Source: Spirochaetales bacterium
GTDB taxonomy: Bacteria > Spirochaetota > Spirochaetia > SZUA-6 > JAFGRV01
Length of the DNA stretch: 64,000 nt
Direction: 5' to 3'
Assembly: GCA_016930085.1 (NCBI GenBank)
Contig: JAFGHO010000029.1
Span: 1-64,000 of the forward strand
In this document: positions 1 to 64,000 of the stretch, piece after piece
Position numbering within the stretch: position 1 is the stretch's first letter
Layout of the letters: the number at the start of each line of letters is the position of its first letter
Made by a program: the position numbers and the translations under genes
The notes under the pieces: generated by a model
What the model saw: the letters and a program-made list of their open reading frames with translations, nothing else
What the model was told of the DNA's origin: nothing
Databases searched by the model: none

Positions 1-41
<41 letters not shown>

Positions 42-90
42 AGAGTTTTCTAATTTTCCCCTCTTTTTCCCCTTCCCTTTTTTTTAATTC

Positions 91-164
91 GGGGGTATAG
101 CTCAGCTGGCTAGAGCGGTGGCTTTGCAAGCCATAGGTCTGGGGTTCGAATCCCCATACCTCCA
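91..164 (+). tRNA. tRNA-Ala (anticodon TGC)
   Basis: A complete cloverleaf can be drawn. The acceptor stem is GGGGGTA with TACCTCC (one G-U pair), the D arm contains AGCTCAGCTGG, the anticodon loop CTTTGCAAG gives TGC, and the T loop is GGTTCGAATCC. The discriminator base is A and CCA is not encoded. A tRNA-Ala after 16S is a normal spacer tRNA of bacterial rRNA operons. Confidence 0.96.
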
Positions 165-166
165 CT

Positions 167-217
167 AAAAAAAGTAAAAGATCAAACGGTGGCGTCAGGA
201 TCTTTTACTTTTTTTTT
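167..217 (+). terminator. Rho-independent terminator of the 16S-tRNA-Ala unit
   Basis: A perfect 14-base inverted repeat (170-183 with 199-212) surrounds a 15-base loop and is followed by a T run. It sits 3 bases after the tRNA and before queF, so the rRNA transcript most likely ends here with no 23S attached. Confidence 0.85.
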
Positions 218-232
218 AAAAGGAGCATGTTT

Positions 233-694
233 GTGCCGACAGATACTTCAGACCTCGACAACTTATTCATTCTCGGCAGCAAATCCGGACCGCAAAGAAA
301 ACTCGAAGCCTTTCCCAACCATTCACCTCAAAGGCATTATCTTGTCACCCTGAAAACGGACGAGTTCACCTGTGTCTGTCCAAAAACCGGAAATCCCGAT
401 TTTGCTCGAATCCGGATCTGGTATGTCCCGGATAAAAAGATTGTCGAATCCAAATCACTGAAGCTTTATCTCTGGTCGTTCCGGAACGAAGGAGTGTTTC
501 ACGAACACCTCGTCAACCAGATTCTGGACGATCTGGTCGAAGTAATCGATCCGCACTGGTGCCTCGTAAAGGGTGTCTTCAATATCCGCGGCGGGATCGG
601 TATCGACGTACATGCGGAACATGTGAAGACGGAAGAGGTACGGAACAGGTGGATTGGCGTCGTCGTCAGGGAGCGGCAGGGGTCCGGTGATTGA
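233..694 (+). CDS. queF: NADPH-dependent 7-cyano-7-deazaguanine reductase (QueF)
   Basis: Reduces preQ0 to preQ1 with NADPH in cytosolic queuosine synthesis. The protein is the short, single-domain (YkvM-type) form of about 153 residues. Visible signatures are the active-site Cys in FTCVCPKTGNPDFA, the ESKSLKLYLWSFRN stretch that binds NADPH in this family, and the following FHE. An ATG at 227 lies only one base after the AAGGAG ribosome site; the in-frame GTG at 233 has a 7-base spacing and is the better start. The gene comes directly after the rRNA-unit terminator and is followed 13 bases later by the DUF2264 gene. No other queuosine gene is in the window. Confidence 0.93.
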   Translation: MPTDTSDLDNLFILGSKSGPQRKLEAFPNHSPQRHYLVTLKTDEFTCVCPKTGNPDFARIRIWYVPDKKIVESKSLKLYLWSFRNEGVFHEHLVNQILDDLVEVIDPHWCLVKGVFNIRGGIGIDVHAEHVKTEEVRNRWIGVVVRERQGSGD

Positions 695-707
695 ATCCGG
701 AGATGAC

Positions 708-2762
708 ATGAAAAAGGCGTATGAAGTCGGCAATCCCGACTTTTACACGAGTCCTTATACGGGAATGACGAGAAGGCATTATATTGATTGCGCGAAATAT
801 CTTCTCTCAAGAGCCTTCACATATGTTCCCTCCGCCGGGACACCCTTGATATTTCCGACAGTACCGGGAAAAACCTATCCGCAGCCGGATGCTCCCGCCT
901 GGCGCTATCGTTCCTTTGAATTCGAAGCGCTCGAAAGGACACTGACACTCGCCGGCCCCCTTATGCATGTCGAACCCGATGTCTGCATTAATAACATCAG
1001 ACTAAAAGATTATTATTGCCTGCAATTGTATCATACCCTGACGCCCGGACATCCCAATTCCCTTCCCCTGCCCGAAGACCTGCCCGATGCAACCTATCAG
1101 TTTACCTGCGAGTTCGGAGGGCTGTTCAAAACCCTTTTACTTTTTCCTGACATCATATGGCCATATTATACGCAAAAACAAAAGGACGAAATGGCCGTTA
1201 CCATTTCCAAATGGGCGCATCACAGAACGACCCAGAATAACTGGCGCGTGTTCAATATCGTGGCCCTTTCGTTCCTGAAGAAGCACGGATACGAGATCGA
1301 CGACGGGTTACTCAAAAGCCATCTCCTCTGGGTGGCTTCCTATCATTCGGGAAACGGCTGGTACCTGGAACAGACATACAATTATTACACAATAAGCCTG
1401 TTCATCGTTTACGGGACCGTCTGGAACAGGGCCTTCGGGGACGCTCATTATCCCGAAATATCGGAAGTGATCGAACAATCCGCACGGGAATTAATGAAAA
1501 CCTATACCGCCTTTTTCGCACGAAACGGATTTATAAACATGTGGGCGCGAAGTATTTGTTACAGAACATGGATATCAGGCGGCTTTCCGGTTTCGTTCAT
1601 GTTGAAAAAGGATCATCCCCTTGATCCGGGCTGGGCTCGAAGGCTTTGTTCCGGCTCTCTTCTGCAATTTGTCACAAGGGAGGATTTTTACGACAATGAT
1701 ATCCCGAGTCTCGGCTTCTACGGACACAGGGAATATATGCTTCAAAATTACAGCTGTCCGGCCAGTCCGTTCATCATGTTTCTGCCGTTTTTATGTCTTG
1801 CGCTGCCGGACGATTCTCCGTTCTGGACCGCCAGAGAAAACGAAGGAATCTGGAAAAAACTCGGGAACAGATCGAACCGGGTCGTTCTTGAAAATCCGGG
1901 CATCGTTCTCGTCAATCACGGGAAAACCGGCGCCTCGGAAATAATACCCGGCAAGGTGTATTATGACGATCACAACTATTCGAAACTCGCTTTCAATACC
2001 CATTTCCCGTGGGAGGACCACAACCCCGAAGGCGGAACATCGATGGAATACAGTTTTCGCAGCCTCGACCCCCGCGATGTGAGGGGCGATGACATCAATT
2101 TCTATCTCACCGGCCAGTCGCTCGAAAATACTTCAGAGAACAATATGGGGTTTACCACTTCCCGGAACATCCTTTTTAACGGCGTCCATAACGAAGTCAT
2201 CTACAGGCAGCTTGTCATGAGGCAGCCGCCGAATAACGGCGTCGGCTATATCATCGACCTCGCGGAAATCACGATACCAGGCGGCGTTATACGTGCGGAC
2301 CGCTGCCGTCTGGCGTTCGAACATGAATTGACGCTCGGGCATTACGGCCTGCCCCATATCGACGGTGAACGGGCCGAAATCATACAATTCGAAGACTCTA
2401 TGAAAAAAGTAATTACCGCCACGATCAGGGGAAGGAGTCTCGCGCTTATTACCTACAGCGGCTGGGATAAGGTAGGCGGGCTGATACACAAAGGCCGGAA
2501 TGCCGAAGCGGACGAGAGTACCGTTCTGTATGCCGAAAGAAAAAGAACGTCGAAAAATCCGGCGATGGAGTTGATGATAGCCGTTATGCTTCATAAAACG
2601 GATGACGGGGAATGGACGGAGGAAGAGCTGTCACCCGTCAAAGAGATCGCCATAATGGACGTTACCCCCTCATTATCGGCCATGGGCGCGGACATCGTTC
2701 TTGGGAACAATAAAAGATACCGGATCGATTTCAAGAATATCGACGGAAACAGGTCCTGCTGA
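708..2762 (+). CDS. DUF2264 family protein
   Basis: A 684-residue soluble protein without a signal peptide. The N-terminal 350 residues have the Trp/Tyr-rich helical pattern of the DUF2264 family (for example NNWRVFNIVALSFL and SGNGWYLEQTYNYY). This family is thought to adopt an alpha/alpha-barrel like those of unsaturated glucuronyl or rhamnogalacturonyl hydrolases; activity is not established. The C-terminal half is predicted beta-rich. The start chosen is ATG 708, preceded by GGAG with 5-base spacing; an upstream TTG in frame would sit inside queF and has no ribosome site. Co-transcription with queF is likely from the 13-base gap, although no functional link is apparent. A role in plant-polysaccharide breakdown would fit the GH9 and GH2 genes nearby; that is inference. 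Confidence 0.8.
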   Translation: MKKAYEVGNPDFYTSPYTGMTRRHYIDCAKYLLSRAFTYVPSAGTPLIFPTVPGKTYPQPDAPAWRYRSFEFEALERTLTLAGPLMHVEPDVCINNIRLKDYYCLQLYHTLTPGHPNSLPLPEDLPDATYQFTCEFGGLFKTLLLFPDIIWPYYTQKQKDEMAVTISKWAHHRTTQNNWRVFNIVALSFLKKHGYEIDDGLLKSHLLWVASYHSGNGWYLEQTYNYYTISLFIVYGTVWNRAFGDAHYPEISEVIEQSARELMKTYTAFFARNGFINMWARSICYRTWISGGFPVSFMLKKDHPLDPGWARRLCSGSLLQFVTREDFYDNDIPSLGFYGHREYMLQNYSCPASPFIMFLPFLCLALPDDSPFWTARENEGIWKKLGNRSNRVVLENPGIVLVNHGKTGASEIIPGKVYYDDHNYSKLAFNTHFPWEDHNPEGGTSMEYSFRSLDPRDVRGDDINFYLTGQSLENTSENNMGFTTSRNILFNGVHNEVIYRQLVMRQPPNNGVGYIIDLAEITIPGGVIRADRCRLAFEHELTLGHYGLPHIDGERAEIIQFEDSMKKVITATIRGRSLALITYSGWDKVGGLIHKGRNAEADESTVLYAERKRTSKNPAMELMIAVMLHKTDDGEWTEEELSPVKEIAIMDVTPSLSAMGADIVLGNNKRYRIDFKNIDGNRSC

Positions 2763-2817
2763 AACCCGGTGCCCGCGGCGCACCTCCGTGGAAACCGCAG
2801 GCAGGCGGATCGGCCGT

Positions 2818-3140
2818 TTATTCAAGAAAATCCCCGCGTACGGGGTGAAAGCTGTCGATCAACCTTACCCGTTCCGTGAGTATTTTGACCGTATGTTTCT
2901 TTCCCGAAGGGACGGCAAGCATCAGGTGCTCCGTAAAAATACAACTGCGGGATACCCCTTCACTTACCTTATGGGCGGGGCGGATAATCGGATATTCTGA
3001 AGCCGGGTGCGACATAAGCGCGATCTCCTTTCCTCATGATGGTTTCGACCGTCCTGTTTTCCGGGTATCGATTGCGGTCGAACGAATAATCGACGACAAC
3101 GAAATCCTGAAAAAGGGTATTGGGAAACGGTAGCCTCTGT
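2818..3140 (-). pseudogene. Possible frameshifted coding remnant of unknown family
   Basis: On the minus strand two overlapping frames read as consecutive protein-like stretches. One contains DFVVVDYSFDRNRYPENR and runs into MRKGDRAYVAPGF; the other continues with SEYPIIRPAHKV and ends HPVRGDFLE. A single indel near 3010 would join them. No start codon with a ribosome site is visible and I do not recognise the family. The location, between a DUF2264 gene and transposase remnants, fits a decayed gene. Chance reading frames cannot be excluded. Confidence 0.3.
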
Positions 3141-3205
3141 CAAGGTACATTGAGATTTAAGGAGGTTTCAATCTTTTCAATTGTGATTCTTTGCTTGAGA
3201 TCATG

Positions 3206-3376
3206 GTTTTTTTCATAATAGACACCAGAGTAGTGGGATCATTTCCTGACGGTAATTCAGCGCTTATGCTCGCCGCGGATAGGTTGAGATATGTCGCCGG
3301 GAGCAAATGGGGCATTAAAAAATATCTCAACATTGAATTACTCAAGGAATTGGCATTGCAAAAAGAAACCAGTTAA
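3206..3376 (+). pseudogene. IS256/mutator-type transposase, C-terminal fragment
   Basis: About 56 residues ending at a stop. The stretch TRVVGSFPDGNSALMLAADR followed by LRYVAGSKWGIKKYLN matches the C-terminal pattern of mutator (IS256) transposases, where a TRVVG-FPDG-SAL motif leads into a YLNM-like tail. The DDE catalytic core is absent, so the fragment cannot be active. It lies beside remnants of two other IS families. Confidence 0.6.
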
Positions 3377-3434
3377 TACATTATTTCAGTTTGAGGGCCA
3401 ATAAAATGTACGAAAAATTATTGACAGTACCGTC

Positions 3435-3513
3435 TTAACCGCATTTCAGACAGATTAATGTATCCACACCATAGACCTTCTTTATAAGCATCTCCCAGTA
3501 AGACCTCTGTTGT
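3435..3513 (-). pseudogene. IS91-like transposase, C-terminal fragment
   Basis: A minus-strand frame reads SYWEMLIKKVYGVDTLICLKCG and then stops. The LIKKVY-VDPL-CPKCG pattern is characteristic of the C-terminus of IS91-type Y2 transposases, where the cysteines belong to a zinc-binding tail. Only about 25 codons remain. Confidence 0.5.
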
Positions 3514-3725
3514 TTTGCACCAACTGCAGGTGTTTCTTCTCGTACTGCTTCCTCTTGTTACAACTTCTCATTAATTTCTTGTTTTTCTTTCCGGCCGTCA
3601 GGAACAAGCCTGCATAAATGTTCATACTCCTTCCATCAAGACTTTTGAAATTTTCCTTGAAATGGTTATTGTCCTTTGGCGTTATAAATAGAAAATTACC
3701 ATGAAACGATTCATATTTTATCTTT

Positions 3726-3923
3726 TCAGGTGATACCGGAAAATACGACAGCATTTTTCTCAGGTGATCCGCCTAAAAATACCCACATCCATGAAAGTGT
3801 CTGCGCCTTTCTTCCCGGTTCTTTCAATACCTGTACACGGGTTTCATCAGCGTTTAATAGCGGCCCACCTCTTATGTTCATCACCAGTACATTTTCCGGA
3901 AGCTCAATCCCTGCGCCGCTCAC
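3726..3923 (-). pseudogene. IS66 family transposase (TnpC), internal fragment
   Basis: A 65-codon frame holds LLNADETRVQVLKEPGRKAQ followed by a WMWVF stretch. This is the conserved IS66 TnpC core around the first catalytic Asp (ADET). The frame stops soon afterwards. The next 240 bases (3482-3725) carry another minus-strand frame I do not recognise. Both ends of the transposase and the accessory tnpA/tnpB genes are missing, so this is a relic. Confidence 0.75.
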
Positions 3924-4001
3924 TACGAATGGATCCCGGCTGCAGATAAAAAAGACCGTCCCTGTTGGGGGACGGCCCCGAATGATTTTTCCAAAATTGT
4001 A

Positions 4002-5936
4002 TTAATCCAGGAATCCCGCGATCGCGTAGACTAAGGCGGCGCTCCAGTTTATCGCAATCTCGTTCGTCTCGTAGTCGTCCTGTATGTCGGACCAGCCCGT
4101 TTCCGAGTGTCCGCCGCCCACGAGGTAACCGGGCCACGGAGGAGTAATGCCGTCGGCACCTGAACGCCTGTCATGCGGATGCATCGGCGGATTGTAACCG
4201 AGATCCGTAACATACGACCTGTTGTAGATGTTTCTGCCGAACACGTGATTCACCGCATCGAGGGCCGTATCCACGTACGCCTGATTGGGTGAGATCATGT
4301 TTGCCACCTGGAGTATGAGCGTCTGCCTTGCAAGCCCGCCGTTACATCCCCAGTAATACGAATCTCCGAGGGGCCGGCGGTAGGCCTCGGTGTTCGCGAT
4401 CTGCACCATGTCGTCCGATACGCTGATGAGCGAATTCCTTATATCGTTCACGAGGGACTGGTTCTTGCCGGAACGGTTCGAGAGGAGGTACGTGATCATC
4501 CCGAGGTTGCTCACATTGCCCCAGTCGAAGTCGTCGTACATCTTGGGGCTGTAACTCTGAGCCCTGCTCTCGAAGTCACTCAAATAGGCCGCATTGCCTG
4601 TGGATTCCCACATCTCCGCGGCAGCCCAGAGTCTGTCGTCGGTGTCCCGGTATATGCTGTCTTCATAGCCGCCCGTGGAAAAACCCGACTGGTCGGCCGC
4701 ATGGTAGGCGGTATTGTTTCGGAGAAAATCGTAACTCACCGTCGCCGCATCGAGACACCGCCGGGCATATGCCGGATCGTAAGGCTGATAGATTCTGTAC
4801 GCCATGGCAGCCATTGCCGCGAAATCCGCGGTAGCTGCGCTTCCCCAGGGGACGAAAAACCTGTCCGCCGTATCGGTTTCCGGCATGACGAAGCCCGCGA
4901 AATCGGTCCTGGTGAGTTTATGGGACACCCTTCCGGTGCCGTCCGTATACTGCATCTTGAGGATCCAGTCCATCTCCCACTTCAACTCATCGAGATAATC
5001 GGGGAGCGAATTGCCGGATTCGGGGATGTCGAGGACGATGTTTTCCAGTTTCGACTGGAAGTGTTCCCATGCCATGAACATGACGCCGACGGTGACACCC
5101 GCGTTGACCACGTACTTTCCGTAATCACCTGCATCGTACCAGCCCCCCACACCGTCCACCCTGGTATGGCTGCCGGTGATGTAATCCATGTAGCCGTCGT
5201 TCATATGCGACTGGGCGTGGGAATAGGTGACACCGTAGTGCGTCCCCGATACGGCCGTTCCGGAACGCCAGAGGTAGAAGCCCCTCATTACCGTATAGAA
5301 CGGGAATGTGTAGAGCCCGCCCTTGATCTCGAAAGGAGCGGATCTCCCGACCCCGGACACATCGAGGTAAAAACTCCCCTCCTCGGTGAGGGCCGAAAAA
5401 TCGGCCTGGTAGACGCCGTTTACCTGGCCGGATACATTCCCCGAAAAGGCTGCGGAATCGTCGGAAATCCTCCGTACGGTGAAAGAAGAACTGTTAACCG
5501 CGATGGAGGCGCCCTTCTTCGAGCCGGGAAGGTACCCTATCGAATTGAGGCGGATATTCTCGTTCACCGAATAAGGAATCCGGGGCGTCGCCGATGGTAC
5601 CGGCGTCTGACCGGTATACGGTGAAGGGGTCGGGTCGGGCGTCGAATTGCCGCAGGGGAGCTCGGGAATGAGTCCCACGTAGAATTGGGCAATGACAAGC
5701 GAATCGACGATGTCGACTGACGAACTGCAGTTGACGTCCGCGACGGAGAGGTCGAATCCGGAAGGGTTCAACCCCACATAGTACTGAGCAACGAGAAGCG
5801 CGTCGACGATATCGACGGCGCCGCTCGAGTTCACATCGCCGAGGGCCTGGCCGAAAAGGAGCGTACCGGAAAAAAGCAGAAGCGCAATGATAAAAATCCG
5901 GACCGGAAGTCCGTGAACCGGGCAGTAAGTTTTCAT
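4002..5936 (-). CDS. Secreted GH9 endoglucanase with N-terminal dockerin
   Basis: A 644-residue exported cellulase-type enzyme. Order: signal peptide (about 1-30, hydrophobic IFIIALLLFSGTLLFG); a dockerin I module (33-88) with two calcium-binding repeats, GDVNSSGAVDIVDALLVAQYY and a second starting ADVNCSSSVDIVDSL; a Pro/Thr linker (96-118); an immunoglobulin-like CelD_N module (about 123-203); and a GH9 catalytic domain to the end. GH9 hallmarks are DAGDYGKYV (268-276), the HPHDRRSG loop near the C-terminus and the final TNEIAINW carrying the acid Glu. ATG 5936 follows GGAGG at 6-base spacing, which excludes the longer frame to 6062. No cohesin or scaffoldin is visible in the window. Confidence 0.92.
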   Translation of the reverse strand: MKTYCPVHGLPVRIFIIALLLFSGTLLFGQALGDVNSSGAVDIVDALLVAQYYVGLNPSGFDLSVADVNCSSSVDIVDSLVIAQFYVGLIPELPCGNSTPDPTPSPYTGQTPVPSATPRIPYSVNENIRLNSIGYLPGSKKGASIAVNSSSFTVRRISDDSAAFSGNVSGQVNGVYQADFSALTEEGSFYLDVSGVGRSAPFEIKGGLYTFPFYTVMRGFYLWRSGTAVSGTHYGVTYSHAQSHMNDGYMDYITGSHTRVDGVGGWYDAGDYGKYVVNAGVTVGVMFMAWEHFQSKLENIVLDIPESGNSLPDYLDELKWEMDWILKMQYTDGTGRVSHKLTRTDFAGFVMPETDTADRFFVPWGSAATADFAAMAAMAYRIYQPYDPAYARRCLDAATVSYDFLRNNTAYHAADQSGFSTGGYEDSIYRDTDDRLWAAAEMWESTGNAAYLSDFESRAQSYSPKMYDDFDWGNVSNLGMITYLLSNRSGKNQSLVNDIRNSLISVSDDMVQIANTEAYRRPLGDSYYWGCNGGLARQTLILQVANMISPNQAYVDTALDAVNHVFGRNIYNRSYVTDLGYNPPMHPHDRRSGADGITPPWPGYLVGGGHSETGWSDIQDDYETNEIAINWSAALVYAIAGFLD

Positions 5937-6574
5937 GTAATCCTCCGTTGTTTTGTTAAATTTACATTTTTTTTCAACCGGGCCGGATCGCCGGACCGGA
6001 AAACGTTGTTCTTTTGTATAACCATATCGGCTTTTCATGAATATTAAAATCAGCCTTCCCACCGAATTTTACCATTCATTCTTTATACAGACGTATAGTA
6101 CGATAATAAATCGCTTCAATGAGTATATTGCCAATATATTCATACCATACTTTGCCCTATATTAAAATAGGTCTTTCGTGCTTTTTTAATATAGGGCATT
6201 CGACCTGAAAATTGAAAGGTTCGGAAAAAAAGACAGGCATTCTACAGGAAGGGTGACGTCTTCCTCATGTTTCTCCGCAGGAACGCCCTACCCGTCAATT
6301 ACATGGGAGTATGACCTTGTCTTATCGCGTCAGGCACATATTTTTTCTTCTTCATTTCGGTGAAAACCGGTTCGGTTTGTCAAGTCAGGCAGTTATAGTT
6401 CGCGGTTAGCAATTTCTTGCGCAGAAATCACATACTTCACCGATTGCCTGACACGGCCTCACGGCCGCAACCAAAATATCAAGGATAAACAGCGGCTCGG
6501 GTTATCCACAAGCAGATTTCTCCGGGTGTTTTATGCATAGTGGCTGATAGTGACTCATGATAAAAATTCTTTAT
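5937..6574. other. Intergenic region upstream of the GH9 gene
   Basis: This 638-base AT-rich stretch lies between the start of the GH9 gene and the 3' end of the RusA-like gene, so it should hold the GH9 promoter. I see an inverted repeat at 6154-6197 (annotated separately) and no convincing ORF. No clear -35/-10 pair stands out. Confidence 0.5.
6154..6197. repeat. Inverted repeat upstream of the GH9 gene
   Basis: Perfect 13-base arms, GCCCTATATTAAA (6154-6166) and its complement (6185-6197), are separated by 18 bases. The element lies 218 bases upstream of the GH9 start. It could be an operator, a terminator-like hairpin or a degenerate mobile palindrome. Confidence 0.6.
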
Positions 6575-6617
6575 GGGCACTTCTAAAAACCTGCAAAGCA
6601 GGTTTTTAGAAGTGCCC
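6575..6617. repeat. Perfect 43-base palindrome (20-base arms)
   Basis: GGGCACTTCTAAAAACCTGC (6575-6594) is followed by AAA and then its exact reverse complement (6598-6617). It begins 31 bases past the stop of the minus-strand gene at 6648 and may serve as its transcription terminator. Related ends occur at 26036-26165 and 26189-26227, which points to a dispersed MITE- or REP-like family. Confidence 0.85.
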
Positions 6618-6647
6618 TACATTAAATGTCTCATTCCTAAACTTTTA

Positions 6648-7193
6648 TTATAATCCCATATTATCATATATCAAACTCGTCAATCTGGTTTTTACCTTAA
6701 TCAACAGGATCACATCATTTTCATCGTCACCGTTGAGATTTTGAAATGTATTTATTTTCAAATTGGCGATAAGCCTGTCATCATCAAGAAGACAGAATAT
6801 AATTTTTTTATTCTCAGAATCAAACTCGGGGCCTGTTGGAATTTCAGATGAATTATTCGGACTCCGCAGTGCGTCAAAAAGTGTTTTGACTCTATTGTCG
6901 ATATCACCGCATTGTACCAATTCACCCGGATTTCCGTAACGTAAGAAATCGATTTCAAGATCGGCAATCATATTCAAATTACCAGTAACAATCGATTGAA
7001 ATCGTATGCCGCCAATATCCGTTACCAGATCATTTTCTTTTCCATTTTTCATTTTTTTTGAAAGCAAACCGGAAAGAGGCTTTTGTTCCCATAATTTTTC
7101 AATCTGGGGCTGCAATGCAAGACGAATCCGGTGTTTTTCCTTTATATCGCCATTACTTGGAAGTTTTCCTCTATAAAACAGGCAAAATTCCAT
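6648..7193 (-). CDS. Hypothetical protein with RusA-like acidic motif
   Basis: A 181-residue soluble protein that I cannot assign firmly. Residues near 95-110 read CGDIDNRVKTLFDALRSP, and about 40 residues on comes LLDDDRLIANLKI. That spacing of DxDN-xxK-xxxDAL and DDD resembles RusA-type Holliday junction resolvases, where these Asp residues bind metal. Usual RusA proteins are about 120 residues, so this one has an N-terminal extension. The ATG follows GGAGG with 6-base spacing. It stands alone, ends in the 43-base palindrome, and lies in an AT-rich, repeat-bearing stretch, which suggests recent acquisition. Family membership is inference. Confidence 0.55.
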   Translation of the reverse strand: MEFCLFYRGKLPSNGDIKEKHRIRLALQPQIEKLWEQKPLSGLLSKKMKNGKENDLVTDIGGIRFQSIVTGNLNMIADLEIDFLRYGNPGELVQCGDIDNRVKTLFDALRSPNNSSEIPTGPEFDSENKKIIFCLLDDDRLIANLKINTFQNLNGDDENDVILLIKVKTRLTSLIYDNMGL

Positions 7194-7614
7194 TTTTTAC
7201 CTCCTGATGACTTCTATGCGTTATATTCATCATAAACTCAAGGAAGGGTACAAATAATAATCAGGATAGTCAATTATACCAATAATTAATAGATTCTTTG
7301 CGCATTCTGTATATTTAAAAAATAGCAGGATAACAGCGGATTTATCGGATTACACGGATTTTTAAAATCATTAATGAACGGTTTGCCGTAAATACGAAAC
7401 AACTGTATTTGATTACCAATCCGTTCAATCCGCGTCATCCGATGTTCATTGTTCATTTTTTTTGATTTCATGCACAATCTTGCATTCACTACCCCCTTCC
7501 CGACCTTGAAGAACGGGACCGCAGGGTTTATATTTTATAAAGCTGCCGGCATTATTTTTCATTTTTTCACGGCCTGATCATGCCGACAAATATGGTATAA
7601 GGACAAGGGTATAA
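7194..7614. other. Intergenic region with 9-base periodic repeats
   Basis: This 421-base region lies between two divergent genes. It contains the periodic inverted repeat at 7337-7444. The minus-strand frame through it (7286-7489) is rich in Asn, Pro and Ile with NPCNPINP; it is a product of the repeat and I do not call it a gene. No firm promoter was found. Confidence 0.5.
7337..7444. repeat. Inverted pair of 9-base periodic CGGATTnnn repeats
   Basis: Three units CGGATTTAT, CGGATTACA, CGGATTTTT (7337-7363) are mirrored by AATCCGTTC, AATCCGCGT, CATCCGATG (7418-7444). The two blocks form an imperfect hairpin with arms of about 27 bases. The period is a multiple of three, which is why an ORF runs through it. 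Confidence 0.7.
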
Positions 7615-9903
7615 ATGGTGAAAAAGATCATTCCGTTTCTATTGATAATCAGCTTTGCCGCGTATGCGGATATCAGCTTCGTCGACATGAAACTTTCGAC
7701 CCAGAACAGGCTTCTTTTTTCCATGTCAATGAACATGCCCGGTTACGGGGAATACGAAACCCTCTTCCTCACCGATCTCGACACACAGGAGATACGGCAG
7801 CTTACCTTTTTCCCCGAATCGGTGCTTCTTCTTGAAGGAACCGGCCGGATACAGCTTCAGAACAGATTCGGCGTATTCAGAGTCGATCCCGGTTTAAAAA
7901 CGATAACATCACTCGATCTTTTCTCATCGTTTGTCAGGAACAAGGTTATTCAGCGGGGTAAACTCAATCCGATTCAGACGTCACCTGACGGCCGTTATTT
8001 GCTGTACATAAAGAATACCGCCGGGGGTGTCGGCAAGCTTATTCTATGCGAGACGGAAACATCGAAAGAGACGATCGTATCGGAGAAAATCGAACTCGAT
8101 TTCGACAATCCCATCGCCCTCTGGTCGCCGGATTCACGCTATTTTGTCTATGCCGACAAAAACACCATTTACTATTATGCACTCGATCAAATGGAAGAAA
8201 AAAGGGTATTTACCGAACACCTGCGTAAAATAGGCAAAGGGAGGCTTCAGAATGTCGTCTGGTACGACAGAAAAACCCTTATCTATGTAACCGGGGAACT
8301 GATATATTCCATACAAAACAGGGAGTTCTTTTCTCTGCCGTTTTACAAGGAAATATTTCAGATCGGCAAGGTGATAGGTAAAATACCTTTCGAGTTCGAT
8401 CCCAATTTCGACAGGTTCTGGATTTCACCGGACGGTAAGAAGATACTGCTAAGTAAGGGCGGAAGAAACGTATTTCTCTATCACATCCGTACGGAAGACT
8501 ATACCTCCGTGGGTAACGTAACATCACTCCCCTATCTTTACCTTCCCCAAAACACGCAGGTGTGGAAGGTGGTCTGGTCGTCCCGGGACAAGCTTGTTAT
8601 CTTAGTCCGACGGATTGAAAAAGGCAAGATTACATCGACTCTCTTCCGGCTCAGTATACCCGAAAAACCGATCGTTTCCTATTTCGAACAGACAAACGAT
8701 ACCGATATCGCCGATATTGTTCTCTCGCCCGATGAGCAAACGATAGCCCTCCTTAAGCCCGATAAAATCGAACTTCGCACCTTTGACGCATGGAAAATTC
8801 GTGATTCGATCCCACACCCCGAACCCAGGAATTGTATCTGGAAATCGGACGACGAACTGGTAATCGCAGGCCCGTGGTATACCGAGGTCTATGATATGCT
8901 TCAGAGAAAAAGTACACGGATAGCCATTTCACAGGTAAAGGCATACGGCTTTTCGATCGACGAAAAATCGATTCTCTCGAAGGGGAAGGAAAACATATAT
9001 CTGATCGGACCGGATGAAACGATGTGGAAGCAGATCTCGAGTTACGACATCGAACAGCCGCGTATCGAATCCGGATCCTATCGCGTCTATTTTTCCAGCT
9101 CGACCCACGGCGCGTTCAAAAATATGATCATGGTACGAAATATCGAAAAGGATACTTTCGGCACGGTTCCCCTTATTGACGATGATTCGGGACCGGCGTA
9201 CGATGAATTTCCGGAAAAGGACGAACCGGTCGATTTTGATTATTTTAATCACGGCTCACGGCTCAGGCGGCGGGAGGTATCGCTTGTCTTCAATGTAATT
9301 GACTCGATACAGGGACTCACCGCGATCCTTCATACGCTTTCCGAATACGGCCTTACCTGCACCTTTTTTATCAACGGAGAGGCAATCAGACGATTCCCGG
9401 GAGCCGTGAAGGAGATCGCGGAAGCCGAACACGAAGTCGGGTCGCTCTTTTATGCCTATTTCAATATGACCGATTCAAAATACAGGCTCGACAGGGATTT
9501 TATAAAAACCGGGCTTGCAATCAATGAAGACGATTACTTCAAGGCAACCGGCAGCGATTTCGCGCTTTTCTGGCATGCGCCGCATTATTTCGTCAATTCC
9601 GATATAATCGCGGTATCGAAAGAAATGGGTTATACCTATGTGGGGAAAGATATCGATACAATGGACTGGGTAACGGACGGGGAGACGAATGTGACACGGG
9701 GGATTTATTTTACCGCCAGTGAATTAATCGAGAAGATTATCGGGGAAAAGAAACCGGGGTCCATCATTCCGATTCAGGCGGGAATTCCCGGTGGTAAACG
9801 GGAAGATTATCTTTTTCAGAAACTCGATGTTCTTATCAACAGCCTGCTGAATTCCGGCTATGATATCGTTCCCGTTTCCGTCCTGATCAAACATGCAAAA
9901 TAA
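7615..9903 (+). CDS. Propeller and polysaccharide-deacetylase-like fusion, probably catalytically inactive
   Basis: A 762-residue exported protein. After a short signal peptide (about 1-18), residues 20-500 carry repeated blades such as SPDGRYLLY, SPDSRYFVY and SPDGKKILL, typical of TolB/WD-like propellers. From about residue 550 a NodB-type deacetylase fold appears: LTCTFFINGEAIRRFPG, WHAPHYFVNSDII and a final DIDTMDWV. The metal-binding motifs are missing: the usual FDDG is VFNVID, and the HxxxH stretch reads SLFYAYFNM. The Arg of motif 3 is His. It may bind glycan or peptidoglycan without cutting it; that is inference. The ATG at 7615 has only a weak AAGG upstream. Confidence 0.8.
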   Translation: MVKKIIPFLLIISFAAYADISFVDMKLSTQNRLLFSMSMNMPGYGEYETLFLTDLDTQEIRQLTFFPESVLLLEGTGRIQLQNRFGVFRVDPGLKTITSLDLFSSFVRNKVIQRGKLNPIQTSPDGRYLLYIKNTAGGVGKLILCETETSKETIVSEKIELDFDNPIALWSPDSRYFVYADKNTIYYYALDQMEEKRVFTEHLRKIGKGRLQNVVWYDRKTLIYVTGELIYSIQNREFFSLPFYKEIFQIGKVIGKIPFEFDPNFDRFWISPDGKKILLSKGGRNVFLYHIRTEDYTSVGNVTSLPYLYLPQNTQVWKVVWSSRDKLVILVRRIEKGKITSTLFRLSIPEKPIVSYFEQTNDTDIADIVLSPDEQTIALLKPDKIELRTFDAWKIRDSIPHPEPRNCIWKSDDELVIAGPWYTEVYDMLQRKSTRIAISQVKAYGFSIDEKSILSKGKENIYLIGPDETMWKQISSYDIEQPRIESGSYRVYFSSSTHGAFKNMIMVRNIEKDTFGTVPLIDDDSGPAYDEFPEKDEPVDFDYFNHGSRLRRREVSLVFNVIDSIQGLTAILHTLSEYGLTCTFFINGEAIRRFPGAVKEIAEAEHEVGSLFYAYFNMTDSKYRLDRDFIKTGLAINEDDYFKATGSDFALFWHAPHYFVNSDIIAVSKEMGYTYVGKDIDTMDWVTDGETNVTRGIYFTASELIEKIIGEKKPGSIIPIQAGIPGGKREDYLFQKLDVLINSLLNSGYDIVPVSVLIKHAK

Positions 9904-10105
9904 ACTCAATTTTTTTTTGAAAACTATTGAAAACTATACCGGAAACAGTTACGATTTAATTGTCCTTTATGGACCGCGTTTTAGTCCTAAAACGCTTCCT
10001 GCAGGGAAGGATGATGGTTTTTTGAAAAAAGCCCTCATGTTTAGTTCATAATGTGTCGATATAGATAAGGTGAAAGAATGCCCTGCAGTATAAAGCAGGA
10101 GAGAT

Positions 10106-10137
10106 AAGGTATTCACCAAAGATGAGGAGAATACCTT
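10106..10137 (+). promoter_or_regulatory. Hairpin in the fliS leader
   Basis: Perfect 9-base arms AAGGTATTC (10106-10114) and GAATACCTT (10129-10137) enclose a 14-base loop ending in AGGA. Just downstream is the fliS ribosome site AAGGAG (10143-10148), followed by AACCTT next to the ATG. The CCTT runs could pair with the ribosome site, so alternative structures that hide it are possible. The GGA in the loop together with the GGA in the ribosome site resembles CsrA target layouts. Confidence 0.45.
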
Positions 10138-10156
10138 AAGATAAGGAGAAAACCTT

Positions 10157-10582
10157 ATGGGAAGCAACCCGCTGAAAGCCTACAAAGAAACACAAATCAA
10201 ATCCGCAACCCCCGGCCAGCTCATTATCATGCTTTATGATGGAGCGATAAAAAATATCAATATTGCGATCGAAGGATTTGAGAAAAAATCCAAAAAACTC
10301 GATATGATCAGTAACGCCATTATAAAAGCACAGGATATCGTCTCCGAACTGATGGTCGCCCTTGATTTCGAGAAGGGAGGAGACATCGCGAAGAACCTCT
10401 TCAGCATCTATGTTTTTATCAACCGCGAACTTCTCAATGCCAATATACGTAAAGACGTCACTCATCTGGAGACGGTCAAGAAAATCCTGACCGAACTGCG
10501 GGACGCATGGAGTCAGATCGCGGACAAGGGAATGTATTCGAATAATGCCATGGGGACGGGCGGAATCAATATCGCGGGCTGA
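10157..10582 (+). CDS. fliS: Flagellar export chaperone FliS
   Basis: A 141-residue cytosolic helical protein that binds the C-terminus of flagellin before export and prevents its polymerisation. The family pattern is clear: NPLKAYKETQIKSATPGQLI, then MLYDGAIKNINIA, an Asp/Glu-rich middle helix and the late INRELLNANI stretch. The length is typical. The ATG follows AAGGAG with an 8-base gap. The next gene starts 26 bases later and encodes another flagellar chaperone-like protein. The leader contains a hairpin next to the ribosome site, so translation may be controlled. Confidence 0.93.
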   Translation: MGSNPLKAYKETQIKSATPGQLIIMLYDGAIKNINIAIEGFEKKSKKLDMISNAIIKAQDIVSELMVALDFEKGGDIAKNLFSIYVFINRELLNANIRKDVTHLETVKKILTELRDAWSQIADKGMYSNNAMGTGGINIAG

Positions 10583-10608
10583 TCGTTTTTTATAACGGTC
10601 CATATACT

Positions 10609-11040
10609 ATGGAAAAGAAAACACTCGGTACACACATATATCAACTGCTCGTTTCAGAGAGAGAAAAACTGAAACAATGGGTTCTGCTGGGAGAAAAAAT
10701 AGAAGAAGCGATAACGGCAGGAAAAGAAGAAAAACTCGAAGCCTATAAAATGCAGGAAAAGTTTCTCTGCGGGGAGATAGCATCATATGAAAAACTCCTC
10801 CCCCCCTTGAAACGGCAGGAAGAGAACTTTCCAACAGAAAACGAAGATATTAAGCCGGTAAAAGATGATATCGAGCGGCTGATGAAGGAGGTGATTCATC
10901 AGCATAAACGAAACAGGAAACATCTCGAGAAAAAGCTTGCCGGGCTAAAAACGGAACTCGATGCGGTGAGAAAGAAAAAGAGTAGTCGTATTCGTTCCCG
11001 CAAAACCAGCCTGCCCTCATTTATAGACATTTCGGTATAA
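10609..11040 (+). CDS. FlgN-like flagellar chaperone candidate
   Basis: A 143-residue, highly charged, almost wholly helical protein with coiled-coil character and a basic tail ending PSFIDISV. FlgN proteins, which escort the hook-filament junction proteins FlgK and FlgL, have this length and all-helical build, and their sequences are poorly conserved. The assignment rests on composition, length and position 26 bases after fliS, in the same direction and probably the same transcript. No ribosome site better than weak purines precedes the ATG. A FliT-type chaperone is the main alternative. Confidence 0.55.
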   Translation: MEKKTLGTHIYQLLVSEREKLKQWVLLGEKIEEAITAGKEEKLEAYKMQEKFLCGEIASYEKLLPPLKRQEENFPTENEDIKPVKDDIERLMKEVIHQHKRNRKHLEKKLAGLKTELDAVRKKKSSRIRSRKTSLPSFIDISV

Positions 11041-11259
11041 TCCCGGTAACATCCGGCGGAGGGAAAACTCCCGCCCGCTCAAGCCTCTTTTACAATACCC
11101 GGTAAAAAACGCTTTGACCGTTGGGGTCCATCGGTCCTGATAAGGATCCCGGACTGAGCGGATTAAAAAATAGCCGGGGTGTGATCTTGAACATCGGAGT
11201 GATCTGTGATTGTATAAAACAGAAAGTATATCCGGGGTATCGGGAAAGAGGTATTGTAA

Positions 11260-13962
11260 ATGGAAAAGGAACCTGTTTATTTAATTGACGGATACAGTCT
11301 CATCTACAGAGCATACTATGTTCATCTGCGAAATCCCCTCAGAAACCCGAAGGGGGAGAACACTTCCTCGATATTCGGATTCTTCCGGTCGCTCGATAAA
11401 CTGATGAAGTTAAAAAAACCGCAATATATCGGTGTCATTATGGATTCGACGACTCCGACCTTCAGGCACGATATGTATCCCGAATACAAGGCAACCCGTC
11501 AAAAAGCGCCGCCCGATCTTCACGCGCAGATACCCCGTATCGAGAAAATACTCGAAGCACGGGGCATTGCATGTATTCGAAAAGACGGATATGAAGCCGA
11601 CGATATAATCGCCACAATTGCCGGGCTTTGCAGCGCCGAAAAGAGACCCTGCTGGATTCTTTCAAAGGACAAGGACCTTCTCCAGCTTGTCGATGAATCG
11701 GTAAAGATCATCAACCTTGAAAAGGGGTTTGAAGATTTAGTCGAATGGGGAAGGGAGGAAGTCTTCAAAAACAAGGGTTTGTATCCCGAGCAGATAATCG
11801 ATTACCTGAGTCTTATGGGCGACACATCCGACAATATTCCCGGGGTCAGGGGAATCGGTGAAAAAAGTGCGCTGAAACTCCTCGCAGACTGGAAAACCCT
11901 GGACAACATCTACGCCCATCTCGATGATATCGCCCCGGAATCCCAACGCCGGAAACTCGCTGAAGGCAGGGAAAGCGCCCGCATGAGCAGGGAACTCATC
12001 GTCCTCAAGCGGGATGTTCCTTTTTACGGCATCGAGTCTCTCATCCGCAGACCCCCGGACCGGATGCGCGTCATCGAATTGTACCGGGAAGAGGATATGA
12101 AGTCCTTTCTCTCGGACCTCGATGAGGAAAATGTCCCGGACACCGGACTCTCGGCGACCGCCCCCGGAACCTACCGGCCCGTGACCACACTCGGGGAGAT
12201 AGATTCATGGATTGGTGCGGCGAAAAAAGCCGGCGTGTTTTCATTCGATGTCGAGACCGACAATAAGGACGCGATGCGCGCGCGGCCTATCGGTATTTCA
12301 TTGGCGATTGAAAAAGGCCGCGCATGTTATATACCAATTCACGCGCACAACGTCCAATGCCCGGACGAAGAGGACATCAAAAAAAGAATCGCCTCCCTGC
12401 TCGAGGACGCCTCGCTTCGTTTGGTCGGTCAGAATATCAAGTATGACTACAAGGTAATGAAACGGTGGGGGATCGAAATCCGGAACTGTTATTTCGATAC
12501 CATGGTGGCGGCGTGGGTATGCGACGCGACGGCGGGACGGTACAATATGGACACACTCTCGGAGCGGCACCTTCATTATAAAACAATCCGTTACAGCGAA
12601 CTCATTCCCCGCGGGGACTCCTCGACGCTGGAAGAACTGGACATCGCGGCCGTTTCCGATTATGCCGGAGAAGATGCGGATATCACACTCAGACTCTATC
12701 ATTTTTTTTCAAATCTTTTCGGGGAAAAAGGCAATGAAAAACTCGAAAAACTTTTTTATGAAACGGAAATGCCGCTTGTGACTATCCTCGCGGAAATGGA
12801 ACTGAATGGGATCATCCTCGATCACGAAAAGCTGTCGCGATACGGAAAGGAAATCGACGGGAGTCTGATAGAAATCGAAAAGCAAATTTACCGGGACGTC
12901 GGACACGAGTTCAATATACGCAGCACAAAAGAGCTGCAGAAAGTGCTTTTCGAGGAACTGAGTCTCCCCAGACTCAAGAAGACGAAAACCGGCTATTCGA
13001 CCGACTCCCAGGTCCTCGAAGAGCTGCAGAATCAAAGCACCGTCGCGCAAAGCGTATTGCGGCACAGAATCCTTTCCAAACTGAAATCGACCTACGTGGA
13101 CACCCTCCCGGAACAGATAATCGGTGAAACGGGACGGCTGCACACCCACTATCTGCAAACAGGTACCGCAACGGGCAGGCTTTCCAGTATCGAACCGAAT
13201 CTCCAGAATATACCGGTACGGGAGGATGAAGGGAGACGTATCAGGGACGCCTTTACCGCTGCAAGGGGGTGTCTCTTCCTTTCCGCCGATTATTCCCAGA
13301 TCGAACTGATGATTTTAGCCCATCTCTCGAACGACCTCAGACTTATCGAGGCCTTTAGCACGGGAAAGGACATTCACACTCACACGGCCGCCGTTTTGTT
13401 TCATGAAAAGGAAGAGGAAGTCCTTCCCGCCCATCGAAGAGTCGGAAAGACGATCAACTTCGGCGTCATCTACGGGATGTCCTCCTATCGGCTTTCCAGG
13501 GATCTGAAAATCGCACGGGCCGATGCCGACCGCTTTATTTCGGCATATTTTACCGAATATGCCGGAGTCGACGAGTTCAGAAAGCAAACGATAAAAAAAG
13601 CCGAAAAACAGGGGTACGTCGAAACCCTCTGGGGAAGGCGCCGAAGGCTTCCCAATATCAATAATCCAAACAAAACCGTAAAAACCGCCGAAGAGCGGAT
13701 AGCGGTCAACACCCCGATACAGGGAACCGCGGCGGATATCGTAAAACGAGCGATGATCTCTGTGACGGATGCATGCGCAAAAAGAAATCTGAAAACAAAA
13801 CTGCTTCTCCAGGTACATGACGAACTCATCTTCGAGGTACCGGAAGAGGAGGCCGATGAGGCCGGCCGGCTCATAAAAAAGACGATGGAAGAGGCGGTCC
13901 CTCTCAAGGTCCCCCTCAAGGTATCGATCGAAAAAGGAAAAACATGGGGTGAAATCCATTAG
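11260..13962 (+). CDS. polA: DNA polymerase I
   Basis: A full-length 900-residue repair and Okazaki-fragment polymerase. Residues 1-290 are the 5' nuclease (LIDGYSLIYRAYY, EADDIIATIA, SLMGDTSDNIPGVRGIGEKS). Residues about 310-490 are the 3'-5' exonuclease, which looks active: FDVETDN holds the first acidic pair, QNIKYDYKV the second motif, and YAGEDADIT the Tyr-x3-Asp. The polymerase domain shows DYSQIELMILAHLS (motif A), the GKTINFGVIYGMS finger helix and QVHDELIFEVPE (motif C). It appears to be a single-gene unit; a GC-rich hairpin at 13969-13990 follows the stop but lacks a T run. Confidence 0.97.
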   Translation: MEKEPVYLIDGYSLIYRAYYVHLRNPLRNPKGENTSSIFGFFRSLDKLMKLKKPQYIGVIMDSTTPTFRHDMYPEYKATRQKAPPDLHAQIPRIEKILEARGIACIRKDGYEADDIIATIAGLCSAEKRPCWILSKDKDLLQLVDESVKIINLEKGFEDLVEWGREEVFKNKGLYPEQIIDYLSLMGDTSDNIPGVRGIGEKSALKLLADWKTLDNIYAHLDDIAPESQRRKLAEGRESARMSRELIVLKRDVPFYGIESLIRRPPDRMRVIELYREEDMKSFLSDLDEENVPDTGLSATAPGTYRPVTTLGEIDSWIGAAKKAGVFSFDVETDNKDAMRARPIGISLAIEKGRACYIPIHAHNVQCPDEEDIKKRIASLLEDASLRLVGQNIKYDYKVMKRWGIEIRNCYFDTMVAAWVCDATAGRYNMDTLSERHLHYKTIRYSELIPRGDSSTLEELDIAAVSDYAGEDADITLRLYHFFSNLFGEKGNEKLEKLFYETEMPLVTILAEMELNGIILDHEKLSRYGKEIDGSLIEIEKQIYRDVGHEFNIRSTKELQKVLFEELSLPRLKKTKTGYSTDSQVLEELQNQSTVAQSVLRHRILSKLKSTYVDTLPEQIIGETGRLHTHYLQTGTATGRLSSIEPNLQNIPVREDEGRRIRDAFTAARGCLFLSADYSQIELMILAHLSNDLRLIEAFSTGKDIHTHTAAVLFHEKEEEVLPAHRRVGKTINFGVIYGMSSYRLSRDLKIARADADRFISAYFTEYAGVDEFRKQTIKKAEKQGYVETLWGRRRRLPNINNPNKTVKTAEERIAVNTPIQGTAADIVKRAMISVTDACAKRNLKTKLLLQVHDELIFEVPEEEADEAGRLIKKTMEEAVPLKVPLKVSIEKGKTWGEIH

Positions 13963-14101
13963 CCGGACATAACCGGAACAATCCGGTTATTCGGGGCAAT
14001 CCGGCCCTGTATATAGCCCGCCTGAATACCGAAATTCTTCCTCAATGCATAACGGCGATCTGTCGATAAACTAAATGAGGTTATCGCGGGAGTATGTCAT
14101 A

Positions 14102-14860
14102 ATGGAAAGTAAACACATCCTTATCGTCATTATCTGTATTTGCGCTTTTCTGGTCGTTGTCTTTGGCGTCGGTTTCTGGTGGACGCTGCCCGAACTCGAA
14201 AAACAAACCGATTCGGCGGGCGGCGACCGGTCGGGTACCTCCTATGACATTATACAGCACACGAGAAGCGAGAGTGAACCAATCGGTCTAAAACCTACTG
14301 CCGCCCCGTCCGAGACAATGGAAATTACCTATGGTGAAAAGGAGGAGCGGGACGCCGGAGAAACGGCGGATGAGCTTTCGGAAGAGGAATCGGAAAAGAC
14401 GAAAGAGACGGAAGTGAAGACCGAAGCGGAAAAGAACGATACGAAAAAAGAGGAACCGACAAATAAAGAAGAAAAACAAGAAAAAGTGGTTATCAGGGTC
14501 GAAAGAAAAAAAGAAACGTATCCGAAGGTGTGGGTAGAAAAACCGGAAGCGACGAAAAAAATCACGGCCGCGCCCACTCCCGCCCCCCGGAAGGAAAAAC
14601 GGGTAATCGAGTACTGGATACAGATCGGTGCGTATAAAAGCAAAAGCAAGTCGGAGGAGCAAAACGAGAAACTCCTTCAGCACGGATTTCAGGCGCGTAT
14701 TCAGACAAAGGACGTCAATGGAACGACCTACTACCGGGTGAGAATCGGGCCGTACCGGAACAAGGCCGAGGCGGAAAAATTCCTCTCCTGGATAAAGGTA
14801 ATCGACGGTATGGAGGACAGTTATATTTCGGAAGTACCGACTCAAAAACACACGAACTAA
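14102..14860 (+). CDS. Membrane-anchored SPOR-domain protein
   Basis: A 252-residue single-pass inner-membrane protein. A hydrophobic segment at about 6-25 (ILIVIICICAFLVVVFGVGF) anchors it, with the rest outside the cytoplasm. A long Glu/Lys-rich linker (about 75-150) leads to a C-terminal SPOR domain (about 175-245: YWIQIGAYKSKSKSEEQNEK and YYRVRIGPYRNKAEAEKFL). SPOR domains bind peptidoglycan stripped of stem peptides at division sites, so a septal role is likely. ATG 14102 follows GGGAG at 9-base spacing; an upstream in-frame ATG at 14075 has no ribosome site. A terminator follows at 14907. Confidence 0.88.
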   Translation: MESKHILIVIICICAFLVVVFGVGFWWTLPELEKQTDSAGGDRSGTSYDIIQHTRSESEPIGLKPTAAPSETMEITYGEKEERDAGETADELSEEESEKTKETEVKTEAEKNDTKKEEPTNKEEKQEKVVIRVERKKETYPKVWVEKPEATKKITAAPTPAPRKEKRVIEYWIQIGAYKSKSKSEEQNEKLLQHGFQARIQTKDVNGTTYYRVRIGPYRNKAEAEKFLSWIKVIDGMEDSYISEVPTQKHTN

Positions 14861-14906
14861 TACATTACCGGATGATCGAACGTTTATTCCGGTTGAAAGG
14901 TTTATG

Positions 14907-14960
14907 GCACCGTTTTTCCTTATCAAAAAAAAGTATTTGGAAACTCGGTGCTTTTTTTTT
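14907..14960 (+). terminator. Rho-independent terminator after the SPOR gene
   Basis: GCACCG (14907 on) with a T-rich extension pairs with GGAAACTCGGTGC ending at 14951, across an A-rich loop, and is followed by nine T residues. It separates the plus-strand SPOR gene from the converging regulator gene. Confidence 0.7.
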
Positions 14961-14999
14961 CGGATATATTTTAATGTCTCGCGGCCCTGCCGGGATGTA

Positions 15000-16418
15000 T
15001 CATCCCTGCTTTTCTTTCAACCTCCGGCTCAGGGTGGACTGATTGATGCCGAGATAGGTCGCCGCGATCGACTGGTTTCCCTTTGCCCGTTCCAGTGCCT
15101 TTTCAATAAAAAAATCTTCCGCTTCTTTCAGCGTGGGTATTCTGCCCGAATAGGAAATTGAAAAATCCTTTTTCGCGGTCCGCGAATCCTCCCGGGCATT
15201 TCCCCCCGTACGCTTTTTAATATACTCCTTGAAAACGGAAAGGGACAACACCGGTGTTTCACATCTGCTGACCGCGTCATAAATCATCGATTGCAGTTCC
15301 CGTATATTTCCGGGAAAATGATAAGAGGAAAGTAACGGGAATATCTGGTCCGGTATGCCGGGGGTTTTCCTGCTCATTGATTGCGCGGACTGTTCGACAA
15401 AGTGATTGATGAGAAGGGGGATATCTTCCGGCCTCTCCCGGAGCGGCGGCATATGTATATGATGGATAATGAGACGGTAATAGAGGTCATTGCGGAAGGT
15501 ATTGTCGTTTTGTTTTTGTTCGAGATCCGTATTGGTTGCGGCGATTATTCTCGCGTCCGAAATTTTTACCACATCGGAACCAAGGGGATAATATTCCTTG
15601 TCCTGCAGCAGACGAAGAAGCTTCACCTGTGAAGTGTTATCCATATCACCGATTTCATCGAGGAAAAGGGTTCCTCCGGAAGCCTGTTCAATGAGACCGG
15701 GCCGCGAAGAATCCGCGCCGGTGAACGCCCCCTTTTTATGGCCGAAAAGGGTATCTGAAAACATTGTATCGTCGAGTCCGCCCACATTGACCGGAACAAA
15801 ATTGCCCGTTCTGTTGCTGAGCCGGTGTATAGCCCTGGCTATGAGCTCTTTTCCGACACCGCTTTCACCGGTAACGAGAACGGGTTTGGGCGTACATGCA
15901 ATCGCCTCGGCATATTTAAAAATACTCTTCAAGGCATTGGCGGTCGTGATTATCTCCGCAAAAACCTCCGGGTGATGGATATCCTGTGAGAGAACCTGTC
16001 GTTTCAGGGTATCCACTTCAAACTGCAATTCACGTATCTCCAGCGCGGTGCGGATACTGGAAGTGAGGCGGCTGTTTTCAACCGGTTTCACCATGTAATC
16101 GAAAGCCCCGCATTTCATGCATTCGACGGCCGTTTCCACCTTATTGGAACCCGTTACCACGATAACCGGAATCTGGGGATATTTTTCTTTAATAAGGGAA
16201 AGCAGGTCCTGGCCTTTGACATGAGGCATGAAAAGGTCCAGAACGGCTACAGAAATTTTCCTTTCGGCGAGCATCCCGGGCACCTCTCTCGAATCGGAAC
16301 AAAGAATGAAATTGTTTATCCCATTGAATTTCAAAGCCATTTTATACGATTCGAGCACATCTTCTTCATCATCAACGAGAAGAAGGGGGTCGAGAGGGAA
16401 TATTGTTTTCATATTCAT
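15000..16418 (-). CDS. NtrC-family sigma-54 response regulator
   Basis: A 472-residue transcription factor with all three classic parts. The receiver (about 8-125) has the acidic pair in LLVDDEEDV, the phosphoacceptor Asp in VAVLDLFMP and the Lys in YMVKPVE. The central AAA+ module (about 155-385) shows Walker A GESGVGKELIARAIH, the sigma-54 contact motif GAFTGA, Walker B GGTLFLDEIGDM and the arginine finger region. The C-terminal Fis-type helix-turn-helix is AATYLGINQSTLSRRLKEK. It should activate sigma-54 promoters after phosphorylation by a sensor kinase that is not in the window. The start follows GGAGG; ATG 16418 and ATG 16412 are both possible. It is 27 bases downstream of the GT4 gene on the same strand. 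Confidence 0.95.
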   Translation of the reverse strand: MNMKTIFPLDPLLLVDDEEDVLESYKMALKFNGINNFILCSDSREVPGMLAERKISVAVLDLFMPHVKGQDLLSLIKEKYPQIPVIVVTGSNKVETAVECMKCGAFDYMVKPVENSRLTSSIRTALEIRELQFEVDTLKRQVLSQDIHHPEVFAEIITTANALKSIFKYAEAIACTPKPVLVTGESGVGKELIARAIHRLSNRTGNFVPVNVGGLDDTMFSDTLFGHKKGAFTGADSSRPGLIEQASGGTLFLDEIGDMDNTSQVKLLRLLQDKEYYPLGSDVVKISDARIIAATNTDLEQKQNDNTFRNDLYYRLIIHHIHMPPLRERPEDIPLLINHFVEQSAQSMSRKTPGIPDQIFPLLSSYHFPGNIRELQSMIYDAVSRCETPVLSLSVFKEYIKKRTGGNAREDSRTAKKDFSISYSGRIPTLKEAEDFFIEKALERAKGNQSIAATYLGINQSTLSRRLKEKQG

Positions 16419-16445
16419 GTACCTCCGTCAGATAACGGAAAATTT

Positions 16446-17657
16446 TCATACGCTGTGCAGTCTTCGAAGCAGAGGTTTCCCGGGCTTTTTTTTGTATTCG
16501 TCGATTGCTTCGCGGAAATGTTTTTCCATCACGGCAACGAATTTATCCGCCCTCCAACTATGCGCGTTATCGGCGGCCTCCCTTGATTTTTCCTCATAGA
16601 GCGATCTGTCCGATAGAAGGGCGATACAGAGTTCGGCAATCTCTTCATGATTTCTCGATGACGCCAGCAATCCGCCCCTGTTTCCTTCCATGATCATCTG
16701 GACGCCGTTTTGACTCACACCGACGACCGGGGTACCGAAGGCCTGCGCCTCGAGAACAACAAGACCCTGTGTTTCTGATATCGAGGGGAACACGAATATA
16801 TCCGCCGCCTTGTAATAGGCATAAAGATCTTCCCTGCTTAAATATCCCTTGAGAATGATACTATCGGTCATCTTCATCTGTTTGATCATCTCGGTTACTT
16901 CCGGTACCAGGGGACCGTCGCCGGAAAGGATGAGAATGGCATCGGGGATCTTTTTTTTGATCAGGGGGAATGCCTTCACGACATACCCGACAGATTTTTC
17001 ACGGCATATACGCGATGCGAAAAGCAGAATCCGCTTCTTCCTGTCGATATCGAGGTGACGATCCACAAGCTCCTGATTGACCGTTCTCTTCATCCCTTCG
17101 ATATCGATGCCCGTCGGACAAAGAACAAGGCGTGATGTAACGCCGTACCCTTCGAGAATCCGCTTGATCTGCGGGGACGGAACAAAGGTGTAACTGCCGA
17201 GCCCGCATATGAGTTTACTGACGGCTTTCACCAAAACCCTCATGATTCGCCTGGGAAGAAAGATATAATGGCCGTATTGTTCGAAATGAGTGTGATAGGT
17301 ATGTGTCAGTGGAATACCGAGTTTTTTTGAAATCCAGACACCGTACCCGCTCACCAGAAGGGGATGCTGGATATGGATGATATCCAGATTCAGGGCTTCA
17401 ATGTCGACCCTGAATCCAAGCCATGGAAAGGTGATGTAATGCTCCTGATGCGTCGGAAGCGGGAAACCGAAACATCGATACACCGAAATTCCAGGTTTTG
17501 AGGGGTCCTTCGGTTCGTTTTTCGTCCCTTTATACCGTGGACAGAAAATCGAAACATGGTGCCCTCGCTTTACGAGTTCCTCTGAAAACGAGAGTGTCGA
17601 GGTCGAAACGCCGTTGATAACGGGATAATAAGTGTCTGTAAATATTCCAATATGCAT
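16446..17657 (-). CDS. GT4-family glycosyltransferase
   Basis: A 403-residue retaining glycosyltransferase of the GT-B fold. The N-terminal FTDTYYPVINGVSTS loop is typical of GT4 enzymes acting on diacylglycerol or mannosyl lipids. The donor-binding C-terminal half has ILLFASRICREKSVGYVVKA, then the E-x7-E motif in SISETQGLVVLEAQAFGTP. A role in membrane glycolipid synthesis is a fair guess from resemblance to glucosyl-diacylglycerol synthases; the acceptor cannot be read from sequence. No ribosome site precedes the ATG. A TTGACA about 40 bases upstream of the start could belong to a promoter giving a short or absent leader. The sigma-54 regulator follows directly. Confidence 0.88.
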   Translation of the reverse strand: MHIGIFTDTYYPVINGVSTSTLSFSEELVKRGHHVSIFCPRYKGTKNEPKDPSKPGISVYRCFGFPLPTHQEHYITFPWLGFRVDIEALNLDIIHIQHPLLVSGYGVWISKKLGIPLTHTYHTHFEQYGHYIFLPRRIMRVLVKAVSKLICGLGSYTFVPSPQIKRILEGYGVTSRLVLCPTGIDIEGMKRTVNQELVDRHLDIDRKKRILLFASRICREKSVGYVVKAFPLIKKKIPDAILILSGDGPLVPEVTEMIKQMKMTDSIILKGYLSREDLYAYYKAADIFVFPSISETQGLVVLEAQAFGTPVVGVSQNGVQMIMEGNRGGLLASSRNHEEIAELCIALLSDRSLYEEKSREAADNAHSWRADKFVAVMEKHFREAIDEYKKKPGKPLLRRLHSV

Positions 17658-17806
17658 AGGTATGATCGTATTCTCCAGATTATGCCGCCTTTGTCAAGGG
17701 CTCATAGCCAAAAACTGTCTTACCCCGGATTATCCGTGCATACGGCCGTTTCCGTATCGACCTCCTCCGGCAGGGGTCCGCACCGAATATATCGCAAAGA
17801 CCGATG

Positions 17807-20800
17807 TTACTTTTTACCCGAAAAACCGATACCCTCAAGAAAAAGATTTCGATCGCCTTCCGGTTTCCATTTGTCGTTTACATAGGTAACCGAAATCCTG
17901 TGAACACCGGCTTTCAGATGAACCGAACCGGCTTCAAAGGTAGTAGTGAAGGCGGATACCACCTCCGTCCCCGTTTTTTCCTTATCATCGATTGAAATCC
18001 GTATAAGGGCGAATATACCGTCGAGCGGCGTCGAATATCCCCGGACAAATATCTCATAATCATCCTCTTCCCGGCAATAAAAGTCCGCCGTCACGGTTCC
18101 CGCCGAATACAGCGCAATTTCGTTATCCGTCTGCCGGAAGTGGGCGATCTTCCCGGCGGGCTTGAAAAACGCAACCGGTATCCATTCCGGTTCGACCGGC
18201 GGCGGGACGAATGCCGCGCCGCAATTCGCAAGGAGTACCGATGCGTAACGCATTCCCCGGACCCGGTTGTGCCCCGCAGTATGCCACCTGACGCAGTCAC
18301 AGACGATACGGCCGGCAGGCGGCGTATCGATCACCGCGATCGCCGGGGGGAGACTGATCAAATGAATCCCGTTTTCATCGGCATCGACCTTCGAAATGAT
18401 AACGGCATCGACACTGAGATTGCGGTCTTCCCCGTTTTTATAATAATCGTTTACGAAAGATAGTCTCAACGAACACCTCCCTGCGGGAAGACTCATGAAA
18501 GTATGGTAGGCTTTGACCTCACTACCGGTAAGCGCGATATAGGTCTCGGGGATTTCCTTCCCGGAGATAACCAGAAGCGGCCATATCCCCTCTGCCCGAG
18601 TTCCGCCGGCCATGACCGTTATTCTGTGCAATCCTTCGGAAAGGACATCGATCGTTCCTGAAACCGAACCGTTTGTGGCGAACCTGACCGTGCTCCCGCC
18701 GTCGGCAACTTCGACATATTTCCCTTCGCGTTCCCACGTTTCCACTTCATACCGCACCCCGTTGTCCTTCCCGGGGGCGATATCCAGAACGGTATCGGCA
18801 ATCGCCGGATCGGGATCGAACCCGCGCTGCCAGACCGGTTCTCGGTACTCCCCGATAAAAACAAGATCCTCCCGGCAGATTCCCCCGGAAATCTCGTGAT
18901 CCCCGTCAAGGAACGTCAGTGGACCGCTTCCCGCTGATAGTGTCAAATCCGGCATTGAAAGGGCCTTCATGAGTCTTTCGAAGGAGTCTTTTTCGGGACA
19001 ATGCCAGTAGAGAACGGGCTTCCTTTTCTCATCGGTAAGATATTCCGCAAGCAGGGGGATTGATCGATCGAGGGCCTCCCCGCCGCCGTGAAGAAGAACC
19101 GGCCCCGTACCCCGTATATCCCGGGCGGCCGGAACCCCGGTGATCTCCCGGTAATCAAGTCCCATCAGGTCAAGCCGGTCGACGAAGGAACCGGCCTCCC
19201 TTCCTTCAGCCAGGACAGCGGATACGGAAGCGTGCCGGTATACCGGCGCGAGGAAGGAAATCGCGTTGCCGACGATCATACGCGCCGAGGGTTCATCGGC
19301 ACAGGAGGTACCGGCAAGCGCCTGACATAAAATGATTCGTCCCCTGCCGAAAGGAAGTTCCACAAGCGGGGACTGGTCGAGGCTGTTATCGCCCCCGGAA
19401 ACAAGAAGGGCCTTTCCCCCGTGCCCTTCCGGCCGTACAATCTGTTTTTTCGCAACGTAATGGCCGTTCCGCCAGAATCTGAAGGCCCCGGCGGCGAGAC
19501 CATCGAACAGAGGATGCCGGCGGTCGAGGGGAAAGGTCATCGTCGCCGGATGATCGACGAGCGATATACCGGCGGCGAGTCCTCCGAAAGTTTCCTGCTC
19601 CATGACAAAAAGACGTCCGCCATTTTCGAGAAACCTCCGAACATCGGCCGAACCTTCGACACCGCCGCCGATAACGGGAAGACCGTCAACCGCTTCCCGC
19701 TTATGGAGAGCATAAGGGCCGATGAGGAGTATCGTTTTTTCGGGCTGAAATCGCGAAATTTCCTTCAGGTTCGATATCCGGGAGGCATCGATTTTTTCTC
19801 CCCCCAACGCCCACCGCTTCCCCGGATCGTAAATCGCAAGAGCTATCCCTTTGGGTACGGTGAGCGGTTTTTTTTCGAAGATGGAAAAGGCCGTCTCCGT
19901 CGAATGAACAATCTTTCCGTCCGTTTCGAGTGAGGCGGTAAACTTCCTTCCCCCGACGCATTCGGCATCCGGCATCGGAACATTGACCGTCGCGACGGTA
20001 CGCCCGCCCGGACCCAGCTTAAAATCATCCGATTCACCGGATGCTATTCCCCGGAGGTTCCATTTCAGCTTCAGCGACAGCGCGCGGGGGCTGTCGTTGA
20101 ACACATCGAAATGCCTCGACACAATTTCACCGGCAAAGAATCTCGAATCGAGTTCGCGCGCGAACGCCGCAACCGGTTCGTAAACCCGTTTCTGGGTCCG
20201 GAAGAGCACACCGCCGGTATCGATCCGCCCCCCCGAATCGGCGATCGTCCACGGACACATTCCCGAAACGCCGGCGCGCCGGTAGGCGATCGTCTGGAAT
20301 TCCCATGCAAGCGCCTTCGCCCTGATGCGGTAGTCTTTCAGGTTTCCGTACGCCTCGTCCCCGAAAAAAACGGTGCCCGGAGCGTAATCCTCCCTCGGTA
20401 TCCAGAGATACTCCCCGATGTAGAGGGGTTTTTCCCTGTCCCAGAAAAACTCTTCTCCCCTGCTTCCCATGAGTCCTCCCTCCGTCCCCGTTACGACCCT
20501 CTCGGAAAGCCAATCCGCGGTATCGGGATAATCCGAATATTCGGGCATTTCATGGGGATAGTGAAGACCGATGACATCTGCGACACCGCCGGGATCGAGA
20601 TCGGCCTCATAGGTGACGAGATGGTCGGGATCGAGCTTTTTCAGTCTCACTCCCAAAGCGGCGAGATTTTTTTCCGCATTATCCGAGTATCTCGACGCCC
20701 CGCAGTGGAGAAGTTCGTTTTCGATACTCCACATAACAAGGCACGGGTGATTCCGGTCCCTCAGGACCATGCCCGAAAGATGATTCCAGACGTTTTCCCA

Positions 20801-22048
20801 GAAGCGATCGTCGTTATACGCATACCCCCCGCCCCCGTCGCACCAGAGGGCGCCTTCTTCGATTATCATAAGACCGATTTCGTCCGCCAGTGAAAGCCAT
20901 TTGCGCTGCCACGGCTGTGTGTGAAAACGGAAAGCGACATTGTTTCCCGCCTTTATTGTCTCGAGGGCTTCCCGTACTTCCGCGTCCGTCTGATATGAGG
21001 AGGCCGGCCATCCGCTCGAGGCAAGAAGATGCCGCTTTACCCCGTTCAGATAGAACTCTGGCCCCTCGGCCCAGAGTTCCCTGAACCCTATCCGTTCGTC
21101 ACAGGCATCGATGATCCGGCCGGTCGAAGCGTCCTCGAGAAAAAGACGCAGCCGGTATAAAAAGGGGTCCTCCGGCGACCAAAAACGGATCTCCCCGCCG
21201 AAGATGGAAACCGATAACGACCAGCCGCCCTTCTCATCGACAACCGAAGACCGAAGGGCCAAAACACACTCCCCGCGGTCCTCTCCGTCCGGATTTTCTT
21301 CGAAGACCTCCCCCCGGACGCGGAGGACGCGGGCGTAAGACGATGATGTTCCCCTTACCGAAAGGGTTTTCTTCCGGTACGATGTCGAAACCGCGATATC
21401 GGAAAGGTGTGCGCGGGGACGCGCCGAGAGTATCACGTCGTCCCAGATACCGTAGGAGGTAAAGTGACCGCCGATCGGGGCGAGTATGTTCCCCGCGGGA
21501 TATCCGCGTAAAGTATCCCACCCCGCCTCCGTCCCCGGAGGAATGGCGAATCCGGGTGCGAATGTCGCACTCCAGTCCCGGCAGCGGATGTCGAGCGTCA
21601 CACTCCCTCCCGGCCTGATGTGGTCCGTCACATCGATTTCGAAAGGGGTCCATCCGTCGAGCCGCGAAGCGATCAGGCGGCCGTCGATATACACATGCGG
21701 ATCGAATCTTGCCCCGACGAGCAGCAGGAAGACGGCCAGCCCGTCCCACTTATCCGGAATTCGGATGTCCCTCCGGTACCAGACATAGCGGCTCCCCCCG
21801 ACCGCGTTGCCGCTTATCAGGCACGGAACACTCATGGTTTTCCATGCGGCGCTTTTGGCTACTGCGGCGCCTTCCGACGTCGTCGCCACCTGCCACTTTC
21901 CGTTCAGCGACAGTTCCTCTCTCTCTCCCGGCACAAGGGGTATTTCTTTTTGGGGGGCGGCGGACAGCCTCAGCGGAAGGCCTGGCGCAATGAACGTAAT
22001 AAGACACACGATGTGAATCATGACACGGGAAACCTGCCGGGTGTTCAT
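17807..22048 (-). CDS. Giant secreted GH2 glycosidase with GATase-like and two CBM-like modules
   Basis: A 1413-residue exported enzyme. A signal peptide (about 1-31) precedes a GH2 sugar-binding jelly roll (about 45-210), an immunoglobulin-like module, and the GH2 barrel (about 330-620). The acid/base Glu is in MWSIENE (Glu near 445) and the probable nucleophile in YIGEYLW (near 546). A Rossmann-type, glutamine-amidotransferase-like region follows (about 730-930), as in beta-galactosidase trimerisation domains. Two C-terminal beta modules share a YVND/FVND motif followed by GDRNL or GEDRNL, typical of calcium-dependent xylan-binding CBMs. The substrate could be a beta-galactoside or beta-glucuronide. 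ATG 22048 gives the clean signal peptide and lies 4 bases past the PilZ-like gene; its ribosome site is weak. Confidence 0.85.
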   Translation of the reverse strand: MNTRQVSRVMIHIVCLITFIAPGLPLRLSAAPQKEIPLVPGEREELSLNGKWQVATTSEGAAVAKSAAWKTMSVPCLISGNAVGGSRYVWYRRDIRIPDKWDGLAVFLLLVGARFDPHVYIDGRLIASRLDGWTPFEIDVTDHIRPGGSVTLDIRCRDWSATFAPGFAIPPGTEAGWDTLRGYPAGNILAPIGGHFTSYGIWDDVILSARPRAHLSDIAVSTSYRKKTLSVRGTSSSYARVLRVRGEVFEENPDGEDRGECVLALRSSVVDEKGGWSLSVSIFGGEIRFWSPEDPFLYRLRLFLEDASTGRIIDACDERIGFRELWAEGPEFYLNGVKRHLLASSGWPASSYQTDAEVREALETIKAGNNVAFRFHTQPWQRKWLSLADEIGLMIIEEGALWCDGGGGYAYNDDRFWENVWNHLSGMVLRDRNHPCLVMWSIENELLHCGASRYSDNAEKNLAALGVRLKKLDPDHLVTYEADLDPGGVADVIGLHYPHEMPEYSDYPDTADWLSERVVTGTEGGLMGSRGEEFFWDREKPLYIGEYLWIPREDYAPGTVFFGDEAYGNLKDYRIRAKALAWEFQTIAYRRAGVSGMCPWTIADSGGRIDTGGVLFRTQKRVYEPVAAFARELDSRFFAGEIVSRHFDVFNDSPRALSLKLKWNLRGIASGESDDFKLGPGGRTVATVNVPMPDAECVGGRKFTASLETDGKIVHSTETAFSIFEKKPLTVPKGIALAIYDPGKRWALGGEKIDASRISNLKEISRFQPEKTILLIGPYALHKREAVDGLPVIGGGVEGSADVRRFLENGGRLFVMEQETFGGLAAGISLVDHPATMTFPLDRRHPLFDGLAAGAFRFWRNGHYVAKKQIVRPEGHGGKALLVSGGDNSLDQSPLVELPFGRGRIILCQALAGTSCADEPSARMIVGNAISFLAPVYRHASVSAVLAEGREAGSFVDRLDLMGLDYREITGVPAARDIRGTGPVLLHGGGEALDRSIPLLAEYLTDEKRKPVLYWHCPEKDSFERLMKALSMPDLTLSAGSGPLTFLDGDHEISGGICREDLVFIGEYREPVWQRGFDPDPAIADTVLDIAPGKDNGVRYEVETWEREGKYVEVADGGSTVRFATNGSVSGTIDVLSEGLHRITVMAGGTRAEGIWPLLVISGKEIPETYIALTGSEVKAYHTFMSLPAGRCSLRLSFVNDYYKNGEDRNLSVDAVIISKVDADENGIHLISLPPAIAVIDTPPAGRIVCDCVRWHTAGHNRVRGMRYASVLLANCGAAFVPPPVEPEWIPVAFFKPAGKIAHFRQTDNEIALYSAGTVTADFYCREEDDYEIFVRGYSTPLDGIFALIRISIDDKEKTGTEVVSAFTTTFEAGSVHLKAGVHRISVTYVNDKWKPEGDRNLFLEGIGFSGKK

Positions 22049-22052
22049 CCGG

Positions 22053-22844
22053 TCAACCCGCGCGGGATGCGGCGTTTTCGAAATATTCCCAAAGGATTTC
22101 GGTAAGCTCGGGGACATACTCGATCTCGTAAATTATTTTGAGAAATCCGCCGACGTTTTTTTCTATCGAACCGATCGTCCCTTTTACGTTGAAACGGTAT
22201 GTCTGGAAATACAGTTTCGAGACAAACCCGTATCCCTCTTTAAGATTCGGATCGACTCCCGGAATCGAAAGGGTGAGGTTGTTGACGGAAAGGGATATCA
22301 GTTTCGCTTCGACGGTCCGCTTTCCGATATGGCATTCGATATAATTATTGAATTTGAGAAGGCGGGAGGTATCGTTATTGACGAAAACATGTCTGTCCTT
22401 CAGCTTCTCGTACTGTTTGCGTAAATTTGCCTTGAATGCAAGAAACTCGCCGATTATCGTGATGAGTGCTTCCGGATAGCTTTTATACGATACCTCGATG
22501 AGGCACATGTTCTCTTTTCCCTTTATCGGCTCGATCCTGTCGATAATGGCCCAGACGAAAAACTTGAGGGGTATGCCCTTGAGATCTTTCTGAAAGGTAA
22601 ATTTGAGGGCAGCGAGTTTTGAGAGGTACTGCGTGAAAAAAGGAAGCTCCCTTTCGTTCAATACCGCGAAAAGAAGGGCTTTTTTCATTGACACCTGATA
22701 CGGGGCGCAGATGATGATATAATTTTCGATTTTCAGGAGGGTTTGGGACTGCAGGAGCCCCATTTTCTGGATAGCGAACCGGTCAAGCCGTACGATATTC
22801 GACGAATATTCTTTCCAGTACGATTTTATTTTGCTTTTTACCAT
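22053..22844 (-). CDS. PilZ-like domain protein
   Basis: A cytosolic protein of 263 residues. The C-terminal 110 residues carry a beta-rich region (CHIGKRTVEAKLISLSVNNL, then GYGFVSKLYF and VKGTIGSIE) resembling PilZ barrels, with an N-terminal helical domain like those seen in spirochaetal PilZ proteins. The RxxxR and D/NxSxxG cyclic-di-GMP residues are not obvious, so binding is uncertain. The long frame opens at a TTG (22886), but that codon overlaps a TTGACT promoter element; ATG 22844 lies just past the -10 and is preferred. The GH2 gene follows after 4 bases, so the two are probably co-transcribed. Confidence 0.6.
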   Translation of the reverse strand: MVKSKIKSYWKEYSSNIVRLDRFAIQKMGLLQSQTLLKIENYIIICAPYQVSMKKALLFAVLNERELPFFTQYLSKLAALKFTFQKDLKGIPLKFFVWAIIDRIEPIKGKENMCLIEVSYKSYPEALITIIGEFLAFKANLRKQYEKLKDRHVFVNNDTSRLLKFNNYIECHIGKRTVEAKLISLSVNNLTLSIPGVDPNLKEGYGFVSKLYFQTYRFNVKGTIGSIEKNVGGFLKIIYEIEYVPELTEILWEYFENAASRAG

Positions 22845-22854
22845 CTCACTTATA

Positions 22855-22882
22855 ATATTATATGGATGGATGGCGGAGTCAA
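22855..22882 (-). promoter_or_regulatory. Probable promoter of the PilZ-like gene
   Basis: Reading on the minus strand, TTGACT (22882-22877) is separated by 16 bases from TAATAT (22860-22855). ATG 22844 comes 10 bases after the -10, leaving almost no leader. Confidence 0.55.
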
Positions 22883-22952
22883 GCAAAATACCTTTTTATT
22901 ATCGAGTCCAACAAATACGGTCCCACAGGCGGCTATACCGACGATACACGGA

Positions 22953-23456
22953 TTATACAACCCTGTTTGATTGAAGCAGTCGCAATTCATGTATAAAATT
23001 CGGTGTTATTCTGAGATTGCCGGCGTTTGCCTTCAATTCGGAAACGGTAAAAAACCGCCCCTCGATCACTTCCTCCGGGGGAGGGAGGATATGTCCGTCG
23101 CAGATGATTTTGTAACTGTACACATATTCGCTTTCGTTTTCATTTCTCCAGATATAAGTAAAAAGAAAAACCGCCCGCGAGGTATCGATATCGAGCTCTT
23201 CCCGGCCTTCCCTTGCCAGGGCTTCGCCGATTGTCTCGCCGGCCGCGACATGGCCCCCGACCGATGTATCCCAGTATCCGGGGAAAAGATCCTTGGTGAG
23301 GGCGCGCCGCTGAAGGTATATCCTTCCTTCCGCATCGAAGACATGGAGGTGGACGACGGGATGAAGCAACCGGGGGTTCGAATGACACCGCGCGCGGGTG
23401 GCCGTTCCGTAAAACCGGCCGTTTTCATCCACAAGAGGAAGCATCTCCTCATTCAT
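22953..23456 (-). CDS. Nudix hydrolase
   Basis: A 167-residue cytosolic pyrophosphohydrolase. The Nudix box is intact: GGHVAAGETIGEALAREGRE followed by ELDI. The preceding RARCHSNPRLLHPVVHLHVF and LQRRALTKDLFPGYWDTSV resemble the isopentenyl-diphosphate-isomerase-like Nudix subgroup (YfcD-type), whose substrates are mostly unknown. The start ATG overlaps the neuB stop as ATGA and follows GGAGG at 7 bases, showing translational coupling. Pairing with neuB hints at a nucleotide-sugar or phosphosugar substrate, though this is inference. Confidence 0.88.
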   Translation of the reverse strand: MNEEMLPLVDENGRFYGTATRARCHSNPRLLHPVVHLHVFDAEGRIYLQRRALTKDLFPGYWDTSVGGHVAAGETIGEALAREGREELDIDTSRAVFLFTYIWRNENESEYVYSYKIICDGHILPPPEEVIEGRFFTVSELKANAGNLRITPNFIHELRLLQSNRVV

Positions 23457-24553
23457 ATGACATCCTCCCATGTAATCCCCTCGCCTTCGGGTACCGGCCG
23501 TTTCGCGGATTTTCCGCATATCAAGGAAAGGTATTCCGGCCCGATACCCGGCCGCAGATTTTTTTCAGTTCGGAGTATCGCCGTATTGTGCTGAGTGAAG
23601 AGCCCGCCCCGATCAATATCGGTAAGCGCATGGATAGACCGCCTGGTGGTCCGGTAATTGTTTTGTTCGGAAGCAGCGAGGCGTTTCACACCGTCCCCGA
23701 GCACCTTTTCGACCCGGCCTTCTCCGTATCTTTTTTTCATCGATAGAACCGTTTCCTCATAACCCGCCTCCTCCGCCCGGCGCACTTCGGCGGCCATGAG
23801 CGCGAAAGCGGAAGGCGGAAGAGCGATCGGATCGTCGAGGCCGCCGCCTTCGTTCGAGAGGGTGATATGTTTTTCGATGATGCGCGCCCCTACCGCAGCG
23901 GAAAGGGCGGGCACCAGGACCGGATCGGCGGAATGATCGGAAACTCCCACCGGCACGCCGAAAAGATCCGAAAGAGGGGGAAGCAGCCTGAGGTTATATT
24001 CATCCTCAGGGGCCGGGTATGCGGTAATGCAGTGAAGGATGGCCGTATCGGCGCCCGTGACCGAGAGTGCGGTCTCGATATCCCCGAGCCGGGACACCCC
24101 GGTCGAGAGAATGAGGGGGATATTGTAGGAGGCGGTTTCCTCGAGAAGGGGGAAGTGGTTGAGTTCCGGAGAAGCGATTTTGACCGCCTTGACGCCGATC
24201 CCTTTCAGGATACGGGCACTGCGAAGACCGAAAGCGGTACATAGGAAAAGAAGCCCCGAGGCTTCGGCGCGTTCCTTCAACAGGAGGTAAAATCCTTCAT
24301 CCCGTTCGAGGGCCTTGAACGAGGCATACAGGTCGACTTTGCCCCCGGGAAGTTCGACGGCGCCGGTACGGGGATGGCAGATTTCATCGGCATAGACGAG
24401 TTGGAATTTCACGCAATCGGCGCCGGAGGTCCGTGCCGCGTCGATAAGCGAATACGCCGCATCGAGATCGCCGTGGTGCGACGTTCCGGCCTCGGCGATG
24501 ATAAGACAGGGTGACCGGTTTCCGACCGTTCTTTCTCCGATGTTTATCGACAT
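23453..24553 (-). CDS. neuB: N-acetylneuraminate synthase family protein (NeuB/SpsE)
   Basis: A 366-residue enzyme that condenses phosphoenolpyruvate with an amino sugar to make a nonulosonic (sialic-type) acid. Signatures are IIAEAGTSHHGDLDAAYSLI, GADCVKFQLVYADEI, VKIASPELNHFPLLE, and GVSDHSADPV with the metal His, then IIEKHITLSNEGGGLDD. The C-terminal SAF-type antifreeze-like domain (about 295-350) contains RRSIHALTDIDRG. Spirochaete and other flagellins are often decorated with such sugars, but the partner genes are absent here. ATG 24553 follows GGAG by 8 bases; the ATG two codons upstream is only 2 bases from it. The Nudix gene overlaps its stop. Confidence 0.9.
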   Translation of the reverse strand: MSINIGERTVGNRSPCLIIAEAGTSHHGDLDAAYSLIDAARTSGADCVKFQLVYADEICHPRTGAVELPGGKVDLYASFKALERDEGFYLLLKERAEASGLLFLCTAFGLRSARILKGIGVKAVKIASPELNHFPLLEETASYNIPLILSTGVSRLGDIETALSVTGADTAILHCITAYPAPEDEYNLRLLPPLSDLFGVPVGVSDHSADPVLVPALSAAVGARIIEKHITLSNEGGGLDDPIALPPSAFALMAAEVRRAEEAGYEETVLSMKKRYGEGRVEKVLGDGVKRLAASEQNNYRTTRRSIHALTDIDRGGLFTQHNTAILRTEKNLRPGIGPEYLSLICGKSAKRPVPEGEGITWEDVI

Positions 24554-24634
24554 TCCCATGTCTCCGATTATACGTTTTTTTCCGCATTTCCTGCAAGCGG
24601 ATTAAAATGTCGGCGTTATTGGAGAACGCCGTCT

Positions 24635-24663
24635 TTGACTAACTTCTCCATCTGTGATATGAT
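24635..24663 (+). promoter_or_regulatory. serS promoter, leaderless arrangement
   Basis: TTGACT (24635-24640), a 17-base spacer and TATGAT (24658-24663) form a near-consensus sigma-70 promoter. The serS ATG (24670) follows only 6 bases after the -10, so the first transcribed base should be at or next to the A of ATG. No Shine-Dalgarno sequence is present. Confidence 0.75.
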
Positions 24664-24669
24664 CGGCCT

Positions 24670-25959
24670 ATGCTTGATATAAACCTGATTAGAGAGAAAA
24701 AAGAGGAAGTGACGAAAGCCCTCCTCAAAAAAAATGCCTCAGTCGATTTCAGCGAAGTGATCGGCCTGGATGATGAACGCAGACGGCTTATCATCGAATC
24801 CGACACACTCAAGGCAAAACGGAACGAGGTGTCCGGTGCTATCCCGAAAATGAAAAAAGAAGGGAAAGCCGTGGACGGACTTCTCGAGGAGATGAAAGGG
24901 GTGTCTGAAAAGATCAAGACGCTCGATACACGGCTTGCCGAAACAAAAGCCAGGATCAAGGAAATCCTCGAACGGCTCCCCAATATTCCGGACGACGATG
25001 TAAAACCCGGGGGCAAGGAGAACAACGAGGTCATCCGTACATTCGGCGAAAAACCCGCCTTTACCTTCAAGGCCAAAGACCATATCGAACTCGCCACAGA
25101 ATGTTCGCTCATCGATTACGAACGCGGGGTAAAAATGGGAGGAAACGGTTTCTGGTTATACAAGGGCGACGGTGCCCTTCTGGAGTGGGGCCTGCTCAAT
25201 TATTTTATCGAAACACACCGCGCGGACGGCTACGAGTTCATCCTTCCCCCGCATATCCTCGGCTACGAATGCGGTTATACCGCGGGGCAGTTTCCCAAGT
25301 TCGAAGACGACGTGTTTCATCTCGAGGCCGAAGACGGAAAGCATTTCAGCCACTTTCTCCTCCCCACGGCGGAGACCGCGCTGATCAATTATCACCGGGA
25401 TGAAATACTCCGTGAAGAAGATCTGCCGAAAAAATATTTCGCCTACACACCGTGTTACCGGAAAGAGGCGGGTAGCTACCGTACCCAGGAACGGGGGATG
25501 ATACGCGGCCATCAATTCAACAAAATCGAGATGTTTCAGTTTACCACCCCCGAAACATCGGCGGCCGCACTCGAACGACTGATACAAAAAGCGGAGGACC
25601 TCGTAAAAGGATTGGGACTCCATTACCGTGTCTCGAAACTCGCCGCCGCGGATTGCAGCGCGTCCATGGCAAAGACCTATGATATCGAGGTCTGGATTCC
25701 AAGCATGAACGAGTACAAGGAAGTCAGTTCGGCCTCGAACGCGCGCGATTATCAGGCCCGGCGGGGGAACATCCGTTTCAAGCGGAAGGATACTGGAAAA
25801 AACGAGTATATCCACAGCCTCAACGCCTCTGGGCTTGCCACGAGCAGGCTCTTGCCGGCAATACTGGAGCAGTTCCAGCGGGAAGACGGAACGGTCGCCG
25901 TTCCGGATGTCCTCCGCCCATGGATGAAAAAAGAAACACTGGGAAAAAATCAGCGTTAA
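24670..25959 (+). CDS. serS: Seryl-tRNA synthetase
   Basis: A 429-residue class II aminoacyl-tRNA synthetase that charges tRNA-Ser. The N-terminal 110 residues form the tRNA-binding helical coiled-coil arm (MLDINLIREKKEEVTKALLK at the start). The catalytic core has motif 2 within CYRKEAGSYRTQERGMIRGH, where Arg residues hold ATP, and motif 3 in NASGLATSRLLPAILE. The length matches the bacterial family. Translation appears to start on a leaderless transcript, since no ribosome site precedes the ATG and the promoter abuts it. The converging proC gene ends about 300 bases downstream. Confidence 0.97.
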   Translation: MLDINLIREKKEEVTKALLKKNASVDFSEVIGLDDERRRLIIESDTLKAKRNEVSGAIPKMKKEGKAVDGLLEEMKGVSEKIKTLDTRLAETKARIKEILERLPNIPDDDVKPGGKENNEVIRTFGEKPAFTFKAKDHIELATECSLIDYERGVKMGGNGFWLYKGDGALLEWGLLNYFIETHRADGYEFILPPHILGYECGYTAGQFPKFEDDVFHLEAEDGKHFSHFLLPTAETALINYHRDEILREEDLPKKYFAYTPCYRKEAGSYRTQERGMIRGHQFNKIEMFQFTTPETSAAALERLIQKAEDLVKGLGLHYRVSKLAAADCSASMAKTYDIEVWIPSMNEYKEVSSASNARDYQARRGNIRFKRKDTGKNEYIHSLNASGLATSRLLPAILEQFQREDGTVAVPDVLRPWMKKETLGKNQR

Positions 25960-26035
25960 TCTTCGAATGTCAAGAATAACTCGTATTGTTCGTATACCGC
26001 TTGATTATCGGGATATCCGAATATCGCGAAGAAAT

Positions 26036-26165
26036 AAGGGCACCTCTAAAAACTATCTTTTTATGATGTATATATGTCATGTCACCTATAGAAAATAGTA
26101 TAGAAACACAGCGGTTATTATAATTCTCTGTAAAATAAAAAGATAGTTTCCCTTTAGGCGCCCTT
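26036..26165. mobile_element. MITE-like element with imperfect terminal inverted repeats
   Basis: The left end AAGGGCACCTCTAAAAACTA and the right end (26136-26165, AAAGATAGTTT ... GGCGCCCTT) are inverted copies with a few mismatches, enclosing about 70 AT-rich bases with no coding frame. The outer sequence GGGCACCTCTAAAAAC nearly equals the arms of the perfect palindrome at 6575. A non-autonomous element derived from a transposon is the simplest reading; no transposase with these ends is in the window. Confidence 0.6.
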
Positions 26166-26188
26166 GTTGGCTTAAGGAAATAATTTGC

Positions 26189-26227
26189 GGTTCTAAAAAC
26201 CCTCAAAGCAGGTTTTTAGAAGTGACC
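26189..26227. repeat. Second copy of the TTCTAAAAACC palindrome
   Basis: TTCTAAAAACC, a short AAA-containing centre and GCAGGTTTTTAGAAGTGACC form a slightly shortened version of the 43-base palindrome at 6575; the right arm differs from that copy at one position. It starts 36 bases beyond the proC stop, much as the first copy lies beyond the RusA-like gene, and may terminate proC transcription. Confidence 0.75.
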
Positions 26228-26262
26228 ATAATTTTGCGGATCGGCACCTCCCGACCCGGCCG

Positions 26263-27051
26263 TCACCCTTCGAGTTCCGCAGCCCGAAAGGCCGAGCTTT
26301 CTACCGCGTCGATGACGGCGGCGGTAAATCCGCCTGCCTCGAGCGCCCGGATGCCGGCTATCGTCGTTCCGGCCGGTGAGATGACCCTGCTGAGCAGTTC
26401 GACCGGGTTTTCGCCGCTTTTTTCCATGACCGCGCACGCCCCTTCGATTGTTTTGAGGGCGATCTGTATCGAGGTCTGATATTGAATCCCGGAGGCGACA
26501 CCGCCGAGGGCCAGCGCATGAACGAACGCGAACACATAAGCGATACCCGACCCCGAAAGCCCGGTCACGGCGGGCATGAGGTTTTCCGGAAGTTCGCACG
26601 GGGTGCCGAGGGCGCCCGCGATCGCAGTACAATCCTTCCTGAACTCTTCGTCCGCCCCGTCGCCGAAGGCAATCCCCACGAGGGCTTTCCCTTCCATGGC
26701 CGCGAGGTTCGGCATAAAGCGGCAGACCGTATCGGTCGACAGGTGTTGTTTGAAAAAATCGATGGTCCTGCCCGCGACGATGCTGATGATCTTGCCGTTC
26801 TGTGCCGATTTTCCCGTTTCCCCGAAAAACCGGGTGAGTTCCTGGGGTTTCACGGCTATCACCGCGATATCCGCCCGCGCAAACAACTCCTTTTTATCGA
26901 CGACGGTGATGTGATGCTTTTCCGTTGCCTCTGTGATTCGATCCCGCTTCGCTTCGGCCACGACAACCTCATACTCGCTTTTTTTATTCAACAGACCTTT
27001 TGCCAGGGCCGATCCCATGTTTCCAAAACCGATAATACCTATTGTTTTCAC
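26263..27051 (-). CDS. proC: Pyrroline-5-carboxylate reductase
   Basis: A 262-residue enzyme for the last step of proline synthesis. The N-terminal Rossmann fold reads IGIIGFGNMGSALAKGLL (NADPH binding). The C-terminal dimer and substrate domain contains MPNLAAMEGKALVGIAFG, then PAVTGLSGSGIAYVFAFVHA and the family signature SPAGTTIAGIRALEAGGF. The start is GTG 27051 behind AAGGAG at 6-base spacing. It converges on serS and ends just before the palindrome at 26189. No other proline gene is nearby. Confidence 0.95.
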   Translation of the reverse strand: MKTIGIIGFGNMGSALAKGLLNKKSEYEVVVAEAKRDRITEATEKHHITVVDKKELFARADIAVIAVKPQELTRFFGETGKSAQNGKIISIVAGRTIDFFKQHLSTDTVCRFMPNLAAMEGKALVGIAFGDGADEEFRKDCTAIAGALGTPCELPENLMPAVTGLSGSGIAYVFAFVHALALGGVASGIQYQTSIQIALKTIEGACAVMEKSGENPVELLSRVISPAGTTIAGIRALEAGGFTAAVIDAVESSAFRAAELEG

Positions 27052-27141
27052 CTTCCGCTCCTTATGAGATAGTTTCTCTCAAGCACCAATCATAACCGGT
27101 GTGATGAATAATGTCAAAATGGGACCGACTTCATCCTTCGG

Positions 27142-29388
27142 TTATTTATCCGCTTTTCCGATGAGCGCGGTTTTTTCAGCAGCTGGTGATTTTTTCTGGT
27201 TTTCTTTTTTTTGTTTTTTCGCCTTTACTTTCCGGAAAAATCTGTAGGCTGTTTTAACGTCATCCCTTACGACTTTGGATGCGCCGTAGAATATCCGATT
27301 CAGGTTTTGTATATACGTGTCGATGAAGTTCGAGTATTTTGGTACGGATTCCTTTATACGCTCACCCCACTCGATCCAGCCGATCGTCTCGGGTAGATCG
27401 ATTCCTTTTTTCTGCTGCTTCCTGACGATTTTACGAGAAAGCATGATGAGTGTCTTCCTGTTTTTTATGAACATATATCGGAACATGTAGAAATACCGGA
27501 TAAAGAGAAGTAAGAGCATTATCGGGACCAGTCCGTACAGGATAAGCACCGGATCGATACTGAAGGACAGCCAGTTTTCCGTAAGCAGTTTTTCTTCGAC
27601 AATAGGCCGTCCCATCATATACGAAAGCTGCCTTTGTGTCTGCTGATTGAGCATTATCTGTCTGTCAAAGACAAGTCCAGACTCCGTTTTATGATAATTG
27701 AACGGAAGGACGGCCGGTGTTGCCTCCTCAATCGTCCAGCCGGTATCGTTATAATAGACTTCGGGCCACACATGGGCCGCGTATCCGTTTATTGTCGTCA
27801 CGTACCCTGCAAACGCACTCCCCCCGGTTTCATTTGGCTGCGGCAGAATGGCAAGAAAACCGGTCGCGTATCTTGCCGGGATACCGTTGAGCCGCGCGAG
27901 AAAGATAAAAGCGGTGGTAAAATGCACACTGTATCCTCCCTTCCGTTCGAAGAGAAATCCGTCGATCAGTGTCACCCGCGCCTCCGATTCTCCGGTCTCG
28001 AGATTGTAGATGCAGTTGAGTGAAAGATATTCCCTGATCCGCCGGACACAGAGCCGCGGGTCGCCCTCCGCCTTTAACGCTTCGGCCAGGGCGCGGACAT
28101 CATTCGAAACGAAATAGGGGATATCGAGATAGGTGTCCGCATCAATACGATCTTCACGCGGCCGTTTCCCCCTCCGGAGATAGACCGTATCGTTTGAAAT
28201 CAGTTTGTCGTGATCGTCGAGATAAAATCCCGTATCGTAATCGCCGAAGACGATCATCGGTTTTACACGCTTGAACCGGAAAAAGACGGTGTCGAGTGTG
28301 TGCGGGAGAAAGGCATAATATTCGCCCAGTACGGTAACCCTGATCTCCCCTTCCTTTTTTTTATCTTTGGATACCTCGTATTGGATCGGGGAATCGTTCT
28401 CCCCTTCTCCCGTTTTTGGGGAACTCCCGTACTTCTGTGATTCGAGGTGATAATCCGTATATGCCGGTGTCTGCCATTCATCATTCGTAAATGTAGAATG
28501 AATACGGGTTCTCAAGTATATCGCGGTATCGCCGGGATTTCCCTCGACCTCGAAAAGGGGAATCGAGGAGAGGATGGGTGTCGCGCCGAGTGCCCGTTTG
28601 TACTCGTCTTCAAAAGAAAATCCGAACTCCGGAATTTCATAAATGAGGGGTATCTGCGGGAAAAAAGTCGAAACCGTACCGCGCAGTGTCGTGGAAATTT
28701 CGTCGATCGCATCGCTTTCCCGCACTTTCACTACATTCTGCAATCCATAGCCGATGAGAAAACAGAGGGTGACGACAAGGCACGAAAAAACGATGCTTCT
28801 CACCCTGCTTCCCTGATTGAGATATTTGCGTGCGTTATAAATGAAGACGAAAAAAAGGATCGCTAGAAAAATACCATAGATGATATCCATCTGGAAAACA
28901 AGGGCGGCAAGCGCGCTGATGATCAAAAACATACCTAAAACCGCGCCGCCGAAATCATGGGTAATGACGGTACAGGCAAATGTCGTGGAAAAAAAGGCAA
29001 TAAAGAGTATGAAAATGTTGACAACCCGTCCAGGATTCATGAAATTGGTTTGCATGATTTGAAAAAGCCGCCGGTAGGAGTTTGCCGGGGTGATAAGAAT
29101 GCCGACAGTCAAAAGCAGTGCAAAAACAACGGAGAAAATGCCCGAAAGAACAATACAAGCCCGTTTTATACGGGGTGTAGCCAATTCCGCGACAAGAATC
29201 AGGGTCGGTTTTACCATGACCAGAATAACGATAAACGGAATCGACAGATGTGACTGAAGGATAAGCCGGGCGGCGATGGGAATGGCGAGCGCGAAAAGAT
29301 ATGCGACGATCACCTTTGCCGCAAGGTTTTTCACTACGTTGAGTGGGGTGAGTTTCGATCCTGATCCAGCGGTCGTTTCTTCAGCCAT
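27142..29388 (-). CDS. Transglutaminase-like membrane protein (TgpA type) with Ser for catalytic Cys
   Basis: A 748-residue membrane protein. Residues about 15-235 hold several membrane helices, the middle is an extracytoplasmic transglutaminase-like domain, one more helix follows at about 570-590 (PVLILYGLVPIMLLLLFI), and a Lys-rich cytosolic tail ends the chain. The core reads FLFERKGGYSVHFTTAFIFL, then RLNGIPARYATGF and YAAHVWPEVYY. Position 487 is Ser (codon 27928-27930, AGT) where active members have Cys; the catalytic His is present and the Asp region reads WTIEEATP. It is the last gene of the moxR-DUF58 operon and overlaps the DUF58 stop by 8 bases. The start ATG follows GGAG. Confidence 0.85.
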   Translation of the reverse strand: MAEETTAGSGSKLTPLNVVKNLAAKVIVAYLFALAIPIAARLILQSHLSIPFIVILVMVKPTLILVAELATPRIKRACIVLSGIFSVVFALLLTVGILITPANSYRRLFQIMQTNFMNPGRVVNIFILFIAFFSTTFACTVITHDFGGAVLGMFLIISALAALVFQMDIIYGIFLAILFFVFIYNARKYLNQGSRVRSIVFSCLVVTLCFLIGYGLQNVVKVRESDAIDEISTTLRGTVSTFFPQIPLIYEIPEFGFSFEDEYKRALGATPILSSIPLFEVEGNPGDTAIYLRTRIHSTFTNDEWQTPAYTDYHLESQKYGSSPKTGEGENDSPIQYEVSKDKKKEGEIRVTVLGEYYAFLPHTLDTVFFRFKRVKPMIVFGDYDTGFYLDDHDKLISNDTVYLRRGKRPREDRIDADTYLDIPYFVSNDVRALAEALKAEGDPRLCVRRIREYLSLNCIYNLETGESEARVTLIDGFLFERKGGYSVHFTTAFIFLARLNGIPARYATGFLAILPQPNETGGSAFAGYVTTINGYAAHVWPEVYYNDTGWTIEEATPAVLPFNYHKTESGLVFDRQIMLNQQTQRQLSYMMGRPIVEEKLLTENWLSFSIDPVLILYGLVPIMLLLLFIRYFYMFRYMFIKNRKTLIMLSRKIVRKQQKKGIDLPETIGWIEWGERIKESVPKYSNFIDTYIQNLNRIFYGASKVVRDDVKTAYRFFRKVKAKKQKKENQKKSPAAEKTALIGKADK

Positions 29389-30610
29389 GATACTCCATCT
29401 CGAGATCTTCGATAATTGTCTTTGAACTGTTGACGACAATAATCCTGGCGCCCCTGTTTTTCAGGGAATAAAAGAAATCCATATTTTTTTCTTTTTGCTC
29501 CGGAATAAACCCCGATTGATTAAATACGACGGTAAATATTATCCCGGTGCCAAGCGAAGCCTCTATCAGATTAAAAAGATCGAGATCGAGATTATGGGTG
29601 ATAAAAAATATCGAGTTCGAATCTATCTTCTGTTCCTGCTCCTGAATTTTATAAAGCCGGGCGAGCGGGATCGTATCCTGAAAAATGAGACCGGTCGTCG
29701 ATTCATAAAACTGTCCGAAATCCGCCCCATCCTTTCCCTCGAAATTATAAAATTCCCTCCCGGGAGCGATAATCGAGGTTTTAATCGCTTTATCGAGGAA
29801 AAATTTAACCAGGGCAACAAGAATTTCGACCGATGTATCCTCGACTTCGAGTTCATTTATCTTTTGATTGACCGGCCTTATAAGATCGAAAAAGATCCTC
29901 ACCGCGGGCTGGGGAGATGTTTCAAACTGCTTGATAAACGGCTTGCCGATAATCGCGAATTTCTTCCAGTAGATATGCTTGATTGGTTCACCCGACCTGT
30001 ATTCCTTCAACTGGTCGAACATCGCGTAATCGGGTTCTCCGCCGAAGGGAAGCCCCTTATCGCCGCCTTCGATATCTTCGAGTCCCGGTTTAAACCGCTC
30101 CAGGTGCAGCACCCGCGGGTAGACATAAAAGGTTTTATGCCAGACCTTCATGCGGAACCTGAAGAAATGAAGGATATCCTCGACGACGACCTCCTTGAGA
30201 CCGACCGTATAAATACCCCTGAACGGACAATCGATATCGAAGGTCCGGCTGAACATCCCTCCCGATTTCAGATAAAACTTAAAATCGGGAAGATTCACGT
30301 CCATGAGGGGGGTGATCGTCTTGAACTTGATGTTGACACACGGGAACGGTACGATGAACTCATTGGTAAAAGAGACAGTATAGTTAACCGTCTCTCCCTT
30401 GACGGGGTGTTCCGTACTGAATTTCTGTACATATTTAAGAAAGCTGTAGGCAAGAACAAGGATTATAAAGGAAAAAACCGGAAAGAGTGAGAGGGTGACA
30501 AAGAGCATATACAAAAACGGATCGAAGTACGTACCCGCCAGAAACGCGATAAACGTCGCAAAAAGGTAGATGGATAATGCCCGAAGCCGGAGCGGATAAC
30601 TCTTATTCAT
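29381..30610 (-). CDS. DUF58 family membrane protein
   Basis: A 409-residue protein with two N-terminal membrane helices (about 8-60), a beta-rich region, and the DUF58 signature G-x-E-x-Y-x-x-x-D-x-x-x-x-Y with xIxWK (here GGEPDYAMFDQLKEYRSGEP then KHIYWKKFA). The C-terminal half is von Willebrand A-like but lacks an evident MIDAS motif. DUF58 proteins regularly accompany MoxR ATPases and TgpA-type transglutaminases, and may present substrates or act in a surface-stress complex; the exact role is unknown. It overlaps moxR by 8 bases and the transglutaminase by 8 bases, so all three are translationally linked. Confidence 0.9.
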   Translation of the reverse strand: MNKSYPLRLRALSIYLFATFIAFLAGTYFDPFLYMLFVTLSLFPVFSFIILVLAYSFLKYVQKFSTEHPVKGETVNYTVSFTNEFIVPFPCVNIKFKTITPLMDVNLPDFKFYLKSGGMFSRTFDIDCPFRGIYTVGLKEVVVEDILHFFRFRMKVWHKTFYVYPRVLHLERFKPGLEDIEGGDKGLPFGGEPDYAMFDQLKEYRSGEPIKHIYWKKFAIIGKPFIKQFETSPQPAVRIFFDLIRPVNQKINELEVEDTSVEILVALVKFFLDKAIKTSIIAPGREFYNFEGKDGADFGQFYESTTGLIFQDTIPLARLYKIQEQEQKIDSNSIFFITHNLDLDLFNLIEASLGTGIIFTVVFNQSGFIPEQKEKNMDFFYSLKNRGARIIVVNSSKTIIEDLEMEYHG

Positions 30611-31565
30611 TGATTCCCGTCGGTATCTCCACGCTTTGCTTGATTCTGGTCACAATCATGTCCGCCGTTTTACTCTCGATCTTGGCCTCGGCGGAGAGGA
30701 CCAGCCTGTGGGCAAGAACCGGCTGCGCCATTTTAAGCACGTCTTCCGGTATCACATACCCGCGTTTTTTCATGAACGCCTCCGCCTGGGAAGCGAGAAG
30801 AAGGTGTTGGGATGCGCGGGGACTGAGTCCCAATTTTATATTCTTGCTTTTTCTCGATTCCGAGGCTATCTGGACGATGAAATGTTTGATGGCGTCGTCA
30901 ACACGGATATTACGTATGATTTTACGGATGTCGATTATTTCTTCAGGCGTCGAGACCGTCTTCAAGCCGAGAAGCGGATTTGCTTCCTGAAACCTGTTGA
31001 GCATCATCACTTCGTTGTCTTCATCCAGGTACCCGATGGAAAACGAAATACCGAACCGGTCGACCTGCGCTTCGGGAAGAAGAAACGATCCGACAAACGT
31101 CACCGGGTTCTGGGTCGCGACGACAAAGAAAGGCTCCTTGAGTTTGTAGGTCACCCCGTCGACCGTGACGCTTTCCTCCTGCATGGCCTCGAGGAGACTC
31201 GACTGCGTACGGGGTGAAGCACGGTTGAGTTCGTCGGCAAGGATAAACTGGTGCATGACCGCTCCTTCCTTGAAAACAAACTCTCTTTTTTCATTACTCC
31301 ATACCGACATCCCGACAATATCTCCGGGGAGAAGGTCGGGCGTGAACTGGATACGACCGAAATCAAGCCCGACACTGGCAGCAAGGCACCGGGCGAGGGT
31401 CGTTTTACCCACACCGGGAATATCCTCAATCAACACGTGGAGGCCTGAAATGAAACCGATCAGCAGGATCCTGATCTGGTACTCTTTTCCCACGAAGACC
31501 TTGCTGATATTTTCGATTATTTTGTTGACGATTTCCGCCTTTTTGGCAATGAGTTCTTCATCCAT
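30603..31565 (-). CDS. MoxR-family AAA+ ATPase
   Basis: A 320-residue cytosolic AAA+ chaperone-like ATPase. Walker A is EDIPGVGKTTLARCLA, Walker B FILADELNRASPRTQSSLLE, followed by the sensor region FFVVATQNPVTFVGSFLLPE and the arginine-finger segment AQVDRFGISF. The C-terminal lid contains LGLSPRASQHLLLASQAEAF. MoxR ATPases are thought to mature protein complexes together with DUF58 partners, as encoded directly downstream. The start ATG has no ribosome site, but a TTGCAT-17-TAAAAT promoter ends 7 bases before it, indicating a leaderless message. Confidence 0.95.
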   Translation of the reverse strand: MDEELIAKKAEIVNKIIENISKVFVGKEYQIRILLIGFISGLHVLIEDIPGVGKTTLARCLAASVGLDFGRIQFTPDLLPGDIVGMSVWSNEKREFVFKEGAVMHQFILADELNRASPRTQSSLLEAMQEESVTVDGVTYKLKEPFFVVATQNPVTFVGSFLLPEAQVDRFGISFSIGYLDEDNEVMMLNRFQEANPLLGLKTVSTPEEIIDIRKIIRNIRVDDAIKHFIVQIASESRKSKNIKLGLSPRASQHLLLASQAEAFMKKRGYVIPEDVLKMAQPVLAHRLVLSAEAKIESKTADMIVTRIKQSVEIPTGINE

Positions 31566-31572
31566 GAATCAA

Positions 31573-31601
31573 ATTTTAGGTTACCGCATGTCAAAATGCA
31601 A
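31573..31601 (-). promoter_or_regulatory. moxR operon promoter, leaderless arrangement
   Basis: On the minus strand TTGCAT (31601-31596), a 17-base spacer and TAAAAT (31578-31573) are followed after 7 bases by the moxR ATG (31565). Transcription should begin at the start codon. Confidence 0.65.
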
Positions 31602-31807
31602 GGGATAAAGAAAAAAAATAAATGATACGGGAGAAAAGATCCTCGGTCGAGTGCATCAAAGCTCACGAAGAAAATCAGAACAGGGATTATCGGAACCAAT
31701 GAATGATCCGGTAATTCAATCCCGACGGTATTCCGTATCATTTGCCGTTACTCATTATGATCTTTGTATACTCTGTGAAAGACATATGCGTGATAAACAA
31801 AAACAAT

Positions 31808-31836
31808 TGTCATAATTGACATCCGGGGGTAAAATG
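31808..31836 (+). promoter_or_regulatory. Promoter of the YjbQ-family gene
   Basis: TTGTCA (31808-31813), 17 bases and TAAAAT (31831-31836). The gene starts 23 bases later behind a strong AAGGAGG, so this unit has a conventional leader, unlike serS and moxR. Confidence 0.6.
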
Positions 31837-31859
31837 AAACGACAAAGAAGGAGGTTGTT

Positions 31860-32276
31860 ATGAAAAGCTTTCGCAGGGAATTATGGTTTGAGGCAAAAAA
31901 ACGAAGGGAACTTATCAATATCACCCCGATGGTAAAAAACTGCCTTACTGAAAGCGGTATAAAGGAAGGGCTGTTACTATGCAATGCGATGCACATCACG
32001 GCAAGCGTCTTTATCAATGACGACGAAGCCGGGCTGCATGCCGATTTCGAAACATGGCTCGAAGGACTCGCGCCGGAAAAACCGTATTCACGATACCGTC
32101 ATAACGGGTATGAAGACAACGCGGACGCCCACCTGAAACGGACGATCATGGGGCGGGAGGTCGTTGTCGCTGTAACCGGCGGCGAACTCGATTTCGGACC
32201 GTGGGAACAGATCTTCTACGGGGAGTTCGACGGAAAGAGAAGGAAAAGGGTACTGGTAAAGATAATCGGTGAATAA
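31860..32276 (+). CDS. YjbQ (UPF0047) family protein
   Basis: A 138-residue cytosolic protein. The family pattern is plain: an [20 protein letters not shown] opening, [18 protein letters not shown] (HTTASI-like), [20 protein letters not shown] with conserved His and Asn, and the end [20 protein letters not shown]. Members are annotated as secondary thiamine-phosphate synthase enzymes because some complement thiE mutants weakly; the native role is not settled. It has its own promoter and an AAGGAGG site 6 bases before ATG. It converges on the efflux operon. Confidence 0.93.
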
Positions 32277-32383
32277 GAAGTCAATGTATCATATGCTTTG
32301 TCAGACCGGGGATAACGGCAATGTGAAACACAAATCAAAAGCGGCTCTCGAAACCCGCTTCGTGGTTTTTGAAAACTTTTCTC

Positions 32384-33274
32384 TTATATCTTGACCTTTA
32401 CCTCCACGGACATCCCCGGCAGGAGAAATCGGGTTTCCGGTATACGGTCGAATACGATTTTAACCGGAATACGCTGCGTCGTTTTCGTAAACTCCCCGAT
32501 AGAAAACGGCGGGGGAACAATACCGGCGCTTATACGTGCGACCCGGCCCGTGCAGTGAAGTTCCGGGTACGCGTCGATTGAAATCTCAACCCATGCATCC
32601 ACATGGATCTTTCTGATTTTCGTTTCTTCGAAGTTTGCAATAACCCATAGATCGGAGAGATTATTTATCGAAAAGATAGTCTGACCGGACTGGACCACAT
32701 CCCCGGGCATTGACGTCTGTTTCGCGATAACCCCAGACATCGGAGAGGTAATCCGTGTATTCAGCAATTGGGTCTGAATAATTCCCAACTGGGCTTTGGC
32801 GGTATTAATTTGTGCCTCAGCAATTGCATATTGCGCCCGTGCCATATCGAAAGCTTTGGCTGCGTGGTCATTTTGTTCTTTTGTTGCCGCCCCGGAGGCA
32901 AACAGCACCTTTATACGATCGAAATCATCCCCTGCATTATCGAGACCTACTTTTGCCAGAAGCAGGTTCTGTTTTGAATATTCTAAAGAAGCCTCCGCCT
33001 GTTTCTCCTGTGCGCGTAAATCCGCATCATCCAGAAGTACCAACAACTGCCCTTTTTCGACCGTATCTCCTTCCGAAAGAAGCAGGCTTTTTATCCGTCC
33101 CGGCATCTTCGCACTTATATTCACATGGTCGCCGTCAATCGCGGCATCGTCGGTACTGGCATAATTAATAGTCTCGACAATCCAGATATAGCCGAACAAT
33201 ATGCCCACGGCAACGAGGATAAGCAATACCGCCAGACCGATAAAAAACGGTCTTTTCCGATCCTTGTCTTTCAT
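32384..33274 (-). CDS. HlyD/EmrA-type periplasmic adaptor
   Basis: A 296-residue membrane-fusion protein linking inner-membrane exporters to a TolC channel. It has one N-terminal membrane helix (about 10-32, FFIGLAVLLILVAVGILFGY), a biotinyl/lipoyl-like half motif (DHVNISAKMPGRIKSLLL), a coiled-coil hairpin (about 80-160), the second lipoyl half (SPMSGVIAKQTSMPGDVVQS) and a beta-barrel (DLWVIANFEETKIRKIHV). It is the last gene of the MarR-TolC-ABC-ABC operon, 21 bases after the second ABC gene, completing a tripartite pump. An imperfect GC hairpin at about 32337-32358 follows it. Confidence 0.92.
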   Translation of the reverse strand: MKDKDRKRPFFIGLAVLLILVAVGILFGYIWIVETINYASTDDAAIDGDHVNISAKMPGRIKSLLLSEGDTVEKGQLLVLLDDADLRAQEKQAEASLEYSKQNLLLAKVGLDNAGDDFDRIKVLFASGAATKEQNDHAAKAFDMARAQYAIAEAQINTAKAQLGIIQTQLLNTRITSPMSGVIAKQTSMPGDVVQSGQTIFSINNLSDLWVIANFEETKIRKIHVDAWVEISIDAYPELHCTGRVARISAGIVPPPFSIGEFTKTTQRIPVKIVFDRIPETRFLLPGMSVEVKVKI

Positions 33275-33295
33275 GTGTCATCTTCCCCTTTACAG

Positions 33296-35206
33296 TTAAG
33301 TATATATGTGTGCACCGGTAAACTGGCTGTTATACAACTCTGCATAGAAACCGTTTTTCGCCAGCAATTCCTCGTGATTTCCCATTTCTATGATGCTTCC
33401 GGCGTTCATGACCAGGATCAACTTCGCATCACGGATCGTAGAAAGCCGGTGCGCAATGACAAAACTTGTTCTCCCTTTCATGAGTTTTTTCATTGCACGC
33501 TGGATAGCGACCTCGGTCCTTGTATCGACACTGCTGGTCGCTTCATCGAGGATAAGTATTGCCGGTTTCGCCAGAATGGCCCGTGCTATGGTCAACAGCT
33601 GTTTCTCACCCTGTGAAATATTCGAGGCTTCCTCCTTCAGGCGGAAATCATAACCGTTCGGCAACGCCCTTATAAAATGATCCGCTTGGGCCGCTTTAGC
33701 GGCCTGAAAAACGTCTTTCTCCGCGGCGCCTTCGCGTCCATAGGCTATATTTTCCATAATCGTTCCGTTGAACAGCCATGTGTCCTGAAGAACCATGCCG
33801 AACATTGTCCGCAGGGCTCCGCGCCTGAAATCTCGTATATCCACCCCGTCAATGGTGATTGTACCGCCGGCAATATCGTAAAAACGCATCAGGAGATTGA
33901 CGAGCGTCGTTTTTCCCGCCCCTGTCGGTCCGACTATCGCGATGGTCATTCCCGGCGTGACATTAATGTTCATGTCTTCCATGAGGACTTCGTCGTCCCG
34001 GTACCCGAACCGTACATGGCTGAATATCACTTCACCCCTGGGCGAGGCGAGTGAAACGGCCTCCGGACTGTCGGGAAGTTCTTCCTGTTCGTCGAGAATT
34101 TCGAAAACACGTTCCGCCGAGGCGATTGTGGATTGGAGAATGTTGGCGATATTTGCCGTCTGTGCAATCGGCTGTGTAAATTGTCTTGAATATTGAATAA
34201 AAGCCTGAATGTCGCCAAGCTCGAGCACCTTTCTGGCGGCCATGATGCCTCCGATAACACAAATCAGGACATACCCGATATTGTTGATGAAGTTCATCAT
34301 CGGCATAATAATTCCGGAAACAAACTGTGCCCTCCAACTCGCTTTATAGAGTCGCTTGTTTATCGTATCGAACCGGGCAATCGATTCCCGCTCATGCCCG
34401 AATGCCCTGACAATGATATGGCCCGTATACATTTCCTCCACATGGCCGTTAAGCGCGCCCAATTCCTTTTGCTGTGCCGCAAAACTTTTTTGCGAGACCT
34501 TCGCTATATTCGCCGTTCCAAAAAACGAAAGCGGCAGGGTTATCATCGTGATAAGGGTCAGCCACGGGCTAATCGTAAGCATCATAATTAAAACGCCGAT
34601 TATCGTACAAACGGAAGTGATCAGCTGGGTAAGACTCTGCTGGAGTGACGAGCTTATCGTATCAATGTCATTCGTTACCCGGCTCATTATTTCACCATGA
34701 GTCCGTGAATCGAAAAACCTGAGGGGAAGTCGTGCGAGTTTATGATTGATGTCTCTACGCATATCAAACACCGTTTTCTGGGAAATACCGGCCATCTGAT
34801 ATTGCTGAATAAAACTGAACAGCGCACTCATACAATAAAGGAATATCAAAAACAGTATAATTCTCCCGATAAACATGAAATCGATCGATGGAACAGGTTT
34901 CTTCAGATATATCGACATATATTTTGCCATGATTCCTTCAAAAAGCTTTGTCGTTGCCTTGCCCATAATTTTGGGACCCACGATAGCAAAGACGGTACTC
35001 AATACGGCGAATATCAATACAATTGAAAGCTGTAACGCGTGCGGTTTCAGATAAACCATCAGCCTTTTCAATGTTCCCTTGAAATCCTTCGGCTTTTCGA
35101 CAGGCCCCCTCCCCATCATTCCCGGACCGAACCGCGGACGTCCAATGCCTCCCGGGGGGCCGGGGGGCGGAGTGGTATTCTTGTTTATGGTGCGACCGTC
35201 ACTCAT
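33296..35206 (-). CDS. ABC exporter half-transporter (second subunit)
   Basis: A 636-residue export-type ABC protein with membrane domain (about 65-350, six helices) and nucleotide-binding domain (about 375-636). Walker A is GPTGAGKTTLVNLLMRF, signature NISQGEKQLLTIARAILAKP (ISQGE in place of LSGGQ), Walker B ILILDEATSSVDTRTE and H-loop IAHRLSTI. The Pro/Gly-rich cytosolic N-terminus (about 8-50) is typical of the second subunit in heterodimeric drug exporters such as BmrCD or LmrCD. Its ATG overlaps the previous ABC stop as ATGA, with GAGGA upstream, so the two subunits are made in equal amounts. Confidence 0.93.
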   Translation of the reverse strand: MSDGRTINKNTTPPPGPPGGIGRPRFGPGMMGRGPVEKPKDFKGTLKRLMVYLKPHALQLSIVLIFAVLSTVFAIVGPKIMGKATTKLFEGIMAKYMSIYLKKPVPSIDFMFIGRIILFLIFLYCMSALFSFIQQYQMAGISQKTVFDMRRDINHKLARLPLRFFDSRTHGEIMSRVTNDIDTISSSLQQSLTQLITSVCTIIGVLIMMLTISPWLTLITMITLPLSFFGTANIAKVSQKSFAAQQKELGALNGHVEEMYTGHIIVRAFGHERESIARFDTINKRLYKASWRAQFVSGIIMPMMNFINNIGYVLICVIGGIMAARKVLELGDIQAFIQYSRQFTQPIAQTANIANILQSTIASAERVFEILDEQEELPDSPEAVSLASPRGEVIFSHVRFGYRDDEVLMEDMNINVTPGMTIAIVGPTGAGKTTLVNLLMRFYDIAGGTITIDGVDIRDFRRGALRTMFGMVLQDTWLFNGTIMENIAYGREGAAEKDVFQAAKAAQADHFIRALPNGYDFRLKEEASNISQGEKQLLTIARAILAKPAILILDEATSSVDTRTEVAIQRAMKKLMKGRTSFVIAHRLSTIRDAKLILVMNAGSIIEMGNHEELLAKNGFYAELYNSQFTGAHIYT

Positions 35207-36933
35207 GCGATTTCCTCTTCGGAAAGCTGCGACAGTACGATCTCCCGGTAGACATTGCATGTTTCATACAATTCCCTGTGCCTTCCCATTCCGGCTATCC
35301 TGCCTTCGTCCAGGACAATAATCCTGTCCGAATCCATGATTGTAGCTACCCTTTGACCGACAATGAGAACCGTAGAGGATGTTATTTCCTTTTTAAGGGC
35401 GGCCCTCAGTTTCGCGTCTGTTTTAAAATCAAGTGCCGAAAAACTGTCATCGAAAATATATATCTCGGGCCGTTTTACAAGGGCGCGGGCGATTGCCAGC
35501 CGTTGTTTCTGGCCGCCGGAGAGATTGGTACCGCCCTGTGCAATGACCGATTCGAATCCGTCTTTCATTCCGCAAATAAACTCCGTCGCCTGCGCGATGT
35601 CGGCGGCTTTCCGTATTTCCTCCTCCGTTGCGTCCTTTTTGCCGTACCGGATATTTTCCGCTATTGTCCCGGAAAAAAGAACGCTCGTTTGCGGAACAAG
35701 CCCGATTTTTGCCCGTAAATAATCCTGTGACATGTCGCGTATATCCGTACCGTCGATGAGAATGCATCCGGTATTCACATCATAGAAACGGGGAACAAGA
35801 TTTATCAGTGTCGATTTACCGGAACCGGTGCTTCCGATAATTGCGGTGACTTCACCGGATGATGCGGAGAATGTAATGCCTTTGACTGCCTGTTCCAGAG
35901 CGCCTTCATATGTAAAACCGACATCACGAAACTCGATACATCCCCTTTTATCACTTGCGGTCGTTGTCTTTTTTTCCGGATCTTTAATTTCCGGCTTCAT
36001 GTCCAGTACCTCATTGATTCTTTCCGCGGATGCCTGGGCGCGGGGAATCATGATGAACATAAGCGAAGCCATAAGGAGTGAAAAAAGAATCTGTAATGCA
36101 TATTGCAGAAAAGCCATCATATTTCCTATATTGGAGGTTCCCCTGTCGATCCGGATGCTGCCGAACCATATTATACCGATCGTGGTAAAATTCATAACGA
36201 GCATCATAATCGGCATCATCGCAGCCATCAACCTGTTCACCGTTATGGAGACCTTTGTAAGATCGAGATTCGCTTCGTTAAAGCGTCTTCTCTCATCCTC
36301 ATCCCGGTTAAAAGCCCGTATAACCCTTATACCGGTAAGGCTTTCCCGGAGGACGAGATTTATTTTGTCGATTTTTTTCTGAATCGATTGAAACAGGGGA
36401 AATCCTTTTATGGCCACAACAATAATGGTCGCGGCGAGAACCGGGATGACAACAGCGATAACCCATGACAATCCACTGTCTTTCGATACAGCCATGATGA
36501 TCCCGCCGATGCACATGATCGGCGCCCTTATCATCATCTGCAGCATGATCATGACCACCATCTGGATCTGGGTAACATCGTTCGTGTTCCTTGTGATGAG
36601 GGAAGGAGTCCCTATTTTATCAAACTCCTTGAGAGAGAAGCCCGAAACATGGGTAAAAATCCTGCCGCGTAAAATCTCGCCCAACCCCATGGCGGAATGA
36701 GAAGCCAGATACGCAGCCAACATCGCACAAAAAGAACCGACCAGGGTGACAAGCAGCATTAATCCGCCGGTTCGTATTATAAAATCGGTATCGCCTTTCG
36801 TAATACCCGTATTGACGATATCCGACATAAGGTTCGGGAGGTACAATTCGGCCATGCATTGAAAAAAAATCAGGATAACAACCGCACAGACAGGGATGGT
36901 ATAAGGCTTCAGGAATTTCAACAATCGCAGCAT
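35203..36933 (-). CDS. ABC exporter half-transporter (first subunit)
   Basis: A 576-residue export-type ABC half-transporter. Six membrane helices occupy about 15-310. The nucleotide-binding domain has Walker A GSTGSGKSTLINLVPRF, signature GGTNLSGGQKQRLAIARAL, and Walker B IYIFDDSFSALDFKTD. The residue after the Walker B Asp is Asp instead of the catalytic Glu, and the H-loop reads VGQRVATI with Gln for His. Heterodimeric ABC exporters usually have one such degenerate site, so this subunit probably forms the non-catalytic site and the partner the active one. It starts 15 bases after tolC. Confidence 0.93.
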   Translation of the reverse strand: MLRLLKFLKPYTIPVCAVVILIFFQCMAELYLPNLMSDIVNTGITKGDTDFIIRTGGLMLLVTLVGSFCAMLAAYLASHSAMGLGEILRGRIFTHVSGFSLKEFDKIGTPSLITRNTNDVTQIQMVVMIMLQMMIRAPIMCIGGIIMAVSKDSGLSWVIAVVIPVLAATIIVVAIKGFPLFQSIQKKIDKINLVLRESLTGIRVIRAFNRDEDERRRFNEANLDLTKVSITVNRLMAAMMPIMMLVMNFTTIGIIWFGSIRIDRGTSNIGNMMAFLQYALQILFSLLMASLMFIMIPRAQASAERINEVLDMKPEIKDPEKKTTTASDKRGCIEFRDVGFTYEGALEQAVKGITFSASSGEVTAIIGSTGSGKSTLINLVPRFYDVNTGCILIDGTDIRDMSQDYLRAKIGLVPQTSVLFSGTIAENIRYGKKDATEEEIRKAADIAQATEFICGMKDGFESVIAQGGTNLSGGQKQRLAIARALVKRPEIYIFDDSFSALDFKTDAKLRAALKKEITSSTVLIVGQRVATIMDSDRIIVLDEGRIAGMGRHRELYETCNVYREIVLSQLSEEEIA

Positions 36934-36948
36934 AAATCCGGTCTCCCC

Positions 36949-38391
36949 TTACCGAATCTCGTCAAGGGCCAATGCCCGCGACAAATCGGCATTCGCTATT
37001 TTTACATCGATCTCCCTGTTTATAATTGCGAACTCTGTCCGTAACAGATCGAGCTGCGCTGCAAGCAGATCCGGGCTTTTTACCACACCGATATCGAACT
37101 TCTGTTGAACGACACGGAGGTTTTCTTCCGCCTGCCCGATCATGCCCTTTGTCAGGCCGAGATCTTTACGGGTTCGAACGAGATTCAATAGACAGGTTCG
37201 AACATCAAGGATAACTATATTCCGCTGTTTTTCGGCATCCGCACGGGCTTTCCCGATCGCCTGTTTCTGTGAAACGCTTTCATTGATTGTCGCCGCCAAC
37301 CCGCCGAGATCATAACCAATATTTACACCGACGGTCCATGTTCCGGTAAATGCATCTTTTTGAGGAAAAACCCTCTGGTTCGGGTTCGCCAGCGTATAAT
37401 TTCCGTTAAGCGCAAGCGCCGGATACAACGGGGCCTGTGCGAGTTTTGTGCCGTGCTCCGCTGTTTTTACTGCAATGGAGGAAAGGCGGGTTTCGGGACG
37501 CCGTTCGAGGGCTGTTTGAATCAGCCGCATCTCATCGAGGTTTTCATCGAAGCGGGTGCCGTTTTCTTCACCGGGTCGTGATGAGAGTATATAGGGCAAT
37601 CCGGATTCCGAAGGATCGGCGGCAACATGGCCGGTTTTTTCAATGTCACCGGTAAGCGACGCAAGCACCATGTAAGCGCGCATTTGCATCGAGAGTGCGT
37701 CTCCGAGATCGATTTCCGCCTGGTTATAGCGCATTGCGGCCGTTAGCTGGTCGGCACGCGTCGCAGAGCCTTGAGCGGCCAGCTTGTCGACGAGCTCGCG
37801 GTTCGTCCGTACAAGCTCGAGGTTTTTTTTCAATGTCTCGACATTATTGGAAGCGCGAACCGCTTCCCAATATGCACGGCGGACTTCAAAAATCAAGGAC
37901 AATTTTACCATCTCCAGAGTGACCAATTTACCATCGGCCTGAAGCGACGCAATCGCCGCGGCTTCCCGTATTCGGAAACCCGAAAAAACGGGATACTGAA
38001 GATTGACATCGAACGAATACATATTTATCAATGACGGCGGATAGTCGAAGGAAACGGTACCGGGGCCGAAAGGATTGTCGATCTCCATGGAAGCCGGAGG
38101 CAACTCGCTTAATCGCTGATAACCGGCAGAAACGGAAAGGGAAGGAAACCGGCGCCATTGCGCCGCTTCCGCTTTCGCCGATGCCGACAGCCACTCACAG
38201 TGCGCGCTTTCGATACCCGGATTTGTTTCCATCGCCGCCTTGACTGCATCTTCCACTGAAAAAACAGGCGCCTCGGACCAAAGCGGCAGCGTAAAGCAAA
38301 GCGTAAGGAGAACTATATTGGCCGGGAAGAAATATTTTCTCACGTTCATTCTCGTTACAGACCATCTGAGATGGATTTCTGCTATCGTCAT
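36949..38391 (-). CDS. TolC-family outer membrane efflux protein
   Basis: A 480-residue outer-membrane channel. An unusual N-terminal extension of about 14 residues precedes a signal peptide (NVRKYFFPANIVLLTLCFTL, cleavage after WSEA). The mature part shows two OEP repeats with long amphipathic helices, for example FSVEDAVKAAMETNPGIESA and the second-half NIGYDLGGLAATINESVSQ. ATG 38391 follows AAGGAG with a 5-base gap; the later ATG at 38349, which gives a standard signal peptide, has no good ribosome site, so either may be used. A TolC channel next to ABC exporter and HlyD genes predicts a tripartite pump and a double-membrane cell. Confidence 0.9.
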   Translation of the reverse strand: MTIAEIHLRWSVTRMNVRKYFFPANIVLLTLCFTLPLWSEAPVFSVEDAVKAAMETNPGIESAHCEWLSASAKAEAAQWRRFPSLSVSAGYQRLSELPPASMEIDNPFGPGTVSFDYPPSLINMYSFDVNLQYPVFSGFRIREAAAIASLQADGKLVTLEMVKLSLIFEVRRAYWEAVRASNNVETLKKNLELVRTNRELVDKLAAQGSATRADQLTAAMRYNQAEIDLGDALSMQMRAYMVLASLTGDIEKTGHVAADPSESGLPYILSSRPGEENGTRFDENLDEMRLIQTALERRPETRLSSIAVKTAEHGTKLAQAPLYPALALNGNYTLANPNQRVFPQKDAFTGTWTVGVNIGYDLGGLAATINESVSQKQAIGKARADAEKQRNIVILDVRTCLLNLVRTRKDLGLTKGMIGQAEENLRVVQQKFDIGVVKSPDLLAAQLDLLRTEFAIINREIDVKIANADLSRALALDEIR

Positions 38392-38415
38392 ATCCACTCC
38401 TTGTTGTATAAATAA

Positions 38416-38850
38416 TCATTTTTTTTCTTCACGCTCCAGACACTCCAGAACATATTGTAACTCGATTATCAATCGCTCCTGTCTTTCGGGCGGCAAGGAC
38501 AGAAATATCCCTCTTAATGATTCCGTGACGGCGGCAATCCTTTCCCGCACTAATTTTACGGTAGCCTCAGTAACGGTTAAAATAACACCCCTGCGGTCAT
38601 TCGGGTCCATGCCGCGTTCGATAAACCCCTGTATCACCAGCCGGTCAAGCATCCCGGTAAGGGTACTGGGCGGTATACCGAATTCCCGGGCGAGATCGGT
38701 TACCCTGCACTTTTTCCTATGGTACAGCTTGTGGAGAACAAGTATTTCCGCGAACGACAATGGACCTTCCTTCTTAAGCGGAGACAATCGTTTCAACAAC
38801 CTCTTCCTTATGTTATTCAATAACTCGATTAATAGAATCTCGTTTCCCAT
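38416..38850 (-). CDS. MarR-family transcriptional regulator
   Basis: A 144-residue winged-helix dimer. Recognisable parts are the opening helices with LSPLKKEGPLSFAEILVLHK, the recognition helix region CRVTDLAREFGIPPSTLTGM, and the wing MDPNDRRGVILTVTE (DxRR motif). MarR proteins usually repress efflux operons and release DNA when a drug-like ligand binds. It is the first gene of the pump operon, 24 bases before tolC, with an 18-base dyad just past its promoter -10, which suggests autorepression of the whole operon. Confidence 0.93.
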   Translation of the reverse strand: MGNEILLIELLNNIRKRLLKRLSPLKKEGPLSFAEILVLHKLYHRKKCRVTDLAREFGIPPSTLTGMLDRLVIQGFIERGMDPNDRRGVILTVTEATVKLVRERIAAVTESLRGIFLSLPPERQERLIIELQYVLECLEREEKK

Positions 38851-38872
38851 ATCCTTTTATTTCCGTATCGAA

Positions 38873-38918
38873 TATTTCGTATCCGAAATAATATAGATAA
38901 AAAGCGTGTTAATGGCAA
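38873..38918 (-). promoter_or_regulatory. Promoter and candidate MarR operator of the efflux operon
   Basis: On the minus strand TTGCCA (38918-38913), 17 bases and TATATT (38895-38890) precede the marR ATG (38850). A palindrome TATTTCG-TATC-CGAAATA (38873-38890) covers the transcription start region, where a bound repressor would block RNA polymerase. Confidence 0.65.
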
Positions 38919-38971
38919 TGATCAATGCCGATTTTCCGGTTTTTTCCGGCGAATTTCTTCGAGTATACCGG

Positions 38972-40327
38972 TTACTCCGTCAGGTTTCTCAGCCAGCGGC
39001 CGCTTTTAAAGCGGAGATAGCCGACAGTGAACTTGATCACCTCTTCCAGGCTTACCAGTCCGATAACGATATAAACGGGAAGCTTCAGCACAAAAGCCCC
39101 GATAAAGGCCATGGGGACCCCGTAAAGCCAGACCGCCCCCAGATCGAGGAACATGGCAAAGGTCGTGTCACCGCCGCTTCTGAGAATTCCCATGTTCAGG
39201 ACGATATTGCCCGCCTTCGGGAAAGTGAACAGGCCGAAAATGACGAGAATTACCGAGAGATAATAAACCGATGTGTCGGAAAGATTGTACATCATGACAA
39301 AGACCGGCCTGCCCAGGATAAAGACCGCTGCAAAGAAAGCGGCGACCAGAAATTCGAGAAAAAAGAAATTGTAGGCGTACGTGCGGGCGGTTTCGAATTC
39401 GCCCGCACCGAGCCGGTTTCCCAGCATGATACCGCTCGAGTTTCCGAAGGCGGAAAAAAGCATGTTGGAGACGCTTTCAAATGATTTACAGATATAAAAT
39501 GCGGCAAGGGCTTCGGTACTGACCTTGCCGTACACCATTGTATAGATATTGACACCGATGATCCAGAATCCGTTATGCAGGATTATCGGCCCTCCTATCC
39601 TGAAAAACCGTACGACAGACCGGAGGTCCCAATCGATAAGCTGCCTTAATGACGAGGCGGTCGGAAGCCGTTTCACATAGGTGACGACAAGCAAAAATCC
39701 CGCTTCGACGAATCTCGATATGACGGTGGCGATTGCGGCCCCTTGATACCCCAACCGGGGAAAACCGAAATTTCCGAAAATCAAAAGATAGTTGAGAAGG
39801 GTATTAAGTCCGAATCCCAATACACTGGAAAAAAGCGGTATTTTGACATTTTCAGTACTGCGAAGAACCTGGGAAAAGATTATGGCAACGCTGTTGATGA
39901 TAAACGATATTCCGAGTATCCGGATATACCCGGAACCGACCATTATCGCTCCCGGATCGTCCGAATAGAGGGAGATGATGAGGCGGGGGAAAAAAATTGA
40001 AAATAGAGAGAACACGATACCGATTAAAAGCGAAAGCGCCAGTCCGATTCCCTGAAAGCGGTGCAGACGGCCGATGTCCTTTGCCCCCCAGTACTGGGCG
40101 ATAAAAACCCCCACTCCCAACGCCGTTCCAAAGGTCAGAATAATACGTATGAAATTGATCTGGTTACCGATCCCCACGCCGGCGACAACCGTATCCCCGA
40201 GCTGGCCGACCATGATCACATCGATAAAACTCAGTAGCGACATCGCCACAGACTGAAGAAAAAGCGGGACAGCGAGCGATATGAGTTTTTTTACGAATAC
40301 CCGGTTCAAATCGATCTTTCCAACCAT
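38972..40327 (-). CDS. MATE-family multidrug exporter
   Basis: A 451-residue inner-membrane protein with about 12 hydrophobic segments in two similar halves. Family features are AVPLFLQSVAMSLLSFIDVI followed by GQLGDTVVAGVGIGNQI in the first half and SNMLFSAFGNSSGIMLGNRLGAGEFE in the second. MATE proteins swap drugs or metabolites against sodium or protons. ATG 40327 follows AAGGA at 8 bases; the frame could extend 12 codons upstream without a ribosome site. It lies 121 bases upstream of marR on the same strand, so it might belong to the same resistance cluster although marR has its own promoter. Confidence 0.93.
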   Translation of the reverse strand: MVGKIDLNRVFVKKLISLAVPLFLQSVAMSLLSFIDVIMVGQLGDTVVAGVGIGNQINFIRIILTFGTALGVGVFIAQYWGAKDIGRLHRFQGIGLALSLLIGIVFSLFSIFFPRLIISLYSDDPGAIMVGSGYIRILGISFIINSVAIIFSQVLRSTENVKIPLFSSVLGFGLNTLLNYLLIFGNFGFPRLGYQGAAIATVISRFVEAGFLLVVTYVKRLPTASSLRQLIDWDLRSVVRFFRIGGPIILHNGFWIIGVNIYTMVYGKVSTEALAAFYICKSFESVSNMLFSAFGNSSGIMLGNRLGAGEFETARTYAYNFFFLEFLVAAFFAAVFILGRPVFVMMYNLSDTSVYYLSVILVIFGLFTFPKAGNIVLNMGILRSGGDTTFAMFLDLGAVWLYGVPMAFIGAFVLKLPVYIVIGLVSLEEVIKFTVGYLRFKSGRWLRNLTE

Positions 40328-40505
40328 ATGTTTTTCCTTTTTCTCATGGCCGGTTCCGATCATTCACGGGCCATACGCGCGGCGAGTGATTGACGATGAC
40401 AATCACGATTGTGATCGGAGTGGTATTTTATTCAAATAATACCGCTGCGTCAAATAAAAAAACCAGGTCTCACGACGGCGATGTCGATGTATCCGTCTTT
40501 TACAC

Positions 40506-40535
40506 TTGACATATAACCCGATACCATGACATAAT
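40506..40535 (+). promoter_or_regulatory. tRNA-Ala(GGC) promoter
   Basis: TTGACA (40506-40511), 18 bases and CATAAT (40530-40535) precede the tRNA at 40553 by 17 bases, a suitable distance for a tRNA transcript. Confidence 0.6.
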
Positions 40536-40552
40536 ACCCGGAAACATATCAT

Positions 40553-40626
40553 GGGGGCGTAGCTCAGTTGGCTAGAGCGCGTGAATGGCATTCACGAGGT
40601 CGTGGGTTCAATTCCCGTCGCCTCCA
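40553..40626 (+). tRNA. tRNA-Ala (anticodon GGC)
   Basis: The cloverleaf is complete: acceptor GGGGGCG with CGCCTCC, D arm AGCTCAGTTGG, anticodon stem CGTGA/TCACG enclosing loop ATGGCAT (anticodon GGC), T loop GGTTCAATTCC. The discriminator is A and CCA is not encoded. Two T-stem pairs are G-U. With the TGC species near 91, the window supplies two alanine isoacceptors. Confidence 0.95.
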
Positions 40627-40652
40627 TATTCTTTTTAAACGATTGATGAAGC

Positions 40653-42269
40653 GTGACAGATAAATTTAAAGGCGAACTTGACCCGGCCATCGCGGAACTG
40701 ATTTCACAGGATGAAGGCAGGGGCGGATCCCCATCTTTGGACGACATCATCGGTACAAGGAACGCAGGGGATACCGGCGAGGCCGTCGGGATGCCTCCCG
40801 CACAATTTAAAAAAATCATTGAAACGGAAGAATCTCCCAAATCATTTTTCAGGGAAAAGGATTATTACAAAAAGGTGATTGCGGGGGAAGGCGACGCGGC
40901 TGCCCGCGTTCATGAGTTGCTTTCAAAATTCCTTAACGCCGGAGACCCGCAGGACAAATCGATGTTCCGGGGGCGGCTTATTTCAGCGTACTGGAATCTT
41001 GCCGCCGCAGTCGCTTCGAAGGTCACCGCCACTACCTCTCTGTACAAAAAATGCCTTCTCCGTTACGGCCTGCTTTCCCCCACCCTCCTTTCATCCGAAC
41101 AGCTTTCCATTATTAGCCGCATCATTCTGGAAAACAGAACAGATGAACCCGTTCATTACCTCGATGAATGGATGATAAAGATCGCGGCGGGCGAGGTCGG
41201 CATATCGGCAACCGATGAATTGAAACGGGTGAAAAAAGACGAAGGACAAAAAATGCTCGATAAAATCGATCAGGCAAAAGGCCAGCGTGATTCGGAAATT
41301 CTCCTGCTAAAAAACAAAATCGCGCAACGGGACGATTATGAAATACAGTTGATCGAGATGATAAAGGTCATCCGGAATCATGACAATGCCTTTGAGTTCG
41401 ACGGACTCGAGATCGAATACTCGCCCGAGCAGAAAAGGGCGCTGAGTTCCGTCTCCGATATTTTGAAAAAATTGGGCTTACTGGACCGTGAAATCGTCCG
41501 GTGCTGTCACATTCTCCGAAGCATCGATCAAAACATCGAAACCCTCGATAAAAAAACCGAAGGAATCTCCGGGACGGCTGCGGATACGCAGACGGTAATC
41601 TCGGAGTTTACCACCATACGGCAGATGAACAAGCTTTGCGTGGGAAGAAAAGGAAATCACTTCCCGATTCTTATCAAGCACTATTTCAGGCCCAATTTCC
41701 GTGAACTCGGGACCAGGGAGAATATCATAAACCAGATGGCGAGGGTCGAGGAACTCGATCCCGGTCTCTTTCTCAGGACCTATAAAAACCGGACGACACG
41801 GATCGTTCCCCACCTCATCATTCTCCCCAATTACGGCGAACGGGGAATATGCTGGGAACCCTTCGAACGGAAAAACAGGGCGACAGGCAGGGGAAGAATA
41901 GCTGTTCCGCTGTTCACGAAAAATCTCAGGCTCGCCGTTATTTCCGCGCTGGCCGATCTCAGGTGGCAGGTCGCCAAGGAAAAGGCGCTGCACTACTGGA
42001 TGGAGGAAGGAATCACGGGTCACTATTATCGGTGGTTTGAAAGCCGGAAACTCCGCGGCGATGTAAAGGAATACTTTATCAACGATTATATCCTCTGGAT
42101 TACAAAGGAATGCGAGGGAACCCAAAAACTCGACCGGGAAGTACGGGGAATATTCTGGCGGCTGATTCCATTCCCCCAGGAAATCAAGGACAAATTGCGG
42201 AACAGAGGATTCGTATACAACGACCTCTATAAAAAGGATATCAACATATCACGTTCCGACGGGTATTGA
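40653..42269 (+). CDS. Conserved hypothetical protein, 538 residues
   Basis: A soluble protein with no signal peptide or membrane helix that I cannot place in a family. Residues about 1-60 are acidic and probably disordered (QDEGRGGSPSLDDIIG). A helical middle includes a charged coiled-coil stretch at about 185-235. The C-terminal 210 residues are denser and aromatic (LIKHYFRPNFRELGTRENII, LRLAVISALADLRWQVAKEK, HYWMEEGITGHYYRWFE) and look like the conserved core. The start is GTG 40653 with only weak purines upstream, 26 bases after the tRNA. Composition and codon use match its neighbours, so it looks like an established chromosomal gene. Confidence 0.8.
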   Translation: MTDKFKGELDPAIAELISQDEGRGGSPSLDDIIGTRNAGDTGEAVGMPPAQFKKIIETEESPKSFFREKDYYKKVIAGEGDAAARVHELLSKFLNAGDPQDKSMFRGRLISAYWNLAAAVASKVTATTSLYKKCLLRYGLLSPTLLSSEQLSIISRIILENRTDEPVHYLDEWMIKIAAGEVGISATDELKRVKKDEGQKMLDKIDQAKGQRDSEILLLKNKIAQRDDYEIQLIEMIKVIRNHDNAFEFDGLEIEYSPEQKRALSSVSDILKKLGLLDREIVRCCHILRSIDQNIETLDKKTEGISGTAADTQTVISEFTTIRQMNKLCVGRKGNHFPILIKHYFRPNFRELGTRENIINQMARVEELDPGLFLRTYKNRTTRIVPHLIILPNYGERGICWEPFERKNRATGRGRIAVPLFTKNLRLAVISALADLRWQVAKEKALHYWMEEGITGHYYRWFESRKLRGDVKEYFINDYILWITKECEGTQKLDREVRGIFWRLIPFPQEIKDKLRNRGFVYNDLYKKDINISRSDGY

Positions 42270-42292
42270 GTGAAACGCTCCGTTTCGGGCTG

Positions 42293-42562
42293 CTATTTCT
42301 TTGGTTTTATAATCGGATGAAAGTACTTCTGCATATCGATTTTTGCGGATATATAATTCATGATTTTCGAATAGATAAAAAGCCCGCCGCCCATCGCAAA
42401 AAGGGGAAGAACCACCCAGAGTACGATAAGGATGTGTTCCATATTTTCACGCAAAATCAAAGCAAGCAGAATGTAAGGGATCAGAAAGAGGGCGATCATG
42501 ATAATGATATTCACTATCGTTGCAACGAAAATAAAAAGAATCGTATTGACAATTTTATTCAT
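42293..42562 (-). CDS. Small membrane protein downstream of lspA
   Basis: An 89-residue protein with two strong hydrophobic segments (about 5-33 and 43-65: IVNIIIMIALFLIPYILLAL and ILIVLWVVLPLFAMGGGLFI) and a basic C-terminus. Its ATG overlaps the lspA stop by 4 bases, so translation is coupled to that of the lipoprotein signal peptidase. The family is unknown to me; a link to lipoprotein processing is suggested only by the coupling. A GAAACG-CTC-CGTTTC hairpin at 42272-42286 lies between this gene and the converging 538-residue gene. Confidence 0.75.
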   Translation of the reverse strand: MNKIVNTILFIFVATIVNIIIMIALFLIPYILLALILRENMEHILIVLWVVLPLFAMGGGLFIYSKIMNYISAKIDMQKYFHPIIKPKK

Positions 42563-43131
42563 TTTTCATTCCTTTCTTTTTTTGCACGGATCTCTTCAAT
42601 AATCATCGAGACGACGAGGATACAGATACCCACGACAATGGTGGCATCGGCAAGGTTGTAGGTCGGCCATCGTTTTATATCGATGATCCCTTTTATCGTT
42701 ATATCGAAGAAATCCATATCGATAAAATCCACGACCCCCTCAGGCCGGATAATTCTGTCCATGATATTGCCGAGTCCGCCGCCAACGATGGCACAAAGCG
42801 TCCATCGCTGAAGGGGTTTGAGATCGTTGGAACGGAGAATAAAAATTACCAGAAACACGATTACCAGCAGGGGCAGCACGAAAAAAAGCACCTCTTTTAG
42901 CCCTCCCGGCAGGTTTCCACCGATACCGAACGCAATCGCCTTGTTCCGCACATGGGTTAACTTGAGAAAATCTCCCAGAATATTTATCGATGCGCGAAGG
43001 GGAAGGTTGATGACAATCAGCAGCTTCACGATCTGATCGATGAGGAGTATTCCCGCAGAAAGGCTGAACGGGACGACCCTTGTGATGAGGAAATCTTTTC
43101 CTGTTGTGTTCCGATTCGTTTCGTCGCTCAC
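42559..43131 (-). CDS. lspA: Lipoprotein signal peptidase (signal peptidase II)
   Basis: A 190-residue, four-helix inner-membrane aspartyl protease that removes signal peptides from prolipoproteins after lipid attachment. The two catalytic Asp motifs are visible: GGGLGNIMDRIIRPEGVVDF and TYNLADATIVVG. The early LTHVRNKAIAFGIGG is the family N-x-G-x-AFG region. GTG 43131 follows GAGGAGAG at a reasonable distance; the frame extends upstream but those 30 residues lack family character. It overlaps the small membrane protein gene by 4 bases. At least one lipoprotein candidate (the serine hydrolase at 52288) is in the window. Confidence 0.93.
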   Translation of the reverse strand: MSDETNRNTTGKDFLITRVVPFSLSAGILLIDQIVKLLIVINLPLRASINILGDFLKLTHVRNKAIAFGIGGNLPGGLKEVLFFVLPLLVIVFLVIFILRSNDLKPLQRWTLCAIVGGGLGNIMDRIIRPEGVVDFIDMDFFDITIKGIIDIKRWPTYNLADATIVVGICILVVSMIIEEIRAKKERNEK

Positions 43132-43277
43132 GAATGTTCTCTCCTCTATATTACATTGATAACGTGCCCATACGGCAAGCCCGGCACGAGAACCGGGACG
43201 CATTTCATAGAAAATAACCACATAAGCCCGGTAGTCAAATAGTATTCGATAATGCGGGGATATTCAAGACCTCCGGT

Positions 43278-44039
43278 TTACAAACCGGTGGGGATATCGA
43301 GGACAAGCGTTTCGAGATCCGTGTTTTTTTTCAGATACTCCGCGACCTGTTTGACACCCCACACTTCGGTAAGATAATGCCCCGCAAAGATGACGTTGAG
43401 TCCCGCTTCGAGGCACTCGTGATAGATCTCATGAGAAGCGTCACCGGTAATGAAGAGATCGAGTTCTTCCTCGATCGCCTGCAGTGCCGACTTCGGATCA
43501 CCGCCGGACACGATACCGACCGTCTCTATTTTTTCCGGTCCGAAAGGAAGGACAAACGGCCGGTTTTCCTTTTTACTCAAAAGAAGGTCCGTGATCTCAT
43601 CGATTGTTTTTCGTGTTTCGAATCGCCCCTTAAAACCGATTTTCACACCCTTGTACGACCCAAAGGGTTCCGGTGAAGCAAGGCCGAGTCGCTTTGCGAT
43701 TCCGATGTTGTTCCCGAGTTCGGGATGCATATCGAGGGGAAGATGGACCGCATAGAGACAAAGATCGCGGCCGGCGAGAAAAGCAAGACGTTTGTACAAA
43801 TTCCCGACGATCCGTTCTTGTTTGCTCCAGAGCAGTCCGTGATGGACAAAGATGAGGTCCGCGTCCTCCCGCGCGGCCTGTTCGAAACTTTGAAGCGATG
43901 CATCCACGGCGAACGCGACCTTTTGAATCTCCTTTTCCTTCCTTCCGACCTGTAATCCATTGAGAGAAGCGTCCGTTCCCCTGACAAGATCAATCTGAAG
44001 GAGTTCATGCATGACGGCATCGAATTCACCCGCTGTCAT
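43278..44039 (-). CDS. Nif3-like dinuclear metal-centre protein
   Basis: A 253-residue cytosolic protein of the YbgI/NIF3 family, which forms a hexameric toroid with two metals per subunit. Metal ligands are in ADLIFVHHGLLW (His-His), LYAVHLPLDMHPELGNN (His, Asp) and the late VIFAGHYLTEVWGVK (His, Glu). Some members are called GTP cyclohydrolase I type 2, but the physiological role is uncertain. It carries none of the inserted domain found in longer homologues. A TTGATC-16-TATAAT promoter ends 6 bases before the ATG, indicating a leaderless message. It is divergent from the acyl-CoA dehydrogenase operon. Confidence 0.92.
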   Translation of the reverse strand: MTAGEFDAVMHELLQIDLVRGTDASLNGLQVGRKEKEIQKVAFAVDASLQSFEQAAREDADLIFVHHGLLWSKQERIVGNLYKRLAFLAGRDLCLYAVHLPLDMHPELGNNIGIAKRLGLASPEPFGSYKGVKIGFKGRFETRKTIDEITDLLLSKKENRPFVLPFGPEKIETVGIVSGGDPKSALQAIEEELDLFITGDASHEIYHECLEAGLNVIFAGHYLTEVWGVKQVAEYLKKNTDLETLVLDIPTGL

Positions 44040-44045
44040 GCCATC

Positions 44046-44073
44046 ATTATAGCCTTTTCACCGCTTTGATCAA
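44046..44073 (-). promoter_or_regulatory. Promoter of the Nif3-like gene, leaderless arrangement
   Basis: On the minus strand TTGATC (44073-44068), 16 bases and a perfect TATAAT (44051-44046) are followed after 6 bases by the ATG (44039). Confidence 0.7.
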
Positions 44074-44087
44074 GTCTTTTTCACCCC

Positions 44088-44117
44088 TTGACAATGAAAG
44101 GAAACAACTACTAATAT
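44088..44117 (+). promoter_or_regulatory. Promoter of the acyl-CoA dehydrogenase-etf operon
   Basis: A perfect TTGACA (44088-44093), 18 bases and TAATAT (44112-44117). The start codon TTG 44186 lies about 60 bases further on, with GGAGG before it, giving a normal leader. It is back-to-back with the promoter of the Nif3-like gene. Confidence 0.7.
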
Positions 44118-44185
44118 ACATGACATCCTTGTACGTATCAAAAAGAAAAAAATCAGGGATAGATCTTTTTTATGGAGGACCTACG

Positions 44186-45346
44186 TTGAACTACTTTCTA
44201 ACAGAAGAACAGCAGATGATCAAAGATCTTGCTGCAAAAATCGCCAAAGAAAAAATAGAGCCTGTTGCATTGGAATACGATGAGGCGGGGATATTCCCCT
44301 GGGACATTGTCAAAATCATGGGCCAGTCCGATCTCTTCGGCGTCTTCATACCTGAAGAATACGGCGGCCTGGGCGGCGGTGTCTTTGAAATGTGTCTTGT
44401 TGTCGAGGAACTTTCAAAGGCATGCGGCGGTATTTCACTCTCCTACGCCGCATCCGCTTTGGGCACGATTCCCATCATCCTTTTCGGGAATGAGGAACAG
44501 AAGAAAAAATACCTGCCGCGGCTTGCAACGGGAGAAATTCTTGCCGCGTTCGCCCTCACCGAACCGGATGCGGGAAGCGATGCGGCCGCGATCAAAACGC
44601 GCGCCGAGCTCGACGGCGACAATTATATAATTAATGGCACCAAGCAGTGGATTACCAATGGGGGTGAAGCATTTATCAATACGGTCATCGTGATCACCGA
44701 TCCCTCACGCGGAGCGCGCGGCTCTTCGGCCATCCTGGTCGAAAAGGGAACGCCCGGATTCGAGTTCGGGAAAAAGGAAAACAAGATGGGAATCCGCGCT
44801 TCGGCGACCCGGGAACTTATTTTTCAGGACTGCAAGGTCCCGAAGGAAAATCTTCTGGGAAGGGAAGGCCAGGGTTTTCTTATCGCGATGAAGACCTTCG
44901 ACCAATCGAGACCGGGAGTCGCCTCACAGGCGGTCGGTATTGCCGCAGGCGCCCTGGAAAAGGCGGTCGCCTATTCCCGCGAACGGCACCAGAAAGGACA
45001 ACCCGTTTCCTCATTCCAGGGGATACAGTTTCTCCTCGCGGACATGGCGACGGAAGTCGAGGCGGCACGGGCGCTCACTCTCCAGGCCGCAAAGACCATC
45101 GACTCGGGTGTCAAAAACGTCTCGAAGATATCGTCCATGGCGAAACTCTTTGCTTCGGATACCGCAATGAAGGTCACAACGGACGCGGTGCAAGTCTTCG
45201 GCGGCTACGGGTACATGAAAGAGTACCCGGTGGAAAAGATGATGCGCGACGCGAAGATAACCCAGATCTACGAGGGGACCAACCAGATTCAGCGGGAAGT
45301 TATCGCACTTCAGCTTATCAAGGAAAGCGCACGGGGAAAGGATTGA
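44186..45346 (+). CDS. Acyl-CoA dehydrogenase (butyryl-CoA dehydrogenase type)
   Basis: A 386-residue FAD enzyme that interconverts short-chain acyl-CoA and enoyl-CoA. Signatures are FALTEPDAGSDAAAIKTRA (FAD and substrate loop), NGTKQWITNGGEA, and the C-terminal QVFGGYGYMKEYPVEKMMRD leading to IYEGTNQIQ, which holds the usual base-region Glu. Its best match in my memory is clostridial Bcd. TTG 44186 follows TATGGAGG at 8 bases and gives the normal family length; the frame starting at 44066 would add 40 non-family residues and run through the promoter. etfB follows after 4 bases. Confidence 0.94.
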   Translation: MNYFLTEEQQMIKDLAAKIAKEKIEPVALEYDEAGIFPWDIVKIMGQSDLFGVFIPEEYGGLGGGVFEMCLVVEELSKACGGISLSYAASALGTIPIILFGNEEQKKKYLPRLATGEILAAFALTEPDAGSDAAAIKTRAELDGDNYIINGTKQWITNGGEAFINTVIVITDPSRGARGSSAILVEKGTPGFEFGKKENKMGIRASATRELIFQDCKVPKENLLGREGQGFLIAMKTFDQSRPGVASQAVGIAAGALEKAVAYSRERHQKGQPVSSFQGIQFLLADMATEVEAARALTLQAAKTIDSGVKNVSKISSMAKLFASDTAMKVTTDAVQVFGGYGYMKEYPVEKMMRDAKITQIYEGTNQIQREVIALQLIKESARGKD

Positions 45347-45350
45347 ACAG

Positions 45351-46166
45351 GTGAAGGTGATAGTATGCATAAAACAGGTACCGGATACGACGAACGTCAA
45401 GATCAATCCCGAAACAAATACCCTCATCCGTGAAGGGGTCGAATCTATCATCAATCCGTTCGATATGTATGCCCTCGAAGAAGGCCTCCGTATCAAGGAA
45501 AAGTACGGGGGAGAAGTGATCGCCTTATCAATGGGCCCACCGCAGGTATCGATCTCACTGAAGGAGGCGATCAGCCTTGGAATCGATAATGCGTACCTCC
45601 TTTCCGACAGGGCTTTTGCAGGGTCGGATACCCTGGCAACGGCCTATACCCTTGCGGCGGGAATCAACGCACTGGACGGCGCGGATATCATTCTCATGGG
45701 CAAACAGGCGATCGACGGCGATACCGGACAGGTCGGTCCGGGGGTAGCCGAAAACCTTTCGCTTCCGCATATCACGGATGTGAGAAAAATCGAAGCGATA
45801 GACTCATCCGGTTATATCGTTGTAGAACGGCTGCTCGAAAACGGTTACCTGCGGTTGAAAACGAAACTTCCCGTGATTCTCACCGTTGTCAAGGAAATCA
45901 ACGAACCGCGGCTTCCCTCGCTGAAAGGGAAAATGCGTGCGAAAAAGGAAGAGGTCGCGGTCTGGACGAAAGACGACCTCGATGTCGATATGGAACGTAT
46001 CGGCCTGACCGGCTCTCCCACCCAGGTGATAAAAATCTTTACCCCGCCAAAACCGAGTGGAGGAAAAATATTTCAGGGAGAGCCCGGCGATATGGTCAAA
46101 CAGCTTATCGATCATCTGCACGCGGCGGGACTTCCTATGGGAACGAAGAAGGAGGACGCCTCATGA
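45351..46166 (+). CDS. etfB: Electron transfer flavoprotein, beta subunit
   Basis: A 271-residue ETF subunit. It opens MKVIVCIKQVPDTTNVKI, continues NPFDMYALEEGLRIKEKYGG, and has the nucleotide-binding DIILMGKQAIDGDTGQVGP. The KQVPDTT and NPFD pattern is the form seen in anaerobe ETFs that partner butyryl-CoA dehydrogenase and bifurcate electrons, where this subunit binds a second FAD instead of AMP. The GTG start is 4 bases past the dehydrogenase stop. Its own stop overlaps etfA as ATGA. Confidence 0.94.
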   Translation: MKVIVCIKQVPDTTNVKINPETNTLIREGVESIINPFDMYALEEGLRIKEKYGGEVIALSMGPPQVSISLKEAISLGIDNAYLLSDRAFAGSDTLATAYTLAAGINALDGADIILMGKQAIDGDTGQVGPGVAENLSLPHITDVRKIEAIDSSGYIVVERLLENGYLRLKTKLPVILTVVKEINEPRLPSLKGKMRAKKEEVAVWTKDDLDVDMERIGLTGSPTQVIKIFTPPKPSGGKIFQGEPGDMVKQLIDHLHAAGLPMGTKKEDAS

Positions 46167-47350
46167 GCGGAATCAAGGTGATTACTGAAAAATGTGTCGG
46201 CTGCGGGCTGTGCATCAAGGTGTGTCCCTATGCGGCGATCGCCCTCATCGACAAGAAAGCGGTGATCAACGAGAAATGCACACTCTGCGGGGCCTGTATC
46301 GATGCCTGTAAAAAATTCAATGCGATCGTCATTACGAGACGGACATTTGTCGGTCAGAAAACGGAAGATTATTCCGGCATCTGCCTGTACGCGGAGCACA
46401 GGCACGGGAAACTCTCCTCCGTGGTTCCCGAAATAATCGGTGTGGCGCGAAATCTCAAAGAAAGCAGAAACGTCCCCATCAGCGCGATTTTGGTCGGGCA
46501 CAAGGTAAAACCGCTTGCCGAAGAGATCATTTCATACGGGGTGGATGAAGTCTTTATGATCGACAACCCCCGGATCGGCGACTTTGCCGAAGATATCCAG
46601 GCGTCACTGGTTTCGGATATCATCATCGAAACAAAACCGGAAATATTTTTGGGCGGCGGAACGGTCATCGGCAGGTCGCTGCTGCCAAAAGTCGCGGCAA
46701 AGCTGCTTACCGGACTAACCGCCGATTGTACGGAGCTGGCCATGGATACGGCTGAAAACCTCCTGAAACAGACACGACCGGCTTTCGGGGGCAATATCAT
46801 GGCAACGATTCTCTGCAAAAACCACCGGCCGCAGATGGCGACGGTCCGTCACAAGGTGATGAAACCGGCCGCGCTGATCGACGGATACGAAGGGAAGATC
46901 ACGGAAATGAATCATATCCCGATTCCCGAAGCCCAGATAGAAGTGCTCGAGTTCGTCGAAGAGGAGACGGATACCGTCAATCTTTCCGAAGCCGACATCA
47001 TCGTTTCCGGGGGAAGGGGCGTCAGGGACCCCAAGAATTTCGCATTGATCGAAGAGCTCGCAAAGGCGCTGGGCGGCGCCGTCGGTGCTTCCCGTGCCGC
47101 GGTGGACGCGGACTGGATTCCGTACTCGCATCAGGTAGGACAGACCGGAAAAACGGTGAATCCCACGGTATATATCGCATGCGGTATTTCTGGGGCCATA
47201 CAGCACCTGGCGGGCATGAAAGGATCGGATATCATTGTGGCAATCAACTCGGATCCCCGTGCTCCGATTTTTGACGTGGCACACTATGGCATTGTCGGGA
47301 ATCTCTTTGAGGTCATCCCCGAATTCATCAGACAAATAAAGAGTTCATAG
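46163..47350 (+). CDS. etfA: Electron transfer flavoprotein alpha subunit with N-terminal ferredoxin domain
   Basis: A 395-residue ETF alpha subunit fused to a two-cluster ferredoxin. Residues 11-22 ([12 protein letters not shown]) and 39-50 ([12 protein letters not shown]) each supply four Cys for a 4Fe-4S cluster. The ETF core begins near 72, and the FAD domain shows [31 protein letters not shown] and [16 protein letters not shown]. Such ferredoxin-tagged alpha subunits occur in CarDE-type and related ETFs, where they help pass electrons to or from ferredoxin. Together with the dehydrogenase and EtfB it should form a bifurcating complex; the exact acyl substrate is not determined. Confidence 0.94.
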
Positions 47351-47360
47351 AGGGTCTTTT

Positions 47361-49766
47361 TTGAAACAAAAAAAACATGGTTCGCCTGAAACACTCTCCG
47401 TGGAAGAGCTTTCTCTGGATATTTCCATCGAGGATATCGAATCATGCCTCGAGACATCGGAGGAGTTCGAGATCATCGGTCAGCCCCGCGCTCTGAAAGC
47501 GTTGAAAATGGGAACGGAAATTCAGGCGAAAGGATATAATATCTTCGTCACGGGACTTTCGGGCACGGGAAAGCGAACCGCAATCAGAAAAATTCTCAAA
47601 AACGTCAGGTCGAGCAAAAAAAACCTCCGGGATATCGGCTATGTCTATAATTTCCGGAGACCGGACAGGCCGCGTGTGCTTTACTTTTCCAGAGGAGAGG
47701 GAAAGGCCTTTAAAAAGGACATGCATCAGCTTATCGAACATCTCAAATCGGCAATAAAATTGCGCCTCGAAAGCAGGATGTTTCAAACAAAAAAAGACAA
47801 AATCGTCAAGGTATTGGAGCAGAACGAAAACAGGAAACTCACCGAGTTCGAATCCCATCTTTCAAGGGAAGGGTTTCAGATCGTACAGATCGGGGAGGGA
47901 GACGAACAGGTCACCGATATCGTTCCCCTGTATCAGGGCCGTGCCGTGGATTTCGACGAATTGCAATCACTCGTCCAGTCGGGCGAGATCGACAGCTCGT
48001 ACTGGAATAAAACCAGGCAGAAATATTTCGAATACATGGACGAAATGAAAAAAATATTCAAGGTACTCAGGGCATCCAGGGCCGAAACCGATGAAAAAAT
48101 CCGCGATCTCGGTATACGGGAGACACGGCCCCTTATCGAAACTGAAATCGAACATCTGACGGGCAAATATTCAGGTGAGAAAATCAAGGAATACCTCGAG
48201 GATCTGTGCGAGGATATTTCCGAGAACATCTTTTTATTCACTCTGGGGTCACTTGAAAAAAACAGGGAAGGAAGATCCGCCCTGGTCCGCTACGGGGTGA
48301 ATATCGTTGTTGATAATGCCGACAGTACATCTGTGCCCATCATATTCGAACAGCACCCCACCTACACCAACCTCTTTGGTTCGATAGAATCCAGGGTCGA
48401 ACTGGGAGGTGAGGTAAAAACCAATTTTCTGATGATCAGGGCCGGCTCCCTCATTCACGCAAACGGCGGTTTCCTCGTCCTCAATGCGGACGATGTCCTG
48501 CGGGACGATTTCTGCTGGTTCAGCCTTAAAAACGCGCTTATGACCGGCAAGGTCGATATACAGCAGATCGAGGGCTCCGTGCTTATACCGGGGTCGAAAA
48601 TCAAGCCGGAAGCCTGCGATGTCGATGTGAAGGTCATCATTATCGGCAATCCCCATCTCTACGATATCCTCTATTCAATGGATGAAGACTTCCAGAAGCT
48701 CTTCAAAGTAAACGCGGAATTCGATTCGGTGATCGACAGAACCCCCGGCAACCTTCGGAGTTATGTTTCCTTTATTGTCCGTATCGCGGAGGAACACAAT
48801 CTCAAGCCGATTCGTCCGGACGGGATCGTGAGGGTGATCGAATACGGCATACGGATCGCGGAGCGAAAGGACTGTTTTTCAACAAGGTTTTCGATGATTT
48901 CCGACATTATCAAGGAATCGGATTACTGGGCGGGAAAGATGAAAAAAAAATACATCGACGAAGACGCCGTAAAGCGGGCGATCAGAGAAAGAAACTACCT
49001 TTTCAATCTGCCGGAAGAAAAAATCCGGGAACTTATCGTCAATGGGGATATCATTCTCTCTGTGGACGGAACGGCAGTGGGAAAGGTGAACGGCCTGAGT
49101 ATCTATGACAGGGGATATTATTCGTTCGGTAAACCCACGCTTATCACCGCGAGAATTTCTCCCGGCGATTCCGGCATTATCAACATCGAACGGGAATCCG
49201 GCCTTTCCGGGGAGTTTCACGACAAAGGCATTCTGATTCTCGAAGGCCTCCTCCGAAGCCGCTATACACGGGATTTCCCGCTTTCCGTAACGGCCAGTAT
49301 CTGTTTCGAACAATCCTACACGAATATCGACGGCGATTCGGCATCGTCAGCGGAAGTGTACGCCCTGTTGTCCGCCATCTCCAATGTCGGACTCAGGCAG
49401 GATATCGCCGTGACCGGAAGCGTCAACCAGATGGGAGAAATCCAGCCCATCGGGGGGGTAACGGAAAAAGTGGAAGGATTCTTCAATGTCTGCAAGCAGC
49501 GGAGGTTTACGGGAAACCAGGGGGTCATCATCCCCGTTCAGAATATCAAGAATCTCATCCTTTCGGAAGACGTCAAAAAAGAGATAAAGGGAGGTCGCTT
49601 TCATATCTACGCGATCCGGACCATTGACGAGGGCATCCAAATCCTGACCGGCATGGATGCCGGCGAGCGGGACGATTCGAAAAAATACCCCGAAGGCTCC
49701 CTTAACAGGCTTGTCGAAGACAGACTCAGAGAACTTGCCAAACGGGTCAAGGAATACAGCGGATAG
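47361..49766 (+). CDS. Lon-family ATP-dependent protease (AAA_32/LonC type)
   Basis: An 801-residue protease with an AAA-type ATPase and a C-terminal Lon peptidase domain. Walker A is VTGLSGTGKRTAIRKIL (near 65). A helical insertion (about 110-290) lies between Walker A and the Walker B-like GGFLVLNADDVLRDD, as in the YcbZ/LonH group, which lacks the usual Lon N-terminal substrate domain. The catalytic Ser is in DGDSASSAEVYALLSAI and the Lys in IQPIGGVTEKVEGFF. The TTG start 10 bases after etfA follows AGAGGG. Co-transcription with etfA is likely from the spacing, though the functions are not obviously connected. Confidence 0.92.
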   Translation: MKQKKHGSPETLSVEELSLDISIEDIESCLETSEEFEIIGQPRALKALKMGTEIQAKGYNIFVTGLSGTGKRTAIRKILKNVRSSKKNLRDIGYVYNFRRPDRPRVLYFSRGEGKAFKKDMHQLIEHLKSAIKLRLESRMFQTKKDKIVKVLEQNENRKLTEFESHLSREGFQIVQIGEGDEQVTDIVPLYQGRAVDFDELQSLVQSGEIDSSYWNKTRQKYFEYMDEMKKIFKVLRASRAETDEKIRDLGIRETRPLIETEIEHLTGKYSGEKIKEYLEDLCEDISENIFLFTLGSLEKNREGRSALVRYGVNIVVDNADSTSVPIIFEQHPTYTNLFGSIESRVELGGEVKTNFLMIRAGSLIHANGGFLVLNADDVLRDDFCWFSLKNALMTGKVDIQQIEGSVLIPGSKIKPEACDVDVKVIIIGNPHLYDILYSMDEDFQKLFKVNAEFDSVIDRTPGNLRSYVSFIVRIAEEHNLKPIRPDGIVRVIEYGIRIAERKDCFSTRFSMISDIIKESDYWAGKMKKKYIDEDAVKRAIRERNYLFNLPEEKIRELIVNGDIILSVDGTAVGKVNGLSIYDRGYYSFGKPTLITARISPGDSGIINIERESGLSGEFHDKGILILEGLLRSRYTRDFPLSVTASICFEQSYTNIDGDSASSAEVYALLSAISNVGLRQDIAVTGSVNQMGEIQPIGGVTEKVEGFFNVCKQRRFTGNQGVIIPVQNIKNLILSEDVKKEIKGGRFHIYAIRTIDEGIQILTGMDAGERDDSKKYPEGSLNRLVEDRLRELAKRVKEYSG

Positions 49767-49811
49767 TGCATTCGCAAACGACCGGACGAACGACCTATCA
49801 CCGTCTTACTC

Positions 49812-49839
49812 TTGACTTTTTTTTAAATACCGGTATAGT
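49812..49839 (+). promoter_or_regulatory. Promoter upstream of the HATPase-HDOD gene
   Basis: TTGACT (49812-49817), 16 bases and TATAGT (49834-49839). A short dyad CGTGA-TACG-TCACG (49860-49873) lies about 14 bases past the expected transcription start, in the leader before ATG 49899. Confidence 0.6.
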
Positions 49840-49898
49840 TTAAATTACCCGTTACGGGACGTGATACGTCACGCACATTATTCAAGGTAAAAAGCGAG

Positions 49899-51386
49899 AT
49901 GGTCGATAAACTGGGCAGCGCTGAGATCCGGAAGGCGATCAGCAATTCAATTCCCATCATTATAAAATCCTTTACCCTGTCACACGAAACGGAAATGTAT
50001 GTGGAAAAGATATTGGGAAAATTTCTTGTCGAACTGGGATATGAAAAACTGAAAAATCCCCTTTCCTACTGCCTCAAGGAACTTGCCGTTAACGCGAAAA
50101 AAGCGAATACGAAACGCGTCTATTTCGAGGAGAAGGACCTCGATATCGAAAACCAGGACGACTACCAGATCGGCATGAAAAACTTCAAGACGGAAACCCT
50201 CGACAATATCAATCATTATCTGGAGATGCAAAAACAGAAAGGCCTCTATATCAAAATCGTCTTTCAGACAAAAGGAAAATCATTTATCATATCGGTCCAT
50301 AACAATGTCACCATCAACCGGGTGGAACACATGAGGGTATTCGACAGGATCGCGCGGGCGAGGGCCTATAAATCGATTACCGACGCATTCAACACGGTGA
50401 TGGACAACACGGAGGGCGCCGGACTTGGTATTATCATTCTCATTCTCATGCTGAAAAAGATCGGACTGAGCGAAGACGCCTTCGAACTCGAAGTCAAAAA
50501 CGACGAGACAATTTCGCGGATCAGCGTTCCCTTTTCAAACATTCATGTCGAACAGGTCGATCTATTAACAAACGCGGTAGTGAAGGAGATCAATTCGCTT
50601 CCCAGTTTCCCGGATACGATACTGTACCTCCAGAAGCTGACCGCTGATCCGGAAGTCGATATCAATGAAATAGCGAAACACATCAAGGCGGACCCCGCAC
50701 TCACTGCGGAATTGCTCAAGCTCGTCAATTCTCCCATCTACCGTGTCGCCAAACGTATCGAAAGAATCGCGGACGCGGTCAAACTCGTAGGCATGCGGGC
50801 ATTACGGAATATTCTCTATTCCTACGGAACACAGACAATCCTTGAAAAAAAATACAGGGAGATGAAAGAGCTCTGGGAACACTCCTTCAGGGTCGCCACC
50901 TACGCGTATAACATCGCACGGAACAACGGATTGCGGGGAGATGTCCTCGATGACGTGTTTATCGGCGGCATTCTCCATGACCTCGGAAAAATCATCCTCT
51001 CCTCACTTCATCCGGATGTCGTCGACAAGATCGTGAAATATTGCATCGAAAAGGGAATTTCGATCAATCTCGTCGAAGATATCACCGTCGGACTCAATCA
51101 TGCCGAAACGGGAGCACAGATGGCGGAAAAATGGAGTTTCCCAAAACAACTCGTTGCCGCAATCAGATGGCATCATGAGCCGACCGCCGGACCCAGAGAA
51201 TACATGAATGTCATATTCCCCGTCTACCTCGCAAATTTCATTTGCAGCGTGGAAAAGGATATCGTGGTATTCGATCAATCAGACCCGGCGGTCCGCGCGT
51301 ATTTCAAATTGACCGATGAAGCAAAATTCAGGGAACTGACCTCGCGTCTTCAGAAATTGTTCGAAGACGGAAAAAAGACAATATAA
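49899..51386 (+). CDS. HATPase-HDOD fusion signalling protein
   Basis: A 495-residue cytosolic protein joining two signalling modules. Residues about 25-215 look like a GHKL ATPase: the N-box is CLKELAVNAKKANTKRV (Glu61, Asn65) and the glycine box is NTEGAGLGIIILI (173-177). There is no phosphoacceptor His domain. Residues about 222-420 are an HDOD domain (LPSFPDTILYLQKLTADPEV, LLKLVNSPIYRVAKRIERI) with an HD core that keeps GGILHDLGK and later His residues (LNHAETGAQMAEKW). HDOD proteins act in regulation of motility and stress. The fused ATPase could gate the HDOD partner contacts; that is inference. The glutaredoxin gene follows after 11 bases. Confidence 0.85.
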   Translation: MVDKLGSAEIRKAISNSIPIIIKSFTLSHETEMYVEKILGKFLVELGYEKLKNPLSYCLKELAVNAKKANTKRVYFEEKDLDIENQDDYQIGMKNFKTETLDNINHYLEMQKQKGLYIKIVFQTKGKSFIISVHNNVTINRVEHMRVFDRIARARAYKSITDAFNTVMDNTEGAGLGIIILILMLKKIGLSEDAFELEVKNDETISRISVPFSNIHVEQVDLLTNAVVKEINSLPSFPDTILYLQKLTADPEVDINEIAKHIKADPALTAELLKLVNSPIYRVAKRIERIADAVKLVGMRALRNILYSYGTQTILEKKYREMKELWEHSFRVATYAYNIARNNGLRGDVLDDVFIGGILHDLGKIILSSLHPDVVDKIVKYCIEKGISINLVEDITVGLNHAETGAQMAEKWSFPKQLVAAIRWHHEPTAGPREYMNVIFPVYLANFICSVEKDIVVFDQSDPAVRAYFKLTDEAKFRELTSRLQKLFEDGKKTI

Positions 51387-51397
51387 GGGAGACCGGT

Positions 51398-51625
51398 ATG
51401 GCTATTATCGTTTATTCGACCCCCGCATGCGGATTCTGCGGAAAGGTGAAAGACTACCTGAAGGAAAAAGGAGTCAAATTCACCGAATACAATGTCGCGA
51501 ATGACAGACAAAAAGCGGAAGAAATGGTGAGAAAATCGGGGCAGATGGGTGTCCCGGTCGTCGATATCAACGGCAAGATCATCGTGGGATTCAACAAACC
51601 GGAAATCGATAAGGCACTCAAATAG
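51398..51625 (+). CDS. Glutaredoxin-like protein
   Basis: A 75-residue thioredoxin-fold redox protein. The active site CGFC is in YSTPACGFCGKVKDYLKEKG and the cis-proline in GQMGVPVVDINGKIIVGF. It resembles the NrdH/YruB class, which is reduced by thioredoxin reductase or glutathione. AAGGGAG precedes the ATG and a terminator follows, so it is the last gene of the HATPase-HDOD transcript. No ribonucleotide reductase gene is nearby. Confidence 0.92.
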   Translation: MAIIVYSTPACGFCGKVKDYLKEKGVKFTEYNVANDRQKAEEMVRKSGQMGVPVVDINGKIIVGFNKPEIDKALK

Positions 51626-51669
51626 CGGTATCAAAGCGTAATTTAATGCAAGATATGACGGATTGACTG

Positions 51670-51691
51670 AAAGAAAGTCCGCTTTCTTTTT
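51670..51691 (+). terminator. Rho-independent terminator after the glutaredoxin gene
   Basis: AAAGAAAG (51670-51677), loop TCCG and CTTTCTTT (51682-51689) continue into a T run. The stem is AU-rich apart from two G-C pairs, so it may be weak. Confidence 0.55.
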
Positions 51692-51780
51692 GCACTTACG
51701 GCCCGGACATCTCACAAGCATTCAGCTGACATTATCGGGATTATTTCCCTTATCGGTCCTTTGATCGAAAAGGAGGATCC

Positions 51781-52098
51781 GTGATTATTCCCTTTGCCGT
51801 TATCGTTTTATTTATTCTTTCATTAATCCTCATCATCCAGAAAATGTCGTTACGAATATCGGTTTACAAAAGCAAAGAATTTCACACGGTTTTTGTTTAC
51901 GGGCTTGCGGTTTTATTTTTAATTCTTGAGTTGATCTGCCTATCCTCATCGTTGCTTCTCATGCTTGTGTTTCATACGTTCTTTCCCGGCATTATATTAT
52001 ATAGTATCGTCCTCATATTTCTGATAGTCAGCCGGAAAATACTTAAAAGGATCGACTACAGGTATGAACGGGGAACATACCCCGCACAGACGGCATGA
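51781..52098 (+). CDS. Small integral membrane protein
   Basis: A 105-residue protein with three hydrophobic segments (about 2-20, 38-58 and 60-85, for example FAVIVLFILSLILIIQ and VYGLAVLFLILELICL) and a basic, Tyr-containing tail. The GTG start follows AAAAGGAGGATCC, a strong ribosome site, which supports it as a real gene despite the lack of a recognisable family. It stands alone between a terminator and the serine hydrolase gene. Function unknown. Confidence 0.65.
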   Translation: MIIPFAVIVLFILSLILIIQKMSLRISVYKSKEFHTVFVYGLAVLFLILELICLSSSLLLMLVFHTFFPGIILYSIVLIFLIVSRKILKRIDYRYERGTYPAQTA

Positions 52099-52287
52099 TA
52101 TATTATGCGGTAATTCATCCAGTTAAACCGGCCGGAATTCTATCGCGATGCCGGCACATCTGCGGACATCACGCCCGGTAATTGCCGTTAAATGATGCAC
52201 CATTCCGCCTGACGCCGGTTTATTCTGTAAAAACGGATGATAATCGAATAAAAAGGTCATTTCGATCATTGACAATGATCCCGTTCA

Positions 52288-53490
52288 ATGAAAAATTTAA
52301 TTATGAAAATAAACAAAAAACAAACCGGCAGTCCATATGACCTGCGTCATACATGCCGATTCTCTTCTTTTAATTTTCTTATCATCCTTGTTCTTTCCAT
52401 AGTAACCGGCTGTACGCAATGCAGCTCCGCACCGGACCCGGAAGTCCTTGCGAAAATCGATTACACACCGCATGTACAGGACGACGGCTGGAAAACATCC
52501 ACTCCCGAAGAACAGGGTGTCGATCCGATGCTGCTTGCGCGGCTTTATTACAATGCGATGAACGTCGAGTCGATATACGGCCTTCTTGTCGTAAAAAACG
52601 GCTTTATTATCGCAGAAGACTATTACAACAAGGGCGCGATCTGGATAAAGAACAGCCTGCAGTCGGTAACGAAAAGCTTCGTTTCCGCGCTGGTGGGAAT
52701 TGCCGTACAACAGGGGCACATCACGGGAATAAACGAGAAGATGATGTCATTCTTTCCGGAACTGGCCGCACGCATAAAGGACGAACGCAAAAAACAAATT
52801 ACGATACGGCACATGCTTCAGATGCGCGCCGGGTACCCCTGGGAGGAGTCGACCCCGAAATTATTCGAACTCCTGTATCACGGATTCCGGCCCTCCGATC
52901 TGATCGATGTGCCCCTCATTAAGGACCCGGGGTCTTCGTTTCACTACAGCAACCTGACATCACACCTTTTGGGCGTCATTGTCGCAAGGGCGGTGAAAAC
53001 CGATCTCAGGGCGTTTGCCGGAGAACATCTTTTTTCACCGCTCGGCATCGATCCCGGAAAATGGACGCAGGACTGGGAAGGGTATTACCTCGGTCACGCC
53101 GAACTCCACCTGACAGCCCGCGATATGGCGAAATTCGGCCTGCTGTATCTCAATGACGGTGCGTATAACGGCGCACAGATCGTGCCCGCCGCCTGGATCG
53201 CCGAATCGCTTGAAGTGTATTCAAAAAACGCGTGGCAGTACCACGTCGGCAGGAACTTCCGGGATATCGGCTACGGGTATCAATGGTGGTCGGTCACGTC
53301 GGGGAAGCATACCTACAGTCTCGCGTGGGGACACGGCGGCCAGCAGATCGCGTTTTTAAAAAAGCTGAATATGGTCATTGTCGTTGCGGCTGATCCCCAG
53401 TATGGGAAACACGGCGATACATCGTGGAGGCATGAAAGAGCGAACCTCAATCTGGTCGCCGATTTCATCACAACACTCCCGGAGGAATAA
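52288..53490 (+). CDS. Serine hydrolase of the beta-lactamase class C fold, lipoprotein
   Basis: A 400-residue exported protein. The signal region (about 25-47) ends in a lipobox-like SIVTGC, so the mature form should be lipid-anchored. The penicillin-binding-protein-type triad is present: SVTK (nucleophile Ser and Lys, in NSLQSVTKSFVSALVGIA), YSN in FHYSNLTSHLLGV, and HGG in WGHGGQQIAFL in place of KTG. These features fit the family containing class C beta-lactamases, esterases and D-amino-acid peptidases; the substrate cannot be told. No clear ribosome site precedes ATG 52288, and the second ATG at 52303 is possible. Confidence 0.88.
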   Translation: MKNLIMKINKKQTGSPYDLRHTCRFSSFNFLIILVLSIVTGCTQCSSAPDPEVLAKIDYTPHVQDDGWKTSTPEEQGVDPMLLARLYYNAMNVESIYGLLVVKNGFIIAEDYYNKGAIWIKNSLQSVTKSFVSALVGIAVQQGHITGINEKMMSFFPELAARIKDERKKQITIRHMLQMRAGYPWEESTPKLFELLYHGFRPSDLIDVPLIKDPGSSFHYSNLTSHLLGVIVARAVKTDLRAFAGEHLFSPLGIDPGKWTQDWEGYYLGHAELHLTARDMAKFGLLYLNDGAYNGAQIVPAAWIAESLEVYSKNAWQYHVGRNFRDIGYGYQWWSVTSGKHTYSLAWGHGGQQIAFLKKLNMVIVVAADPQYGKHGDTSWRHERANLNLVADFITTLPEE

Positions 53491-53543
53491 GGGGCGGAAA
53501 ACAATAGTTTTTCTGCTTGATTAAATGTACCGGATATAATAAA

Positions 53544-54233
53544 ATGTTAAATACGGTACAATTTATGCGTTTTACCGATACCCATTTCATTATTGCATAC
53601 CGTCTTCTCTGCGAACCCGACAGGCAATGGAAAACGGGAGATTTTGCGGACTGCCACAGGCCTTCCGTCGTTTCTTTTTTCAATTATCTCATCGGGCAGG
53701 GAGTCCTCGAGAGGAAAAGCCCGCGCGGCCGGAACAGTATTTCGAAACTCGTCAATCCTCAGCAGCTTCTCGGCATGTGCGTCGAAAACTTCAGAAATAA
53801 CGAAGAGAAAGCGATCGGCTTCGTATCGAAACGCCCGGATACCGAACTCGTCAACGACCTCATCGGCCGCGGAATCGAATTCTATCCCGGAAGATTTTCA
53901 GGCATACGCGGAGAACTGATCCAGGCGACGGTGACGGGGTTATCCCTCCTCATCCCGGACCGGAGGATTTTTTACGGTGAACGCCTCGCCGAATTTCAAA
54001 TGGATTTTAAATTATTGAAGGTCGGGTTCGGGGGAAACATCACCGTCATCCTGCCGCGTTACAAATTATTCCTGAGGAAATACGCGGCCGGACGGAACGG
54101 TGTCATGCTGCCGTCGGATTTTTATACATATCTCTTTCTGTCCGTCACGGATACGGTCATCGCGGAACCGCAAAAAGCGTATTTCGAAAAACAATTGGGA
54201 GGAGTCGATGGCAACTTTCTTGCATGGCGATGA
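53544..54233 (+). CDS. AbiEi-like antitoxin candidate
   Basis: A protein of about 229 residues with an N-terminal winged-helix region (GDFADCHRPSVVSFFNYLIG, then VLERKSPRGRNS) and a C-terminal alpha/beta region. The next gene overlaps it by 26 bases and encodes a nucleotidyltransferase-like protein; that order and overlap match type IV AbiE toxin-antitoxin pairs, in which AbiEi represses the operon and counteracts AbiEii. The start is uncertain: TATAAT lies at 53535-53540, only 3 bases before ATG 53544, so a start at ATG 53565 would fit a promoter there better. Family assignment is from domain order and not from strong motifs. Confidence 0.55.
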   Translation: MLNTVQFMRFTDTHFIIAYRLLCEPDRQWKTGDFADCHRPSVVSFFNYLIGQGVLERKSPRGRNSISKLVNPQQLLGMCVENFRNNEEKAIGFVSKRPDTELVNDLIGRGIEFYPGRFSGIRGELIQATVTGLSLLIPDRRIFYGERLAEFQMDFKLLKVGFGGNITVILPRYKLFLRKYAAGRNGVMLPSDFYTYLFLSVTDTVIAEPQKAYFEKQLGGVDGNFLAWR

Positions 54234-55062
54234 ACAGGAAAAAAGATTCCTGAACGTGTTAAAAGATCTGGAACAATACAGGGAAACGATCGTCCTCATC
54301 GGCGGCTGGCTTCCTTTCATCTATATCAATTACCTCTGGAAACTGAAAGAGGACGTCTTTGTCGTCAAAACAGTCGATATCGATTTCGCCCTGCACGAAC
54401 GATACAAGCCTTTTTCCCCCCTTATTCTGGACAAACTGATGAAATCCGGCGATTACATGACCGAACCGGTGTACGAGGGTGAAGCGGCACCATTCGACAT
54501 CTGGGCGTTATACGGCGATGGAAACGAGAAAAAGATGAGACTCGATTTCCTGAGTCACGAGTTCGCCGACCCCGCCCTTTTTCAGAAAAAAATCCTCGGC
54601 GCCGGGGTCAATCTGATACCGCTTGAAACCGTCGAGTTTATGTTAAAAGAATCGCACCGGCAGGAAGTGGCGATTCCGGCCGGGAAAACCGGCATACGAT
54701 ACAATATACTCAAACCTTCGGCCTACTTTTTTGTAAAGGGAATATCCTTTGCCAACAGAAGCACGAATGAAAGCGATTACAAATATATCAAGGATATGTG
54801 GAGTCTTTATTTCGTCCTCGACACGATTCCATTGCGGGAAAAAAAGACATTCCTTTCGGAACTCACCGAATATAAAAAGGAAGAAAAGGAATACTATGAC
54901 TATTTTATCGCCAACATACGGGAATATTTCACCGGAAACGAACCGAAGGGGCTTGACGATCTGACCGGTTTTCTCAAGACGGTCTTCCCGGAACAGGTCG
55001 TCAAAAAGCGCATCGTGAAGATGTTCGGCGAACTCCATGGTTATCTCGAGGGCGATCGATAA
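54208..55062 (+). CDS. Nucleotidyltransferase-like protein (AbiEii-type toxin candidate)
   Basis: A 284-residue cytosolic protein. Near residue 30 VLIGGWLPFIYINYLWK is followed by KTVDIDFALHERYKP, the GG-x(n)-T-x-DIDF signature of nucleotidyltransferases of the AbiEii class, which may attach nucleotides to tRNA or protein targets. The later ESHRQEVAIPAGKTGIRYNI and KYIKDMWSLYF helices complete the size expected. The ATG follows TTGGGAGGAGTCG and overlaps the upstream winged-helix gene. The pair lies in an accessory region beside a decayed restriction locus, a common setting for phage-defence genes. Confidence 0.65.
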   Translation: MATFLHGDEQEKRFLNVLKDLEQYRETIVLIGGWLPFIYINYLWKLKEDVFVVKTVDIDFALHERYKPFSPLILDKLMKSGDYMTEPVYEGEAAPFDIWALYGDGNEKKMRLDFLSHEFADPALFQKKILGAGVNLIPLETVEFMLKESHRQEVAIPAGKTGIRYNILKPSAYFFVKGISFANRSTNESDYKYIKDMWSLYFVLDTIPLREKKTFLSELTEYKKEEKEYYDYFIANIREYFTGNEPKGLDDLTGFLKTVFPEQVVKKRIVKMFGELHGYLEGDR

Positions 55063-55399
55063 AAACACAAAAATCATTACCCCATCCCTGTTGAAACAAG
55101 ACAGGTAATTTTCTGTCGACTGATAAAAAACCTCCCGTTGTATATTTTCGTAAAATTTTTCGAAGTACAAAATCAGGTTTTTCCTTTTCAATGAAAAAAC
55201 AGGAGACATTACCGGAGTCAAGACCGATCTGATAGAATCAAAAGCTAAAATAATGATCGACGGGAAGTGAGGAATACCGTGCACTCCGGTTGTCCGAAAG
55301 GGCATCATAGAACGCTATCTCATCCTCATTCAGACCAAGTTTGTCAAACGTTTCCTATATTCGAGTGATATTTCTATTTCCCAAGTGCCGACTTTCCAA
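55063..55399. other. Intergenic region without recognised features
   Basis: A 337-base stretch between the AbiEii-like gene and a converging hypothetical gene. I see no convincing ORF, hairpin-plus-T-run terminator or repeat. Confidence 0.4.
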
Positions 55400-55711
55400 T
55401 CACTCATTATTGTACTTTTTCATCAGTAATTCAATCTCTGCCCAAACTGATACGAGTAATGCAGCAAACATATTGCTTGATATATCTAATGCAATGGAAT
55501 AACCTTCACCCAAGAACTCATAATCTCTTGGATCAGTATTCTCAGAAAGCTGATTAAGTTGATTGACTTCCTTTTTAAAACCTTCATCAATACTTTGCAG
55601 CAATTCATTCCATTCTGAATCAATAAAATTATCTTCATTTGACAGCATAATTGTATTTAAATATCGTATAAAATAGATTTTATCAAGACTTTGACTTGGT
55701 TGATTCTTCAT
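55400..55711 (-). CDS. Hypothetical protein, 103 residues
   Basis: A mostly helical, acidic protein (LSNEDNFIDSEWNELLQSID, then a moderately hydrophobic ISSNMFAALLVSVWAEIEL near the end). A weak AAAGG lies about 10 bases upstream of the ATG. I recognise no family. AT content is higher than in the core genes, in keeping with the surrounding acquired DNA. It sits 21 bases beyond the end of the broken AlbA_2-type gene and may once have been part of the same island. Confidence 0.5.
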   Translation of the reverse strand: MKNQPSQSLDKIYFIRYLNTIMLSNEDNFIDSEWNELLQSIDEGFKKEVNQLNQLSENTDPRDYEFLGEGYSIALDISSNMFAALLVSVWAEIELLMKKYNNE

Positions 55712-55732
55712 AATTTATTACCTTTATACACT

Positions 55733-56480
55733 TTACAATAACCTATCCACAACCTCCCGGTAGCCAGCCTTCTTCCCTCCAACACGCTTTAAAAGACCTA
55801 TTTTCTTCAATTTGTCAGTATGATACCGGATACCATCTTCTGAAAGTCCTAATTTATCTGCCATTTCTTTCCGGGTTATCCTGGGATATCCTTTAATCAA
55901 ATCAATTACTGTTATTTCTTGTAGGGTTAATCCCTTATCGGTAGTTTTCATAAAGGAAGGACGGTTGAAACCGGTTATGAATATTCCGGTCCCTTTTCCA
56001 GGATAAGTGGAATACCTCGTCCCCAGGCTTCCACCAATCCAATTCTGCGCAAAAGTTCTGCTATTAAAGGATTCCTTCGCTTTGAAATATTGCCATTTCT
56101 CAATTCTTCTATGGTGAGTCCTTCGTAAAGACCGCCCGGATTTCTAATTTCCACCCGGTCTTTAAATATGGCTATCCGGATAAAATCTGGATCACGGTAA
56201 TCCCTATGACAAAATGCATTAATGATTGCTTCCCGTGTAGCTTCCGAAGATATTTCCGGTACATCTTCCCGTTCTATTCCTTTAAGCTTCATCCCGATGT
56301 TGATATTCTTTAAAACATATTTATGGGCTTCATCTATTAGGTTAAGGATATCTCCCTCAAAATCATGCCTGTCGATTATCATGGAACTGGCGGTCCCGCC
56401 AAAAACGGCGCAGCGAAGGAGCCTTACTGTTTTTTCCCAAAGAACAAAAAAGCCGCATTATTCCCTGAATCATAGCCATG
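55733..56480 (-). pseudogene. AlbA_2/RecG-like ATP-binding regulator, broken by frameshifts
   Basis: Three minus-strand pieces in different frames join into one family. The first (56480-56424) reads NNAAFLFFGKK; the second (about 56445-55975) has RHDFEGDILNLIDEAHKYVL, then SSEATREAIINAFCHRDYRD and LRRIGLVEAWGRGIP, the HATPase_c_4 pattern; the third (to 55733) continues GIFITGFNRPSF and a winged helix (RITRKEMADKLGLSEDGIRY). One frameshift lies near 56430 and another near 55990. The N-terminal AlbA_2 DNA-binding half is missing where the hsdM remnant begins. Such proteins often accompany type I restriction genes. Confidence 0.75.
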
Positions 56481-56571
56481 CAAAATTTTCCTTGATTGTG
56501 TTATCAAGGTATTCCGCCGAGGCCCAAAGCTTGTCTTCGAATCCGAGATTCACTCCGCTTGTTTTTACCAT
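56470..56571 (-). pseudogene. Truncated hsdM (type I restriction methylase) start
   Basis: A 33-codon fragment opening MVKTSGVNLGFEDKLWASAE. LGFE-KLW-AA is the usual start of type I N6-adenine methylase subunits (HsdM). The frame then runs into a stop at the junction with the AlbA_2-type remnant, so nearly all of the methylase has been deleted. Its ATG directly follows the stop of the XRE regulator gene, preserving the original operon order. Confidence 0.6.
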
Positions 56572-56796
56572 CTATTTCATCTCCCCGAGTGTCAGTTTTC
56601 CGTTTTCCGTCATCTCTCCGATAAAATCATTAAACTGTTTCATGGCCAGCCTCGAAGGAGACGTCTGCCCGTTTTCCCACCGGTTGATCACAGCAAAACT
56701 CACCCCGAGTTCGCGGGCTAGGTCTTCCTGGCTGAAATCCAGTTGCTTTCTGATTTCCTTGATTATTATGGAGAAATCTTTTTTCTTTTTATCCAT
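56572..56796 (-). CDS. XRE-family helix-turn-helix regulator
   Basis: A small DNA-binding protein of 74 residues (78 if ATG 56808 is used). The helix-turn-helix reads FSQEDLARELGVSFAVINRW and then ENGQTSPSRLAMKQF, a standard Cro/CI-type fold. In type I restriction operons such a gene often comes just before hsdM and controls it, as in this position. ATG 56796 has GGAAG upstream and is preferred. A good promoter lies at 56826-56853. The gene looks intact although its targets downstream are decayed. Confidence 0.85.
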   Translation of the reverse strand: MDKKKKDFSIIIKEIRKQLDFSQEDLARELGVSFAVINRWENGQTSPSRLAMKQFNDFIGEMTENGKLTLGEMK

Positions 56797-56825
56797 ATTT
56801 CTTCCCATTAAATAATTTCATTTGT

Positions 56826-56853
56826 ATTATAGCGGATGTTATATCATTTGCAA
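56826..56853 (-). promoter_or_regulatory. Promoter of the XRE regulator
   Basis: On the minus strand TTGCAA (56853-56848), 16 bases and TATAAT (56831-56826), which leaves a leader of about 20-30 bases before the gene. Confidence 0.6.
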
Positions 56854-56887
56854 GCGAAAAAATAAATATTATTTTCCCCACCGCCAG

Positions 56888-57814
56888 CTAAAGCGAGGCG
56901 TCGAGTCTTTCCCTGACCATTTCAGGATAATGCCCCTTCTGGATATCCAGGAGCGCGTTGATCGAGCTTTCGTATTTCACCCGGTAATCGCGGATCGCTT
57001 TTTCGAGTTTTGTTTTTAATATGCTTTCCACGAGAGACGGGTCGGTTCCGTCGACGATTAATTCCAGACCCTTTTTGATCAACTCGTCGTCGACCATCTC
57101 CGCGTCGCTTTCGAGTTGAAGAAGGCCTTTCGTGTGGGCTTTCCTGCATAATTCGTAAAAAAACTCTTTTAGTTCCGCGTTGGTAAACCCACTCGATTTT
57201 TTCTTTTTTAATATCCCGACAGGTTCGCTTTTGACAGGGGTCTCTTCTTTACCGGCTTTTTCACTCATAATTTCACCTGCTTTTACCAGCCTTTTATAAA
57301 CGCCGAGGATTTTTTCCTTTGATGCTGTAACTGCCATTTCGGGTGTATCCGTCAATGCCGTGATATCGCTTTTCAGCAGAGTACATGCCCGTCCGGACAT
57401 ATTGACAAATACCTTCTGTTTTACCCCTTCATCCGCATCCAGCAGCGCCATGGCAAGGATCTGAGAATCAACCTGTCTCAACAGCCTTTGCATCGCCCTG
57501 TTCTTTAATCCTTTGAGCCGATCGAATTCTTCTTTGATGGTTCCACTCATAGTATCCTCCTTATTGATCTGAGTGCAGTAATCGGATAATTGCCGCCAGC
57601 TTTTGAAACCGTAGTGAAGGGCAATCGCGTATCGGGCGTCGTGCAGTTTTATCGGGGCGTTCAGAAATGCTTTTTTCGGCAACGATGCGTATCTCCCGAT
57701 TAACCTGAAGATGCGGAAGGCGGCATAATCGCCGTTCCGAAAGGCTTTCAGTAACTGCTTTGCCTGCTTTTTGAGGTGTTCGACGGATGGTTTTTCGGGC
57801 AGGTTTTCCGGCAT
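56888..57814 (-). CDS. Ankyrin-like/FliG-C-like/MotA-loop-like fusion protein with internal start
   Basis: A 308-residue soluble protein built from three recognisable parts. Residues 1-85 (EHLKKQAKQLLKAFRNGDY, then LHDARYAIALHYGFKSWRQL) match the short helical module found at the N-terminus of many ankyrin-repeat proteins. Residues about 105-160 (ILAMALLDADEGVKQKVFVN, MSGRACTLLKSD) resemble the C-terminal helices of the flagellar switch protein FliG. Residues about 215-280 (KAHTKGLLQLESDAEMVDDE, KKGLELIVDGTDPSLVESIL) closely resemble the cytosolic loop of the stator MotA, but no membrane helices are present. An AAGGAGG lies 5 bases before in-frame ATG 57550 (Met89), so a shorter form without the first module is probably also made. 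ATG 57814 follows GAGGAG. Confidence 0.75.
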   Translation of the reverse strand: MPENLPEKPSVEHLKKQAKQLLKAFRNGDYAAFRIFRLIGRYASLPKKAFLNAPIKLHDARYAIALHYGFKSWRQLSDYCTQINKEDTMSGTIKEEFDRLKGLKNRAMQRLLRQVDSQILAMALLDADEGVKQKVFVNMSGRACTLLKSDITALTDTPEMAVTASKEKILGVYKRLVKAGEIMSEKAGKEETPVKSEPVGILKKKKSSGFTNAELKEFFYELCRKAHTKGLLQLESDAEMVDDELIKKGLELIVDGTDPSLVESILKTKLEKAIRDYRVKYESSINALLDIQKGHYPEMVRERLDASL

Positions 57815-58019
57815 CAATACTCCTCTCACTGTTCCCGGTTGTCCGCACCCGCGGGGTGAAAAGAATATATATGCCACAACACATTGAAGCGACAGGCGGG
57901 TTCGACCCTTTCCGCAGACACAGAGGGTACCTGCATACCCATTACTATAAATATAAAGAAAAATATTGTGCGAATCAAGTATGTATCTATCGAATTCCTC
58001 GTAATGAACCGGCACCCCA

Positions 58020-60191
58020 CTACCGCATAACACTCCACAGATTACTGAAATCGTCGGTCCAGAGGACGCGCCGCCGTCCGGGAGTTTCCAGGTAGTGCTC
58101 CGGAATGAAAAAGGGGTTGTCCGCAAGCAGCACCCACCGCGAGTACGCGGCTCCCCGGTCCGGTTTCGGGTAGTTCGTCCGTAAAAAGGCGCCGGTTCCG
58201 AAATGGTCCGCTATCGCAGTGACCACGGGAAGGAGATCGAGGGTCTGGTTGGTGATATGGACCGCGATAACGCCCCCTTTCTTGAGCCGGTCGAAATAGA
58301 CGGCGAACGCCTCCATTGTCAAAAGATGCGCCGGAATCGCGTCGCTTGAAAAGGCATCGAGTACGATCACGTCGTACGGGGGTTCCGTTCCGGCCGAAGC
58401 CTCCCGTTCGAGTATGAGCCTGCCGTCGCCCCGGACGATATCGATTGCGGCGCCCCGTTTTTCGGCGTCTTCAAGATAGTGAAAGTATCTGCCGTCCGAC
58501 GCGATCGAGATGATATCCGGATTTATCTCGAAAAAGCGGTAGAGGTCGCCGGGCCGCGCGTAGGCGGCGATCGTCCCGACGCCCATGCCGACAGCCCCGA
58601 CCCGAAGGGCCGGCGTGCGGGGATAGCCTGCAAGGACGATACCGGCGCCGCTTTCCTCAGAAAAATAGGCGGTTGGTATGTTTCTGAGTGCTTCATCGGC
58701 GAACTGGAGCCCGTGACTCGTATAACCGTGAACAAGCCGGTAGCCCCGAAGACGGGACTCCCCGGTGGAATAATCCCTGACGGAGACGACCCCGAAAAAA
58801 TTTCTCCGGCACTCGTAGAATATATCCGATCGGTTAAAAATCTGGAATATAAACGCCGCGGCGACGCCGCAGACAAGAAGAACAAAAAAGGCAAACGTGA
58901 GCGGCTTTCCAAGGTTCCCTTTTCCCGATACCGGAATAAAATCCCCGTCCCTGAATGCGAGCGCGATAATCGAAACGAGGATCGCGACACTCGTGAGGTG
59001 CAGTTCGTAATAATCCGTAAAGACGACCGGCGCCGCCAGTCCCACAACCATACCGCCCGCGGCCCCTCCCGCCGCGATGAAAAGATAATAGCGGGTAAGC
59101 AAACGGTTCGGGGGACGGAGGTTGTAGAGTTCGGCATGGCAGGCCGTACAGCCGGCATAGACGACCGCGGAATAGATGATGATCTGCAGGAGAAACGAAA
59201 GATCACGCGGATACCGCAGTATAAACGCGATCAGGGTGAACCCTGAAACAAGAACGATAAAGAATACCGACCGGCTGTAAACAAAACGCCATCCGGTAAA
59301 CGCAAGGGCAAAGGTGAGCAGGTAAATGGAAAGGGGCAGCACCCAGAGAAAGGGGCTGCTTGAGACATCCGTACACAACTGATTCGTGACCGCAAGAAGC
59401 AGCATGCAGGAAAGCATGGGGAGAACGACCCACGAAATGTGTTCGAACAATCCCGGTTCTGCCGGGGCCGGTCTCCGCCGTTCATTTCTTGAGACGCCGC
59501 CGGTTCTCTCCCGCCGTACCCTGCTTGCCTGGGAAGCGGCGCTGCCGCCGGGTGCAATACCGGAGTTAACGGAGACGGTTTCCGCTTTTTTGCGTCCGAG
59601 GCTTATCCACGCGGTAAAACCGCATACGATCGCGAAAGCCGTAAAAATGATACTCCAGACGAATGTCTGCGTTCGCAGCGGAAGCAGCGGTTCGATCATC
59701 GCGGGGTATGAAACAAGGGCGAGCAGCGAGCCGATGTTCGATACCGCATAGAGGACATACGGTTCCTGTACCGCATCACGCCGGCCGTACCAGGATTGAA
59801 CGAGCGGGCTCGTGGCCGCGAGGGTAAAATAAGGCAGACCGATTGAGGCCGTCAGGATAAGGATAATCGACGGAACCGGGTCGGTATCCGGTGCGGGCTT
59901 CATTGCTTCGGGGGAAACCGCGCGGAACGCGAGGAGAAAGGCGGCGAGCAGAAGCAGCGAGCCGTGAACGATAAATTGAACAATCGGTCTGCCCCTCGAG
60001 ACGATAAGGTGAGCATAAACATAGCCAGCCAGCAGTAAAACCTGAAAGAAGAGCATACATATCGTCCAGACCGCGGGACTCCCGCCGAACCACGGGAGAA
60101 TGATTTTACCGATAACGGGTTGAATCTGAAAAGTGAGAAACGCCCCGAGGAACATCGTCAGTATGAAAAACAAGGTGTTTGTTTTATGCAT
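58020..60191 (-). CDS. Membrane-fused spermidine-synthase-like protein
   Basis: A 723-residue protein with a large multi-helix membrane part (about 1-460, at least twelve hydrophobic segments) and a C-terminal spermidine-synthase-type methyltransferase fold (about 520-700). The latter shows LRVGAVGMGVGTIAAYARPG, FFEINPDIISIA, VRGDGRLILE and YDVIVLDAFSSDAIPAHLLT, the aminopropyltransferase pattern. Fused forms of this kind are widespread in bacteria, but their activity is not proven and many act as something other than polyamine synthases. A charged loop around 205-245 separates two helix groups. The start ATG at 60191 has no strong ribosome site. Confidence 0.85.
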   Translation of the reverse strand: MHKTNTLFFILTMFLGAFLTFQIQPVIGKIILPWFGGSPAVWTICMLFFQVLLLAGYVYAHLIVSRGRPIVQFIVHGSLLLLAAFLLAFRAVSPEAMKPAPDTDPVPSIILILTASIGLPYFTLAATSPLVQSWYGRRDAVQEPYVLYAVSNIGSLLALVSYPAMIEPLLPLRTQTFVWSIIFTAFAIVCGFTAWISLGRKKAETVSVNSGIAPGGSAASQASRVRRERTGGVSRNERRRPAPAEPGLFEHISWVVLPMLSCMLLLAVTNQLCTDVSSSPFLWVLPLSIYLLTFALAFTGWRFVYSRSVFFIVLVSGFTLIAFILRYPRDLSFLLQIIIYSAVVYAGCTACHAELYNLRPPNRLLTRYYLFIAAGGAAGGMVVGLAAPVVFTDYYELHLTSVAILVSIIALAFRDGDFIPVSGKGNLGKPLTFAFFVLLVCGVAAAFIFQIFNRSDIFYECRRNFFGVVSVRDYSTGESRLRGYRLVHGYTSHGLQFADEALRNIPTAYFSEESGAGIVLAGYPRTPALRVGAVGMGVGTIAAYARPGDLYRFFEINPDIISIASDGRYFHYLEDAEKRGAAIDIVRGDGRLILEREASAGTEPPYDVIVLDAFSSDAIPAHLLTMEAFAVYFDRLKKGGVIAVHITNQTLDLLPVVTAIADHFGTGAFLRTNYPKPDRGAAYSRWVLLADNPFFIPEHYLETPGRRRVLWTDDFSNLWSVMR

Positions 60192-60503
60192 GTATTTATT
60201 AATCCTGTCCGCCTGGAATTTTATCTGAGTAAAAGATAGAAAAAAAAGACATATCCTGTCAATTTCTAATCAATCAATATACAGGAAAACCGTTGAATTC
60301 TCCAATAATTTTCACCTCACCAATTGGTGTGACAATTACGTTCATACAGAGAATGACAACATGGATTGATACAGGTAAATGATATCGTACCGGGAAAAAG
60401 TTGCTTGTATATTTATCTATATTATTATATAAATGATAGTCACATTTTGATCAGCTTGTAATAATTATTTTGAATATTGCCGTTCATTAATAAGGAGAAT
60501 AGT
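60192..60503. other. AT-rich intergenic region
   Basis: About 310 bases between the spermidine-synthase-like gene and the truncated gene starts near 60504. It should hold the promoter of the former on the minus strand. I see no clear ORF or repeat. Confidence 0.4.
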
Positions 60504-60566
60504 ATGATTAAATTGGCTTATAATACAAACGGTTTACGGAATATTCCCCTCGGATTTCAATATTGA
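60504..60566 (+). pseudogene. Truncated start of a TIM-barrel sugar-isomerase-like gene
   Basis: TAAGGAG at 60491-60497 sits 6 bases before an ATG that opens MIKLAYNTNGLRNIPLGFQY and stops. The KLAYNTNGLRN-PL pattern is the first beta strand of xylose-isomerase-like sugar phosphate isomerase/epimerase proteins. Everything after about 18 residues is lost at a junction with an oppositely oriented truncated gene. Confidence 0.5.
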
Positions 60567-60690
60567 AATCACTCTGATAGACTTCATAACCATTATGCTC
60601 AAGATATGAAGTTAAATAACAGATACCAAGCGAAGGATGATCGATACCCCACAAAGGTGCGATACTCAGAATTATTTTCTTAAATTTCAT
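60508..60690 (-). pseudogene. Truncated start of a B12-binding radical-SAM-like gene
   Basis: The frame opens MKFKKIILSIAPLWGIDHPS and continues GICYLTSYLEHNGYEVYQSD, the standard N-terminus of cobalamin-binding radical SAM proteins (PPLG-xx-YLAS-L--GYEV). After SDFNIE the frame crosses into the complementary strand of the sugar-isomerase remnant and stops. The radical SAM CxxxCxxC core is absent. AAGGAG lies upstream of the ATG at a rather long spacing. Confidence 0.6.
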
Positions 60691-61002
60691 ATTCAGACAA
60701 TCTCCTTAACCAATAATAGCAATTAAAATACCTGCTTTAATTTAGGTGTAACATGTAAAATAAAGCCCGGTCCATACAAGATGAAAAAAATCCATTCCGG
60801 GAATTGTTGAAAGTTGCATCAGTCGATTCCCAGGCATTATATTATCTTTACAATATACTGTTCACTGCCTTACACCCAACAGATGGTGATAAAAACCGCT
60901 CTCAGTACCAACTCCAGTAGATTATTTTTTCCCGCTTACCCAGACCAATTTTCCATACATACCGATATACTCTGCTGTTTTTATGTCCGAAATCACCCTG
61001 GC
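60691..61002. other. AT-rich intergenic region
   Basis: About 310 bases between the truncated radical-SAM gene and the 3' end of the interrupted glycosyltransferase. I see no gene, terminator or repeat I can support. Confidence 0.4.
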
Positions 61003-61935
61003 TTAACTTATTAATTGATCCGCAATTTCGATTTGTTTTTCTCTTTTCATAGTCTCTGCCAATTTAAGATAGAATTTAATGTACAGATCGTCTGTTTCAT
61101 CATTCGATATACTCTTTTTTTTTAATGCAATTTTCATCGATTCGCGAAATGCTTCATCCAGTACTTCCCGAAGCTTTTTATAAAATGAATCGCCCCCTTC
61201 CCGTGATCGAGAAGAAGATCCCTTTATATTTTGCGGGATTCTGTATAATGATGGAATATCAGGTGAATAATAAAACCCGCCACCCGATGCAGAATATCTC
61301 AACCAGGTATGCGCATCTTCCGAACACCAATATTCCGGAAACGGGATTTCATACGCAAGATTCGTTTTGACACTTGTACAGGATGTTAAATTTATATATC
61401 CATATCTGGTTGCAATATCTATCCAGACATTTTTTCCTTCAGGTGGTTTTTGCTTATGAGATTCCAGTATCTCAAGGATTGATTCGGTAATTTTCGATGT
61501 CTGAACTTCTTCGGCATTTTCATCGATTACCTTGAATGTCGAATAAATAACATCCGTTTCAGGGTTGCTTATAAACACATTTCGTACAGTATGCAGTCTG
61601 TCTTTATGTGAAATATCATCGCTGTCATTGAACAACACAATCGGAGACTTGTTATGCCATGCCCATTCGATACCCTTATTTCTACAGTATCCGGGACCTC
61701 GATTTTCGTCGTTGAATATAATCTCGATATTTTCCGAATTTTTGTTTTTAATTTCAATCAGGCTTCTTTTTGAATCCTCACATGGAGAACAGTCGTCAAT
61801 TATTACTATTTTCTATTTATTATCTCTCTGGTTGAAAATACCGGAAAGACATTCATTCAGATATCGCTTGTTTTCTGTAATATTCGTGCCATAATGAGGG
61901 ATAATAAATGTTGCATACTCATTTAACGTGTCCAT
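61003..61935 (-). pseudogene. GT2-family glycosyltransferase interrupted by an in-frame TAG
   Basis: An otherwise continuous 310-codon frame from ATG 61935 to 61003. It opens YATFIIPHYGTNITENKRYL, then reaches TAG at codon 41 (61813-61815), and resumes KIVIIDDCSPCEDSKRSLIE with RGPGYCRNKGIEWAWHN and VLFNDSDDISHKDRLHTV, the nucleotide-sugar and DxD metal motifs of GT2 enzymes. In homologues the residue at codon 41 is usually Trp, so a TGG to TAG change is the simplest cause. The rest shows no frameshift, which points to a recent lesion, a read error or readthrough. Confidence 0.8.
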
Positions 61936-62255
61936 AATTACATCCATATATCATATGCGGGTCAACAATACAATAATTATATCATTAATCTTCGTTTGAT
62001 AAAAGAAGAATACAATAAAATCCTATTTATTTCAATAACCCAAATATTTTATAATTTCTAAACAGTTTGTCTTTTTCATATTAGGCTTCGCTTCAGGTAT
62101 CACGATATATGTTCCGCCGCATGAGGTAGTCGGTTTTCTTCCCCCGCCCCACCATGGCGGTCGAACGTGCCGAATAAAATAAAAAATGATTTGAAAATGA
62201 CTATAAAATAACCAATACTTTGTATCTGAGTGAACAATAAATCCGGGGGCAAGTG
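61936..62255. other. AT-rich intergenic region
   Basis: About 320 bases between the divergently oriented glycosyltransferase and membrane-protein genes. A GC-rich patch at about 62115-62165 gives a proline/tryptophan/glycine-rich minus-strand frame with no family character. It should include both promoters, but no clear -35/-10 pair was found. Confidence 0.4.
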
Positions 62256-63098
62256 ATGCACGGAATAATTCCGGGAACCGCAATGAAGAAAATCTTCCAT
62301 ATCGTCAGACAACCTGCCGGTGTCGTTTTCAATGGAATTTTTTTTCTCTATGCCCTTTGTTATGAGTTATTGATCGGGAAGCATCTACAGGCCTATTCGC
62401 TACCGCTTGAATATCATCCGTCCCCGGGGTGTGAGGAGATATTAATCGGTGTTATCCTTCTCGCAGCATTTATCTCGGAAACTATCGGCATCGCCGTCAA
62501 AAGCAGGTCGATCAGGAGTCTGCTCTCTTCCCCGGACGGCGGACTCTATAAAACCCCCCTGGAAGGTTATTTCGCCCCGATTATACTCATGAATATTTTT
62601 CACCTCGTGGGTGCGGGATTTGTCTGCTTCGTCATGCTTGCCGGATTCGGCATCGCACCCGATTCTTTTGCGGGCATGGCTGTCTTCATCCTCGTTTTTC
62701 TTCGCGGTCTCTATATCGGCTACCTGACGCTGCTTGCCCCTTCCGACATGTCAGGGGAGAACATCACCGTTTCGCCGCCTGCAATGTTTATCGGTAATTT
62801 TTTTCTCACACTGTGGGGATGTGTCGGGTATACGGTCGTATGGGAAAGCCTCGGAAACGCATTCAGGGGATATTTTCTTCGGAAAGATATATTTACGGGT
62901 GCCGGAAACATCGTTCAATGTATCTTTGTTCTTGCCGGTGTCACTATTGCCTGTTTTCTCCTTTTTATACCGGTACGGCTTGGATTTTATTTCGAAGAAC
63001 TGGTATCGACAAGAAATAAACAGGAAAAAAGAAATTTGATTGTCTCACTATTCATCGCGGTTTGCGGGGCGATGCTTCCTTTTCTGAACGTATTTTAA
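62256..63098 (+). CDS. Integral membrane protein of unknown function
   Basis: A 280-residue protein with about seven hydrophobic segments (for example VVFNGIFFLYALCYELLIG, ILIGVILLAAFISETIGIAV and IVQCIFVLAGVTIACFLLFI). It has no motif I recognise. The start may be ATG 62256, with GGGGG upstream, or ATG 62283 (MKKIFHIVRQPAGVV), which has GGGA. The next gene starts 6 bases later and also encodes a membrane protein, so they probably form one operon and perhaps one complex. Confidence 0.7.
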   Translation: MHGIIPGTAMKKIFHIVRQPAGVVFNGIFFLYALCYELLIGKHLQAYSLPLEYHPSPGCEEILIGVILLAAFISETIGIAVKSRSIRSLLSSPDGGLYKTPLEGYFAPIILMNIFHLVGAGFVCFVMLAGFGIAPDSFAGMAVFILVFLRGLYIGYLTLLAPSDMSGENITVSPPAMFIGNFFLTLWGCVGYTVVWESLGNAFRGYFLRKDIFTGAGNIVQCIFVLAGVTIACFLLFIPVRLGFYFEELVSTRNKQEKRNLIVSLFIAVCGAMLPFLNVF

Positions 63099-63104
63099 GG
63101 AGGC

Positions 63105-64000
63105 ATGATACGAAAAAGAAACTTGCAATCGAAGCCTACATTAATCTGGATGAAGTGTTTTTCGATCTGATCATTGCCGTTGGAATCATATTTATCGGGA
63201 ATATCGTAGTAAAGAATTTTAATGCCATAAAGAGTATTGACGGAAACCTTTTATCGCATCTTTTGATCGTGATCGAGTTTTCATTGAGTGTCTATCTGGG
63301 GAAAACGGCGGCATCCTTTATCGACGATAACATCCTGAAACCTGACAGCAACGCCGGTTTGAATACATTGATCCCCGGAGCAATATACGCGATTGTCTCG
63401 ATTTATATTCTATTTGTCGTATGGATTTCAATGCCGGTGATATTGAACATACCCGGCATCATGACCTTTGTCGCAGGTATCATCATGATCGTCATCGGGG
63501 CGATGAGCGGTCTTGTTGTCGGCGCCCGGAAACTGGTAAAAACGGCCGATACGGAAGCATCACCCGAAAACCCAAAGTCGGGAAAGGCCAAAGGCATCGG
63601 AAAGTACCTGAATGACCATACCGTCACAAGACATCCGTGTATCATGCTCCCCGTGATGGCGTTTCTGTATGTCTTTGTTTTCATTGTCTCAATTTTCGGT
63701 TCAACGACGGGATTGTTCGCACTGCTTGTCATTATCATTACCTTCATCGTTTCCGTCATTGCGATGTTACTCAGCGGGGCTGTAGCGGCGGGATGGATTT
63801 TCATTTACGAGTTTATCGATGAGAAGATCAAGATTTTCGATGTCATTGTAAGAAGAATCATCGTCCCCCTCTTTATGGCATTCGTTCTCATCGTCTGGGA
63901 GCACATATACCTTGTATCGACCATTACCCCTTCATCGACACCGGATTACGGACATCTTGTCTTTATCCTTTTTTTTACCGGCATTATTCCGCTTCGAATC
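63105..64000 (+). CDS. Integral membrane protein, partial, start unclear
   Basis: A frame open from 63116 to the window end (295 codons) encodes a protein with several hydrophobic segments (VFFDLIIAVGIIFIGNIVV, AIYAIVSIYILFVVW, GIMTFVAGIIMIVIGAMSG, ALLVIIITFIVSVIAMLLSG). The natural start ATG 63105 behind AGGAGG is in the neighbouring frame and would stop within 22 codons. A -1 slip on the AAAAAG run at 63113-63118 joins ATG to the long frame. Other options are an ACG at 63110 or GTG 63155. The C-terminus lies beyond the window. Confidence 0.65.

Follow-up and report, generated by a model that had tools for sequence, protein, structure and literature searches.

The window (the whole stretch of Spirochaetales DNA that was analyzed, 64,000 nucleotides) carries a gene for a 308-residue protein, P0001, in which a domain of the flagellar rotor protein FliG is followed by the cytosolic parts of the stator protein MotA. 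The initial annotation had placed this gene at 56888-57814, and these coordinates stand; the gene is encoded on the minus strand, and a plus-strand reading of the same interval was ruled out, being full of stops. The locus comprises the following features:

56891..57814, minus strand: open reading frame of P0001, 308 residues, ATG start, stop codon at 56888-56890
57551..57814, minus strand: leader domain, residues 1-88, resembling the N-terminus of ankyrin-repeat proteins and containing no ankyrin repeat
56891..57550, minus strand: possible 220-residue form starting at the internal ATG at 57550 (M89), from the upstream Shine-Dalgarno sequence, the translation and the lengths of relatives
57266..57529, minus strand: FliG C-terminal domain, residues 96-183 (Pfam FliG_C), with the equivalents of E. 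coli FliG R281 and D289 kept
56996..57193, minus strand: MotA cytosolic loop, residues 208-273, with the GLELIVDGTDP motif; E98 equivalent kept, R90 replaced by H
56891..56992, minus strand: MotA C-terminal cytosolic tail, residues 275-308, aligned with the genome's own MotA; TM3-TM4 are missing between loop and tail
57950..57978, minus strand: candidate sigma70-type promoter TTGATT-N17-TATATT ahead of the start at 57814, read by eye

Translation may begin at 57814, at 57550, or at both. A perfect Shine-Dalgarno sequence (AAGGAGG, read from the sequence at 57556-57562) stands five bases before the M89 ATG, and the resulting 220-residue form is close in length to the relatives described below (207-217 residues). 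Codon-position GC is coding-like both in the part that encodes residues 1-88 and in the remainder of the 308-codon frame. Two consecutive plus-strand genes at 53517-55062 resemble, by eye, an AbiEi/AbiEii-type toxin-antitoxin pair. Downstream of P0001, at 55700-56815 on the minus strand, an XRE-type HTH is followed by frameshifted pieces of an AlbA/RecG-like ATPase, apparently a decayed gene.

Apparent decay in the region at about 55700-56800, neighbors that are not conserved and the lack of a close relative among the genomes searched all speak for P0001 being evolutionary debris, in which duplicated fragments of fliG and motA fused by chance into something without function. Set against this are an intact 308-codon frame with a coding-like composition throughout, two good ribosome-binding sites, and a length and layout that are common to its relatives, which together make debris very unlikely.

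Both halves of P0001 were recognized by family models and by PDB chains. Pfam FliG_C (PF01706) matched residues 96-183 with 67.6 bits (E 1.3e-18, cut-off 23.3; hmmscan), and a FliG chain in the PDB, 1qc7, matched with an E value of 1.6e-13. Six NCBIfam models of the MotA/MotP/PomA family matched residues 208-278 (E 1.3e-11 to 1.7e-5; hmmscan), and the MotA chain of PDB 6ysf matched with an E value of 1.2e-9. In PDB 8ucs, in which the MotAB stator is in complex with FliG, both partners were matched by P0001 at the sequence level: FliG chain H by residues 97-189 (E 3e-10) and MotA chain C by residues 203-273 (E 1.3e-9). Beyond the loop, residues 275-308 matched the cytosolic tail of MotA from the same genome (EIMIEGILSIQSGDNPRILEEKL), with YESSINALLDIQKGHYPEMVRERL of P0001 aligned to EIMIEGILSIQSGDNPRILEEKLL of MotA, and the MotA part therefore reaches the C-terminus of P0001. 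Since loop and tail are both matched, this part corresponds to the whole cytosolic domain of MotA with the membrane helices deleted. No membrane helix was found in P0001, its maximum 19-residue hydropathy being 0.86, in agreement with what had been noted from the sequence.

The initial annotation had described a soluble protein combining a FliG-C-like part with a MotA-loop-like part, and this layout was confirmed by the Pfam, NCBIfam and PDB matches. The two ranges given for it were too narrow: the FliG domain spans residues 96-183 and not 105-160, and the MotA part, for which 215-280 had been proposed on the basis of the GLELIVDGTDP-bearing loop, extends from 208 to the C-terminus at 308. Of the two outcomes that had been named as counting against this layout, a lack of significant profile matches to FliG or MotA did not appear (E 1.3e-18 and 1.3e-11), and neither did homologs common in genomes without flagella. 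Overall, the gene encodes a genuine soluble protein that unites both sides of the flagellar torque contact by joining a FliG C-terminal domain to the entire cytosolic domain of MotA. The statement that no protein of this layout had been described agrees with our literature search, which had most subscription journals outside its reach and returned neither a FliG-MotA fusion nor a FliG-type sigma regulator. Predicted structures (pLDDT 57 for P0001 and 73.5 for a relative) were too weak for statements about contacts between the halves, and a fold search with these models supported the FliG-C half of a relative only.

The leader had been called an ankyrin-like N-terminus, which holds only insofar as P0001 has it in common with an ankyrin-repeat protein. 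Residues 1-88 were 39-46% identical to protein N-termini in three related genomes, and the one of these proteins that was scanned carries true ankyrin repeats further on. In P0001 itself, Pfam gave no match to residues 1-88 and no Ank match anywhere in the protein.

Relatives of P0001 were sought class-wide in 395 genomes and phylum-wide in 393 genomes, with at most seven candidates scored per genome, so that all counts are lower bounds. Proteins with the FliG part before the MotA part (FliG>MotA) were found in at least 11 genomes, namely G000 (the genome of the window), G002, G012, G029, G131, G263, G243, G198, G367, G530 and G406. The reverse order (MotA>FliG) occurs in G002, G004 and G535, and adjacent separate FliG-type and MotA-type genes in G102. 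Such proteins thus recur sparsely across Spirochaetota and in several layouts. A profile scan with a closer alignment returned relatives in four Spirochaetales/Spirochaetaceae MAGs, all of them sigma-linked (see below), and a restrictive pattern scan of genome contigs and viral contigs returned none. Among the matches listed for plasmids, only FliG-like ones were present, covering at most 47% of the query.

Several loci found along the way differ in composition. In G001, a relative of the window organism, contig C42 (L036, 3646-6801, minus strand) carries genes for a FliM-like protein, a 533-aa fusion of two SpoA domains with the FliG middle and C-terminal domains, and a 217-aa soluble protein with a MotA loop, a cluster that resembles a second, membrane-less switch-plus-stator set. 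An 831-residue frame in G004:C347 (L039, 3617-6112, minus) comprises two tandem MotA cytosolic domains and a C-terminal FliG_C. G530:C13 (L142, 3805-4743, minus), from another class of the phylum, encodes two FliG-C units followed by a MotA part, with an ECF sigma gene 6 nt further on. G003:C319 (L040, 4836-5252, minus) encodes a 138-aa protein in which FliG_C, with no MotA part, follows a MazE-type antitoxin DNA-binding domain; no obvious toxin gene adjoins it. At G362:C170 (L145, 2975-4069, minus), several membrane helices (TspO-like by eye) precede a C-terminal stretch of 100 residues that is a FliG-C close to the sigma-clade type. Finally, in G002:C338 (L034, 1-4576, minus), the bi-domain gene is followed downstream by genes for a 577-residue protein and a 946-residue protein that by eye resembles CHAT-domain (caspase-like) proteins.

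In phylogenetic trees, which rest on short domains with long branches, the sigma-linked proteins together with those of G002 and G012 formed one clade (98/97 in the FliG-C tree, 100/98 in the MotA tree and 100/99 in the concatenated tree). P0001 fell outside this sigma clade. In the separate FliG and MotA trees it grouped with flagellar-type sequences; in the concatenated tree, P0001 and the G406 protein were positioned between the sigma clade and the flagellar sequences, with support of 92/86 for a split that has every FliG>MotA protein on the same side. A plain sigma-linked family member, which was also considered for P0001, is disfavored by the separate trees, and AU tests decided neither way, as placement inside the sigma clade was not rejected (p 0.52 and 0.24). 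On these alignments, P0001 probably branches off deep within a sparsely distributed Spirochaetota family.

In the sister clade, the bi-domain gene is coupled to a gene for an ECF sigma factor. Six intact pairs were identified, with the sigma gene directly downstream (G029, G131, G263, G243, G198 and G530), and Sigma70 regions 2 and 4 were recognized in four of the linked sigmas by Pfam and in the others by profile. The two genes overlap by 4-8 nt in G131, G263 and G243 and are separated by 2 nt in G029 and 6 nt in G530, the sigma start in G198 being uncertain. Three further pairs are decayed or displaced: the linked sigma gene of G367 has an in-frame TAG, that of G012 is a remnant with region 4 only, and G002 has an intact sigma 34 kb away (149.6 bits, outside the profile), preceded by the same promoter and by what remains, 37 codons, of a second bi-domain gene. 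A profile of the linked sigmas gave 190-227 bits for linked sigmas vs at most 77 bits for the remaining ECFs in those genomes, the sigmas of G029, G131, G198 and G530 being both used to build the profile and among those scored.

A shared promoter accompanies this linkage. The motif [CA]AACC-N17/18-AC[ACT][AT]A was present upstream of all ten sigma-clade genes (10/10), 39-122 nt before the start, compared to 0.04 expected by chance (first-order Markov shuffles). As the motif was defined on these same sequences, a whole-genome check weighs more: the strict form CAACCN{17,18}ACTAAA occurs 10 times in ten whole genomes, five of these occurrences being sigma-clade promoters, and in both G131 and G198 the sole genome-wide match is the sigma-clade promoter. 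No sigma regulon beyond the operon was found, as the other strict-motif matches examined lacked a convincing gene start behind them. ECF systems typically have an AAC-containing -35 box, are autoregulated and are transcribed together with a regulator (PMC8103513). The pairing with a sigma factor under a shared promoter suggests that in the sister clade motor parts have been reused as a gene-regulating switch.

None of this coupling extends to P0001. No ECF sigma gene lies near the gene, no sigma of the linked group was detected in its genome (the best, at 73.6 bits, is a generic ECF), and the ECF-like motif is absent before the genes of both P0001 and G406. Upstream of P0001 there is no CAACC-N17/18-ACTAA as in the sigma-linked relatives, and the strict form occurs nowhere in the genome of the window. 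As that genome has neither a group sigma nor the strict motif, any sigma-related role for P0001 is borrowed from the sister clade.

Two charge contacts are described for E. coli and Salmonella, MotA R90 with FliG D288/D289 and MotA E98 with FliG R281 (PMC12505986, PMC7564593), and R281 and E98 are part of the torque contact of the flagellar motor (PMC7564593, PMC12505986). Within the FliG>MotA proteins, R281 is kept in 11/11 FliG units and E/D98 in 9/10 MotA parts; K264 and R297 are lost throughout, R90 remains in 3/10, and D288/D289 vary. P0001 follows this pattern, with R281, D289 and E98 retained and K264, D288, R297 and R90 lost (four of seven contact positions changed), and this loss makes a faithful mimic of the motor doubtful. 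The distribution of kept and lost residues fits a FliG-MotA clasp that is retained through one of its two charge pairs, and folding alone may also account for the conservation of R281 and E98. Were the domains only generic helical scaffolds, recruited as protein-binding folds, with their links to the motor or to each other lost, and now binding unrelated partners such as a sigma factor in one clade and something else in the case of P0001, one would readily understand how far the sigma-clade sequences have diverged from FliG and MotA, as well as the FliG-C that stands behind a MazE-type domain in G003 and lacks any MotA part. We consider such a scaffold improbable, because exactly these two interacting domains co-occur repeatedly, in both orders and as neighboring genes, which is hard to explain if they act separately, and because the R281-E98 pair has been kept while other contact residues were lost.

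Our preferred reading, to which we would assign a probability of roughly 45%, is that the soluble rotor-stator module is a regulatory switch that in the sister clade probably regulates the sigma factor and that is an orphan in the case of P0001. The FliG and MotA halves would bind each other, within or between chains, via a contact of the R281-E98 type, and the state of this clasp would set the affinity for a partner, which opening would change. For the sister clade we envisage the ECF sigma factor as this partner, most likely held by anti-sigma action that is relieved when a competing ligand, possibly the FliG or MotA of the motor, opens the clasp; positive autoregulation would be part of the scheme. 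The P0001 lineage would have lost, or never had, the sigma and would apply the same switch to another partner, possibly through the leader of the ankyrin-protein type. A bolder version, which we regard as rather doubtful, is that these proteins form a new class of sigma regulator built from the contact domains of rotor and stator, whose halves are in competition with the motor's own FliG and MotA and thereby convert motor assembly or load into a transcriptional signal; P0001 would then be a deep branch of this class that has switched to a different partner.

P0001 could also, as the initial annotation proposed, act on the motor itself as a brake, clutch or assembly factor, its MotA part binding the switch and/or its FliG part binding the stator so that torque is blocked or modulated. 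Both domains derive from the motor contact, the R281 and E98 equivalents are in place, and a separate FliG-family gene was found in 12/12 genomes checked that carry such proteins (11 above the FliG cut-off, with only a 409-residue paralog in G243). This co-occurrence bears out, weakly, the suggestion that homologs would be confined to flagellated genomes; nearly all spirochaetes are flagellated, and it therefore has little power for or against an action on the motor. Such an action appears rather unlikely given the four altered contact positions, the distance of the gene from the flagellar genes, which are found on contig C69, and the ties of its relatives to a sigma factor instead. These ties are the strongest clue to function and point to a role in transcription. 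Pfam gave no match in P0001 to a PilZ (c-di-GMP) domain as present in the YcgR-type brake.

Spirochaetes regulate motility in unusual ways and, to our knowledge, how cells sense the assembly and load of the flagellar motor is a largely open question. A soluble protein with both sides of the torque contact, whose relatives have a sigma factor and promoter of their own, would be equipped from the outset to sense contact between rotor and stator. Should the link to the motor have been lost, such proteins would still be a clear case of motor parts put to new use as a regulatory switch.

Compared with known systems, P0001 shares with FliG (TIGR00207) the C-terminal torque domain, at 41% identity to the genome's own FliG over residues 97-194, and the R281 equivalent; K264, D288 and R297 are changed. 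It is not a full-length FliG with N-terminal, middle and C-terminal domains, as it matched model positions 230-336 only (57.9 bits vs a cut-off of 226.7), and without the N-terminal and middle domains it has no known route to FliF, FliM or rotor binding. With MotA (NF005997, PRK08124; PDB 8ucs) it shares the loop, the tail, the GLxLIVDGTDP motif and the E98 equivalent; unlike MotA, it lacks all four membrane helices, joins the loop to the tail and has H at the R90 equivalent. The proton channel of a stator is likewise missing (43.9 vs 340 bits). FlgM/sigma28, the motor brake YcgR (PilZ) and the EpsE clutch are known systems that show no sequence relation to P0001 in family scans, and offer a possible analogy as soluble proteins linking motor state to transcription or torque. 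ECF operons with a cognate soluble anti-sigma factor (PMC8103513) are marked by sigma coupling and a shared promoter, which the P0001 gene lacks. The sister clade likewise has a two-domain ECF sigma and an AAC-containing, apparently autoregulated promoter; its regulator is instead built of FliG-C and MotA domains and encoded first, with the sigma second, and is predicted to act as an anti-sigma factor.
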